Positions 1 through 37,412 of a DNA stretch of 37,412 nucleotides are shown here, one piece after another. Location of the stretch: IMG/VR virus record IMGVR_UViG_3300025891_000006, positions 1 through 37,412 of that record. One strand, written 5' to 3'. The stretch is from a virus. Under the pieces are notes generated by a model, which was given only the letters and a program-made list of their open reading frames with translations, ran no database searches and was not told the DNA's origin. Each line of letters starts with the position of its first letter. The stretch's first letter is position 1. The translations under genes were made by a program, and so were the position numbers.

Positions 1-1
1 G

Positions 2-2194
2 TCAGCAGACGCGCAATCTATTGTAAAGGCACTCGATGAAGGGACTCTCCTAAAAGCGGTTCAATCCGGCGCAGTCCCGAAGCAAGTCGCGTTCAACACC
101 CTCCGCGAATCAGGCACAGAGATTCCCGACTTTCTGCTGCAAGAACATCAGCGCGTAGCGAAAGCCGCGCAGATTACAAAGAATGCGGAAAAGATAAAAG
201 ACTTACGGCAGGAAGTGGCAATCGCTCGGTCTACGGGCGAAACAGATTTTGCGAATAAACTTGCAGAAGAATTGAAAGTATTAAGACAAGAATCTAAAAT
301 AGATTACACGCAAATCCCCGAATACATCTACCGTGACCAAGTTCTTGCGGCAATTCCTGATGAAAACGTCAGAAAACAAGTAGAAAAAATTGGCAACATG
401 ATTACCGACAAAAATAAAGCCTTGTCTGACGAACTTTTCCAGACCGGCAGACTTTCGCCGGAGCAGGTTGTCAGATTCCAAGAAGGTTCACACTTACGCA
501 GGTCCTTTGAGCAGTACGAATCGCCGGAGAAATTCCTCGAAGCTGTGAAGAAGAACGGGAGCCCTGAAGAGTGGCAACGAGTGTATACCGATTACCAAAC
601 GGCGCAGAAAACAGCAACCGGATTCGGCGCTACTCACAAAGTCAACATGAAGGACTTCACCGGCAGACAGGTACTCTCTGACGACACCTTGAAGAAGATG
701 GGCGTTATCAGCGACCCCGCTTACCGCGTTATGGACACGTTGAACCGGGGGAGCAAAACCCTGCGCGAAGATGAATTTTTGGGCAAGGTAAGCACTATGT
801 ACGGCATGGACGCGGAACGGGCCGCGCTGTTGTCCCGCGACCTACCGAAAAGCCGCCAATATGTTCCGGTGCCTGACGCGAAAGGTTATGGACAACTTGC
901 AGGTAAATGGATCCCTGCCGATGTTGCGAACCAAGTTATGGGAACGCTCGGGCAAAAACCGGACGAAATCAATAAAACATACGGGAAGATTCTGTCATGG
1001 TGGAAAATTGAGAAACTCGCCAACCCCGCGTCAATCGCCCGAAACTTCTACTCAGGCATTCCGATGGCCAACGTCTACGGCAGAGTGCCGTTGGCGGCTA
1101 TGCCGAAATATATGGCGAAAGTGGCGAAGTCATTCATGGAGGGCGGCAAGAACAATCCCCTGATTCGTGAAATCCGTTCTTCCGGGGCGCTCGATAACAT
1201 CTGGAGCAAAGCCGAACTGTCAAACATTATCGGCGACCGGCCGACAGGAATAAAGAGAATCGCCGACGTCGGAATGCAAGCATTCGGCGCACCGGACATA
1301 TTCTCCCGCGCCGTTGTCTACGCCTATCACCGCGACCACGGCATGACCGCGAAACAGGCCACGGCGTTCGCCAACAAAGCGCAGTTCGATTATTCGTCGG
1401 CTCCAGAATGGGTAAACTGGCTGAGTAAAACAGGGGTGATGCCGTTCGCCAAGTTCCCATACTTCGCGGGGAAAGCTACGGCAGAAGCCCTATACAAACA
1501 CCCGGCAGAGGTGACGAAGTACACTAAGGCAATGAACCAGGTCAACACCGAGGACCGCGACAAGATCATGCCGGGATATCTGAAATCCAAAACATTGTTA
1601 CCTATCGGCGAAGGTACTCGCATGGTCAACGGCAGACCGCAGAAAGTGCAGAACAATCTCGACCTGTCGTATATTCTCCCGTTCTCGAACGATATTCGGC
1701 TCGGCAATCCGGTTACCGACGCAATGACAATGTACGCCACCGGGCAAAACTCAATCGGGCAACAGGTAATCAAGCCCGGGATGACCACCGGCGAAAAGGC
1801 AAAAGAATGGGCCAAGTACGCATATAACGCAGCTGGCCCGTCGATTCCGTTACCCGGGAACTATGCCGGGGAGAAAATCCAAAACGCTCTGACTGGCGCG
1901 GTCGATACCAAAGGCAGGGAGTATGGCTTGAAATCCGCGTTAGCGCAAACATTGTTAGGATTAAAGAATGTGCCGATCAACGAGCAGGAATTAGCGAAGC
2001 AGAAGATAGGCACTCTGCAGATGCAACAACGGGATATCATGGCGATGGTAAACACTATCGCGGGGAATAAGCAACTTACGAAAGCACAGAAAATTGAACA
2101 AATCGCAGACCACAAAAGCCAGTTAAAAGAACTGGCGAAAGAGATCAGAAGCACGAACGAGGCGTGGCAACGAATCAAGAAGCGCGGCGAGTAA
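2..2194 (+). CDS. Giant virion-associated protein, C-terminal 730 residues (5' partial)
   Basis: The frame is open from the first bases of the window to the TAA at 2192-2194, so the start lies upstream. A GTG at 215 is in frame, but there is no reason to use it because coding continues above it. The visible part is hydrophilic and helix-rich. It holds a segment around 1000-1060 (WWKIEKLANPASIARNF) of the 'W+h.K...NP....RN' type that recurs in very large phage virion or ejected proteins. The last 70 residues are a charged coiled-coil-like tail. It sits just before the lysis genes, and the window ends in another virion gene, which fits a podovirus internal or ejection protein. No enzymatic motif is visible. 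Assignment to virion proteins is by context and general resemblance, not by a diagnostic motif. Confidence 0.6.
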   Translation, partial: SADAQSIVKALDEGTLLKAVQSGAVPKQVAFNTLRESGTEIPDFLLQEHQRVAKAAQITKNAEKIKDLRQEVAIARSTGETDFANKLAEELKVLRQESKIDYTQIPEYIYRDQVLAAIPDENVRKQVEKIGNMITDKNKALSDELFQTGRLSPEQVVRFQEGSHLRRSFEQYESPEKFLEAVKKNGSPEEWQRVYTDYQTAQKTATGFGATHKVNMKDFTGRQVLSDDTLKKMGVISDPAYRVMDTLNRGSKTLREDEFLGKVSTMYGMDAERAALLSRDLPKSRQYVPVPDAKGYGQLAGKWIPADVANQVMGTLGQKPDEINKTYGKILSWWKIEKLANPASIARNFYSGIPMANVYGRVPLAAMPKYMAKVAKSFMEGGKNNPLIREIRSSGALDNIWSKAELSNIIGDRPTGIKRIADVGMQAFGAPDIFSRAVVYAYHRDHGMTAKQATAFANKAQFDYSSAPEWVNWLSKTGVMPFAKFPYFAGKATAEALYKHPAEVTKYTKAMNQVNTEDRDKIMPGYLKSKTLLPIGEGTRMVNGRPQKVQNNLDLSYILPFSNDIRLGNPVTDAMTMYATGQNSIGQQVIKPGMTTGEKAKEWAKYAYNAAGPSIPLPGNYAGEKIQNALTGAVDTKGREYGLKSALAQTLLGLKNVPINEQELAKQKIGTLQMQQRDIMAMVNTIAGNKQLTKAQKIEQIADHKSQLKELAKEIRSTNEAWQRIKKRGE

Positions 2195-2333
2195 CCACCA
2201 GTAAATAACCGCCATATCCCCATGCAAGCCCGAACATACAGAATGCCATTCCTCCCGTCCAAAAGCCCATTAGATCAAACAGGTACGCAAATCCCCACGC
2301 CACAAGCCCGAGAATCCATATCCCTAGTATCAT
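2175..2333 (-). CDS. Small two-helix membrane protein on the minus strand
   Basis: 52 aa, mostly hydrophobic (MILGIWILGLVAWGFAYLF, then a second apolar stretch) with a short basic tail ending TRRAS, consistent with two membrane segments. The ATG at 2333 overlaps the TGA of the upstream 22-codon peptide in an ATGA, suggesting coupled translation. An alternative in-frame start lies at 2360. The gene points against every neighbour and its 3' end overlaps the end of the giant virion gene by 20 bases. With the promoter at 2428-2433 it looks like an independently expressed accessory gene. Superinfection exclusion would be a natural role for such a protein, but nothing in the sequence shows it. Confidence 0.6.
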   Translation of the reverse strand: MILGIWILGLVAWGFAYLFDLMGFWTGGMAFCMFGLAWGYGGYLLVVTRRAS

Positions 2334-2398
2334 CCGGATAACCCTACGTATAAAACCCACATGACAACGAGAAATTCCATGAAATGATGAATAGTCAT
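2330..2398 (-). CDS. 22-aa hydrophobic leader-like peptide
   Basis: ATG at 2398 follows a near-perfect ribosome binding site (AAGGAGG, plus-strand 2406-2412) at 7-nt spacing. The peptide (MTIHHFMEFLVVMWVLYVGL...) is a single hydrophobic span. Its TGA overlaps the ATG of the next small membrane protein. The strong site and the overlap argue that it is translated. It could be a functional small membrane peptide or only a leader that delivers ribosomes to the second gene. Confidence 0.5.
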   Translation of the reverse strand: MTIHHFMEFLVVMWVLYVGLSG

Positions 2399-2427
2399 AA
2401 GAAAACCTCCTTCATATTTTTGCCCAC

Positions 2428-2433
2428 ATTATA
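2428..2433 (-). promoter_or_regulatory. Extended -10 promoter for the minus-strand membrane unit
   Basis: On the minus strand the sequence reads TGT-TATAAT, a perfect -10 hexamer with the TG extension, about 16 nt upstream of the AAGGAGG. No good -35 is visible, as is usual for extended -10 promoters. It would start a short transcript reading leftward into the 3' end of the giant virion gene. Confidence 0.5.
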
Positions 2434-2458
2434 ACACAAAATAGAAAGTGGTGATTTG

Positions 2459-2692
2459 ATGCCGGACAGCAAACAGCGCGTATGGTTACTCGTTATGGCC
2501 CTGCTTTTGGCGGGAGCAGTCTTCGTCGGATTCAAGTGGGGCGTGGCGAACGAACACGCACAGCGCGCACCTATCGTTTGGATTAAGGTAGCCGACAACG
2601 TGAAACTGGAAGACGCGTTGAGAGCCGCCGGGATAACCTTGACGGATGAACAGCGTACCAAAATAGGAAAGCGAGTGCGAGGAGTAAAATGA
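2459..2692 (+). CDS. Small membrane-anchored protein at the head of the lysis region
   Basis: 77 aa starting at ATG 2459 (a TTG directly precedes it at 2456). A short basic N-terminus is followed by a hydrophobic helix at about residues 8-26 (VWLLVMALLLAGAVFVGF), then a soluble domain of about 45 residues containing KLEDALRAAGITLTDEQ. It is first in a chain of overlapping genes that ends in holin and endolysin, and its TGA overlaps the next ATG. I do not recognise the family. A holin accessory or membrane-anchored lysis protein is possible by position only. Confidence 0.55.
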   Translation: MPDSKQRVWLLVMALLLAGAVFVGFKWGVANEHAQRAPIVWIKVADNVKLEDALRAAGITLTDEQRTKIGKRVRGVK

Positions 2693-3210
2693 ACGCGGCG
2701 TATAATTTAGCGGAGGTGTCCGAGTTGGGCGATGATGAAAAAAGAGACCCTAGCGAAAATGTTTTACGATTAGTTTCCAACGCCGAAAAGCGTAGCGATG
2801 ACCTCCGCGAAGCAGGATTCCGGTACATCGAAGATAAGATTGACGACCATTTCGAAAACATTAAAAAGATGGTCGAAGCTGAAACAAAGCGAATCGACGC
2901 TCTGCGAATGGTTGATGTGCAGGCAGTCGGTCTGGCGAATGAACGCGCAATAAAACAAGCTGAAGTTTTGGCCGCGCAGGTTTCGACAAGCGCGGAAGCT
3001 CTCCGGGCGCTCGTGGCAACTACTGCGGTTAATGTTGCGCAAAGTTTGGATAGGGTTTCATCTCAACTGATTGAGCGGATAGCGGCGGTTGAAAAAGCGC
3101 AATCCGAAAGCAAAGGCAGATCAGGGCTGTCGACGCCCTTGCTGATGGTGCTTTCAGGTATCGCCTTTGGGATTATTGTTAAAATTTATGACGCATTTAT
3201 TGCGAGGTGA
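2689..3210 (+). CDS. Coiled-coil protein with C-terminal membrane anchor
   Basis: 173 aa. Residues about 30-140 are a long charged helix with heptad-like spacing, including the stretch RIDALRMVDVQAV and the Ala-rich VSTSAEALRALVATTA, which resembles a family of uncharacterised phage proteins found beside holins. Residues about 150-167 (PLLMVLSGIAFGIIVKI) form a terminal membrane helix, so most of the protein would face one side of the membrane as a tail-anchored coiled coil. The gene overlaps its predecessor by ATGA and lies 5 nt before the holin candidate. The function is unknown; a role in lysis timing is suggested only by context. Confidence 0.65.
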   Translation: MNAAYNLAEVSELGDDEKRDPSENVLRLVSNAEKRSDDLREAGFRYIEDKIDDHFENIKKMVEAETKRIDALRMVDVQAVGLANERAIKQAEVLAAQVSTSAEALRALVATTAVNVAQSLDRVSSQLIERIAAVEKAQSESKGRSGLSTPLLMVLSGIAFGIIVKIYDAFIAR

Positions 3211-3215
3211 TTTGA

Positions 3216-3641
3216 GTGACATTCACCATCCCTTTCGACGCCCCCACAATCGCCCTGATGTTGTTTGGCAGTATCCTTGGGGTAAATCTGTTACTGTGGG
3301 TGATATTCATCATGTACGCCAAGTTTGGAAGCCTACGACCGCACCTGCAAGCCATCATCGGCTGGGTAGACAATTACTGCGATGATTACGAGGACCCGGA
3401 GAAACGGAAAGTCGCTGTGGCCAATATCAATGAACTGTTGGGATGGCGAAAAATATTCATTCCTACATTCCTGATCGGCTGGGCGGTCGATGCCGAAGTC
3501 TATTATCTGCACAAGATTTGCCCGGACGTTCATACGGCCGCAATCCAACAAATCACGGCGGAGGGCGTGCAGGCGGTTGAACAGATAACCGCTGCCGGGG
3601 TGCAGGCAGTGAAGGACGCAAGCAAAGAGGCGAAGCCATGA
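3216..3641 (+). CDS. Holin candidate
   Basis: 141 aa from GTG 3216, with GAGGTG about 6 nt upstream. There is a hydrophobic segment at residues about 12-35 (IALMLFGSILGVNLLLWVIF) and a second apolar stretch at about 75-95 (IFIPTFLIGWAVDAEVYYL). The C-terminus carries an imperfect repeat (ITAEGVQAVEQ then ITAAGVQAVKD) and a basic end. Two membrane segments plus a charged tail, directly upstream of a methyltransferase and then an amidase, fit a phage holin. It does not match a holin family I can name with confidence. It overlaps the next gene by four bases at CATGATGG. Confidence 0.5.
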   Translation: MTFTIPFDAPTIALMLFGSILGVNLLLWVIFIMYAKFGSLRPHLQAIIGWVDNYCDDYEDPEKRKVAVANINELLGWRKIFIPTFLIGWAVDAEVYYLHKICPDVHTAAIQQITAEGVQAVEQITAAGVQAVKDASKEAKP

Positions 3642-4147
3642 TGGAATTTGACTACATAAAATGTCCATTACATCGTTATACCTTTTCAGTCCGACCTATC
3701 AGAGAATGGGTAGAAAAGAACTGTGAAGGGAAAACCCTTAATTTATTTGCAGGGAAGACAAAACTAAATATTGATGAAGTGAGAAATGATCTTGATAACG
3801 AAGCATTATGTGATTACCACGTAGACGCTTTGGAGTTTGTTAGAACGTGGGGCGGGGATAGCTTCCAAACTATTTTACTTGACCCTCCGTATGCTTATAG
3901 AAAAAGCATGGAAATGTACAAAGGGAATGTGTGTAGTCCCTTTCGGCAACTTAAAGATGAAATTGTCAAAATCCTTTCCGTAGGTGGCAAGATAATAACT
4001 TTTGGATACCACTCTAACACAATGGGTGCAAGCAGGGGATTCGTGGTTGAAAAAATCTGTTTGCTTTCACATGGGGGCGCAATCCACGACACAGTTGTTT
4101 CTGTTGAAAGAAAAATACAGGATATTAAGGAGGCGCCGAAAGTATGA
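3638..4147 (+). CDS. DNA adenine methyltransferase-like protein (DPPY)
   Basis: 169 aa. A class I SAM-dependent methyltransferase core is visible: NLFAGKTKL at residues about 32-40 in the place of motif I, and LLDPPYAYRKSM at about 82-93, where DPPY is the catalytic motif IV of amino-methyltransferases. It lacks an obvious target recognition domain and is short. The gene is clearly richer in A and T than the genes on both sides and sits between the holin candidate and the endolysin, joined to each by overlapping start and stop codons. This looks like an inserted accessory gene that was then translationally coupled. A DNA target is most likely; another nucleic acid substrate cannot be excluded. 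Confidence 0.65.
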   Translation: MMEFDYIKCPLHRYTFSVRPIREWVEKNCEGKTLNLFAGKTKLNIDEVRNDLDNEALCDYHVDALEFVRTWGGDSFQTILLDPPYAYRKSMEMYKGNVCSPFRQLKDEIVKILSVGGKIITFGYHSNTMGASRGFVVEKICLLSHGGAIHDTVVSVERKIQDIKEAPKV

Positions 4148-4674
4148 AAATCTGCATTGATGCCGGACATAGCGGCCCCGTCGAACCGGGAGCCTGCGGC
4201 AACGGACTCCGCGAATCAGACATAACCCTGTCGGTATCCAAACTGCTGAAGGACAAATTAACCGCTGCGGGGCATGATGTTTTGCTAACCCGCAATGGCG
4301 ACGTGAACAACGATTATTTGACATGGCGCGCTGAATTCGCCAACGACTGGGGCGCGGATATCTTCATTTCAATTCACTGCAACGCGTTCGGTGAGCCTTC
4401 GGCGCATGGCGCGGAGTGCTGGATAGCCCAACGGCACAGCGACAATTCAGAGCGGCTGGCGCACTGCATTTTAGACAGGTTGGCCAATCAGATGGACCTC
4501 GCCGACAGGGGCGTAAAGCAGTCTAATTTTACGGTGCTGACGGCTACGGATATGCCCGCCGTGCTGGTCGAACTGGCGTTTATCTCGAATCCGGTCGAAG
4601 CAGGGATGCTGGCAAACAATCAGGATGACTTTGCGCAGGCCATCACTGACGGGGTGGCGGCATTCGAGGCATGA
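4144..4674 (+). CDS. N-acetylmuramoyl-L-alanine amidase endolysin (Amidase_3)
   Basis: 176 aa, the size of a bare catalytic domain. It would cut the amide bond between N-acetylmuramic acid and the stem peptide. The zinc-site elements of the Amidase_3 family are in order: IDAGHSG near the N-terminus (His9), the ESD Glu at about 24, ISIHCNA at about 76-82 (His ligand), and VLVELAFISN near 139-148 (catalytic Glu). No signal peptide and no separate wall-binding domain are present, so release depends on a holin; single-domain endolysins are typical of phages of outer-membrane hosts. The ribosome binding site AAGGAGG lies inside the end of the preceding gene. The TGA overlaps the start of the next small gene. 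Confidence 0.92.
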   Translation: MKICIDAGHSGPVEPGACGNGLRESDITLSVSKLLKDKLTAAGHDVLLTRNGDVNNDYLTWRAEFANDWGADIFISIHCNAFGEPSAHGAECWIAQRHSDNSERLAHCILDRLANQMDLADRGVKQSNFTVLTATDMPAVLVELAFISNPVEAGMLANNQDDFAQAITDGVAAFEA

Positions 4675-4817
4675 ACTTCACCGCCTGCGAAACCTGCAAG
4701 GCCGAAAACAAGGAAACCAAGTGCAGGGATAACTGCATGATTTGGGGATGCTTGAAATACTTGAAATGGATGGGAAATGCCGAAAGGAAAGGGGATGATA
4801 GGGATGATCAAAATTAA
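4671..4817 (+). CDS. 48-aa Cys-containing protein
   Basis: ATG 4671 overlaps the endolysin stop as ATGA and the frame runs to TAA 4815-4817. Near the N-terminus it has CETCKAENKETKCRDNC, a C-x2-C-x8-C-x3-C pattern, followed by WGCLKYLKW and an acidic end. It resembles the small zinc-binding phage proteins found elsewhere in this window. The function is not known. Confidence 0.5.
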   Translation: MNFTACETCKAENKETKCRDNCMIWGCLKYLKWMGNAERKGDDRDDQN

Positions 4818-5034
4818 GTGGTTGTATGTTCGACACCCATTTTTTTTCATAAGTGAATTGAACCGCAGGTGGAAATGCGTGACAGCCATTGAGGATAACT
4901 GTGACGCGCAGGACGCATTGCAAGATGTTTATATCAAGCAAAGCGGCAAGCAAAAGCATGAGATGAACTGTGCGGTTCATGGCCCCTATGTTTACTGTCC
5001 GATGCCTTGCGATTGTAAAGGAGAAAGAAAGTGA
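4795..5034 (+). CDS. Small Cys/His protein of unknown function
   Basis: 79 aa from ATG 4795, which has AAAGGA 5 nt upstream. ATG 4777 and ATG 4804 are in-frame alternatives. The C-terminal third carries C-x4-H-x6-C-x3-C-x-C (in the segment NCAVHGPYVYCPMPCDC), compatible with one metal site. It overlaps the previous small gene out of frame by 23 bases, and its TGA sits inside the GTGAATG start region of the spanin-like pair, so the three are likely coupled. No family recognised. Confidence 0.45.
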   Translation: MIGMIKIKWLYVRHPFFFISELNRRWKCVTAIEDNCDAQDALQDVYIKQSGKQKHEMNCAVHGPYVYCPMPCDCKGERK

Positions 5035-5438
5035 ATGAAAAATATAAGCCGTATCTTATTTATATTGGCGTTGCTCTGCTTGTGTTCGGCGCCGGCTTCT
5101 GGCTACGCGGCTACCTATACAATGACGCAGGAACAATTCAGCGAATGGGAGTCGCTCTCGGAGAGGCAGACGCAAATAACAAACGAATCACAGCAGAGAG
5201 GGATAAGCTCCAGCAGCTTAATCTCGGCCTTACAGACGAAAATAACCGAAGCAAACAAATCAGTGAGCAGCTTAGAAAGTACAGTGAAGAACTTGCAGTC
5301 CAGCTTGGCGAAGTCCGGGACTATGTTGCAGGAATCGAACGCAATAATCGTGCAAATGAAGCTGGACTTGCTGAATCAGCAGAAATTAATCGACGAACTG
5401 GAAACCTTATTGGCGAAGTTGAAAAAACAGCGAAGTAA
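5031..5438 (+). CDS. Inner-membrane spanin-like protein (Rz-type)
   Basis: 135 aa from GTG 5031, about 7 nt after AAAGGAG. The topology is that of an i-spanin: a short cytoplasmic N-terminus, one membrane helix at residues about 8-26 (YLIYIGVALLVFGAGFWLRG), then more than 100 residues of polar coiled coil (KRITAERDKLQQLNLGLTDE and on to LIGEVEKTAK) that would lie in the periplasm. It directly follows the lysis genes. Its whole length after the fourth base is also read in the +1 frame as the next gene. Known spanins (lambda Rz/Rz1) also overlap out of frame. The call rests on topology, position and the overlap, not on a sequence family. Confidence 0.65.
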   Translation: MNEKYKPYLIYIGVALLVFGAGFWLRGYLYNDAGTIQRMGVALGEADANNKRITAERDKLQQLNLGLTDENNRSKQISEQLRKYSEELAVQLGEVRDYVAGIERNNRANEAGLAESAEINRRTGNLIGEVEKTAK

Positions 5439-5571
5439 GAGATTCGGAATCGGCCCATACGTTTCAACGGTGGGTGGACTGATTAACGTGGGCGGGTTAC
5501 TTAAGATCGGCTCGCTGATTGTTTTCGGAGGCGCAGACGAAGTAGGGGTAAGTTACATCTACGAGTTTTAG
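5035..5571 (+). CDS. Exported outer-membrane spanin-like protein overlapping the previous gene
   Basis: 178 aa from ATG 5035, only four bases after the start of the preceding gene and in the +1 frame. Residues 1 to about 26 are a clean signal peptide (ISRILFILALLCLCSAPAS, with a possible Ala-x-Ala cleavage after GYAA). There are Cys residues in the signal peptide but no good lipobox. Residues about 35-135 are polar coiled coil. The last 40 residues change character: RFGIGPY, Gly-rich apolar stretches, and a final GVSYIYEF, which looks like beta strands ending in an aromatic residue as in outer membrane proteins. I infer an o-spanin equivalent anchored by its C-terminus instead of a lipid. The C-terminal 45 residues extend past the overlap. 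Confidence 0.6.
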   Translation: MKNISRILFILALLCLCSAPASGYAATYTMTQEQFSEWESLSERQTQITNESQQRGISSSSLISALQTKITEANKSVSSLESTVKNLQSSLAKSGTMLQESNAIIVQMKLDLLNQQKLIDELETLLAKLKKQRSKRFGIGPYVSTVGGLINVGGLLKIGSLIVFGGADEVGVSYIYEF

Positions 5572-5606
5572 CACAAACAGCACGTCTATATTGAGTAGCA
5601 CATGAT

Positions 5607-5635
5607 AGCCTCGGAGAAATCCGGGGTTATTTTTA
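5607..5635 (+). terminator. Rho-independent terminator after the lysis genes
   Basis: AGCCTCGG pairs with CCGGGGTT (8 bp including G-T pairs) around a 6-nt AGAAAT loop, followed at once by ATTTTTAT. It closes the transcript that includes the lysis genes and separates it from the early promoter that follows. Confidence 0.7.
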
Positions 5636-5648
5636 TGCCGGTTTTCAC

Positions 5649-5688
5649 TTATCATCAATCGGTTATGATAACAAAATATTATCATCAA
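5649..5688. promoter_or_regulatory. Repeated TTATCATCAA sites, operator-like
   Basis: TTATCATCAA occurs at 5649-5658 and again at 5679-5688, 30 bp apart, with an inverted copy (ATGATAA, 5665-5671) between them. The set lies just upstream of the putative early promoter in the only longer intergenic gap of this part of the genome. It is a plausible operator array for an early-gene regulator. Not proven. Confidence 0.4.
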
Positions 5689-5703
5689 AGATTAAAATAT
5701 CTA

Positions 5704-5732
5704 TTGCGTTGTGTTTATGCTTGTGCAATAAT
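5704..5732 (+). promoter_or_regulatory. Early promoter
   Basis: TTGCGT (5704-5709), a 17-nt spacer and AATAAT (5727-5732). The -10 matches 5 of 6 consensus bases and the -35 only 3 of 6. It lies after the terminator and 34 nt before the first early gene, which has a strong AAAGGAGG site. Confidence 0.5.
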
Positions 5733-5765
5733 AAGCACATAAGGACAAGAAAGGAGGCGAAACGA

Positions 5766-5942
5766 ATGGCTGACGAAAATGTGTATATGACGATTAACGA
5801 GTTTGCCAAGCAATCACGGTCACACAGAAACACGGTGAACAAGTGGATTAAGACCGGAGTGATAGAGTCCGTGAAGATTGGACAGAAACGGTTAATTCCA
5901 ACTTCTGAAATCTACAAACTGGGGAAGGAAGAAAAGGCATGA
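5766..5942 (+). CDS. Helix-turn-helix DNA-binding protein (excisionase/MerR-like fold)
   Basis: 58 aa from ATG 5766, 9 nt after AAAGGAGG. The sequence YMTINEFAKQSRSHRNTVNK, then WIKTGVIESVKIGQKR, is the pattern of a winged-HTH DNA-binding domain of the excisionase/helix_turn_helix_17 type: recognition of a short site followed by a wing ending in RLIPTSEI. It is the first gene after the early promoter and overlaps the antirepressor by ATGA. It is likely a transcriptional regulator, possibly acting on the operator-like repeats just upstream. An excisionase role is not supported because no integrase is in the window. Confidence 0.75.
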   Translation: MADENVYMTINEFAKQSRSHRNTVNKWIKTGVIESVKIGQKRLIPTSEIYKLGKEEKA

Positions 5943-6679
5943 ATGAGATCATCACCACCCAAAATGTCCGGGCCTTCGTAGACGAAAACGGAACAGCGCA
6001 GATCAATCTTGAAGACGCGGCAAGAGGTTTAGGGTTTACGGAAACCAACGGAGAATTTATCAGGTGGCAAAGAGTATGGAAATATCTCAAAGATTCGGGA
6101 TTCTCCACCAGTGGAGAACGGCCGGAATTCATCCCCGAAAACATCTTTTACTTGATGTCAATGAAAGCCAACAACGAAACAGCTAAAAAGTTTCAGGCGC
6201 AAGTGGCAAACGAGATCCTTCCATCAATCCGCAAGCATGGCGCGTATATGACTTCGGACACACTCGAAAAGGCGCTGACTTCGCCGGACTTCCTGATTCA
6301 ACTGGCCACGAAATTAAAAGAGGAACAAACGAAGCGGATTGAAGCCGAAAGATGTTTGGCAATAGCACAGCCCAAAGCGGATACGTTAGATAACATGACC
6401 GATGATGAAGGACAATGCTGGACATTCGCACAAGCCGCCAAGATCATGAGCCTGCCGGAAGTCAACTCCAACACCCTGCGAAAACTTGCAAGGCTGAACG
6501 GATGGCTATTGCAGGACAGAAACGAAGTATCAGCCCACGCTGTCAGAGATGGCTACGCAAGGCAGATGATGACCCCTGTATGGGTAGGTAACCGCGAGAA
6601 GTTGACCAGCACGCCGGTGATTCGTCCAAAGGCTTACGATCAGTTGTACCGGCAAATCAAAAAAGGCGGGTTATTCTAA
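5939..6679 (+). CDS. Phage antirepressor (BRO-N plus KilAC-like C-terminal domain)
   Basis: 246 aa. The N-terminal ~110 residues read as a BRO-N domain (VRAFVDENGTAQINLEDAA, then FIPENIFYLMSMKANNETA and EILPSIRKHGAYM). After a helical linker the C-terminal ~110 residues (WTFAQAAKIMSLPEVNSNTL, RKLARLNGWLL, ending with MTPVWVG and a basic end) match the antirepressor/KilAC pattern that binds DNA. Such two-domain proteins counter prophage repressors. It overlaps the HTH gene, so the two form a regulatory pair at the head of the early operon. Its presence hints at temperate ancestry, though no CI-type repressor or integrase is visible here. Confidence 0.88.
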   Translation: MNEIITTQNVRAFVDENGTAQINLEDAARGLGFTETNGEFIRWQRVWKYLKDSGFSTSGERPEFIPENIFYLMSMKANNETAKKFQAQVANEILPSIRKHGAYMTSDTLEKALTSPDFLIQLATKLKEEQTKRIEAERCLAIAQPKADTLDNMTDDEGQCWTFAQAAKIMSLPEVNSNTLRKLARLNGWLLQDRNEVSAHAVRDGYARQMMTPVWVGNREKLTSTPVIRPKAYDQLYRQIKKGGLF

Positions 6680-6698
6680 AATAAGGAGAGGAACCAAA

Positions 6699-7100
6699 AT
6701 GAAGAAGCTGACACTTGTTTTAGCCATTGCCATCCTGCTGAACGCATCAACCGTTTTCGCCACGAACTGGATTCTGACCTCGCAAAACTCTGATGGCAGA
6801 TTCTACTTCGACGGCGACACTATCGTCCACATGGTCAACCGAAACAACGTAGCCGTAACTACGGGATGGGTGGACTTCATTGCACCTGACGGCATGGCGG
6901 TTATGTCGTTTAACACGATCAGAGACGCTGACTTAGCTTTCTACAAAGGGAAAACCTGCGTATATTATCCGTCAGGGGTTAAGTCAGGATGTAAGAACTT
7001 TGAATACGAAGGGCTTAAGGCAACAAACTATCGGTCGGTGCAAGGTATCACGTTTATTGAAATGGTCAACTGGAACCGGAACGACGGGTGGGTATTGTAA
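6699..7100 (+). CDS. Secreted or periplasmic protein with signal peptide
   Basis: 133 aa from ATG 6699 with GGAGAGG about 8 nt upstream. Residues 1-21 are a typical Sec signal peptide (MKKLTLVLAIAILLNASTVFA, cleavage after VFA). The mature part is about 112 residues, rich in aromatic and beta-forming residues, with two Cys (CVYY and GCKNF) that could form a disulfide. It looks like small host exported proteins rather than a virion protein, and it sits in the early operon after the antirepressor. A cargo gene acting in the envelope is a fair guess; no family recognised. Confidence 0.65.
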   Translation: MKKLTLVLAIAILLNASTVFATNWILTSQNSDGRFYFDGDTIVHMVNRNNVAVTTGWVDFIAPDGMAVMSFNTIRDADLAFYKGKTCVYYPSGVKSGCKNFEYEGLKATNYRSVQGITFIEMVNWNRNDGWVL

Positions 7101-7303
7101 TGAAACCACCGCGCAGGCTCGTCACCGAGCACGACGTAATTCGTCTGATGGGGAGATTCCCCGACCGCATTGTTACCAGCGCGGAGAGCATCTTCAACAA
7201 AGGCGTTTGGGAGTGCACGGAATGCGGCTGGCTGAAGCCGAAGACGGGCCCGTGTGAATGCGGGTCGATATCGTGGATAAAGCGGAGGGAGGCGAAGGAA
7301 TGA
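7100..7303 (+). CDS. Small zinc-ribbon-like protein
   Basis: 67 aa from ATG 7100, joined to the previous stop as TAATG. The C-terminal half has WECTECGWLKPKTGPCECG, a C-x2-C-x9-C-x-C metal-site pattern, followed by a basic tail. The N-terminal half (HDVIRLMGRFPDRIV) is helical. Probably a small metal-binding nucleic acid or protein-interaction module. Unknown role. Confidence 0.6.
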   Translation: MKPPRRLVTEHDVIRLMGRFPDRIVTSAESIFNKGVWECTECGWLKPKTGPCECGSISWIKRREAKE

Positions 7304-7551
7304 GCGAGTGCAAACCAGAGTTTTGCGAACTATTGCGAGATTGTCAAGGGTTGTTAATGGATACTGACCGATTACTCGCCGCCTCCAACGCCCGTGCTGA
7401 TGCGGCAGAAGCAAAAAAGGTTGCGCTGATGGGCCAACTCGAAACATACGAAAACACACTACGGTTTTACGCCCTACCAAGTCACATTGAAAAACCCAAA
7501 GGCTCAGTAGCGAGAGAAGTGTTAAGAGTATTTGAACTGAAGGAGGAATAA
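7300..7551 (+). CDS. Small early protein of unknown function
   Basis: 83 aa from ATG 7300, overlapping the previous gene as ATGA, with GGCGAAGGA just upstream. The N-terminus has two Cys near CKPEFCELLRDC, the middle (LLAASNARADAAEAKKVALM) is an Ala-rich helix likely to form a coiled coil, and it ends FELKEE. The AGGAGGAATAA overlapping its stop serves the next gene. No family recognised. Confidence 0.55.
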   Translation: MSECKPEFCELLRDCQGLLMDTDRLLAASNARADAAEAKKVALMGQLETYENTLRFYALPSHIEKPKGSVAREVLRVFELKEE

Positions 7552-7553
7552 AC

Positions 7554-7718
7554 ATGCAACGGATACAACTAATCCACCGCGTCCAGCACCAACGCCGCCT
7601 GCTCAACGCGACTCTGCAAAAGTGGGTCGACGGATTCGCGGAGATTTGCCTGATACTCGTGTGCCTGTACGTGGCATGGCTGGTGATTCAGGCGGTTTGG
7701 ATTTGGTGGAAACTATGA
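7554..7718 (+). CDS. 54-aa single-span membrane protein
   Basis: ATG 7554 lies 6 nt after AAGGAGG. About 27 basic and polar residues (MQRIQLIHRVQHQRRLLNA) precede a membrane helix (EICLILVCLYVAWLVIQAVW), ending in WWKL. The positive charge before the helix predicts an N-in orientation. Its TGA overlaps the next ATG. Confidence 0.6.
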   Translation: MQRIQLIHRVQHQRRLLNATLQKWVDGFAEICLILVCLYVAWLVIQAVWIWWKL

Positions 7719-8059
7719 GCATATATTGGGACCATTCATCCAACGAAGCCCACAGACAGGGTGAAAACGACGCGAACCGAGGATACCGCGAACGAAGCAA
7801 TGAATATGACCGCCACTCTGACAACGAACGCGACCGGGCCTATTATGACGGATACCGCGAAGAAGATCGACGGCAGGAACGACAAGCCGAAGAACGGCGG
7901 GAAGAAGAAGTGAATCAGGAACGGATGGAGCAGAGGCGTAGAGAAGAACGCCGGCAGGAAGAATTACAGCAGGAATACTTCGAGATTCAAAACCAGCGGC
8001 AGCAAGAAGAACAGGACCGAGACGAACCGGAATACCCAGAACCACTGGAGAAACCATGA
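7715..8059 (+). CDS. Highly charged Arg/Glu-rich protein
   Basis: 114 aa from ATG 7715 (ATGA overlap). After about 30 residues with Asn/Arg/Tyr motifs (RQGENDANRGYRERSNEYDR), residues about 45-100 are almost entirely Arg, Glu and Gln, predicted as a single long charged helix. It ends with a Pro/Glu tail (DEPEYPEPLEKP). Lying directly after a small membrane protein, it could be a cytoplasmic partner of it. Low-complexity sequence makes homology unhelpful. Unknown function. Confidence 0.55.
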   Translation: MSIYWDHSSNEAHRQGENDANRGYRERSNEYDRHSDNERDRAYYDGYREEDRRQERQAEERREEEVNQERMEQRRREERRQEELQQEYFEIQNQRQQEEQDRDEPEYPEPLEKP

Positions 8060-8265
8060 CTGACTATCGCTTCTGTTGCTACTGTCGGAACCGCCGACAC
8101 CTACCATTCGATTTACCTTGCGTTTGCTGCGACGATTCAAATATGTTCGAACCGGAGATACCCAATACAAATAGCAAAATTGTTACGGCATATCTGGTGA
8201 CGCTCGCGGTAACTCTGGTCATGATATTTCTATCGTTGGTGTGCCTGAGCCCCGGAACATGGTGA
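8056..8265 (+). CDS. Cys-rich module plus membrane helix
   Basis: 69 aa. The N-terminus has FCCYCRNRRHLPFDLPCVCC, a paired-Cys pattern (C-x-x-C repeated) suited to a zinc site. Residues about 43-64 (IVTAYLVTLAVTLVMIFLSL) are a membrane helix. The architecture is a cytoplasmic zinc-binding head on a tail anchor. It overlaps its predecessor by ATGA. Function unknown. Confidence 0.6.
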   Translation: MTDYRFCCYCRNRRHLPFDLPCVCCDDSNMFEPEIPNTNSKIVTAYLVTLAVTLVMIFLSLVCLSPGTW

Positions 8266-8290
8266 AGAATAACGAAGGAGGAATAACGAA

Positions 8291-8470
8291 ATGATTCGCG
8301 CAATGAAAAACTTTTTCGATTTTGTAGGGCTCATGGGGGCATGCAACCCTGGGTCAAAGTCGTTTCCAAAATGCCACGGATACGAGAACTACATCGCGTC
8401 GATACTGGCCCGCCCCAAGCACAAAGCCAAAATCCGGGCGCGGCAAGTCCGAGATTCGCGCAAGAAGTAG
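8291..8470 (+). CDS. 59-aa basic protein
   Basis: ATG 8291 lies 8 nt after AAGGAGG. The C-terminal third is strongly basic (ARPKHKAKIRARQVRDSRKK), and the N-terminus has a short apolar helix (FFDFVGLMGAC). It may bind nucleic acid or membrane. No family recognised. Confidence 0.5.
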   Translation: MIRAMKNFFDFVGLMGACNPGSKSFPKCHGYENYIASILARPKHKAKIRARQVRDSRKK

Positions 8471-8480
8471 GAGGGATAAT

Positions 8481-8720
8481 ATGAAAACCAAGCTGACGCT
8501 GAACGGTTCCCCGCCCCGCATCGAGACGCACGGCAAAGCCATTGCCATGATACTCACCGACACCACAGGTTCAACGGTGGAGATTGAGATGGACATGAGC
8601 GTGGGGTATCAGCTCGAACAGGGGCTACTGGAGATCAGGACGGACTATGGAAATCCGAAGGTGCATCCGGTGTTCGCAGGGATACTGCGAAATATTGAGG
8701 GGAAGGGGACGGGGAAATGA
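8481..8720 (+). CDS. Small beta-rich protein of unknown function
   Basis: 79 aa from ATG 8481, 7 nt after AGGAGGG. Alternating polar and apolar residues (IETHGKAIAMILTDTTGSTV) suggest a beta sandwich, followed by a helix (MSVGYQLEQGLLEI). Overlaps the next gene as ATGA. No family recognised. Confidence 0.55.
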   Translation: MKTKLTLNGSPPRIETHGKAIAMILTDTTGSTVEIEMDMSVGYQLEQGLLEIRTDYGNPKVHPVFAGILRNIEGKGTGK

Positions 8721-8983
8721 AATACCATTGCACTGCTGATTGTTGCATCAAAAACCGAGCAGGGAAATGCGTCGAAACAGATATTATGTCGATTTTTGCG
8801 AGAGGGTGTCAGGTCAACATTAAGCAAAAACCATCTGAACTCGTTGACTTTACCACGGCGTGGAAGGCTTATGAGGAAGGGAAAACAATCCAAAGCAGTT
8901 TAGAGGTTAAATTTAACGACACGGCAAATTATCGGGCATTTACACCGGTTGAAATTCGCGGCCTCTGGCAAATCCTTGGCTAG
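8717..8983 (+). CDS. Cys-containing protein with a C-terminal domain duplicated at 19277
   Basis: 88 aa. The N-terminal 30 residues have C-x3-CC-x6-C (from MKYHCTADCCIKNRAGKC), compatible with metal binding. The C-terminal half reads VDFTTAWKAYEEGKTIQSS and ends with FTPVEIRGLWQIL. The protein at 19277 has VDFATAWQAYENGRQIKSE and ends FTSDEIRGKWIIL, so the two share a recent or conserved domain 10.5 kb apart. The domain has the 'F..A...Y..G+.I.S' look of the small beta-grasp-like DUF2829/Tad2-type modules common in phages; that link is tentative. Confidence 0.65.
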   Translation: MKYHCTADCCIKNRAGKCVETDIMSIFARGCQVNIKQKPSELVDFTTAWKAYEEGKTIQSSLEVKFNDTANYRAFTPVEIRGLWQILG

Positions 8984-9137
8984 CCGCTGCGCCGAGGGCT
9001 CCTGTCTCTACGGCAAGCCCATCTGCTGCGTGGACTGCGACAAGCCGGACCCGGAGCAATGCGCCGAATACTGCGAGAGCGCGAAGAAGCCGCTGTGCGT
9101 GGCGGTAAGAGAGAATGAGGAGGGTACGGAAAAATGA
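8976..9137 (+). CDS. 53-aa Cys-rich protein
   Basis: The frame is open from 8949; the most reasonable start is TTG 8976, which overlaps the previous stop. No clear ribosome binding site precedes it. It holds nine Cys in about 45 residues (CAEGSCLYGKPICCVDCDK, then CAEYCES and LCVAV), a dense zinc-binding pattern seen in small proteins of Firmicutes phages. Coupled to the next gene by ATGA. The weak start leaves open a frameshift extension of the upstream gene. Confidence 0.5.
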   Translation: MASRCAEGSCLYGKPICCVDCDKPDPEQCAEYCESAKKPLCVAVRENEEGTEK

Positions 9138-9286
9138 AATGTAAGAAGTGCTGTTTTTGGAGTCAGGTTATGGCTAAAGCTATTGACGGAATTGTGTTTG
9201 CACTTTGCGAAAATAAGAACAGCGAACGATATATGGAATATACCGGTGAATATAGTAGCGGATGTTACGAGGGGGAAGAAAAATGA
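9134..9286 (+). CDS. 50-aa Cys-rich protein
   Basis: ATG 9134 overlaps the previous TGA and ATG 9283 of the next gene overlaps this stop. It begins MKCKKCCFWSQ (C-x2-CC) and has two further Cys (LCEN and SGCYEGEE). The order of Cys with an acidic end resembles the proteins at 17667 and 19035, suggesting a small family repeated in this genome. Confidence 0.55.
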   Translation: MKCKKCCFWSQVMAKAIDGIVFALCENKNSERYMEYTGEYSSGCYEGEEK

Positions 9287-9780
9287 CAATCAGCCTATAC
9301 CAATTAATCCCGGCATATCAGGGAGTCATGGAGGCTATCGAGAGCGCGGACCAAGAAGAAATGCAATGCCTTGTTGACACTCTCGAATCCATCAATGCCA
9401 GTTTGGAAGTCAAGGCCGAAGGGTACTGCAAAATGGTTGCAATGCTTGACCGCCACGCTGATGCAATGGAGGCCGAACGTGACCGCATGGCTTCGCTTAT
9501 GCTCTCCGTACGCAACAAGTCCAAGTACATGAAAGAGCGGTTGCAGAACGGCATGGAGGCAATGGGGAAGGACGAAGTGAGAACGGAGATTTTTACGATC
9601 CGGATCAAAAACAATCCGCCGGCGGTCGATGTTCACGACCCGGACAAAATCCCTGCCGACTTCAAGCGCACGACAGTCACCGTGGCAATAGACAAGGCAA
9701 AGATCAAAGCCGCGATTCAGTCCGGGCAGGAAGTCCCAGGGGCGGCAATGATGCAGGGAAGGAGACTTGATATCAAATGA
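9283..9780 (+). CDS. Siphovirus Gp157 family protein
   Basis: 165 aa. It opens with ISLYQLIPAYQGVMEAIES, followed by a long coiled coil (EAERDRMASLMLSVRNKSKY, MKERLQNGMEAMGKDEVRT) and a beta-rich C-terminus starting FTIRIKNNPPAVDVHDPDK. This matches the layout of the Gp157 family (PF05565), commonly found beside phage single-strand annealing recombinases, as here. The family was linked to phage resistance in Streptococcus thermophilus; the molecular role is not settled. It overlaps the recombinase gene by ATGA, and a shared role in recombination is likely. Confidence 0.85.
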   Translation: MTISLYQLIPAYQGVMEAIESADQEEMQCLVDTLESINASLEVKAEGYCKMVAMLDRHADAMEAERDRMASLMLSVRNKSKYMKERLQNGMEAMGKDEVRTEIFTIRIKNNPPAVDVHDPDKIPADFKRTTVTVAIDKAKIKAAIQSGQEVPGAAMMQGRRLDIK

Positions 9781-10508
9781 ACGACCTGACACAACTTATC
9801 CCGGCGCTGGTAAAGTTTCAATCCGAATGCCCGTCAATCCCCAAAGACAAAGAAAACCCATTTTTTGAAAATAAGGTTACGCATAAAAAGTGTATGTATG
9901 CTGACCTGCTGACAATTGTAGAAAAAACGCGAAAGCCACTATCAGATAACGGGCTGTCAGTTTTGCAATTGGTGAATAAAGGGACGCTGGAAACGGTCTT
10001 GTATCATACCTCCGGGCAAATTCTGGAATCGGAAATGGACCTGTTGAATGATAAAAACACGATGCAGGGTCTCGGGTCCGCAATCACCTACGCAAGGCGA
10101 TATGCGATGTCAACAATTCTTGGGATTGTGACTGAAGAAGACGATGACGGCAACGGCGCATCAGGAACCCCTGCAAGCCCTCCAAAATCCTCCCCGGGTA
10201 CAACCACACCCCCCCCCGCCGCAAAACCTCCCACAGGCGAAGCAGGGGCGAAATCCAACCCTTCCACGCCGCTACAACACAACCAGATTAACTCACTCTG
10301 GCAAGATTTGGGCAAAACCGAAGCGCAGCTGAAAGCGCAGTTGAAACAGGATATGCAGGTTGACTGCGTGGAGGAACTGACCGGAGGGCAGGCGGGGATT
10401 GTGGTAGCAGGGATATTGGGGCTGCTGAAAAAGGCGAAGGCTGAACAATCTCTCTCGGGGTTGGCAGCAAAGGGCGGGATGAACGAGGGCGAACTTGTTC
10501 CTCGCTAA
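9777..10508 (+). CDS. erf: ERF family single-strand annealing recombinase
   Basis: 243 aa. The N-terminal ~130 residues match the ERF domain: YADLLTIVEKTRKPLSDNGL, then the family's GSAITYARRYAMSTILGI signature and the acidic EEDDDGNGA that follows it. Next comes a Pro/Thr-rich linker (about residues 135-160) and a small C-terminal helical domain (LQHNQINSLWQDLGK onward) of the kind that often interacts with SSB. ERF proteins anneal complementary single strands and circularise or recombine the phage genome. Gp157, an HNH nuclease and a distant RusA resolvase form the rest of the recombination set. Confidence 0.92.
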   Translation: MNDLTQLIPALVKFQSECPSIPKDKENPFFENKVTHKKCMYADLLTIVEKTRKPLSDNGLSVLQLVNKGTLETVLYHTSGQILESEMDLLNDKNTMQGLGSAITYARRYAMSTILGIVTEEDDDGNGASGTPASPPKSSPGTTTPPPAAKPPTGEAGAKSNPSTPLQHNQINSLWQDLGKTEAQLKAQLKQDMQVDCVEELTGGQAGIVVAGILGLLKKAKAEQSLSGLAAKGGMNEGELVPR

Positions 10509-10785
10509 GCAGAAACGAGTCAGGCTGACGGGCGCAGCACTAAAAAAAGTATATGCGGTTGTGTGGCAACGCGAAAACGGGTGTTGCGTCCTATGTCAAA
10601 TCTTCGTGGAACCGGGAACCCCGCCGCATCACGTGGTCTTCCGCAGCCACGGCGGCAGCGATTCGGCAGGAAATTGCGTAGTTTTGTGTGGTTGTTGTCA
10701 CAGGATAGCACATGGTGAGTTTGCGAGAGAGGCGAGGGTAAAGTTACTGAAGTATTTGGGGAGGGAGAAAAATGCGAGAGATTAA
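10495..10785 (+). CDS. HNH endonuclease
   Basis: 96 aa if it starts at TTG 10495, which overlaps the recombinase end by 14 bases; the start is uncertain. It has a basic N-terminus, then a compact HNH fold: CCVLCQIF (first Cys pair), PPHHVVFRSHGG (HH catalytic region), GNCVVLCGCCHRIAHG (Asn, second Cys pair, and the His of the third strand). A length just under 100 is normal for such recombination-linked HNH nucleases. The position after erf suggests NinG/Rap-like processing of recombination intermediates rather than a homing nuclease. It overlaps the YopX gene by 14 bases. Confidence 0.8.
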   Translation: MFLAKQKRVRLTGAALKKVYAVVWQRENGCCVLCQIFVEPGTPPHHVVFRSHGGSDSAGNCVVLCGCCHRIAHGEFAREARVKLLKYLGREKNARD

Positions 10786-11167
10786 ATTCCGAGCGTGGGA
10801 CAAGAAAAACGGGAAAATGATTCATCCGTCTGGTGCATACGGAAGCGACGAATATTGGCAGATTGAAAACGCAAACGGTCAACATTGGGGCATGTTCCAT
10901 AAGATGAAGCGGATTTGTGGAAGCGCGGACGGTTCGGGAATATTAATGCAGTATACGGGGTTGCGCGACAAAAATAAACGGATGATTTTTGAGGGGGATA
11001 TTTTAGAGTTTAACGCGGCAGAATGGGGCGCGACCAATGGAAATATCGCAGTTGTTTGTTTTAATTCGTACGATGGATGGCAAGCCCTCGGAAGCACAAA
11101 AGAATGGGGAACATATTGTTCCATCATCGGCAACATCCACGAAAACCCCGAACTGGTGCAACCATGA
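10772..11167 (+). CDS. YopX family protein
   Basis: 131 aa from ATG 10772 with GGGAGGG about 7 nt upstream. The opening MREIKFRAWDKKNGKMI and the middle LMQYTGLRDKNKRMIFEGDI are the two hallmarks of the YopX family (PF09643), widespread in phages and prophages. The end (IIGNIHENPELV) also fits. The biological role of the family is unknown. Confidence 0.93.
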   Translation: MREIKFRAWDKKNGKMIHPSGAYGSDEYWQIENANGQHWGMFHKMKRICGSADGSGILMQYTGLRDKNKRMIFEGDILEFNAAEWGATNGNIAVVCFNSYDGWQALGSTKEWGTYCSIIGNIHENPELVQP

Positions 11168-11523
11168 GCGATAACACAACCGGCGACCTGTCGGAACAAT
11201 GCGACGCACTATCAGAGATTCTGGCAGCAAAATACCTGATCGTTGCTGACTACGAATCGGACCACGAACACGCCGTGAAACTGACCATCAGGGCAAAGGC
11301 GGCGGCTACGGGACGAACCAAAGGAACGCCAATGGTTATACGTATGCTCATAGAAAATGACCCGCAAGTGGTTGACGCGTCAGAAAAGGAATCCGCCGCG
11401 TTCGCAACCCTCACTTTAGGCAACGCGGAAATCAAGGGACTTGAAGCGCGGTTCCAAGCGGCGAAGCATTTGGTCCAACTCAAAATTCAGGAGTTGCGAA
11501 ACCTGGGAGGGTACGGACGATGA
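11164..11523 (+). CDS. Helical early protein of unknown function
   Basis: 119 aa from ATG 11164 (ATGA overlap). It is predicted almost wholly helical, with an N-terminal ESDHEHAVKLTIRAKAAATG region and a C-terminal helix (EIKGLEARFQAAKHLVQLK) that could form a coiled coil. No Cys and no membrane span. No family recognised. It lies between YopX and the cytosine methyltransferase. Confidence 0.6.
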   Translation: MSDNTTGDLSEQCDALSEILAAKYLIVADYESDHEHAVKLTIRAKAAATGRTKGTPMVIRMLIENDPQVVDASEKESAAFATLTLGNAEIKGLEARFQAAKHLVQLKIQELRNLGGYGR

Positions 11524-11527
11524 TCGG

Positions 11528-12250
11528 ATGAAAGTGCTTTCATTATTCTCGGGTATCGGCGGCCTCGATTTGGCAGCGTCCTGGGCCGGCATGGAAACGG
11601 TAGCATTTTGTGAGATTGAACCGTATGCCTGCAAGGTTTTGGAAAGGAGGTTTCCGGGTGTACCAATTTATAACGATGTTCGAGAACTTACAGCAGAGCG
11701 ATTGCGACAGGATGGAATCAGAGAAATCGACATCATCACCGGAGGATTCCCGTGTCAGGACGTTAGCTGCGCGGGTAAAAGAACTGGCTTCCATGATTCA
11801 GACGGGGAAGTTACCCGAAGCGGTTTGTGGGCAGAGTACGCCCGAATCATTGGCGAAATTAAGCCCCAATGGGTTGTGGCTGAAAATGTCCGGGGACTCC
11901 TGTCAATCCCTGCTATGGGACAGCCAGGGGGAGGATTCGGAATTGTTCTCAGGGACTTGGCCGATATGGGGTATAGTGCTGGATGGTGTTGCTATGGCGC
12001 TGCCGATGTTGGAGCGCCGCACAGAAGGGAACGGGTGTTCATCGTGGCCCACGATAACAGCGGAATGCGGAGATCATCCCGGTCGCAAGAAGTACAAGCC
12101 GGGGCAACAACTGCACCTGACAGGGGCCGTGTGGCCGCAGAACTGGCCGACACCAAAGACCCCTACGGGTGGCGGGCAGGTCCAACGCAATACGCCGGGT
12201 GGGGGTATCCGCAAATTAGAAGATGCTGTATCGGGGGAAATCGGATATAA
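11528..12250 (+). CDS. DNA cytosine-5 methyltransferase, N-terminal catalytic part
   Basis: 240 aa from ATG 11528. The motifs of C5-methyltransferases are in order: LSLFSGIGGLDLA (motif I, SAM binding, residues about 4-16), the motif II region around FCEIEPYA, GGFPCQDVS (motif IV with the catalytic Cys), VAENVRGL (motif VI, ENV) and GAPHRRERVFIVA (motif VIII, about 158-170). After LADTKDPYG the frame ends without motifs IX and X. Those are found at the end of the next gene, in another frame. This part therefore lacks target recognition and the C-terminal lobe on its own and probably works with that product as a two-chain enzyme, as known for M.AquI. A frameshift linking the two is the alternative. 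Confidence 0.85.
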   Translation: MKVLSLFSGIGGLDLAASWAGMETVAFCEIEPYACKVLERRFPGVPIYNDVRELTAERLRQDGIREIDIITGGFPCQDVSCAGKRTGFHDSDGEVTRSGLWAEYARIIGEIKPQWVVAENVRGLLSIPAMGQPGGGFGIVLRDLADMGYSAGWCCYGAADVGAPHRRERVFIVAHDNSGMRRSSRSQEVQAGATTAPDRGRVAAELADTKDPYGWRAGPTQYAGWGYPQIRRCCIGGNRI

Positions 12251-12722
12251 CACCGGCCAACTAAATAGTGACTGGGTTGAAATCCTGATGAACTATCCCA
12301 TAGGCTACACAGACTTAGACGTGGACAAATTGCAGGAGTGGCCGGGGTGGCCTGCGGGGATGGGGGCGAGGGAGTGGATGACGCCACAGGCTGGGCAATG
12401 CGGAAGTACGGCGAGAACGTCAGGCAGGCCGCTGGAGATGTCAACGCACTTGCAGGCGCAGGTTACGGTTGCAGAAAAAGCATGGGCCACTCCATCGGCG
12501 GGAGACGCACAAGGAACAACTGGCGGCGGTCAGGGAAGAAGTTTGCGAACAGATACGCGCTGCGCGTCTAACGGCCAATACCCCTACGAACCGCCCCGCG
12601 TAATTCAAGGGCAGAAGAGCAGGGCGAAGAGGCTAAAATGTTTGGGGAACTCCGTTCTGCCGCTGCAAGCATACCCAATATTCAAGGCAATTATGGACAT
12701 TGAGAAGGAGATAAAAACATGA
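11658..12722 (+). CDS. Overlapping-frame protein carrying methyltransferase TRD and motif X
   Basis: 354 aa in the +1 frame relative to the catalytic gene; the two overlap for 593 bases. The start is GTG 11658, exactly 7 nt after AAAGGAGG at 11643-11650, a strong ribosome binding site inside the other gene. The frame is open back to 11610. Its first part (LAKLSPNGLWLKMSGDSC, FSGTWPIWGIVLDG, CSSWPT) looks like a real phage protein family, not random out-of-frame sequence. Further on, WVEILMNYPIGYTDLD and the end LKCLGNSVLPLQAYPIFKAI (motif X) are what a C5-methyltransferase needs after its target recognition domain. So both frames of 11658 to about 12060 appear to be under coding constraint. 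Confidence 0.8.
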   Translation: MYQFITMFENLQQSDCDRMESEKSTSSPEDSRVRTLAARVKELASMIQTGKLPEAVCGQSTPESLAKLSPNGLWLKMSGDSCQSLLWDSQGEDSELFSGTWPIWGIVLDGVAMALPMLERRTEGNGCSSWPTITAECGDHPGRKKYKPGQQLHLTGAVWPQNWPTPKTPTGGGQVQRNTPGGGIRKLEDAVSGEIGYNTGQLNSDWVEILMNYPIGYTDLDVDKLQEWPGWPAGMGAREWMTPQAGQCGSTARTSGRPLEMSTHLQAQVTVAEKAWATPSAGDAQGTTGGGQGRSLRTDTRCASNGQYPYEPPRVIQGQKSRAKRLKCLGNSVLPLQAYPIFKAIMDIEKEIKT

Positions 12723-12976
12723 TCGACGCGACAACCATCAAAGCCGCCGGACGCATGCTCAAATCCGGCATGCCGCCGAAACAAATCGCCGCCGAACTCG
12801 GCATACGTGTTGGGTCAGTCTACCGCTGGCGGGCGAAGCTGGGGATAAAAAGCGGTCCGGGAGCGAAGAAACTACGGATAGAGAAAGAACTCGGCGACCT
12901 GTCGGATAGGGCGGTAGCGCAGAAGTGCGGGGCGAGCAGGGCGTACGTGTGGGACGTGAGGGCGGGGCGGCGATGA
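12719..12976 (+). CDS. Small helix-turn-helix protein
   Basis: 85 aa (ATGA overlap at 12719). The segment PPKQIAAELGIRVGSVYRW reads as a resolvase/homeodomain-like HTH, and the C-terminus has a second HTH-like stretch (LSDRAVAQKCGASRAYVW). Two such units in 85 residues suggest a DNA-binding protein that recognises a composite site. It lies between two methyltransferase genes, so control of them or of the middle operon is plausible. Confidence 0.7.
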   Translation: MIDATTIKAAGRMLKSGMPPKQIAAELGIRVGSVYRWRAKLGIKSGPGAKKLRIEKELGDLSDRAVAQKCGASRAYVWDVRAGRR

Positions 12977-13857
12977 ATGAACGAACCACGAAACAGATAA
13001 AAACAGAATTGTTTTGCGACAATTTCCAAAACTATAAAAGATACGGCATACCGAAAGCGCAACTGGTTATCGCCGATATTCCTTATAATTTGGGCAAAAA
13101 TGCTTACGGTTCGAGCACGGAATGGTATATCGACGGCGATAACAAAAAAGGCGAAAGCAAAAAGGCTGGTAAAGGATTTTTCAACACGGACTATGCTTTC
13201 AACATCGTCGAATACTTCCACTTTTGCAGCAACCTGCTGATCAAGGAACCGAAAGAAGCAGGCAAAGCCCCGGCAATGATCGTGTTTTGTTCTTTCGAGC
13301 AAATGAACCTCGTGATCGAGTGCGGCAAAAAATATGGATTCCCAAAAAGTTACCCGCTGTTTTTCATCAAGAACACTTCAGCACAAGTGCTAAAGGCAAA
13401 CATGCGGATTGTGGGCGCGACTGAACACGCAGTAGTTTTATACCGCGACAAGTTACCGAAGTTCAACAATAACGGCAAGATGATTTTGAATTGGCAAACA
13501 TGGGAAAAAGACAACCGAGCCGCATATCCCAAGGTGCATCCTACCCAGAAGCCTGTCAACGTGCTGAAACGCCTCATAACTGCATTCACGGACCCCGGTG
13601 ATGTAGTTATTGACCCCGTGGCTGGCAGCGGAACAACGCTAAGGGCTTGTATGGAATTGGGTCGCAGCAGTTACGGGTTCGAAGTGTCAAAGATATTTTA
13701 CCGGTTGGCGAAACTGAAAATGCTGTCGAACGTAAACATTCAAACAGAATTGATGCAGGAAGAAAGATTTATTGCGTCGGTATTCGGGCAGAACTTATTC
13801 GAGGATTCGGTAACGTGTGAAGGGGAGCAGCCGAAGCAGGGCGGAGCGGGGGCTTGA
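12973..13857 (+). CDS. DNA adenine (or N4-cytosine) methyltransferase, beta-type order
   Basis: 294 aa from ATG 12973. Motif IV comes first (VIADIPYNLGKNAYG, residues about 33-47), then HPTQKPVNVLKRLI and DPGDVVIDPVAGSGTTLRAC (motif I, SAM binding) near 195-230, the order of beta-class amino-methyltransferases. The catalytic tetrapeptide is DIPY instead of the usual DPPY; N/D/S-P-P-Y/F is the normal rule, so this substitution is notable, though the rest is intact. No restriction enzyme is adjacent, so it is an orphan methylase that may protect phage DNA. The -35 of the next promoter overlaps its stop codon. Confidence 0.85.
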   Translation: MNERTTKQIKTELFCDNFQNYKRYGIPKAQLVIADIPYNLGKNAYGSSTEWYIDGDNKKGESKKAGKGFFNTDYAFNIVEYFHFCSNLLIKEPKEAGKAPAMIVFCSFEQMNLVIECGKKYGFPKSYPLFFIKNTSAQVLKANMRIVGATEHAVVLYRDKLPKFNNNGKMILNWQTWEKDNRAAYPKVHPTQKPVNVLKRLITAFTDPGDVVIDPVAGSGTTLRACMELGRSSYGFEVSKIFYRLAKLKMLSNVNIQTELMQEERFIASVFGQNLFEDSVTCEGEQPKQGGAGA

Positions 13858-13883
13858 CAAGGTATTATTACTTGTGGTATTGT
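13854..13883 (+). promoter_or_regulatory. Middle/early promoter before the Cro-like gene
   Basis: A perfect -35 TTGACA at 13854-13859, an 18-nt spacer and TATTGT at 13878-13883 (4 of 6 to consensus). A strong AAGGAGG and the ATG at 13905 follow within 25 nt. The gene chain is interrupted here only long enough for a promoter. Confidence 0.65.
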
Positions 13884-13904
13884 TATGTATAAGGAGGGGA
13901 TAAA

Positions 13905-14066
13905 ATGGACGTAAAATATGAACTCGAAAAAACGGCAAAAAGCAAGGTTCAAATCGCGGTAGAAGTTGGGGTAACTCCTCAAACTATCCGATACTGGGAA
14001 CTGGGGTTGACTGAGCCGACAGAAGAAAACCTCGAAAAGTTGAAGGTTTGCTTAGGGGTTGATTAA
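13905..14066 (+). CDS. Cro/CI-type small HTH protein
   Basis: 53 aa from ATG 13905 after AAGGAGGGG. KSKVQIAVEVGVTPQTIRYW is a clear helix-turn-helix of the Cro/CI/XRE family, ending with ENLEKLKVCLGVD, the usual last helix. It is shorter than most XRE proteins at its N-terminus. It is the first gene after a consensus -35 promoter and abuts the replication gene directly, so it may be an autoregulated switch for the replication block. Confidence 0.75.
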   Translation: MDVKYELEKTAKSKVQIAVEVGVTPQTIRYWELGLTEPTEENLEKLKVCLGVD

Positions 14067-14747
14067 ATGCAATGGTTTCGAATGTATGGAGAATTTGCAA
14101 GTGACCCCAAGGTTCAGTCAATGGAAGAAACGTTTCAAAGACGTTACATCATGTTACTGTGTTTGAAATGCAACGAAGAATTGCCGGGACTTTCGGATGA
14201 AGAAATTGGCTGTTCGTTGCGAATAAGTGAAGACGAGACAAAACGGACGAAAGAAAAACTCGTAGGCAAGGGGTTGATACTTGACAACTGGGACCCTACG
14301 AAATGGGACAAAAGACAATTTGTTAGTGACCTTTCAACGGGTAGAGTCCAAAAATTCCGTAATAAGAACGTTCCAGATACAGAAACAGATACAGATACAG
14401 AGGAGAAACCGTTACAGAAACAAAAAGGAAACGTTACTGAAACGTTTCAAGACACTTCTGCGCTCGAAACAACTATTTTAGACTTCAAGATAATGCGGAA
14501 CAAGATTAAGAAACCATTGACACCAAGAGCAGAAAAAATGCTGCGAAACACTCTTGATAAGTTGGGAAATACAGATGAAGAAAAGATAGCGCTTTTGGAA
14601 CAAAGTATTCTGCATTGTTGGCAAGATGTTTACGCATTGAAAGAACAAGCAGCAAAACCAGTTAAGACAATGACAAAGGCGCAGCTTGACGCAATGACCG
14701 ATGATGAGTATTTTGCCTATACGCAGGCCTGTAAGGGGGCGAATTGA
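14067..14747 (+). CDS. Replisome-organiser-like protein (DnaD/DnaT-type role)
   Basis: 226 aa starting directly after the previous stop. The N-terminus (WFRMYGEFASDPKVQSM, QRRYIMLLCLKC) is the winged-helix start typical of phage replisome organisers. A disordered Asp/Thr/Glu-rich linker at about residues 104-120 comes from an ACAGAT-like tandem repeat (14375-14401). The C-terminal half is helical. Being directly before the primase-helicase it probably helps load the helicase at an origin. I see no separate origin sequence here. Confidence 0.75.
   Translation: MQWFRMYGEFASDPKVQSMEETFQRRYIMLLCLKCNEELPGLSDEEIGCSLRISEDETKRTKEKLVGKGLILDNWDPTKWDKRQFVSDLSTGRVQKFRNKNVPDTETDTDTEEKPLQKQKGNVTETFQDTSALETTILDFKIMRNKIKKPLTPRAEKMLRNTLDKLGNTDEEKIALLEQSILHCWQDVYALKEQAAKPVKTMTKAQLDAMTDDEYFAYTQACKGAN
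14375..14401 (+). repeat. ACAGAT-type short tandem repeat in the replisome-organiser gene
   Basis: GATACAGAAACAGATACAGATACAG encodes the Asp/Thr/Glu linker of the replication protein. Units of six bases keep the frame on expansion or loss, so linker length may vary between relatives. Confidence 0.5.
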
Positions 14748-16518
14748 AATAAACGTAAGAGATTTTGCCGAATCTTACATGAAGCCGTATAAAGAACACG
14801 GTGATGAACTCGTTGCTATGTACTGCCCATTCTGCGGAGGTGGCAGGGACAGGAAGGACAAGTGGAAGTTTTACCTCAATAAGTCCAAAAAGACTTTTAT
14901 TTGCCAGAGAGCAACCTGCGGGAAGAAAGGCCACTTCACGGAACTATGCAAGGAGTTTGGGCAGGTAGCAGATCGGGATGAAGAATGGAACGAACCTATT
15001 CGTCGGGTATATGTCAAGCCGTTACCGGAAAAGCTGCCACAATATACCGCGTTGGAGAAAGTCGAAGATTATCTAAGAAAGCGCGGATTCTCTAAGGCAA
15101 CATGGGAGCGCAGGAAGGTTGGCGAATGTGACGGGGCAATAGCCATGCCTTACTACGAAAACGGCGAAGTTGTGTTGGTAAAATATCGGCCGGCGTATAA
15201 GGCTACGGACTATAAAACAAAGTCATGGATGAGTGTTGGCGGGAAGCCCGTTCTATGGGGCATGGAATTATGTGACACGAAATATCCTCTCGTAATTACC
15301 GAAGGAGAAATGGACGCATTGGCATTGGATGAATGCGGAGTAATGAATGTTTTATCCGTTCCTGTCGGGTGCGATAATCTTCTATGGATTGAAAACTGCT
15401 GGGACTTTTTGAAGCAATACGAGAAGATCATTTTTTGGGGAGACAACGATATACCTGGGGAAAAGATGATTCACGAATGTCAGATAAGGTTATCGGATTG
15501 GAAACTTCGGCAGGTAAAGAGCCAATACAAAGACGCGAATGCTGCCATGTACGCCCTGCAAAACAATCAGGAAATAGCCTTGATGGTAGAAATGGCCCCG
15601 GCAATGCCGATAGCCGGGTTGATTGATTTGGCAGATTTGGATTCAGATGTTGATGAAAATTCGGGGATTGTCCGGGTAAAATCGGGGATGGGTAAACTTG
15701 ATTCGGGGATTGGTGGATTTGCACTTGGAGAAATAACCATCTGGACCGGAGATCCCGGCGAAGGGAAATCAACCTTTGTTGGGCAAGTATTGCTGAACTC
15801 GCTAAAATTTAGGCAAAGGGTATGCGCTTATTCGGGGGAACTTCGGGCGAAGCAGTTTAGGCATTGGCTATATTTGCAGGCTGCCGGGCCGGACAATGTG
15901 ATTCAATACGAAGATAAAGAAACCGGGTATGTCAGTTATCACGTTGTGCCAGAGGTGGCCGAAAAAATAAGGAGCTGGCACAGGGGAAGTTTGTTCCTGT
16001 ACGATAACCGCAACGATCAAGCAGTAAGGGAAAATCAAATCCTGCCAATGTTTCAGAAGGCCGCGAATCAATACGGGTGTAATGTGTTTCTGATAGACAA
16101 CATGATGACGGCTCAATTTGACTACGGCAGGGACAGGGATTATTACCAAGCGCAGGGAGACTTCTTCCGGTCCATATCGGCATTCGCGCAGGCGCATAAT
16201 GTTCATGTTCACGTGGTAGCTCATCCACGCAAGACACAAGGTAAGGCTATGGGCGGGGATGATGTTGCAGGGACAAAGGTATTGTTTAACTTGACACAGA
16301 ATCTTATTCAGGTGGCGAGGGGAGACAAGGAGAACGCAGCTAAAATAACCGTGATGAAGAACAGAGAAACCGGAATAAAAAATGTGAATTTTGATTATTT
16401 GTTTCTTCCTTCATGCAAGAGATTTTATGATTCATCGGCCCCTATCCGTTTTGGGTGGGAAGATATGCCAAAACCGTCAATAATGGATAGTTTTAGTAGT
16501 GAAGAAAGTATATTTTAG
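14701..16518 (+). CDS. Primase-helicase (zinc finger, TOPRIM, DnaB-like ATPase; T7 gp4/Twinkle type)
   Basis: 605 aa if started at ATG 14701. The first 14 codons overlap the preceding gene and look spurious, and the conserved sequence begins near 14743, where an ATT start is possible after GTAAGGGGG. In order: a zinc finger at 42-73 (CPFCGGG, CQRATCG), a TOPRIM region (LVITEGEMDALAL at about 197-209, IIFWGDND at 243-250), then a RecA-type helicase with Walker A GDPGEGKST (350-358), Walker B VFLIDNMM and the HVVAHPRK motif. It would unwind the fork and lay primers. A DNA polymerase is not found in the window, so the phage probably uses the host's. Confidence 0.92.
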   Translation: MMSILPIRRPVRGRIEINVRDFAESYMKPYKEHGDELVAMYCPFCGGGRDRKDKWKFYLNKSKKTFICQRATCGKKGHFTELCKEFGQVADRDEEWNEPIRRVYVKPLPEKLPQYTALEKVEDYLRKRGFSKATWERRKVGECDGAIAMPYYENGEVVLVKYRPAYKATDYKTKSWMSVGGKPVLWGMELCDTKYPLVITEGEMDALALDECGVMNVLSVPVGCDNLLWIENCWDFLKQYEKIIFWGDNDIPGEKMIHECQIRLSDWKLRQVKSQYKDANAAMYALQNNQEIALMVEMAPAMPIAGLIDLADLDSDVDENSGIVRVKSGMGKLDSGIGGFALGEITIWTGDPGEGKSTFVGQVLLNSLKFRQRVCAYSGELRAKQFRHWLYLQAAGPDNVIQYEDKETGYVSYHVVPEVAEKIRSWHRGSLFLYDNRNDQAVRENQILPMFQKAANQYGCNVFLIDNMMTAQFDYGRDRDYYQAQGDFFRSISAFAQAHNVHVHVVAHPRKTQGKAMGGDDVAGTKVLFNLTQNLIQVARGDKENAAKITVMKNRETGIKNVNFDYLFLPSCKRFYDSSAPIRFGWEDMPKPSIMDSFSSEESIF

Positions 16519-16527
16519 GAGGGGAAT

Positions 16528-17058
16528 ATGATTCATGCCATTGATACCATATTCGACGGCAGGAAGTTCCGTAGCCGATTGGAGGCCAGATATGCCGTCC
16601 TATTCAAAGAACTCGGATTAGAGTACCAATACGAAGCAGAGGGACACGCTCTAAGTGGGGAAATGTATCTGCCTGACTTTAAATTACTTCAGATACCTTT
16701 GTGGGTTGAAGTTAAGGGGCAGATACCGTCAGAAAGAGAGCGGGCCATTATGCGGGTGCTATCGATTGAAACAGGTGTCAGAAGTACTATTGTTGGACCG
16801 TTGGAAAGCCTCTTTAACAGAGATGAGTTATTGCATCAAGCGGTTTTCCCCGAAGGCATGTCTGACAGTCCTTATTATTTCTGTGAGTGTGAATGGTGCG
16901 GTAAGATTGGATTCCATTGGGACGGTTACGGGAGCAGAATAACGTGTTGTGCAAGAAACGAAAAAAGCGGAGATTATGTAAGCAATAAGTCTATCCGACT
17001 TATACAGGCGCACGAAAAAGCAATGCAGGCAAGATTTGAACATGGGGAGAAAGGCTGA
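16528..17058 (+). CDS. PD-(D/E)XK nuclease-like protein with Cys site
   Basis: 176 aa from ATG 16528, 6 nt after AGGAGGGG (the TAG of the helicase is part of TAGGAGG). FRSRLEARYAVLFKELGLEY, then MYLPDFKL and WVEVKGQI give the E...D...ExK arrangement of a PD-(D/E)XK endonuclease, as in phage T7 endonuclease I-like and related small nucleases. The C-terminus adds a possible metal site (CECEWCGKIG and ITCCARN). Next to the helicase, it probably processes branched or damaged DNA. Confidence 0.75.
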   Translation: MIHAIDTIFDGRKFRSRLEARYAVLFKELGLEYQYEAEGHALSGEMYLPDFKLLQIPLWVEVKGQIPSERERAIMRVLSIETGVRSTIVGPLESLFNRDELLHQAVFPEGMSDSPYYFCECEWCGKIGFHWDGYGSRITCCARNEKSGDYVSNKSIRLIQAHEKAMQARFEHGEKG

Positions 17059-17417
17059 TGAAACTTACCGACGCACTCCCGCCCGACGGACAAGCCTTCG
17101 TCACGGAATTTCTGCGCTCTCTGTCGCTCACGGACTCGAAACTCCGCGACTGTGGTAAAAAGGTTGACGTTGCGCGGTTTATGGCCGAGTACCGCGCCGA
17201 GAACGGGACCATCGAATCAACGCGGGGCATGCCTGAGAGCGAGAAGAAAAAGAGGAAGCAGCGAAAACTTGATGCGCGATGGTACTTGGTAGCGCACAGC
17301 GGGGAGCCGCTCGCAACGGTAGCGGCGGGGCTGGGGATAGGGATGCAGACGGTGGGGAAGTGGTACAGGGATTTTGGGATTAAGCGAACTAATTGGGTGG
17401 GGAGGGTGAGACAATGA
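17058..17417 (+). CDS. HTH protein with basic linker
   Basis: 119 aa from ATG 17058 (TGATGA join). The N-terminal half is helical (AFVTEFLRSLSLTDSKLRD). A basic stretch (SEKKKRKQRKLDARW) precedes an HTH, LATVAAGLGIGMQTVGKWYR, near the C-terminus. It resembles in general form the HTH at 12719. DNA binding is likely; the target is unknown. Confidence 0.65.
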   Translation: MKLTDALPPDGQAFVTEFLRSLSLTDSKLRDCGKKVDVARFMAEYRAENGTIESTRGMPESEKKKRKQRKLDARWYLVAHSGEPLATVAAGLGIGMQTVGKWYRDFGIKRTNWVGRVRQ

Positions 17418-17665
17418 CGTGGCGCGACAAATCAAACACCGTGATACAGAAAGCGTTGATTGATTTTTCCGATGAAACTGACGCCGATAAGTTGTTTCAG
17501 AAAATTAGCCGTGAGAGGTATCCCTTCGGCCCACGAGAACAATTTCCATATAAAGCGTGGTTGAGTGCTATTGCGAAGAACAAAGAATTATATCTCAGCC
17601 GAACGCAGCAACCAAAACCGCAAGAAGTTATTGATTATAAAGTTGGATTATTTGAGGAGGTGTGA
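17414..17665 (+). CDS. Small conserved-looking early protein
   Basis: 83 aa from ATG 17414 (overlapping the previous TGA), with GGGAGGGTGAG upstream. It contains ISRERYPFGPREQFPYKAWL, a compact motif seen in small phage proteins near replication genes, but I cannot name the family. It ends YKVGLFEEV; the GAGGAGGTG at its 3' end serves the next gene. Confidence 0.6.
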   Translation: MTWRDKSNTVIQKALIDFSDETDADKLFQKISRERYPFGPREQFPYKAWLSAIAKNKELYLSRTQQPKPQEVIDYKVGLFEEV

Positions 17666-17666
17666 T

Positions 17667-17954
17667 ATGGATAAAATAACGGTAGCCGAAGCGATTGAGT
17701 TTTTAAACTGGCACAACTATAATTGTTCGACCTGCCACAAAATAGCGGTGTTGGTTGAGCGCCAATCTAAAGAGATTGGCACGCTCCGTTGTTGCGGTAC
17801 TTGCGAGCGATATGAGGTTGAATTTGAGGGATGCGGGAAGAAACAAATATTAGTTTACCGTCAACAAACTTGTGAAGAATGGGAAGAAATGATTATTACT
17901 AATGACAACGGTGCAAGAATTGGGGAATGCAAAAATCGGGAGGCGAAGAAATGA
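17667..17954 (+). CDS. Cys-rich protein of the repeated CxxC...C...CxxWE type
   Basis: 95 aa from ATG 17667, 6 nt after GAGGAGGTG. It has an N-terminal C-x2-C (NCSTCHK), then LRCCGTCERYEVEFEGCGKK and a final TCEEWEEM. The protein at 19035 has LICCGNCIQF, CGEGKC and ends KCDEWESVK, so both share a pattern C-x2-C-x3-Y/F...C...C-x-E-W-E. It is probably a zinc-binding module in a small family of this phage. Confidence 0.6.
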   Translation: MDKITVAEAIEFLNWHNYNCSTCHKIAVLVERQSKEIGTLRCCGTCERYEVEFEGCGKKQILVYRQQTCEEWEEMIITNDNGARIGECKNREAKK

Positions 17955-18172
17955 CATTAGTTGAATTGCAAAAAGTGCTTGGGGACCGAATCGAAGTAGC
18001 GCTGGACGATACTCTAACAGAAGATGCACGTGCGATTGAGGTGGAAAGGTCCGAGATAATCGCTCGCATGGCGAAACAAATGATTAATAACGCAGACATT
18101 GTTTTGAGAACCGACAAGTTACGATCGGAAGGTAAGCTGGTAGATAGCGCGATAGGGAAGATTGTGGGGTAA
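17951..18172 (+). CDS. Small acidic helical protein
   Basis: 73 aa from ATG 17951 (ATGA overlap), preceded by GGAGGCGAAGAA. Sequence such as LQKVLGDRIEVALDDTLTED and RSEIIARMAKQMINNADIVL is helical and unremarkable. No family recognised. The gene after it looks like an inserted HNH homing nuclease, so this may once have been followed by 18802. Confidence 0.55.
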   Translation: MTLVELQKVLGDRIEVALDDTLTEDARAIEVERSEIIARMAKQMINNADIVLRTDKLRSEGKLVDSAIGKIVG

Positions 18173-18176
18173 AACT

Positions 18177-18800
18177 GTGGGTAAGTATAACGCTTACACG
18201 GAAGAACAGGAGTTATTTTTACATAATAGCTCCTTCGGGTTAACTCGCCAAGAATTAACTAATAAGTTTAATGCCAAATTTGACACGAACAAGAGTCTGT
18301 TAGCTATCAAATCTTGGTGCAATAATAGAAAATTTATGTCAGGGCTTGATGGCAGATTTGACGGAACAAATCCATCATGGCAAAAAGGGTTGAAAGGGGA
18401 CGAGTATAAATCACATTACTCCGAAAGTAGTCTTATAAAAGCGCAATCCGGAATAAGCAATAGACGGAAACATGAAATAGGTGGTGAGATTACACGTAGT
18501 GGAAGACCATATATTATAAAAAGCGTGGATAAAAACACTGATCTTGATAGGAGAATAGTTTCGAAAAGGAGGTACGTATATGAGAACCTTTTTGGTAAAA
18601 TCCCTAAAGGCCATAAAATAATCAATTTAGATGGAAATGCTTTTAATTGTTGCCCTGCGAATCTCTGTTGTATCCCCGCAAAATATATTCCAATCTTAAA
18701 TAAAAATGGGTGGCTCACAGAAAGCGCGGAGCACACTTTAACCGCAATAAAATGGTGCGAATTGTTTTATGCGAGGAAAGATAAAAAAGGGAGAGGTTGA
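18177..18800 (+). CDS. HNH homing endonuclease
   Basis: 207 aa from GTG 18177; an upstream in-frame GTG at 18162 would overlap the previous gene. The C-terminal part reads YVYENLFGKIPKGHKI, then NLDGNAFNCCPANLCCIP, the HNH_3 pattern (H of GHKI, N of DGN and a final N in place of the last His) of freestanding phage homing nucleases. The N-terminal part (YTEEQELFLHNSSFGLTRQE, LLAIKSWCNNRKF) is a DNA-binding helix region. The gene is markedly AT-rich compared with its neighbours, consistent with recent arrival by homing. Confidence 0.85.
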   Translation: MGKYNAYTEEQELFLHNSSFGLTRQELTNKFNAKFDTNKSLLAIKSWCNNRKFMSGLDGRFDGTNPSWQKGLKGDEYKSHYSESSLIKAQSGISNRRKHEIGGEITRSGRPYIIKSVDKNTDLDRRIVSKRRYVYENLFGKIPKGHKIINLDGNAFNCCPANLCCIPAKYIPILNKNGWLTESAEHTLTAIKWCELFYARKDKKGRG

Positions 18801-18801
18801 A

Positions 18802-19038
18802 ATGAACGTGCAAGAATTGAGGAAACAGTTCGAATCTGACATGGAAGAATATGGCGCGGTAAACCCTGATACGATGCGCGAAACGCTCGATAGACTTGAA
18901 GCAAGCGAGAAGGTATGTGAATCGGCGCAGGCGTTAAGCAGACTATATGACGGTGACTTGGACACGAACAAGCCGCTTTTGTATGAAACATGGGCAGCGG
19001 TCGATAACGCATTAATTGCGTGGCAAGGCATCCGATGA
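18802..19038 (+). CDS. Small helical early protein
   Basis: 78 aa from ATG 18802 with GGGAGAGG about 7 nt upstream. Mostly helical with one Cys; LRKQFESDMEEYGAVNPDTM and RLYDGDLDTNKPLLYETW are its clearest segments. The 3' end overlaps the next gene by ATGA. Unknown function. Confidence 0.55.
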   Translation: MNVQELRKQFESDMEEYGAVNPDTMRETLDRLEASEKVCESAQALSRLYDGDLDTNKPLLYETWAAVDNALIAWQGIR

Positions 19039-19280
19039 ACGCCCGTGAAGCAATCCAAGCGCTACAACAATTTGATCGACTTGACGATGATCAAGTAAAG
19101 GAAATTGTGGAGTGTATTGAAGGTTTAATATGTTGCGGGAACTGCATCCAATTCAGTACTTATTGCGGCGAGGGGAAATGCTATGTTGATATTCCGGAAG
19201 GACCGGTATACCGTAGTGATGCAAGAGCGAAACCGGCTGATGGGTCTGAAAAATGCGACGAATGGGAGAGCGTGAAATGA
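19035..19280 (+). CDS. Cys-rich protein of the CxxC...C...CxxWE type
   Basis: 81 aa from ATG 19035. A helical N-terminus (MNAREAIQALQQFDRLDDDQ) precedes LICCGNCIQFSTYCGEGKC and a terminal KCDEWESVK. The Cys pattern matches that of the protein at 17667 and more loosely that at 9134. Overlaps the next gene by ATGA. Confidence 0.6.
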   Translation: MNAREAIQALQQFDRLDDDQVKEIVECIEGLICCGNCIQFSTYCGEGKCYVDIPEGPVYRSDARAKPADGSEKCDEWESVK

Positions 19281-19570
19281 AATTTGAAGAAGTATTGCCG
19301 GCGCTGAGGGAAGGGAAAAAGATTCGGCGCAAGGAGATTAATGAAGCGTTCGACGCGAAAGACAGAGGGTTTTTAACCATTACTTCGTTCCTTTCAGAAG
19401 ATTGGGAAGTCGTTCAAGAAACCGTAGACTTCGCAACGGCGTGGCAAGCATACGAGAATGGGCGGCAGATTAAAAGCGAATTTTTCAGTGGTATTTACGA
19501 AAAATACCAATCAGACAGAGGTGACACATTTACTTCAGATGAAATCCGCGGGAAGTGGATTATCCTATGA
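19277..19570 (+). CDS. DUF2829/Tad2-like protein with duplicated C-terminal domain
   Basis: 97 aa from ATG 19277. The N-terminus FEEVLPALREGKKIRRKE, then FLTITSFLSEDWEV, follows the pattern of DUF2829 proteins (start 'MKFEEhL..L+.GKK.RR', later 'hhW.h'). One characterised member of that family is Tad2, an anti-Thoeris protein that sequesters the immune signal. The C-terminal part, TVDFATAWQAYENGRQI to FTSDEIRGKWIIL, is shared with the protein at 8717. An anti-defence role is a hypothesis from family resemblance; many DUF2829 proteins are untested. Confidence 0.6.
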   Translation: MKFEEVLPALREGKKIRRKEINEAFDAKDRGFLTITSFLSEDWEVVQETVDFATAWQAYENGRQIKSEFFSGIYEKYQSDRGDTFTSDEIRGKWIIL

Positions 19571-19959
19571 CCCCGCGCACGATAACCTTCTTCATCCCCG
19601 GCCGCCCTGCCACCAAGAAAACCGGCCAGCGAATCGTGACGGTTAGAACCTTCCAAAAGATTCTCCCGTCAAAAGCCTATTGCGATTACGAGGCATATTG
19701 TCTGCAATGGCTGGGATGGCAGATCAAGGAACGTTTTACGGGGAAGGTCCAGATATCCGCTGTCTACACAATGCCCGATCGCCGAAGCTGGCCCGACCTA
19801 TGCGGGCTCTTCCAGGCGACGGGTGACATACTCGAAAAGGCGAAGATCATCGCCAACGATAGGGATATTGTTTCGTGGGATGGGTCGAGGATTGAGGACG
19901 AAACCAGCCGATTAGATGCCGGGGTGCGAATCACGATAACCGAAGTAACACCGTTTTAG
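19567..19959 (+). CDS. rusA: RusA-like Holliday junction resolvase
   Basis: 130 aa from ATG 19567 (ATGA overlap). The opening ITFFIPGRPATKKTGQRI, the middle MPDRRSWPDLCGLFQATGDI and KIIANDRDIVSWDGSR carry the conserved Asp residues (D of PDL, D of GDI, D of NDRDI) of the RusA family (PF05866), which cut four-way DNA junctions. The length is normal for the family. With ERF, Gp157 and the HNH nuclease it completes the recombination and packaging-substrate processing set. The stop TAG is part of the TAGGAGG that serves the next gene. Confidence 0.93.
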   Translation: MTPRTITFFIPGRPATKKTGQRIVTVRTFQKILPSKAYCDYEAYCLQWLGWQIKERFTGKVQISAVYTMPDRRSWPDLCGLFQATGDILEKAKIIANDRDIVSWDGSRIEDETSRLDAGVRITITEVTPF

Positions 19960-19969
19960 GAGGTACACG

Positions 19970-20110
19970 ATGGACGCGACATTCGCACAAATCGAATTTA
20001 TCAAATCCCTGTGCGCTCAGACCGGCTACGACTCCGACGAATACAACTTCGCGACAATGACCAAAAGCGAAGCGTCGGAGATCATAACGGAAATGTTGAA
20101 GGAGGCGTGA
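19970..20110 (+). CDS. 46-aa phage domain protein
   Basis: ATG 19970 lies 6 nt after TAGGAGGT. The sequence FAQIEFIKSLCAQTGYDSDE, then FATMTKSEASEIITEM, is a compact domain of the type 'QI.FI..L..Q.G.D...Y.F..MTK.EAS.hI', found both alone and at the ends of larger proteins in phages. The molecular function is not known to me. Confidence 0.7.
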   Translation: MDATFAQIEFIKSLCAQTGYDSDEYNFATMTKSEASEIITEMLKEA

Positions 20111-20112
20111 CC

Positions 20113-20445
20113 GTGGAAATAATTAGCACCGATAAACGGAAGGCACAAAAAGAACACACTTGCGATTTTTGCAGATTGGAAATTGCGGTCGGGGAAATCT
20201 ATCAAAACCAAACCAATGTCTACGACGGGTTGTATCATTGGAAATCTCACTTGTCATGCACCGAGATTGCACGAAAGCTGGAAATGTTCGATTATAGCAC
20301 GTGCGATGAAGGGTTGACCGGGGAAGATTTTAGAGAAGGTGTGAGGAAATTTTTACAGAGCAACGAGATTGTTTATGCAAATTGGGCTGACGCGATGGCA
20401 AAGGCAAGAGAAACAGTGCTGAAGGAGGCACACGATGGGCATTAG
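20113..20445 (+). CDS. Zinc-site protein of unknown function
   Basis: 110 aa from GTG 20113, with AAGGAGGCG 7 nt upstream. A treble-clef-like site is visible: HTCDFCRLEIAVGEIY (C-x2-C) and LYHWKSHLSC (H-x3-C). The remainder is helical with an acidic middle. It opens IISTDKRKAQKEHTCDFC, a form seen in small phage proteins that are likely nucleic acid or protein binding. No named family. Confidence 0.65.
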   Translation: MEIISTDKRKAQKEHTCDFCRLEIAVGEIYQNQTNVYDGLYHWKSHLSCTEIARKLEMFDYSTCDEGLTGEDFREGVRKFLQSNEIVYANWADAMAKARETVLKEAHDGH

Positions 20446-20626
20446 AGAATACCTTGCCACAATCTACCGCAAGCCCCAGCCGGACCCGCTCGCCCTCGCC
20501 AACGCCGAACTGCTTCGCGCCGCGCAGAACGCGCTGAAACACGGCGCGTACAACTACAAGACGATTCAATACCACGAGTTGGCGGCGGCGGTTCGGAAGG
20601 TTGAATTGGCGAATGGTAAAAATTGA
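20435..20626 (+). CDS. Small basic helical protein
   Basis: 63 aa from ATG 20435, 6 nt after AAGGAGGC. It begins MGIREYLATIYRKPQP and then has an Ala/Leu-rich helix (LALANAELLRAAQNALKHG) and a second helix. It overlaps the end of the previous gene by 11 bases. Unknown function. Confidence 0.6.
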   Translation: MGIREYLATIYRKPQPDPLALANAELLRAAQNALKHGAYNYKTIQYHELAAAVRKVELANGKN

Positions 20627-20641
20627 AGGGGGAATGAGCAA

Positions 20642-20971
20642 TTGAAAGCATGGACAGTCATTGACCCCAGCGAAGAATCATCTATTGTCATATTCGCTGA
20701 TACTCGGGGCAAAGCGAGAATGTTCGGAGCCGGTGAACTCGGTAGCTGTTATGAATTTATTGATTATGGTATTAAGCGTTCGCCTGAATTTGATAAATAC
20801 GCTGAACAGGGTGAAGTGCCGTTGTCCGTGCTGATGGAGCATAATTGGTGGATTGAGTGCCGTGGTTGCGATTACAGGGTTTTTCTTGATGACCTCACGG
20901 AGGGACTTGCCGTAATGATTGACGGAGAGCCGTACTGCGCAAAATGCGCGGCGAAGAAGAAGGGAGAATGA
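20642..20971 (+). CDS. Zinc-ribbon protein of unknown function
   Basis: 109 aa from TTG 20642, with GGGGGAATGAG about 5 nt upstream. The N-terminal 60 residues (MKAWTVIDPSEESSIVIFAD, TRGKARMFGAGELG) look like an alpha/beta domain. The C-terminus carries WIECRGCDYRV and PYCAKCAAKKK, two CxxC pairs forming a zinc ribbon. The opening '.a.hV.d.....ivFA.t.g+Ar' is familiar from hypothetical phage proteins. Function unknown. Confidence 0.65.
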   Translation: MKAWTVIDPSEESSIVIFADTRGKARMFGAGELGSCYEFIDYGIKRSPEFDKYAEQGEVPLSVLMEHNWWIECRGCDYRVFLDDLTEGLAVMIDGEPYCAKCAAKKKGE

Positions 20972-20993
20972 GGGGGATGGAGTGCAATGACAA

Positions 20994-21197
20994 GTGAGCG
21001 ATTATTGTGGGCTTCACCGAAGCCCCATGACCCCGCCCGAAACCCTCGCCCATGGGTGCAGGAACCCGACCAAGCAGTCCAAGTGGGGAACTGAGCAATG
21101 CCGATGGCTGGTGCCTGACGGCGAGGATTACGCGAGTTACCTGGTACGGTGGAAATGGGAGAAGGGACAGAAGAAGAAAGGGAGGAGAAAGCGATGA
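20994..21197 (+). CDS. Small Cys/His, basic-tailed protein
   Basis: 67 aa from GTG 20994. It has two Cys around C-x16-C (DYCGLHRS and HGCRNP), a third Cys, and a strongly basic end (KWEKGQKKKGRRKR). The preceding AGGGGGATGGAG could act as ribosome binding site. Start and reality are moderately supported. Confidence 0.45.
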   Translation: MSDYCGLHRSPMTPPETLAHGCRNPTKQSKWGTEQCRWLVPDGEDYASYLVRWKWEKGQKKKGRRKR

Positions 21198-21688
21198 AAA
21201 ACCCGACAGTTGAAGAACTGAATAAAGGGAGAAACCAATATTACGGCGCTTTGCAAGACAAATCCACGGACCGGGGCGCGGCAGAGCGTAGGATGTTGCA
21301 AGCAGAACAGGATAGCGCGGCGTATCAATATTCGCAAGCTTCGCAGGCGCAGTCTCAACAAGGGACGACCGAGGTATATAATCCGGATAGGGACTGCACC
21401 CGTAATTCGCAGGTGGGCGGGCCTGTTCAATCGCCCATGGAAAAGACCATTGCGAATCAGATCGAAGAACTCGAAAAATCCGTGCAATGCGCATTGGTAG
21501 AGATGTCCACGCTCGAAGAAGCCGTTTACATCGGGCACGGCTGCGAGAATGGGGGCGTAGTACCACGGTCAATGGTCACCGCGGAGTTAATCGCGGGATG
21601 CGCGGCGAGTGTACGCGAACTCTCCAGCCGAATCAGGGGCGTGGGCAGGACGGTCGGCGGGCAGTTGCAGGGGTACAGGCTCGAATAG
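21194..21688 (+). CDS. Hypothetical protein, Gln/Ala-rich N-terminus
   Basis: 164 aa from ATG 21194, about 6 nt after GGGAGGAG. Residues 1-65 are polar and Gln/Ser-rich (YQYSQASQAQSQQGTTEV), and residues about 80-164 are a helical domain (SPMEKTIANQIEELEKSVQC) with a Gly/Arg-rich end. No Cys cluster and no membrane span. No family recognised. Confidence 0.6.
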   Translation: MKNPTVEELNKGRNQYYGALQDKSTDRGAAERRMLQAEQDSAAYQYSQASQAQSQQGTTEVYNPDRDCTRNSQVGGPVQSPMEKTIANQIEELEKSVQCALVEMSTLEEAVYIGHGCENGGVVPRSMVTAELIAGCAASVRELSSRIRGVGRTVGGQLQGYRLE

Positions 21689-21714
21689 GCGAAAAGAAGG
21701 GGACGGGATAATAG

Positions 21715-21804
21715 ATGGTTGAAATTGGCATAAACATTACAATAGTTTTAGTTTTCTTGATTGTGGCCGTTGTTGTCTGTTTTGGATTTTGGACCGTGAA
21801 ATAA
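21715..21804 (+). CDS. 29-aa single-span membrane peptide
   Basis: ATG 21715 to TAA 21804. Nearly the whole peptide is one hydrophobic helix (INITIVLVFLIVAVVVCFGF) ending WTVK. GGGATAATAG upstream is only a weak ribosome binding site. Similar tiny membrane peptides are common in phage early regions. Confidence 0.45.
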   Translation: MVEIGINITIVLVFLIVAVVVCFGFWTVK

Positions 21805-21818
21805 GGGAGAAATAAAAA

Positions 21819-22031
21819 ATGGGAAGAAAAGCATACCCACTAAAAAACCTTTCTGTTGCTGGCATGAAAAGAAGATTATCTAAAACAGTTATCCCCAATT
21901 GTTTTGCGGCGTGCAACTGTGATGACGAGTGTTTGAGAGTACATTGTGATTGCGGACATTCGCACTTTGACAATCTCGATTGCATCAAATGCGGATTTTG
22001 CTACTTAAATAACTTGATAAGTAAACCATAA
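21819..22031 (+). CDS. Cys-rich small protein, last gene of the early operon
   Basis: 70 aa from ATG 21819 with GGGAGAAAT upstream. The second half is dense in Cys and His: NCFAACNCDDECLRVHCDCG, then HSHFDNLDCIKCGFCYL, enough for two zinc sites. The basic N-terminus (MGRKAYPLKNLSVAGMKRR) may contact nucleic acid. Its stop overlaps the first base pairs of the strong terminator. Confidence 0.6.
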   Translation: MGRKAYPLKNLSVAGMKRRLSKTVIPNCFAACNCDDECLRVHCDCGHSHFDNLDCIKCGFCYLNNLISKP

Positions 22032-22068
22032 TAACAAAGCCCCGCCGTAATAGCGGGGCTTTGTTATT
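22030..22068. terminator. Strong bidirectional Rho-independent terminator
   Basis: AATAACAAAGCCCCGC (22030-22045) is perfectly complementary to GCGGGGCTTTGTTATT (22053-22068): a 16-bp stem with a GC-rich core, a 7-nt loop, and A/T-rich flanks that give a T tract on either strand. It separates the plus-strand early operon from the convergent minus-strand genes. Confidence 0.9.
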
Positions 22069-22070
22069 AT

Positions 22071-22268
22071 TTATTCTTCCGTCCATCCTGCCTGTTTCTT
22101 AATCCATGTTATTGCTTGATGCTCTTTATCGAATAGTGGCATATTCATGTTTAGTTCATAAGGTTGCCCCAAAAAGCTGGTTTCAAACGCATATTTCCCT
22201 ATCCCTAACAGCTTTAATTTTGCGGTTTGGACAACTTCTAAATCATGTTTTCTTGCGTATATTTTCAT
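22071..22268 (-). CDS. Small protein, last gene of the minus-strand operon
   Basis: 65 aa from ATG 22268, overlapping the stop of the upstream RHH gene as ATGA. It begins MKIYARKHDLEVVQTAKLKL and ends ITWIKKQAGWTEE. The mix of short strands and helices suggests a small alpha/beta fold. No family recognised. It ends 3 nt from the bidirectional terminator. Confidence 0.65.
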   Translation of the reverse strand: MKIYARKHDLEVVQTAKLKLLGIGKYAFETSFLGQPYELNMNMPLFDKEHQAITWIKKQAGWTEE

Positions 22269-22429
22269 TTTAATTGCTCCTCCCCTTCATCGTGTTTCGC
22301 TATGTGCGCTATCAGCGCCTCCTCGATCACCAACCGCTTCGGCTTGTCAGTCTCTCTGGCAATGCGCTCGATGGCGGCGTAGACGGCGGGGTCGAAGTCA
22401 ATGGAGTTGCGGATTTTTGGCGTGGCCAT
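22265..22429 (-). CDS. Ribbon-helix-helix (CopG/Arc-like) DNA-binding protein
   Basis: 54 aa from ATG 22429, with AAGGAGTG 7 nt upstream on the minus strand. The sequence KIRNSIDFDPAVYAAIERIA is the ribbon and first helix of an RHH protein, followed by RETDKPKRLVIEEALIAH as the second helix, so a dimeric DNA-binding repressor is expected. A small RHH gene inside a leftward operon opposite the early genes is the best candidate for a regulator of the divergent promoters at 23232-23268. Confidence 0.8.
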   Translation of the reverse strand: MATPKIRNSIDFDPAVYAAIERIARETDKPKRLVIEEALIAHIAKHDEGEEQLK

Positions 22430-22441
22430 GTTAATCACTCC

Positions 22442-22612
22442 TTACTTTTTATATGGTATATTTTCTTCCTCGCCTGCAATGATGCTGAAATTTGCTTTAA
22501 GAAATTGGTGCGTTTCATGCTTTTGGTATTCGCGTATTAGGTCTATTGCGGATTTGCGGCTGGCTGTGCTTGCTTCTGCTTTCCCGTCTTTCAGTATGTA
22601 ATATCTTGTCAT
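22442..22612 (-). CDS. 56-aa protein of unknown function
   Basis: ATG 22612 lies 6 nt after AAGGAGGAA on the minus strand and the frame runs to TAA at 22442. Sequence MTRYYILKDGKAEASTASRK, then SAIDLIREYQKHETHQFLKA: a short strand pair followed by helices. It is a member of the five-gene minus-strand operon. No family recognised. Confidence 0.65.
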   Translation of the reverse strand: MTRYYILKDGKAEASTASRKSAIDLIREYQKHETHQFLKANFSIIAGEEENIPYKK

Positions 22613-22624
22613 GTCAATTCCTCC

Positions 22625-22819
22625 TTATTCTTCGGGTGTGGCATCATCGGGGGAGAAACAAAGGGACCATCCGCCTGACTTGCCGAAAAACCGCTGTGTT
22701 ACCTCACTCCATCCAGTGACTTCGACCACGGACCCTGCTGGTATCATCTTGCTGTTGTTGGCGTAGTTGGTGAATCCTGGGCGGGCTACTGTCAGCGTTG
22801 CTTTCATGCCTGCGTACAT
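22625..22819 (-). CDS. Small beta-barrel-like protein
   Basis: 64 aa from ATG 22819 with AAGGAAGGAG 9 nt upstream; a TTG at 22825 is also in frame. It has alternating apolar residues and a turn-rich core (KATLTVARPGFTNYANNSKM, IPAGSVVEVTGWSEV, WSLCFSPDDATPEE), which suggests a small SH3-like barrel. Function unknown. Confidence 0.65.
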   Translation of the reverse strand: MYAGMKATLTVARPGFTNYANNSKMIPAGSVVEVTGWSEVTQRFFGKSGGWSLCFSPDDATPEE

Positions 22820-22873
22820 TGTCAATCTCTCCTTCCTTTGCCGGGGATACCGCCCCGGCTCGGTTGTGGGTGG

Positions 22874-23122
22874 TTATTTTGGCAGTGGCTCTATTAAACT
22901 TATATCCAAGCTTCCTCCGGTAAGTAGGTGCCTTTTGTCCTTTCGATAGTTTCCGACCGAGTCATAAATCATGGCGTTGACTTGCTCCATTAGATGCCAT
23001 GACTTTTTCCACATTTTTTCTCTTTCGGGTGAGTTGCCAAGGTTTGCATATCTTGCATCAATTTCTCTTTTTTGCTTTTCAAGGGTTAGGATTTGGATAT
23101 CCCCTGTGCTTAAGTTTGTCAT
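22874..23122 (-). CDS. First gene of the minus-strand operon, helical protein
   Basis: 82 aa from ATG 23122, 6 nt after AAAGGATG; in-frame upstream starts at 23131 and beyond (open to 23191) are possible. Sequence LSTGDIQILTLEKQKREIDA and KMWKKSWHLMEQVNAMIYDS is helical, with a basic middle. No HTH can be seen, so it is not an obvious repressor. It lies downstream of the minus-strand promoter and an inverted repeat in its leader. Confidence 0.6.
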   Translation of the reverse strand: MTNLSTGDIQILTLEKQKREIDARYANLGNSPEREKMWKKSWHLMEQVNAMIYDSVGNYRKDKRHLLTGGSLDISLIEPLPK

Positions 23123-23201
23123 TTTAATCATCCTTTCGTTTTCGGCTTGCGCCGTTTCTTTATCTACCCTTATCATATACCAACCAACCAATGTGTATAT
23201 G

Positions 23202-23213
23202 GGACTTTAGTCC
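23202..23213. repeat. Inverted repeat GGACT-TT-AGTCC
   Basis: A 5+5 bp dyad with a 2-bp centre in the leader of the minus-strand operon, just downstream of its promoter. The size and position fit an operator half-site pair for a small dimeric repressor such as the RHH protein encoded in the same operon. Chance occurrence cannot be excluded. Confidence 0.35.
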
Positions 23214-23231
23214 TATCTTTTGCGAAATATA

Positions 23232-23261
23232 AATATATATTGCAATTTGCGGAAACATCAA
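23232..23261 (-). promoter_or_regulatory. Leftward promoter for the minus-strand operon
   Basis: On the minus strand TTGATG (plus 23256-23261), an 18-nt spacer, and TATATT (plus 23232-23237; 5 of 6 to TATAAT). It overlaps the rightward promoter, so the two would compete for polymerase. Confidence 0.5.
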
Positions 23262-23268
23262 TTACAAT
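23240..23268 (+). promoter_or_regulatory. Rightward promoter for the late structural operon
   Basis: TTGCAA (23240-23245), a 17-nt spacer and TACAAT (23263-23268, 5 of 6 to consensus). It is the only good promoter before terS. A direct repeat, TTTGCGAAA / TTTGCGGAAA, brackets its -35 region (23219-23227 and 23246-23255) and may bind a regulator. Confidence 0.55.
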
Positions 23269-23512
23269 AGGCTTAATGGAACAAGATATGTCACTCAGCA
23301 GCTTTGGGCGCTAACACGCTCCCCTGCCCAGTGAATCGGAGAGTCATGGCGGGCGCTGTGGCTCTTTCTCTATTTGTAGGCCGAAGGCTGAGCGCAGCGA
23401 GTAACCATAAAGTCCACGTAAATCTATCGCAGGATATACGGGTATAAACCCTCACACGTCTACATCGTAGGCAGCGACAGGGGCGGGAGTCGGAGAGGGT
23501 AGGGGAGGGAGA
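23269..23512 (+). other. Long leader before the terminase genes; possible packaging site
   Basis: About 240 bases between the late promoter and the first late gene. The stretch 23281-23420 is GC-rich with short self-complementary pieces (CGCTG and CAGCG; GCC-GAA-GGC), so it may be structured. Two tiny frames exist: 12 codons from 23277, and 33 codons from ATG 23346 to 23447 after CGGAGAG; neither is convincing. Terminase recognition sites (pac or cos) often lie next to terS, which makes this a candidate, without direct evidence. Confidence 0.35.
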
Positions 23513-23836
23513 ATGGCGGCAATGCGGATACCAGAATCCTCGATTCAAACATTTTTGGAACGATGGAACGCAGGGGATACAATAGCACATATTTGCGCGA
23601 TTACGGGACATGACACGGAAACATTTAGGCGCTGGCGGGTTGTATCCGATAACGCGATTAGCATGCGCGATAATCAACTGATACGCATCCGGGCGCGGGC
23701 GATACAAGGGGGAGGGCAACATGGCAAGCGACAAACTGACGGCAAAACAGCGGCTATTTGTCGCGGAGTACATCGTGGACCTCAACGGCACGCAGGCGGC
23801 TATTCGGGCGGGGTACAGCCCCAAGACAGCGAATGA
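23513..23836 (+). CDS. Small HTH-like protein overlapping terS
   Basis: 107 aa from ATG 23513, 5 nt after GGGGAGGGAG. The first ~65 residues read as a real domain (IQTFLERWNAGDTIAHICAI, TGHDTETFRRWRVVSDNAI), HTH-like. The last ~38 residues overlap terS out of frame and are Gly/Gln/His-rich, so they may be tolerated rather than conserved. It could be an auxiliary DNA-binding part of the packaging machine, or a piece joined to TerS by frameshifting. Confidence is moderate because of the overlap. Confidence 0.5.
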   Translation: MAAMRIPESSIQTFLERWNAGDTIAHICAITGHDTETFRRWRVVSDNAISMRDNQLIRIRARAIQGGGQHGKRQTDGKTAAICRGVHRGPQRHAGGYSGGVQPQDSE

Positions 23837-24314
23837 GCAGGCGTCTCGATTGTTAGCAGATGTTAATATCCAAACCGAGCTCACGGCGGCCATGGACAAG
23901 CGGGCTGCGCGCACTGACATAACGGCAGACAACGTATTGCAGGAGCTCTGGTCAATCGCCAAGGATGACCTGAAAAACTATCTGGCGTTCCGGACGGAAA
24001 ACACGGTGATTGGGCATGACGCCCTCGGGAACCCGCTTAGCGAATACCGCACAATCGCTGATATAAAGGACAGTTCGACGATCGACACTAAGAACATATC
24101 GGAAATATCAATCGGCAAGGATGGCCAGTTTAAGTTTAAACTCTACTGCCGTGACACTGCATTGGTACAGGTAGGCAAACATCTTGGCATGTTCGTGGAC
24201 CGGTCGGAAGCGAACGTGAATTTGCAGGGTGAGATCACAGTCAAGGACCCGGCCGACGTAGAAAAGCGAATTTCTGAGCTTATGGCTCGTAAAATATCCA
24301 ACCCTTCAAAATAA
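23721..24314 (+). CDS. terS: Terminase small subunit
   Basis: 197 aa from ATG 23721 with GGGGGAGGG 4 nt upstream. LTAKQRLFVAEYIVDLNGTQ, then AAIRAGYSPKTANEQASRLL, is the N-terminal HTH of the Terminase_2 family (PF03592), which binds the packaging site. TADNVLQELWSIAKDDLKNY and the later QVGKHLGMF are also typical of the family. The C-terminal 30 residues (VKDPADVEKRISELMAR) would form the oligomer contact or the TerL interface. First clear late gene. Confidence 0.92.
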   Translation: MASDKLTAKQRLFVAEYIVDLNGTQAAIRAGYSPKTANEQASRLLADVNIQTELTAAMDKRAARTDITADNVLQELWSIAKDDLKNYLAFRTENTVIGHDALGNPLSEYRTIADIKDSSTIDTKNISEISIGKDGQFKFKLYCRDTALVQVGKHLGMFVDRSEANVNLQGEITVKDPADVEKRISELMARKISNPSK

Positions 24315-24402
24315 TGGTAAAACAAGAATGTTGAATTATCAGGCTTGAATGCGGTTTACTAATCGGGCTGAGACTGAAAGATGTTTCCAATTGGAGAAAA
24401 AC

Positions 24403-25059
24403 ATGCTAACGGAGAAAGAAAACCTCGAGTTAATGAAGCTGTTGGAGTGGCAGTCATGGAGTCAAAACCCTTCGGCGTGGATAGATGATTGTTTGGTGAC
24501 GAGGGACGAAGCCGACGAGGGCAAGATCAAGCCATTTCCGAAAAAGGATTATCTGTACCTGGTGGATCAGCGATTTGTGGAAGAACCAATCCTTGCTATA
24601 CCAAAGAGCCGGCGCATGATTATCACGTGGAGACTGCTGGCATTACACTTGTGGCATGGAATATATAATTCTAACCAAGTCATATTCGTGCAAAGCAAAA
24701 TAGGTGAGGATTCTGCATATCTGCTTGGTGAGGACCGCATGATGTTTCTGTATTCACATTTGCCGGCCGGCTATCCGTGGCCGAAATTGACGCGAAAGCT
24801 CAAAGACAATTCAGGCAAAGGGTATGAAACAGTACAGTTCGACAACGGGACAAGTTATTATGCTGTGTCCGAGGGCGCAGACCAACTGAGACAGTACACG
24901 GCCAGCAGAGTATATTGCACAGAGATGGCCTTTTGGGAAAAAGCAGAGGCAACATGGAACGCACTACTCCCAACAATTCAAGGCGGGGGCAAGATTTGCA
25001 TAGATAGCAGCGCAGAGCCCGGATTCTTTTTCCGGGAACTGCTGGGGATGTGTCAATAG
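24403..25059 (+). CDS. terL: Terminase large subunit, ATPase half (ends at in-frame TAG)
   Basis: 218 aa from ATG 24403 (TTGGAG 7 nt upstream); the frame is open from another ATG at 24349. The ATPase part of TerL is complete: Walker A-type AIPKSRRMIITW at about 65-76, QVIFVQSK, the Walker B region VYCTEMAFWEKAE at about 170-182 (TE in place of the usual DE), and the coupling motif ICIDSSAEPG at about 198-207. The frame stops at TAG 25057-25059, exactly between ATPase and nuclease domains, and continues in the same frame in the next entry. TAG followed by ATG could allow reinitiation. Confidence 0.85.
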   Translation: MLTEKENLELMKLLEWQSWSQNPSAWIDDCLVTRDEADEGKIKPFPKKDYLYLVDQRFVEEPILAIPKSRRMIITWRLLALHLWHGIYNSNQVIFVQSKIGEDSAYLLGEDRMMFLYSHLPAGYPWPKLTRKLKDNSGKGYETVQFDNGTSYYAVSEGADQLRQYTASRVYCTEMAFWEKAEATWNALLPTIQGGGKICIDSSAEPGFFFRELLGMCQ

Positions 25060-25863
25060 ATGGAGGGTATCACCGAGTTCAAACGTAACGGCATCCACGT
25101 GATGCGGATTCATTACACGGCAGACCCCGATAAGCGCACGGCTGAATGGATGGCAGGAGCCAAGATAGGCATGACGTTGCAGGGATGGAAAAAGGAAATG
25201 GAGATAGACCCGACGATCAAGCTTGGTAAAGCCTGGTACCCTGAGTTCCGCTATGATTTCCACGTGGCCAAAGAGCCACTCACCCCGATATACGGCAGGC
25301 CCATGGTATCAGGCTGGGACTACGGGCTCACGCCCGCCACGCTGTTCGGACAGACCACCGCCAAAGCGCAACTGTGCATCCTGTACCCGGAGCTTCAGTC
25401 CTTCGACCACGGGATACTAGCGCATGGCAGAGTCGTCAAAAGTGAGATGGCGACATACTTCCCCGGGTACACGTTCACGCACTTCGGGGATCCGGCGGGG
25501 AACCAAAGAGCGCAGACGGACGAGAAGACCGCGAACCAGATACTTCGGGACGAGCACGGCATTACGGTACTACCCGGGCCAGTGTCGTTTGAGACACGCG
25601 ACAACGCCATACGCAAGCTACTGACCATGACCACGCCTGATGGCCAGCCCATGCTACTGATAGACCCACGCGATTCATGGCTGATTGGGGCATTTACAGG
25701 CGGATACCACCGTAAGGAAGTAGCAGGCAGATTCCTCGAAGACCCGGAGAAGAACGAGTACAGCCATATCATGGATTGTCTGGGCTACATTGCGTCGATG
25801 GTTTACACCGTGGTTGAGAGGCCCAAGCGTAACGGACCAGCACCGAAGAGAGGAGCGATTTAG
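25060..25863 (+). CDS. terL: Terminase large subunit, nuclease half
   Basis: 267 aa counted from ATG 25060, the codon directly after the TAG. It begins with the linker typical of TerL (NGIHVMRIHYTADPDKRTAE), then the RNase H-like nuclease with its acidic residues: VSGWDYGLTPA (first Asp), HFGDPAGNQ (second) and NEYSHIMDCLGYI (third). The domain cuts the concatemer during headful or site-specific packaging. No strong ribosome binding site precedes ATG 25060 (only GGGGA about 11 nt upstream), so efficient expression would need readthrough or coupled restart. Confidence 0.85.
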   Translation: MEGITEFKRNGIHVMRIHYTADPDKRTAEWMAGAKIGMTLQGWKKEMEIDPTIKLGKAWYPEFRYDFHVAKEPLTPIYGRPMVSGWDYGLTPATLFGQTTAKAQLCILYPELQSFDHGILAHGRVVKSEMATYFPGYTFTHFGDPAGNQRAQTDEKTANQILRDEHGITVLPGPVSFETRDNAIRKLLTMTTPDGQPMLLIDPRDSWLIGAFTGGYHRKEVAGRFLEDPEKNEYSHIMDCLGYIASMVYTVVERPKRNGPAPKRGAI

Positions 25864-26001
25864 ATGATATATTTGGGAGAATTTTGGGTATGCCCTGATT
25901 GCGGAGAGACGCATCCCTACGCTATTTGTACTAAGCCTGCATGCAAGTGTGGGTTTGTTGGCAATGCAATATCAAGAATGGACGAGGTAACGCATGAGTA
26001 G
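25864..26001 (+). CDS. 45-aa zinc-ribbon-like protein between terL and portal
   Basis: ATG 25864 directly follows the terL stop and the TAG at 25999-26001 overlaps the portal gene start by 8 bases. VCPDCGETH and PACKCG give C-x2-C ... C-x-C. No strong ribosome binding site is visible, so expression would depend on coupling to terL. Function unknown. Confidence 0.5.
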   Translation: MIYLGEFWVCPDCGETHPYAICTKPACKCGFVGNAISRMDEVTHE

Positions 26002-28171
26002 TGCAACAGAGCGCCGCGACCGCATAGAGAAGCAGGTAATAGCCAAGCGGGACAAGGCACGCGACCACAAGTCTGCAAACATCGCGCCAAAGGATAAGGA
26101 GCGGCTGCAGCGCTTTCGTTCGTCTAAGGAGTATTACGAGGGCAAGCTTCCGAACCTGACGCAATACTCAATGAGCGACACGTCCGTAATGAGTGCTACT
26201 GAGCGCATGACGGCGCAAATAATGAAGATGCTGTTTGGCAACGCTGACATCGGGAGCATGAAGGGACGGAACGCTGAGGACGACGCCAACGCCGATACGA
26301 TGCAGCAGTTCTGCAACTGGCAGATAGAGTACCCAAACAAAGGCTATCAGAAGTTCTACTGGTGGATTAAAGAATGTCTGTACCAGTTGTACTCCGTGGT
26401 CATAGTCACGCAGAAGCGCGAATACACCGAAGTTGAAGAAGAGAAGATCGTGCCTGCCGGACAGGAAGAAGAGTTCATGCGGCAGACTAAAGAAAACAAC
26501 GTCGAAATACTTGGGGCAACAGTCGAAACTAACCCAGAGACGGGGGAACAGTTCGAACGAGTGCAAGTCAAGTATATGAAGCTGACCGCTAACTATCCTT
26601 TGATAGAGAACGTACCGACCGAGGAGTTAATCTGGACTCCCGGCGCGAATACATTTGCAGAATGTGAACTTGTTGGGCGCCGGAAACAGGTCACGATTGA
26701 TTCACTCGTTCGCAACATCCGCAAGAAGCAGAAAGACGGTACTTATACCGGAATGTATGATAAGGCGAAGGTCATGGAGATAGTGGAGAGCGGCGCATCT
26801 TCGTCAAACTCCGACAATTCCAACGACAACATAGATTCGACACGGCAGGGATTCGCGGGCGACGACAGTTACGACCTCGAAGACCCGAACCGCAAGATAT
26901 GGATAACGGAGAGCTACGTCAAAGCCGACATCAACGGAGATCATAAACTTGAAGACTGCATCATGACCGTGACCGACGAGGGCAACACGTTTATCAGGTA
27001 CGAAGAGAACGAGGACGGCTTTCCGTTCTGCGTTATCTCGCCTGTGTTCGACCCGTTCCGCATCGTGCCTGACGTGTCAGGGATTGACGCTCTGGGACAG
27101 TGGCAGGATTTACTGACAGCGATTATTCGATTGACGGTGCAGAACCTGGCGCTGAACAACAACCCGCAACTGATTGTTCAATCGGCGGCATTCGTAGACT
27201 TTAACCAAGTGCTGGACAGTGAGCAGTTCTTGGAAACCAATGGTATCGCAAGCGACGTAATGAAACCTGTCGCACAAATCCCGCTTGCTCCGTACACTCT
27301 GCAGTTGATTGAGATGATCAAGGGCTGGGGCGAAGAAGCCAGCAACATCAACCGCTACAACCAAGGCATGGATTCAAAGAGCCTTAACAAAACTGCAACT
27401 GGCATTACGGCGCTGATCAACCAAGGCGGGCAGGCCATGGAACTGATCATGCGCAACATTGCCGAAACCGGCATGAAAGACCTGTTCATGCGCATGGTTT
27501 TTCTCAATCAAAAGTACGTCGACCAAGAGCAGGTAGTCCGGCTGACGAACAAAGACCTGCAGGTCAACAAGGACAATCTCAAGGGCGACTTTGACTATGT
27601 TGTCAATGCCGGCATGGGCGCAGGGGCAAAAGAAACGGACATTGCCAATATCTCCGGCGTGATTCAAGAGATGCCGACGCTAATGCAGGCAGGGCTTGCA
27701 ACGCTTAAGAACGCCTACAACGCCTACAAGAAGAAACTGGAACTAATCGGCATGCGCAACACCGACGATTATGTAACCGACCCCGAGGCAGCGCAACAGC
27801 AGCCACAGCCACAAGGGGCACAGGGACAGCCGCAGGCCCCCGAGAAGGACAATATAAGCGCCAACATCAAAGACGCTCCGGACGAAATCCAAGCGCAGTT
27901 CTGGGCTAAGCAGGGGTTCCAGTCAGACCCGTCGATGTTCGCAAAGCAGAAAGCCGAACAGATGGAACAATCCCGCGTCGACCAAGAGCAGAAAGCGTTA
28001 TACGGCGCAGGCAAGGAAGTTATCGCAAAGCACTTAAGCCCCGAATCAATCACGTTAGGAGGCCCTTTGAATGGACAAGGTGGACCGAATGGCATTGGCC
28101 CCGCAAGTAATGGAAGTAATAAAGGATATCCAACTGGAAATCAACAAGGACCTGCTCAAAATGTTGTCTGA
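25994..28171 (+). CDS. Portal protein (P22/SU10-like podovirus type)
   Basis: 725 aa, the large size seen in P22/SU10-like portals. Family-typical stretches: RFRSSKEYYEGKLPNLT, the central DPFRIVPDVSGIDALGQW, QDLLTAIIRLTVQNLALNNN and INRYNQGMDSKSLNKTATGI. Residues about 595-725 are Gln/Pro/Gly-rich with a helical part, probably the barrel or tail-proximal region facing the head interior. The dodecameric ring at one vertex takes DNA from TerL and docks the adaptor proteins encoded further on. The last 101 bases also encode the start of the next gene in another frame. Confidence 0.92.
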   Translation: MSSATERRDRIEKQVIAKRDKARDHKSANIAPKDKERLQRFRSSKEYYEGKLPNLTQYSMSDTSVMSATERMTAQIMKMLFGNADIGSMKGRNAEDDANADTMQQFCNWQIEYPNKGYQKFYWWIKECLYQLYSVVIVTQKREYTEVEEEKIVPAGQEEEFMRQTKENNVEILGATVETNPETGEQFERVQVKYMKLTANYPLIENVPTEELIWTPGANTFAECELVGRRKQVTIDSLVRNIRKKQKDGTYTGMYDKAKVMEIVESGASSSNSDNSNDNIDSTRQGFAGDDSYDLEDPNRKIWITESYVKADINGDHKLEDCIMTVTDEGNTFIRYEENEDGFPFCVISPVFDPFRIVPDVSGIDALGQWQDLLTAIIRLTVQNLALNNNPQLIVQSAAFVDFNQVLDSEQFLETNGIASDVMKPVAQIPLAPYTLQLIEMIKGWGEEASNINRYNQGMDSKSLNKTATGITALINQGGQAMELIMRNIAETGMKDLFMRMVFLNQKYVDQEQVVRLTNKDLQVNKDNLKGDFDYVVNAGMGAGAKETDIANISGVIQEMPTLMQAGLATLKNAYNAYKKKLELIGMRNTDDYVTDPEAAQQQPQPQGAQGQPQAPEKDNISANIKDAPDEIQAQFWAKQGFQSDPSMFAKQKAEQMEQSRVDQEQKALYGAGKEVIAKHLSPESITLGGPLNGQGGPNGIGPASNGSNKGYPTGNQQGPAQNVV

Positions 28172-28280
28172 GAGTCCTGACAAGGCCGTGAGCGCACACT
28201 ACGAATATCTGGCGCTGAACCGCATTGTCGGCAAGATTCAGCAAGATATCAACGCAGGCAAGAGGGAGGAACGGAAATGA
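28071..28280 (+). CDS. Small helical protein overlapping the portal 3' end
   Basis: 69 aa from ATG 28071, 7 nt after TTAGGAGG, a strong site located inside the portal gene. It is wholly helical (ALAPQVMEVIKDIQLEINKD, LLKMLSESPDKAVSAHYEYL), with a basic tail. 101 bases overlap the portal frame. It lies where many podoviruses keep a small virion or assembly factor. The strong internal ribosome binding site makes translation likely. Confidence 0.7.
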   Translation: MDKVDRMALAPQVMEVIKDIQLEINKDLLKMLSESPDKAVSAHYEYLALNRIVGKIQQDINAGKREERK

Positions 28281-28381
28281 AGAAGCCGGACAAGAAAGAA
28301 GCAAAGTTCCCCGACAAGAAGATGACGCCAATGGCAATGATGAAAATGATGCCGAAGATGCCGAAGATGAAAAAGAAATGA
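28277..28381 (+). CDS. 34-aa Lys/Met-rich peptide
   Basis: ATG 28277 (ATGA overlap) has GGGAGGAACG 3-6 nt upstream and ends at TGA 28381, which overlaps the next ATG. Composition is extreme: a Lys/Asp start (MKKPDKKEAKFPDKK) and then mainly Met, Pro and Lys (MAMMKMMPKMPKMKKK). It may bind nucleic acid or the acidic scaffold. Reality is supported only by the start signal and the overlaps. Confidence 0.4.
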   Translation: MKKPDKKEAKFPDKKMTPMAMMKMMPKMPKMKKK

Positions 28382-28572
28382 CCGGACGAGTAACGGACTG
28401 GTCCGTCGACAAGGGCTATGGGACCATCACCGGCGAAGACGGCCGCAAATACTTCTGCCATGGCAGTGCTATACAGTCTCAGTCGTTCTCGCTGGACGTA
28501 GGCGACGACGTGACCTTCACGCCATCTGAGTCGAAGCGGGGCAAGACGGCGACGCTGGTGGCGAAGAAATAA
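28378..28572 (+). CDS. Cold-shock-domain protein
   Basis: 64 aa from ATG 28378 (ATGA overlap; the frame is open to 28225). VTDWSVDKGYGTITGEDGRK contains the RNP1-like KGYGTI and YFCHGSAI the RNP2-like region of CspA-type cold-shock domains, with DVGDDVTFTPSESKRGKTA as the last strands. Such proteins bind single-stranded RNA or DNA. Its place between the portal and scaffold genes is unusual, since most phage Csp-like proteins are early. It may act on late mRNA structure, such as the hairpin before the scaffold gene. Confidence 0.8.
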   Translation: MTGRVTDWSVDKGYGTITGEDGRKYFCHGSAIQSQSFSLDVGDDVTFTPSESKRGKTATLVAKK

Positions 28573-28628
28573 CCCCTTGAAATAGTTCCCCTTGCCGTGG
28601 CGGTAATCAGCGGCATAAAAATAAAGAA

Positions 28629-28660
28629 GCAGGTGGCGGCTATACAGCCTGCGAAGGAGC
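28629..28660 (+). promoter_or_regulatory. Hairpin adjoining the scaffold ribosome binding site
   Basis: GCAGG can pair with CCTGC, or GCA/GGCT with AGCC/TGC around an ATAC loop (28629-28652). The stem ends exactly where GAAGGAGC begins (28653-28660), 4 nt before the scaffold ATG. Such a stem may set how strongly the scaffold is translated. The rest of the 28573-28664 gap shows nothing clear. Confidence 0.35.
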
Positions 28661-28664
28661 AAAC

Positions 28665-29672
28665 ATGAAAACATTCGTAATGGATATTCAGAGATTCGCA
28701 GAGGACGAAGGACTCACCGTAGACCAAGCACTTGACGCACTCAACGGCAAGGAGTCCGAAGCGAAGCCCGAAGCTGCGAAGACCAAAGAAACACCCGCGG
28801 TAGTGGAGGAAAAACCGGAGGAAGAGCCCGAAGCCGAAGAGGAAACGAAACCCGAGGCCCCTGCCGTAGACTTCACCGCCAAGATCAAGTTCCGGGCCAA
28901 CGGCGTGGAGCAGGAGCAGTCACTCCAAGACCTGATCAACGCGGCGCAGCTGGGCAGCAACTACAACCAAAAGATGCAGGAGCTCGCCACGCAGCGCAAG
29001 GCGTTTGAACTGGCACAGCCGAAGGAAGTCGACCCCGCGAAGGACTTCGAAGACCTCGATAGGATGATCACCGAACGCGCCATGAAGCGGCTGCATATTA
29101 CGGACCCCGACGAGTTCAGCCCTGATGCGTCGATCAACAGAATCCATTTCGCGGCGTATCAGCAGGCCCTGAACGAGATCAATCAAGAGAAGCAGCAGTC
29201 GGACTATGTGGAACGCGAAGCGCAGCAGGTGGAGAATACCTTTGTCAGTAAGGTCAACACTTTGGCGGCTGAAGCGGACTTCAAAGAGGTAAACCAATTC
29301 GCGGAGAAGGAATTGTATAACCTCCCGGCGAAAGGCCCGGACGGGATTAAGGAGTTCAATCAACTCTACCCCGTGATGCAGAAACTGAAACTCCGTGACG
29401 CAATGTTCAACGCAGGGCAGGACTACAGAGTCGTAAGACTGACCACCGCCGAAGTCAACGCGATCACCGGATTTTACGAGACTCAGAAGACCGCGTATGT
29501 CTCGCAGAAGAACAAGCCCGCTCCGGTAGTGGTCCCGAAAGGCGCGGTCATCAAGCCGACAGTAAGAGTCGAATCAGGCACAAACGAAGGACCGGCCCCA
29601 GTTAAGAAGATCGACTTCAAGAAGGTCCGCGAGATGGACTTGGAAGAGGTCGCGAAACTATTAAACGGATAG
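28665..29672 (+). CDS. Scaffold protein
   Basis: 335 aa from ATG 28665. It has an acidic, Glu/Pro-rich N-terminal third (for example VVEEKPEEEPEAEEETK), a long helical middle (DLINAAQLGSNYNQKMQELA, YVEREAQQVENTFVSKVNTL), and a basic-acidic C-terminal helix (KIDFKKVREMDLEEVAKLL), the usual end that contacts the capsid shell. It lies between portal and major capsid genes, as scaffolds do. The first 12 residues, MKTFVMDIQRFA, are almost the same as those of the capsid protein, a strong sign of a shared N-terminal signal. Confidence 0.82.
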   Translation: MKTFVMDIQRFAEDEGLTVDQALDALNGKESEAKPEAAKTKETPAVVEEKPEEEPEAEEETKPEAPAVDFTAKIKFRANGVEQEQSLQDLINAAQLGSNYNQKMQELATQRKAFELAQPKEVDPAKDFEDLDRMITERAMKRLHITDPDEFSPDASINRIHFAAYQQALNEINQEKQQSDYVEREAQQVENTFVSKVNTLAAEADFKEVNQFAEKELYNLPAKGPDGIKEFNQLYPVMQKLKLRDAMFNAGQDYRVVRLTTAEVNAITGFYETQKTAYVSQKNKPAPVVVPKGAVIKPTVRVESGTNEGPAPVKKIDFKKVREMDLEEVAKLLNG

Positions 29673-29684
29673 GAGAGTGACAAA

Positions 29685-30656
29685 ATGAAAACTTTCATTA
29701 TGGATATTCAGCGGTTCGCAAGAACAGGCGTAGAGAACATGTATGCCGCCGATAGTTCCGGCGTAAACCCCGAAGACTACCATCAGATCATACTTAACAC
29801 CAGCCCGAAGTCCACCCCGTTACTGTCAGACATCGGAGACGGCGACGATATCAAGAACATCGAGTACAGCTGGGCTGTTGAATCCCTCGCTGCTCCGGCA
29901 GTTAGCGAAATTGCCGAAGGTGCCACCGCTGCCGCTGCCGGCCATGCGCTGCCGACCCGGATACACAACTACACGCAGTTGATGGAAAAAGGCTATGCCA
30001 TCACCACGACCGAGGAAGCTATCGCGAAGAAGAACGGCACAATGACCGACATCAACAAGAGGATGTTGGAAGCGGCCCTGAACATGAAGCGCGGCGCGAA
30101 CAAGTCCATCCATGAGAATTCCACGATGGTCAAGCACTCGGAAGGTGTTGCCGGTAAAATGGGCGGCCTGCCGTATTGGTTCGTTACCGGAAATGCTCAG
30201 CTCGCCAACGCGAACGCTATCGCCTGCGGCTCTGTCGCACTCAGCGAAAAGCTGATTCTGCAAGGCATGCAACAGGTCTATGACATCCACGAGTTTGAAG
30301 TTCTCACCGGCTACTGCAATTCCAAGCAGAAGATGCGCTTTGACAACTTCTCAGGCGGCGCCGTGGTGAACAAGAACAAGAGCGAGAAGAAAGCCGGCAA
30401 CATCATCGACGTGTACGAAACTTCCTGCGGAACTTTGCAGGTCAAGATCGACCGTCAAGCTGTCGCCACTACGTTCACCGCGCTCGATACCCGGTACTGG
30501 AAGAAAGGCTTCCTGCAGAACTTTGAAGTATGCACCATCTCCGGCGTAGGCGACAACAAGCCCGCCCACAAGATCGAAAAATATGTAACGTGGGAAATGG
30601 GACTGTTCGCGAAGAATCCTCTGGCCGGATTCCAACTGCAAGGCTTAGCGGCATAA
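29685..30656 (+). CDS. Major capsid protein (SU10-like, DUF5309 type)
   Basis: 323 aa from ATG 29685, 7 nt after GGAGAG. After the N-terminal MKTFIMDIQRFA it carries features of DUF5309/SU10 capsid proteins: LPTRIHNYTQLMEKGYAITT, EAALNMKRGANKSIHENS, and a Gly-rich GVAGKMGGLPYWF. The C-terminal end (KYVTWEMGLFAKNPLAGFQL) also matches. The HK97-like fold is expected for the whole family. The tRNA-like element starts 9 bases after the stop codon. Confidence 0.88.
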   Translation: MKTFIMDIQRFARTGVENMYAADSSGVNPEDYHQIILNTSPKSTPLLSDIGDGDDIKNIEYSWAVESLAAPAVSEIAEGATAAAAGHALPTRIHNYTQLMEKGYAITTTEEAIAKKNGTMTDINKRMLEAALNMKRGANKSIHENSTMVKHSEGVAGKMGGLPYWFVTGNAQLANANAIACGSVALSEKLILQGMQQVYDIHEFEVLTGYCNSKQKMRFDNFSGGAVVNKNKSEKKAGNIIDVYETSCGTLQVKIDRQAVATTFTALDTRYWKKGFLQNFEVCTISGVGDNKPAHKIEKYVTWEMGLFAKNPLAGFQLQGLAA

Positions 30657-30664
30657 TCAAAATC

Positions 30665-30777
30665 GTTGCCGTGGCGGAATAGGTAGACGCGATTGCGGGA
30701 ATGGGGAGCGAGTTCAATTTAGGTATCCGCTTATTCGCAAAGCAAACCATGTTGGGTGCAAATCCTAACCGGCAACA
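30665..30777 (+). ncRNA. tRNA-like element with extended hairpin in the anticodon position
   Basis: GTTGCCG (30665-30671) pairs perfectly with CGGCAAC (30770-30776) like an acceptor stem. TG and a D arm follow (GCGGAATAGGTAGACGC, 30674-30690), nearly identical to bacterial tRNA-Leu D arms. Near the 3' end a T-arm-like GTTGGG-TGCAAAT-CCTAAC (30751-30769) has a 6-bp stem and one change from TTCAAAT. Between them, TTGCG (30693-30697) pairs with CGCAA (30736-30740), AAT with ATT, and AGCG (30707-30710) with CGCT (30728-30731), making a long hairpin where a 7-base anticodon loop should be. There is no CCA and no assignable anticodon. It is not an ordinary functional tRNA; it may be a degenerate tRNA or a structured RNA mimic. 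Confidence 0.6.
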
Positions 30778-30797
30778 ATTTTATTCGGGAGGTACTC

Positions 30798-31076
30798 ATG
30801 TTAGTCGGACAAGAAGAACTAAAGAAGAAGAACGGCGATTTGTATACCCGGAGTTATTACAACTTCGACCATGTTGCCGAAGCGAACAAAGAACTGAAGA
30901 ACGAAATCGGCAACGGAATCACCAAAGAAAAAGAGATGCGCCACGTAGCCCGGATACCTGCCGAACTTGCCGATTGCGACCCGCTGGTCAAGGCGGCGCT
31001 CGAGGGCGACCAAGTATGTCTCAGGCTGATGCTGGCGAAATACCCTTACCTACGCGTATGTACCGGAAACTTATAG
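30798..31076 (+). CDS. Small virion or assembly protein after the capsid gene
   Basis: 92 aa from ATG 30798, 5 nt after GGGAGGT; the frame is open to 30756 but the ribosome binding site sets the start. The sequence EMRHVARIPAELADCDPLVK and RLMLAKYPYLRVC resembles a group of small phage proteins ('hh.ARIPa....' with 'yp.Lrv' near the end) encoded beside capsid genes in podoviruses. Function not established. Confidence 0.65.
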   Translation: MLVGQEELKKKNGDLYTRSYYNFDHVAEANKELKNEIGNGITKEKEMRHVARIPAELADCDPLVKAALEGDQVCLRLMLAKYPYLRVCTGNL

Positions 31077-31086
31077 GAGGTGCAAA

Positions 31087-31929
31087 ATGCAATTTGTCAA
31101 CAATGATCAATCTGACGGCAGACAAAACATCAGTTTTTCCGGCATAGCCAAGTACGCTACTGCTGATTACGGCTCCGCATGGGCCACAACCGCCGATATT
31201 GCAGCCGCCTTGCTTGTGCTATACCCTAATCCGATCAACGGCGATATAGCGATTCTCCGCAACACCAACGGTACGGATGCCAGCCGATTCTACTTCTACG
31301 CCGGAGGCGCGTGGGAGACTTTCGACTCCACCACAATCGCAGGCGGCAGTATTGCCACCGCAAAATTAGCGGCAGGGATTCTCAGCGCGGACTCGACAGG
31401 CAGAGCGTTGATCGCAACGGACTTTTTCGACGCTGCCACGGTGCTGCTAAAAATAGCTGATGCGGCTTTTGCGGCCAATGCTGCGACCCGTGCGCTGTTC
31501 GTGGACGGAATCTGGACGGCAGCGAAACTTGCGGCGACGGCGAAGACTCATGTACTGACGTATCAGGTTGAGGACTTGGCCGCGAACGCAGATATCGCAG
31601 ATAGGGTTCTGTTTGTAGCCCCGGCAGGGCTTGACGTGACGCTGGTTAGTGCGTCGATTATCGGATATGCAGCGGCGGCCGGTGTCGATGACAGCAATAC
31701 CTGCGTTATCAAATTGTCGGACGGCACAAACACGATCGTTGAAGCAACCTATGACACAGACCCGGGATTCCCTGCGGCGGGTGCTGCAACTTCCCTCGGT
31801 GCGCTGGACGGAACTTACAAGGTTCTCTCCGCAGGCGAAAAGTTGTATCTGTCGGTAACTGACGGGGCAACCGCGAATCCTCCGGGGTTCATGCTCCAAG
31901 TAGTCTACACGGTAGCGGAAGCTGCATAG
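31087..31929 (+). CDS. Head decoration or head-fibre-like protein
   Basis: 280 aa from ATG 31087, 6 nt after TAGGAGGTG. The middle has Ala-rich pseudo-repeats (SIATAKLAAGILSADSTGRA, LFVDGIWTAAKLAATAK), common in capsid fibres. The C-terminal ~120 residues (LTYQVEDLAANADIADRVLF, then SLGALDGTYKVLSAGEKLYL) form a beta-sandwich domain seen in phage head decoration proteins. The position between capsid and adaptor genes agrees. No catalytic motif. Confidence 0.65.
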   Translation: MQFVNNDQSDGRQNISFSGIAKYATADYGSAWATTADIAAALLVLYPNPINGDIAILRNTNGTDASRFYFYAGGAWETFDSTTIAGGSIATAKLAAGILSADSTGRALIATDFFDAATVLLKIADAAFAANAATRALFVDGIWTAAKLAATAKTHVLTYQVEDLAANADIADRVLFVAPAGLDVTLVSASIIGYAAAAGVDDSNTCVIKLSDGTNTIVEATYDTDPGFPAAGAATSLGALDGTYKVLSAGEKLYLSVTDGATANPPGFMLQVVYTVAEAA

Positions 31930-31949
31930 GAGGGGCTATCGCCTCTCCT
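31928..31949 (+). other. Intercistronic hairpin
   Basis: AGGAGGGGC pairs with GCCTCTCCT over 9 bp (one G-T) around a TATC loop, starting within the stop codon of the decoration gene. It is followed by TCTCTCT rather than a T tract. It may be a partial terminator or an RNA-processing or stability element that lowers expression of the tail genes relative to the head genes. Confidence 0.5.
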
Positions 31950-31971
31950 TCTCTCTAACTGGAGGTGTCAC

Positions 31972-32508
31972 ATGCTAACGTCCGCATTATACGGCTCAGT
32001 CAGGTACAGACTTCCGGACGAATCATTTTCACCGTATCAGATTGTCGATGCGCTCAATTACGTTGTCAACGAAATCTCGCTGGCGCTCAACGGGATTACA
32101 TCGTCAATCCTTACCGCCCCCGCTACGCTGACGATCACGGCAGGCGTGGCCACGCTCCCGACAGATTTTGAGTCGATGATATCCGTTGGCGACGTTGATG
32201 CTCCGCTGACTTTGATTCCTGCTGACCGAGAGCTGGACGCGTTCGCTTATCAGATCGTCGGCAACACGATGCACGTCGAAGGAATCACGGTTGATATTTT
32301 CTATCGCAAATTTCTCCCGTCATATTCGTTTGATGGCACGATCACGCCGACCACGATAGACCTGCCCACGAGCTTCAATAATCTGCTTGTGGACAGTGTG
32401 ATTATGCGATGTAACGGCGAATCGGTAAATGCTCAGCAACAGGCTCTCAGGCTCATTGCTTCGCGTGATGGCAAGAAACGCCCGCGCAATTTGATATTCA
32501 ATTTGTAG
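31972..32508 (+). CDS. Head-tail adaptor-like protein 1
   Basis: 178 aa from ATG 31972, 6 nt after GGAGGTG. The N-terminus (MLTSALYGSVRYRLPDESFS, YQIVDALNYVVNEI) has the 'h...V+.RL.D.....i.d.hN..h..i' form of podovirus adaptor/connector proteins. The middle is beta-rich. The protein at 33152 has the same beginning pattern, so the two are probably distant paralogues that stack below the portal. Confidence 0.65.
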   Translation: MLTSALYGSVRYRLPDESFSPYQIVDALNYVVNEISLALNGITSSILTAPATLTITAGVATLPTDFESMISVGDVDAPLTLIPADRELDAFAYQIVGNTMHVEGITVDIFYRKFLPSYSFDGTITPTTIDLPTSFNNLLVDSVIMRCNGESVNAQQQALRLIASRDGKKRPRNLIFNL

Positions 32509-32518
32509 GAGGCATAAA

Positions 32519-33139
32519 ATGCAAGAAACTCGCAGGAAACCCATACGAGATTATTTCGCCGGAGTCGTCGGGCTTGACCGTGCCAGTTCAGGGAGTGGCG
32601 TGATGCTCGTCAACGACACCGCCGAAACCATTGCTGTTACCGTGGGCGGACTGACGTTCCGAGTCAAACAGAACGAGACATTTGACGACGAATTTGAATC
32701 ATTTGACACGCTGACGCTCGACCCGACAACCTCCCTCGGCACGAAGCAGGTTGAAACGGCAACGCTGGTTACAGGCAATGTTACCGGAGCCGGAGATATG
32801 GCAACGATTGTTACTTGCACAGGGCTGGTCGGTTCACCGCTTACGGTATTAACGCCTGTTGTGGTGGCCGATAATACGCCTACCAAGATCATGACGAAAG
32901 TCAGGGCGTCACTCGCGGCTAATGCTGCTATATTGGCAATGTTTGCCGTAACCGGCGCGGCAGGTGCAGTAATATTTACTCGGTCGCCACGCGCAACCGC
33001 TGATATTGCAAATCTGAACATTGATTTGGGCGGGACAGGGACCACGGCGGTAGGAATTACGCAGGTAGGCTCTTCGGTTGATACCACTGGTGGAGTCGCG
33101 CCGACCGCTATTGGGTATCGGTGTTTCATTCGCGGCTGA
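32519..33139 (+). CDS. Tail protein with beta-sandwich domain
   Basis: 206 aa from ATG 32519, 6 nt after TAGGAGGCA. After about 80 residues there is the repeat-like domain ETATLVTGNVTGAGDMATIV, then GLVGSPLTVLTPVVVADN and ATADIANLNIDLGGTGTTAV, a beta-sandwich module known from various phage tail proteins. The end is rich in Gly/Thr/Val. It sits between two adaptor-like genes, so it may be a tail knob or appendage component. No enzymatic motif. Confidence 0.6.
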   Translation: MQETRRKPIRDYFAGVVGLDRASSGSGVMLVNDTAETIAVTVGGLTFRVKQNETFDDEFESFDTLTLDPTTSLGTKQVETATLVTGNVTGAGDMATIVTCTGLVGSPLTVLTPVVVADNTPTKIMTKVRASLAANAAILAMFAVTGAAGAVIFTRSPRATADIANLNIDLGGTGTTAVGITQVGSSVDTTGGVAPTAIGYRCFIRG

Positions 33140-33151
33140 TAGGAGGTACGT

Positions 33152-33634
33152 ATGTTAGTATCCGGGATTATCGACCTCGTTGCCAAACGGCTTGACCTCG
33201 ATGTTGATGATTATTACACCGAAGTAATGATTCTCAACATCAACGCGGCTATCGCCCGGATTAACAACGGGCTGATCAAGGCGAATGACCCGCTGGTTAT
33301 TAAGCAGGCGACTTGCACATCTGCGACGCTGGCGAAGCCCGCTGATTTCTTCGGGTTCATACCGCAGAAATCCGCGTATCGGCTGATTGTCAGCGGTGAT
33401 GTCATTTCGCTGGACTACGGCGCGCCTACTTCGGTAGTGTTCAAGTATTCGACGTTCAAGCCGCTGTTGACCACGATAAGCGACACTATCCCCTTGCCTG
33501 ACTACTGTGTGGGTGAGATTGTGGATTATGTCTGCATCCATATCAACAACGACTTCGAGGCTAACGTGACGCAGGACGTGGGGCTGGCTACCGCTGACGA
33601 AGCGCTGCTATTCAGCGCCAAGGGCGGCGCGTAA
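33152..33634 (+). CDS. Head-tail adaptor-like protein 2
   Basis: 160 aa from ATG 33152, 6 nt after TAGGAGGTA. The N-terminus IIDLVAKRLDLDVDDYYTEV, then ILNINAAIARINNGLI parallels that of the protein at 31972. LPDYCVGEIVDYVCIHINND in the C-terminal third resembles the end helix of connector proteins. It overlaps the nozzle gene by one base (TAATG). Podoviruses commonly have two such rings, but which ring this forms cannot be told from sequence alone. Confidence 0.65.
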   Translation: MLVSGIIDLVAKRLDLDVDDYYTEVMILNINAAIARINNGLIKANDPLVIKQATCTSATLAKPADFFGFIPQKSAYRLIVSGDVISLDYGAPTSVVFKYSTFKPLLTTISDTIPLPDYCVGEIVDYVCIHINNDFEANVTQDVGLATADEALLFSAKGGA

Positions 33635-35073
33635 TGCCGATTCAAAGTACCAAGACCCCTGCCCAGTTCACTATCAGCTTGCAAAATGTCATGGGCGGGC
33701 TGTGCCTGATCGCGAATCCCGAAAGTATCCCTGACGGGACATTGGCGCAGGCTGATAACTGGGAGTATGGCGTAAACTTGAACCAACCGCAGGTATGCCC
33801 GGGCGTAGTGAGTCAGTTTGACGTAGGCGCGGCGGTCGATTCGCTGTTCTACGACGATGCGAACGACATTTGGTATTGCTCTGTCGGCACGTTACTGTAT
33901 AGCACGGACCTGACCACGAAAACCTTGTTAGGCTCGCTCACGGGCACCTACGACCCCGTATATGCGCAGTATGACGATGTTGTGTTGGTAGCCAGCGGCG
34001 GCGAGATACAGAAGATTGCTTCGGGAACTACATTGACCGCCGTGGCCGGCAGTCCGAATTCGCATTGGGTAGCACACAATAATGGCAGGGTGGAAGCGTT
34101 CAACCGCCTGTCAGACGTGAAGAATTACTCAGCCATTGGAGATTACACGGGGTGGACGAACAACCCCACTGACAGTTCCTCCGCGCAGTTCGTCGATGTG
34201 GGGTATAAGGACGCTTCGAATATCGCCTGCTCAATTAAACTTTCAACAGACTCCATTGTCATCAAGACCAACGGCTCGGTCTACCGCATAACCAACGAAA
34301 ATGACTTCGCGAATGTGGGCTGTTATCCGGCGGCGCAGAGAACGGCGGCAATCAACCAGTATTCGGGGCTGTCGCTGATGAACAAGGCTTTTTTCATCGG
34401 GCCGGAAGGATTCAACTCATTCAGCGCGACAGACGCTTACGGAGCTGTGATTGTGGACAACCCTGCTCCGGGGTACATGATTAATGGCTGGTACACGCAA
34501 AACGTGGATATCACGGCGAGAGTATGGCACGTATCTTCGCGGAAGCAGGTATGGTGCAAGTCCAACAACCCCCACGAGGTTCTAATCTATCACTATGGTA
34601 TCAACGCGTGGAGCAAACGGCAATTCGTTTATACAATCAAAGACGTGGTGTCCAAAGGATTCGATACCTATATCGCCTACGGCACGAAAATAGCTAAACT
34701 GGACGACAATATAGACACGGACGACGGGAACAATTTTGATGCGATTATCGCTACAAAACGATTCCTGCCGAAGCATAAAAAGTATTTGATGAAGTACATC
34801 AACCTCGTGACTTACAACTTTCTGCCCGGGAATTATATTCTGGAAGTCGGAAACAAGATTTTGCCGATGGCATTCACGCAGACAGGGGATATCGCCAATA
34901 CCGATTCGGATATCGCCAACACGGATTCGGACCCGGTTACGGAGAATGATTACACCGAAGTCAAGAAGCGAACCCGGAAACGCACAAGAGCCGTACAGAT
35001 GGTATTGACGGTTCAGTCCGGGCGAATAGCCATCCGGAATATCAGCATCGACGTTTTAGAAATCGGCCGATAG
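33634..35073 (+). CDS. Tail nozzle / beta-propeller tail protein
   Basis: 479 aa from ATG 33634. Repeated strand patterns (IWYCSVGTLLYSTDLTTKTL, YAQYDDVVLVASGGEIQKIA, FIGPEGFNSFSATDAYG, KQVWCKSNNPHEVLIYHYG) mark a beta-propeller of the kind found in podovirus nozzle or DNA-stabilisation proteins (T7 gp12, P22 gp10). A seven-residue tandem repeat, DIANTDSDIANTDSD (34888-34932), lies in a C-terminal loop. The position after the adaptors supports a nozzle. The exact family is not certain. Confidence 0.7.
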   Translation: MPIQSTKTPAQFTISLQNVMGGLCLIANPESIPDGTLAQADNWEYGVNLNQPQVCPGVVSQFDVGAAVDSLFYDDANDIWYCSVGTLLYSTDLTTKTLLGSLTGTYDPVYAQYDDVVLVASGGEIQKIASGTTLTAVAGSPNSHWVAHNNGRVEAFNRLSDVKNYSAIGDYTGWTNNPTDSSSAQFVDVGYKDASNIACSIKLSTDSIVIKTNGSVYRITNENDFANVGCYPAAQRTAAINQYSGLSLMNKAFFIGPEGFNSFSATDAYGAVIVDNPAPGYMINGWYTQNVDITARVWHVSSRKQVWCKSNNPHEVLIYHYGINAWSKRQFVYTIKDVVSKGFDTYIAYGTKIAKLDDNIDTDDGNNFDAIIATKRFLPKHKKYLMKYINLVTYNFLPGNYILEVGNKILPMAFTQTGDIANTDSDIANTDSDPVTENDYTEVKKRTRKRTRAVQMVLTVQSGRIAIRNISIDVLEIGR

Positions 35074-35083
35074 GAGGTAGACC

Positions 35084-35818
35084 ATGAGTTTATCGCAAAG
35101 TTATCCATCAACATTCAGCGCCACGCAAGAGACTCAGGAAGTGCTGAAAAATCACGAGAACGAAGTTAAGAAAATATACAACGACATCAACGCTTTTCTG
35201 GCGGCGAACGGCCACGCGCATACGGGCATAGGGACGGACGGGGCAAAGGTTGGCGCCGCGAACGTTGTCAACACTCCGGCGGGGAACATTGCGGCGGTCA
35301 CGGTGCAGGCGGCGCTGGATGAATTGGACACGGAAAAATTCGGCAAATCCTTATTCACGGCGGCAGGGCAAGTACCATATGGAACCGGGGCAGGAACACT
35401 TGCGATGCTCTCTGCTATTGCCGATAAACACCTAATGTTTAATGCGGCCGGCAATGCGATAGAAGGTGTTACCCCTTACAAAATTGGCAGTTTTACTCGC
35501 AATATGACAGCAGCAAATGGGACGCAAGCATTGACAGGTATCGGTTTTAAGCCATCAGCGGTGGTTTTTATTGCTGAAATTGCAGGGGGTTTTCCTTTTT
35601 CGATTGGTATGTTAGCAGGAACCGATATGGGGGTTATCGGTACGTATGGGGCAAATTTAATGGTTCACGGAGCAGCCGCGATATATGTATCTACTAGTAT
35701 TTCCGACTTACAAGTGGCAAAAATTAGTTCATACGATTCTGATGGGATAACGTTATCATGGGAGAAAAACGGTTCGCCTTCGGGGACAATAACTGTTTAT
35801 TTTTTAGCGTTGAGGTGA
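35084..35818 (+). CDS. Tail fibre or receptor-binding protein
   Basis: 244 aa from ATG 35084, 6 nt after TAGGAGGTAG. The N-terminal 40 residues are a helical attachment segment (ETQEVLKNHENEVKKIYND), followed by HAHTGIGTDGAKVGAANVVN, a repeat-like motif common in fibre shafts (HxHxG). From about residue 130 a beta-sandwich domain begins (SFTRNMTAANGTQALTGIGF, KPSAVVFIAEIAGG), and the DNA there turns AT-rich, suggesting a swapped tip domain. It is the likely host-recognition protein of the window. Confidence 0.75.
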   Translation: MSLSQSYPSTFSATQETQEVLKNHENEVKKIYNDINAFLAANGHAHTGIGTDGAKVGAANVVNTPAGNIAAVTVQAALDELDTEKFGKSLFTAAGQVPYGTGAGTLAMLSAIADKHLMFNAAGNAIEGVTPYKIGSFTRNMTAANGTQALTGIGFKPSAVVFIAEIAGGFPFSIGMLAGTDMGVIGTYGANLMVHGAAAIYVSTSISDLQVAKISSYDSDGITLSWEKNGSPSGTITVYFLALR

Positions 35819-35822
35819 TGAA

Positions 35823-36137
35823 ATGAGAATTTGCAGAGTAAAAGCAACAGGAAAAATTATTGAAATGCAGTCAGACGCAACCGAGGGAACATTAATTCGG
35901 AATGCTGTCGGCGCAGGATATGCTGAATCAGATATTGAGGAAAAAGAAGTCACCAACGCTGAGTACAAACTCCTCGCCGATGCACAATCGGAAGCGGAAA
36001 AAACCTATTCAGACAGACGCAAGTCCGAATATCCACCCGTTTCTGATTATATGGACGGACTTGTTAAGGGCGATACACAGCAGATGCAGGGGTATATTGA
36101 TAAGTGTTTGGCGGTAAAGGCGAAGTACCCAAAGTGA
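35823..36137 (+). CDS. Small tail-region protein
   Basis: 104 aa from ATG 35823. The C-terminal part, RRKSEYPPVSDYMDGLVKGD, then MQGYIDKCLAVKAKYPK, is a motif ('YP...DY.DA.VKGD......Y...C..VK.+YPK') found in small phage proteins encoded after fibre genes, where they are often taken to be chaperones or fibre-associated. It begins MRICRVKATGKIIEMQS. It overlaps the next gene by GTGA. Confidence 0.7.
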   Translation: MRICRVKATGKIIEMQSDATEGTLIRNAVGAGYAESDIEEKEVTNAEYKLLADAQSEAEKTYSDRRKSEYPPVSDYMDGLVKGDTQQMQGYIDKCLAVKAKYPK

Positions 36138-36514
36138 CTGACTTCATCCGAAAGTACGAAGCCAAGACCGGCGAGACCGTCACCGCAACAGACGATTTTG
36201 CAGTTAAAGTTTTGGATAGCGGCGAGTTTATGAAATGGAAACTTGCCGTAAGAGACGGTACGCCGTTCTTCTGGGTCGACCAGACATATGGACAGATGCA
36301 GCACTTCGCGCTATTCATCCAAGAAGTATGCAACGCCGCAGGAATAGAGTGGATAGCCGCAGCCACTACGCGAAACCCCGCGCCTTTCATCCGCAAGTGG
36401 AAATGCGTAAGATTACCGGAGTACGACTACGAATTCGAAGGACGGAGGTATTCCGTGGTTAAAGGTCACTTGTCGGATTTTGTCAAACGGGAGGTAAGAA
36501 ATGTTTCAATTTGA
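36134..36514 (+). CDS. Acetyltransferase-like phage protein (fold tentative)
   Basis: 126 aa from GTG 36134, joined to the previous stop as GTGA; the frame is open to 36104. TDFIRKYEAKTGETVTATDD, then WKLAVRDGTPFFWVDQTYG and IEWIAAATTRNPAPFIRKWK, fit a small GNAT-like fold, in which the last segment is the usual 'hhh.T...n....RK.G' end. Similar proteins occur in phage tail regions without known role. It overlaps the next gene by 14 bases. Confidence 0.5.
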   Translation: MTDFIRKYEAKTGETVTATDDFAVKVLDSGEFMKWKLAVRDGTPFFWVDQTYGQMQHFALFIQEVCNAAGIEWIAAATTRNPAPFIRKWKCVRLPEYDYEFEGRRYSVVKGHLSDFVKREVRNVSI

Positions 36515-37412
36515 TTTGCAGCGATTCGGCGGCAAAGGTGGGACCGTGGTAGAGTCGGCGAAACCCACTGCGCAGGAACTAAGACTCCAAGACGTGCAGG
36601 CGAACTACGCTGAAAAGACGGCGAAAAGTGCGCTTGACATGCAGTCGCTCGGTTCAAACATGATCCTGCAATCTCCGGGTATCGTGCCTGTCGATTATAC
36701 GCAGTATGGTAATCAGGCTGTAGCGGGGGCGCAGGGGTTGATAAATCAATCGGCTAATCTCGGCACGAACATTAGCGGCATGACCGGGCAGAACACGCAG
36801 AACATAAACTCCGGGACCGCCGCGCTTAACAGTCTTTCTGGGCAAAACCAAAACAACGCGACTGCCGGGAGTAATTTATATTCGAGTTTAGGCAAAGTTA
36901 ACAGCGCGAACCAAGCGCAGAATAACGCCGCATATGGCGCTCTCGGTGATGTAAACGCGGGGAACATGGCGCAAAATGGCGCTGCTTACAGGACCCTCGG
37001 CAATGCCAACGCCAAAAATACAGAACAGGGCAACGCCGCATATAACAATTTGGACTATATGAGTGGCGCGAACACAGAACAGGGTGGCGCGGCATATAAG
37101 ACACTCGGCGATGTGAATACGGTGAACCAAGCGCAGAACGCCGCTGCTTATGGTACTTTGGGTAACGCCAACACCGCGAACACGGCACAAAACAACGCAA
37201 TGTATGGCGCTCTATCCGGGGTAAGCGCAGGGAACGCCAACCAAGGTAACGCGTTATACGGTGGATTAAATTCCGTGAACGCCGCAAACACGGCGCAGGG
37301 TAACGCTTTATACGGTGGATTAGATACTGCCAACGCCGCGAATCAGGCGACAGGTACCGGCGTATATCAGGGGCTGTTAGGCACACAGGCCCTGATATAC
37401 GCCGGTACCTGT
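36501..37412 (+). CDS. Repetitive late virion protein (3' partial)
   Basis: ATG 36501 lies 6 nt after GGGAGGT, and the frame is open to the window end (304 codons visible). The N-terminus MFQFDLQRFGGKGG carries the same 'FxhDhQRFA/G' segment as scaffold and capsid. After a helical part (TAQELRLQDVQANYAEKTAK), at least nine 18-residue repeats with consensus A-x-Y-x-x-L-x-x-x-N-x-x-N-x-x-Q start at 36873. Eighteen residues are exactly five helical turns, suggesting a long regular helix bundle. By position it may be an internal or ejected virion protein, or part of the region that leads to the giant protein at the window start. The last ~23 bases may not be genuine. Confidence 0.75.
   Translation, partial: MFQFDLQRFGGKGGTVVESAKPTAQELRLQDVQANYAEKTAKSALDMQSLGSNMILQSPGIVPVDYTQYGNQAVAGAQGLINQSANLGTNISGMTGQNTQNINSGTAALNSLSGQNQNNATAGSNLYSSLGKVNSANQAQNNAAYGALGDVNAGNMAQNGAAYRTLGNANAKNTEQGNAAYNNLDYMSGANTEQGGAAYKTLGDVNTVNQAQNAAAYGTLGNANTANTAQNNAMYGALSGVSAGNANQGNALYGGLNSVNAANTAQGNALYGGLDTANAANQATGTGVYQGLLGTQALIYAGTC
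36873..37389 (+). repeat. 54-bp tandem repeats encoding 18-residue units
   Basis: Nine complete in-frame units begin at 36873, 36927, 36981, 37035, 37089, 37143, 37197, 37251 and 37305, and a tenth starts at 37359. The protein units are similar at fixed positions (Tyr 3, Leu 6, Asn 13, Gln 16) while the DNA has diverged, so these are old repeats kept by protein function. An assembly could break in such a region. Confidence 0.85.
37350..37412. repeat. Long inverted repeat at the window end
   Basis: The 23 bases at 37350-37372 are perfectly complementary to the last 23 bases, 37390-37412. Inside, CTGT (37374-37377) pairs with ACAG (37385-37388) around a TAGGCAC loop, with one G-G mismatch between. 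The right arm ends at the last base of the window. A fold-back artefact at a contig end is the simplest reading, though a real hairpin cannot be excluded. Confidence 0.8.

Follow-up and report, generated by a model that had tools for sequence, protein, structure and literature searches.

A gene pair with almost coincident starts as a candidate spanin lacking a lipobox in phages of the Negativicutes

Background

The best known counterpart of the locus reported here is Rz/Rz1 of phage lambda, where the lysis cassette encodes a coiled-coil protein of the inner membrane together with an exported partner read from its +1 frame. Rz1 is a short lipoprotein nested within Rz. In LysB/LysC of P2 and other overlapped two-component spanins the o-spanin also lies in the +1 frame and ends downstream of the i-spanin. 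The unimolecular spanin gp11 of T1, which is likewise proposed to bridge two membranes, is a single lipoprotein that has a membrane helix at its C-terminus. Kongari et al. (PMC6139136) defined o-spanins by their lipobox and found that most embedded ones start at 0.4-0.5 of the i-spanin; other anchors that could serve o-spanins, e.g. an OMP, were left out of that survey. A 2025 survey (PMC12596118) applied a lipid-box filter as well and reported spanins to be absent from phages of Gram-positive bacteria.

The two frames described below, termed A and B, resemble Rz/Rz1 in all the shared features just named, but B starts at about 0 of A instead of within it, is longer than A, helical and without a lipobox. 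Like the o-spanins of the P2 type B extends beyond its partner; unlike them it lies over A for approximately 85% of its length and has no lipid anchor. The difference from T1 gp11 is that there are two proteins, neither of which shows a lipobox where its signal region ends, so that lipobox and C-terminal membrane helix are not combined in one protein. No earlier description of such a pair was found in the open-access literature searched, and nothing relevant came up there on spanins of Negativicutes or of diderm Firmicutes.

Organisation of the lysis region

The window, i.e. the whole stretch of DNA that was analysed, is a viral contig of 37,412 bases with podovirus-like structural genes. Its features of interest are listed in Table 1.

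Table 1. Features of the lysis region and of the two overlapping frames (window coordinates)
Feature	Position	Strand	Characteristics and basis
Holin-like membrane protein	3216..3641	+	Weak PHROG holin match (0.009)
Endolysin, Amidase_3	4144..4674	+	Pfam PF01520 (9e-52); PHROG endolysin (2.3e-58)
Shine-Dalgarno sequence AAAGGAG, common to A and B	5017..5023	+	Sequence; layout alike in L042 and many relatives
ORF A	5031..5438	+	GTG start, 135 aa; i-spanin-like, N-terminal membrane helix and coiled coil, predicted periplasmic
ORF B	5035..5571	+	ATG start, 178 aa, +1 frame; predicted exported coiled-coil partner, o-spanin-like, without lipobox
Signal peptide of B, type I, ~residues 1-25	5035..5109	+	Sequence; type I-like motif in relatives
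Long helix of B, residues 32-136, ~16 nm	5128..5442	+	AlphaFold2 with 74-sequence alignment
C-terminal tail of B beyond the overlap, ~44 residues, proposed membrane anchor	5439..5571	+	Sequence; pLDDT ~50

The initial annotation had proposed two frames opening at nearly the same point behind one ribosome binding site, the second frame beginning four bases after the first and being the longer. This layout was found as described: the starts are interlocked in GTGAATG (GTG 5031, ATG 5035), and the single AAAGGAG is spaced 7 nt from the GTG of A and 11 nt from the ATG of B.

Several further open reading frames lie nearby. A DNA-methyltransferase-like ORF with a DPPY motif (3638-4147) is found within the lysis cassette and separates the holin-like gene from that of the amidase. 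An ORF of 85 aa (4777-5034) encodes five Cys, has no meaningful family match and shares 4 nt with the start of the pair. A protein of 133 aa with a signal peptide (6699-7100) follows the early regulatory genes and matches no family.

The linkage of A and B to holin and endolysin genes, as expected of spanins, extends to the relatives. The endolysins encoded upstream of the pair belong to unrelated families (GH25, Amidase_2, Amidase_3 and M15), and several of these families occur directly upstream. The holin-like protein of the window is 37-41% identical to proteins encoded upstream of the pair in the Negativicutes loci L099 and L108. A role of A and B in lysis is strongly indicated.

Relatives and their distribution

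Used as single-protein queries, A and B of the window found no matches in phage, viral and genome collections, and the DNA pattern of the start region found none either. A B profile of three sequences gave no matches in viral contigs, and named phages were likewise negative in tblastn with three related B sequences and one A sequence as queries. The relatives were first reached only through the neighbouring amidase and the portal protein. With the amidase as query, genomes of Negativicutes were found, among them a Sporomusaceae genome (locus L042) with the same layout after the amidase: two ATG codons at 5600 and 5604 are interlocked in ATGAATG behind one GGGAGG. A phage related by its portal protein (62% identity; L088/L089) carries the pair with starts further apart.

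B of L042 matched 65/380 genomes of Negativicutes. Local tblastn missed true relatives and was replaced by a profile search, in which a profile of 74 B proteins at a threshold of 1e-8 matched 111/380 Negativicutes genomes versus 9/341 of Clostridia; the spread within Negativicutes was counted by genomes only. The nine Clostridia matches were no stronger than 3.8e-11, were single-framed and, in eight cases, lay inside ORFs of 384-482 aa. The scan of viral sequences worked with a subgroup profile, the full set of B proteins being too diverse for it. The initial annotation had suggested that phages of diderm bacteria be searched, and this yielded approximately 100 relatives, nearly all of them Negativicutes prophages together with a few viral contigs, with A open over at least 70% of B. 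Its suggestion that the pair, given a diderm Firmicute host, would be an unusual spanin type holds in that the proteins are spanin-like and lack a lipobox, but the pair is a class-wide family and not a one-off. Starts across the family were inferred by a heuristic; by this measure B begins 4 nt after A in 29/74 loci, at -2 in 9 and at 16 in 8, most of the others having distances of up to 61 nt.

Two genomes carry four copies of the pair each (L042, L092, L094 and L095 in G024; L106, L130, L131 and L133 in G110), probably in several prophages. One contig labelled Caldisericales (L045) carries a prophage end whose layout is almost the same as in Negativicutes, and is probably mis-binned. In this locus and in L016, L018, L041 and L051, which are other Negativicutes prophages, a single protein of 209 aa replaces the pair directly after Amidase_3. 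It has an N-terminal membrane helix, a coil and a C-terminal segment ending in HVWRF/Y (AlphaFold2 confidence was low) and may perform the same task on its own.

Negativicutes are Firmicutes with an outer membrane. The relatives of A, B and the holin-like protein place the host of the window, as far as can be inferred from them, in this class. The restriction of the relatives to Negativicutes agrees with the outer-membrane host expected for a spanin, and the diderm Firmicute host suggested in the initial annotation is borne out as the clade to which these relatives point.

Coding capacity of both frames

A and B are both genes. When the B protein of the window was held fixed and synonymous codons were randomised, the A frame stayed open in 0.9% of trials; with the A protein fixed, the B frame stayed open in 0/1000. 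Over the family the same null predicts 1.1/74 open A frames and 0/74 open B frames, figures for which no joint p-value is claimed because the loci are related. Among 78 non-redundant loci including the window, the -1 frame of B, i.e. A, was in fact open across 70-100% of B (median 376 nt), whereas the third frame was broken (longest open run, median 92 nt). B was shortened and apparently decayed in two of these loci, L118 and L167. In a further 26 loci (six from viral contigs and 20 weaker matches within the class) the A frame was open over more than 80% of the matched stretch in 25 and over 76% in the other one; the viral-contig locus L185 and L105 seem to be one and the same prophage. Homologues in which only one frame is kept open, named at the outset as evidence against the pair, did not occur among the 104 loci examined.

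Constraint on the two frames, which the initial annotation had also proposed to measure, was assessed from differences at the three codon positions of B between close pairs, chosen so that no member is in two pairs. In the overlap there were 206/260/354 differences at positions 1/2/3 over 1866 codons, in the tail 37/25/100 over 301 codons (p 1.2e-5). Within the overlap the silent position of B is restrained, and the silent position of A, changes at which always alter B, is freer. Both frames are therefore constrained inside the overlap and one frame beyond it. In addition, leave-one-out family profiles from which the window and L089 had been omitted singled out A (1e-13) and B (1e-12) among the 312 six-frame ORFs of the window.

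It might be argued that only one of the genes is real and that the other frame is open by chance, since coiled coils use codons that avoid stops when read in the shifted frame. For an individual member the recoding indeed gives a chance openness that can reach 13%. However, every locus is two-framed, both frames score by profile and both are constrained, and the coiled coils of the nine Clostridia look-alikes are accompanied by a second open frame in 0/9 cases. With simulation and controls against it, this explanation is extremely improbable and was dropped.

Properties of the two proteins

A of the window has an N-terminal hydrophobic segment (KD19 mean 1.87) followed by a coiled coil, in accordance with the i-spanin topology read from it initially. 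An N-terminal membrane helix and a periplasmic domain, the hallmarks of an i-spanin, are thus both predicted. Across the family A has a median length of 127 aa, with a membrane helix in 72/74. A of the window matched an Rz-like spanin PHROG at 6e-4, and A proteins of several members matched such PHROGs weakly. PHROG 18860, a family of unknown function, matched 27/72 A proteins (best E 3e-52) and appears to be the A half of the pair. B is not covered by it. No Pfam family, PHROG or named phage record was found for the B family, whose gene has apparently always been passed over in gene calling.

B proteins of the family have a median length of 145 aa and a type I signal motif in 74/74. As the initial annotation had said of the window, B has no good lipobox: none was found in B of the window, and a strict lipobox occurs in 3/74 B proteins, each time inside the hydrophobic core, so that a credible one is present in none. 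By this feature B differs from the o-spanins of the Rz/Rz1 type. AlphaFold2 predicts one helix of about 105 residues in B of the window, with pLDDT mostly above 94. Signal peptide, coiled coil and a Gly/aromatic tail, all noted earlier, can be recognised in B, but the proposed beta segment is visible in composition only.

The tail is the only part of B encoded outside the overlap and, being free of a second frame, is the natural candidate for an anchor. In the window it comprises 42-44 residues, is rich in Gly and aromatic residues and ends in YIYEF. The C-terminal beta anchor that had been suggested found no structural support: the structure prediction proposed for this part gave no strands in AlphaFold2, at a pLDDT of about 50, and strand-like amphipathicity of the long tails did not exceed that of shuffles. 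This reading was given up. Long tails of this kind (~44 residues, Gly/aromatic-rich) are present in 3/74 only, namely the window, L156 and L170. Typically the tail is short and hydrophobic, extending a median of 22 aa past the stop of A, with a longest uncharged run of mostly 11-16 residues and Lys/Arg at the end in 69/74. To our knowledge such a short tail is not a known outer-membrane anchor.

Predicted absence of a lipid anchor, and the LolA pathway

The lipoprotein carrier LolA was absent in 200/200 Negativicutes genomes, while the E. coli and Caulobacter controls responded. Negativicutes have been described as lacking both LolA and LolB (PMC5007114). A B protein without a lipid anchor fits hosts without LolA, whose absence may account for B not being a lipoprotein.

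It could be asked whether B is nevertheless a lipoprotein with an unusual lipobox, and hence a classical o-spanin in extreme overlap. Unusual lipoboxes such as AWAC exist (PMC6139136), and a Cys is found at residues 19-29 in 49/74 B proteins. A third of the members lack this Cys and have Ala or Ser near the cleavage site, and together with the position of the few strict lipoboxes and the lack of LolA this makes a lipoprotein very unlikely. If B is an exported partner without lipid, its tail might still act otherwise than by anchoring. A cationic hydrophobic tail that disrupts the outer membrane in the manner of a disruptin would explain the terminal Lys/Arg as well as uncharged runs that are short for a normal membrane helix, yet it leaves the long Gly/aromatic-rich tails of the window, L156 and L170 unaccounted for, and a free peptide needs no strict pairing with a membrane-anchored coiled coil; we regard it as unlikely. 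The same hydrophobic tails with positive C-terminal charge could instead re-enter the inner membrane (N-out, C-in), a topology mentioned for a possible i-spanin by Kongari et al. (PMC6139136), in which case A and B, both in the inner membrane, would act as a joint complex in regulation or in the timing of the holin and form no bridge. KD17 exceeds 1.6 in only 17/74 tails, however, and the confinement of the pair to Firmicutes that bear an outer membrane argues for a role at that membrane, which renders this topology distinctly unlikely.

Proposed mechanism

We consider it likely that Negativicutes phages employ a spanin-like device in lysis, of which A and B each form one half, and that B is held without lipid, probably by its tail. 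As predicted from sequence, A would reside in the inner membrane and extend its coiled coil into the periplasm. For B, sequence and model indicate Sec-dependent export, cleavage by signal peptidase I and one long helix of periplasm-spanning length. The two proteins may bind each other via their coiled coils and bridge the periplasm, the C-terminal tail of B holding it at the outer membrane. After removal of the wall by the endolysin, the complexes would bring the two membranes together and fuse or break them, as proposed for Rz/Rz1 of lambda. Where the starts lie 4 nt apart behind a single ribosome binding site, the amounts of A and B would be tied together. By this predicted working the pair would be a spanin variant, standing outside the Rz/Rz1 type since B does not qualify as a lipoprotein.

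Conclusion

On balance, though with less assurance, we favour the view that this is a class-wide phage spanin whose outer half lacks a lipid anchor because the host lacks a LolA route, and whose C-terminal tail is exchangeable. The gene of the outer half would lie almost entirely over that of the inner half, starting at nearly the same point, and for this reason have been missed by gene callers and lipobox surveys. How phages of Firmicutes such as Veillonella or Sporomusa breach the outer membrane is a question to which no answer was found in the open-access literature, and the pair provides a defined candidate. B is also a candidate for a lipid-free outer-membrane anchor. Moreover, the locus is an unusually deep example of overlapping frames that both remain protein-coding, with starts that almost coincide.
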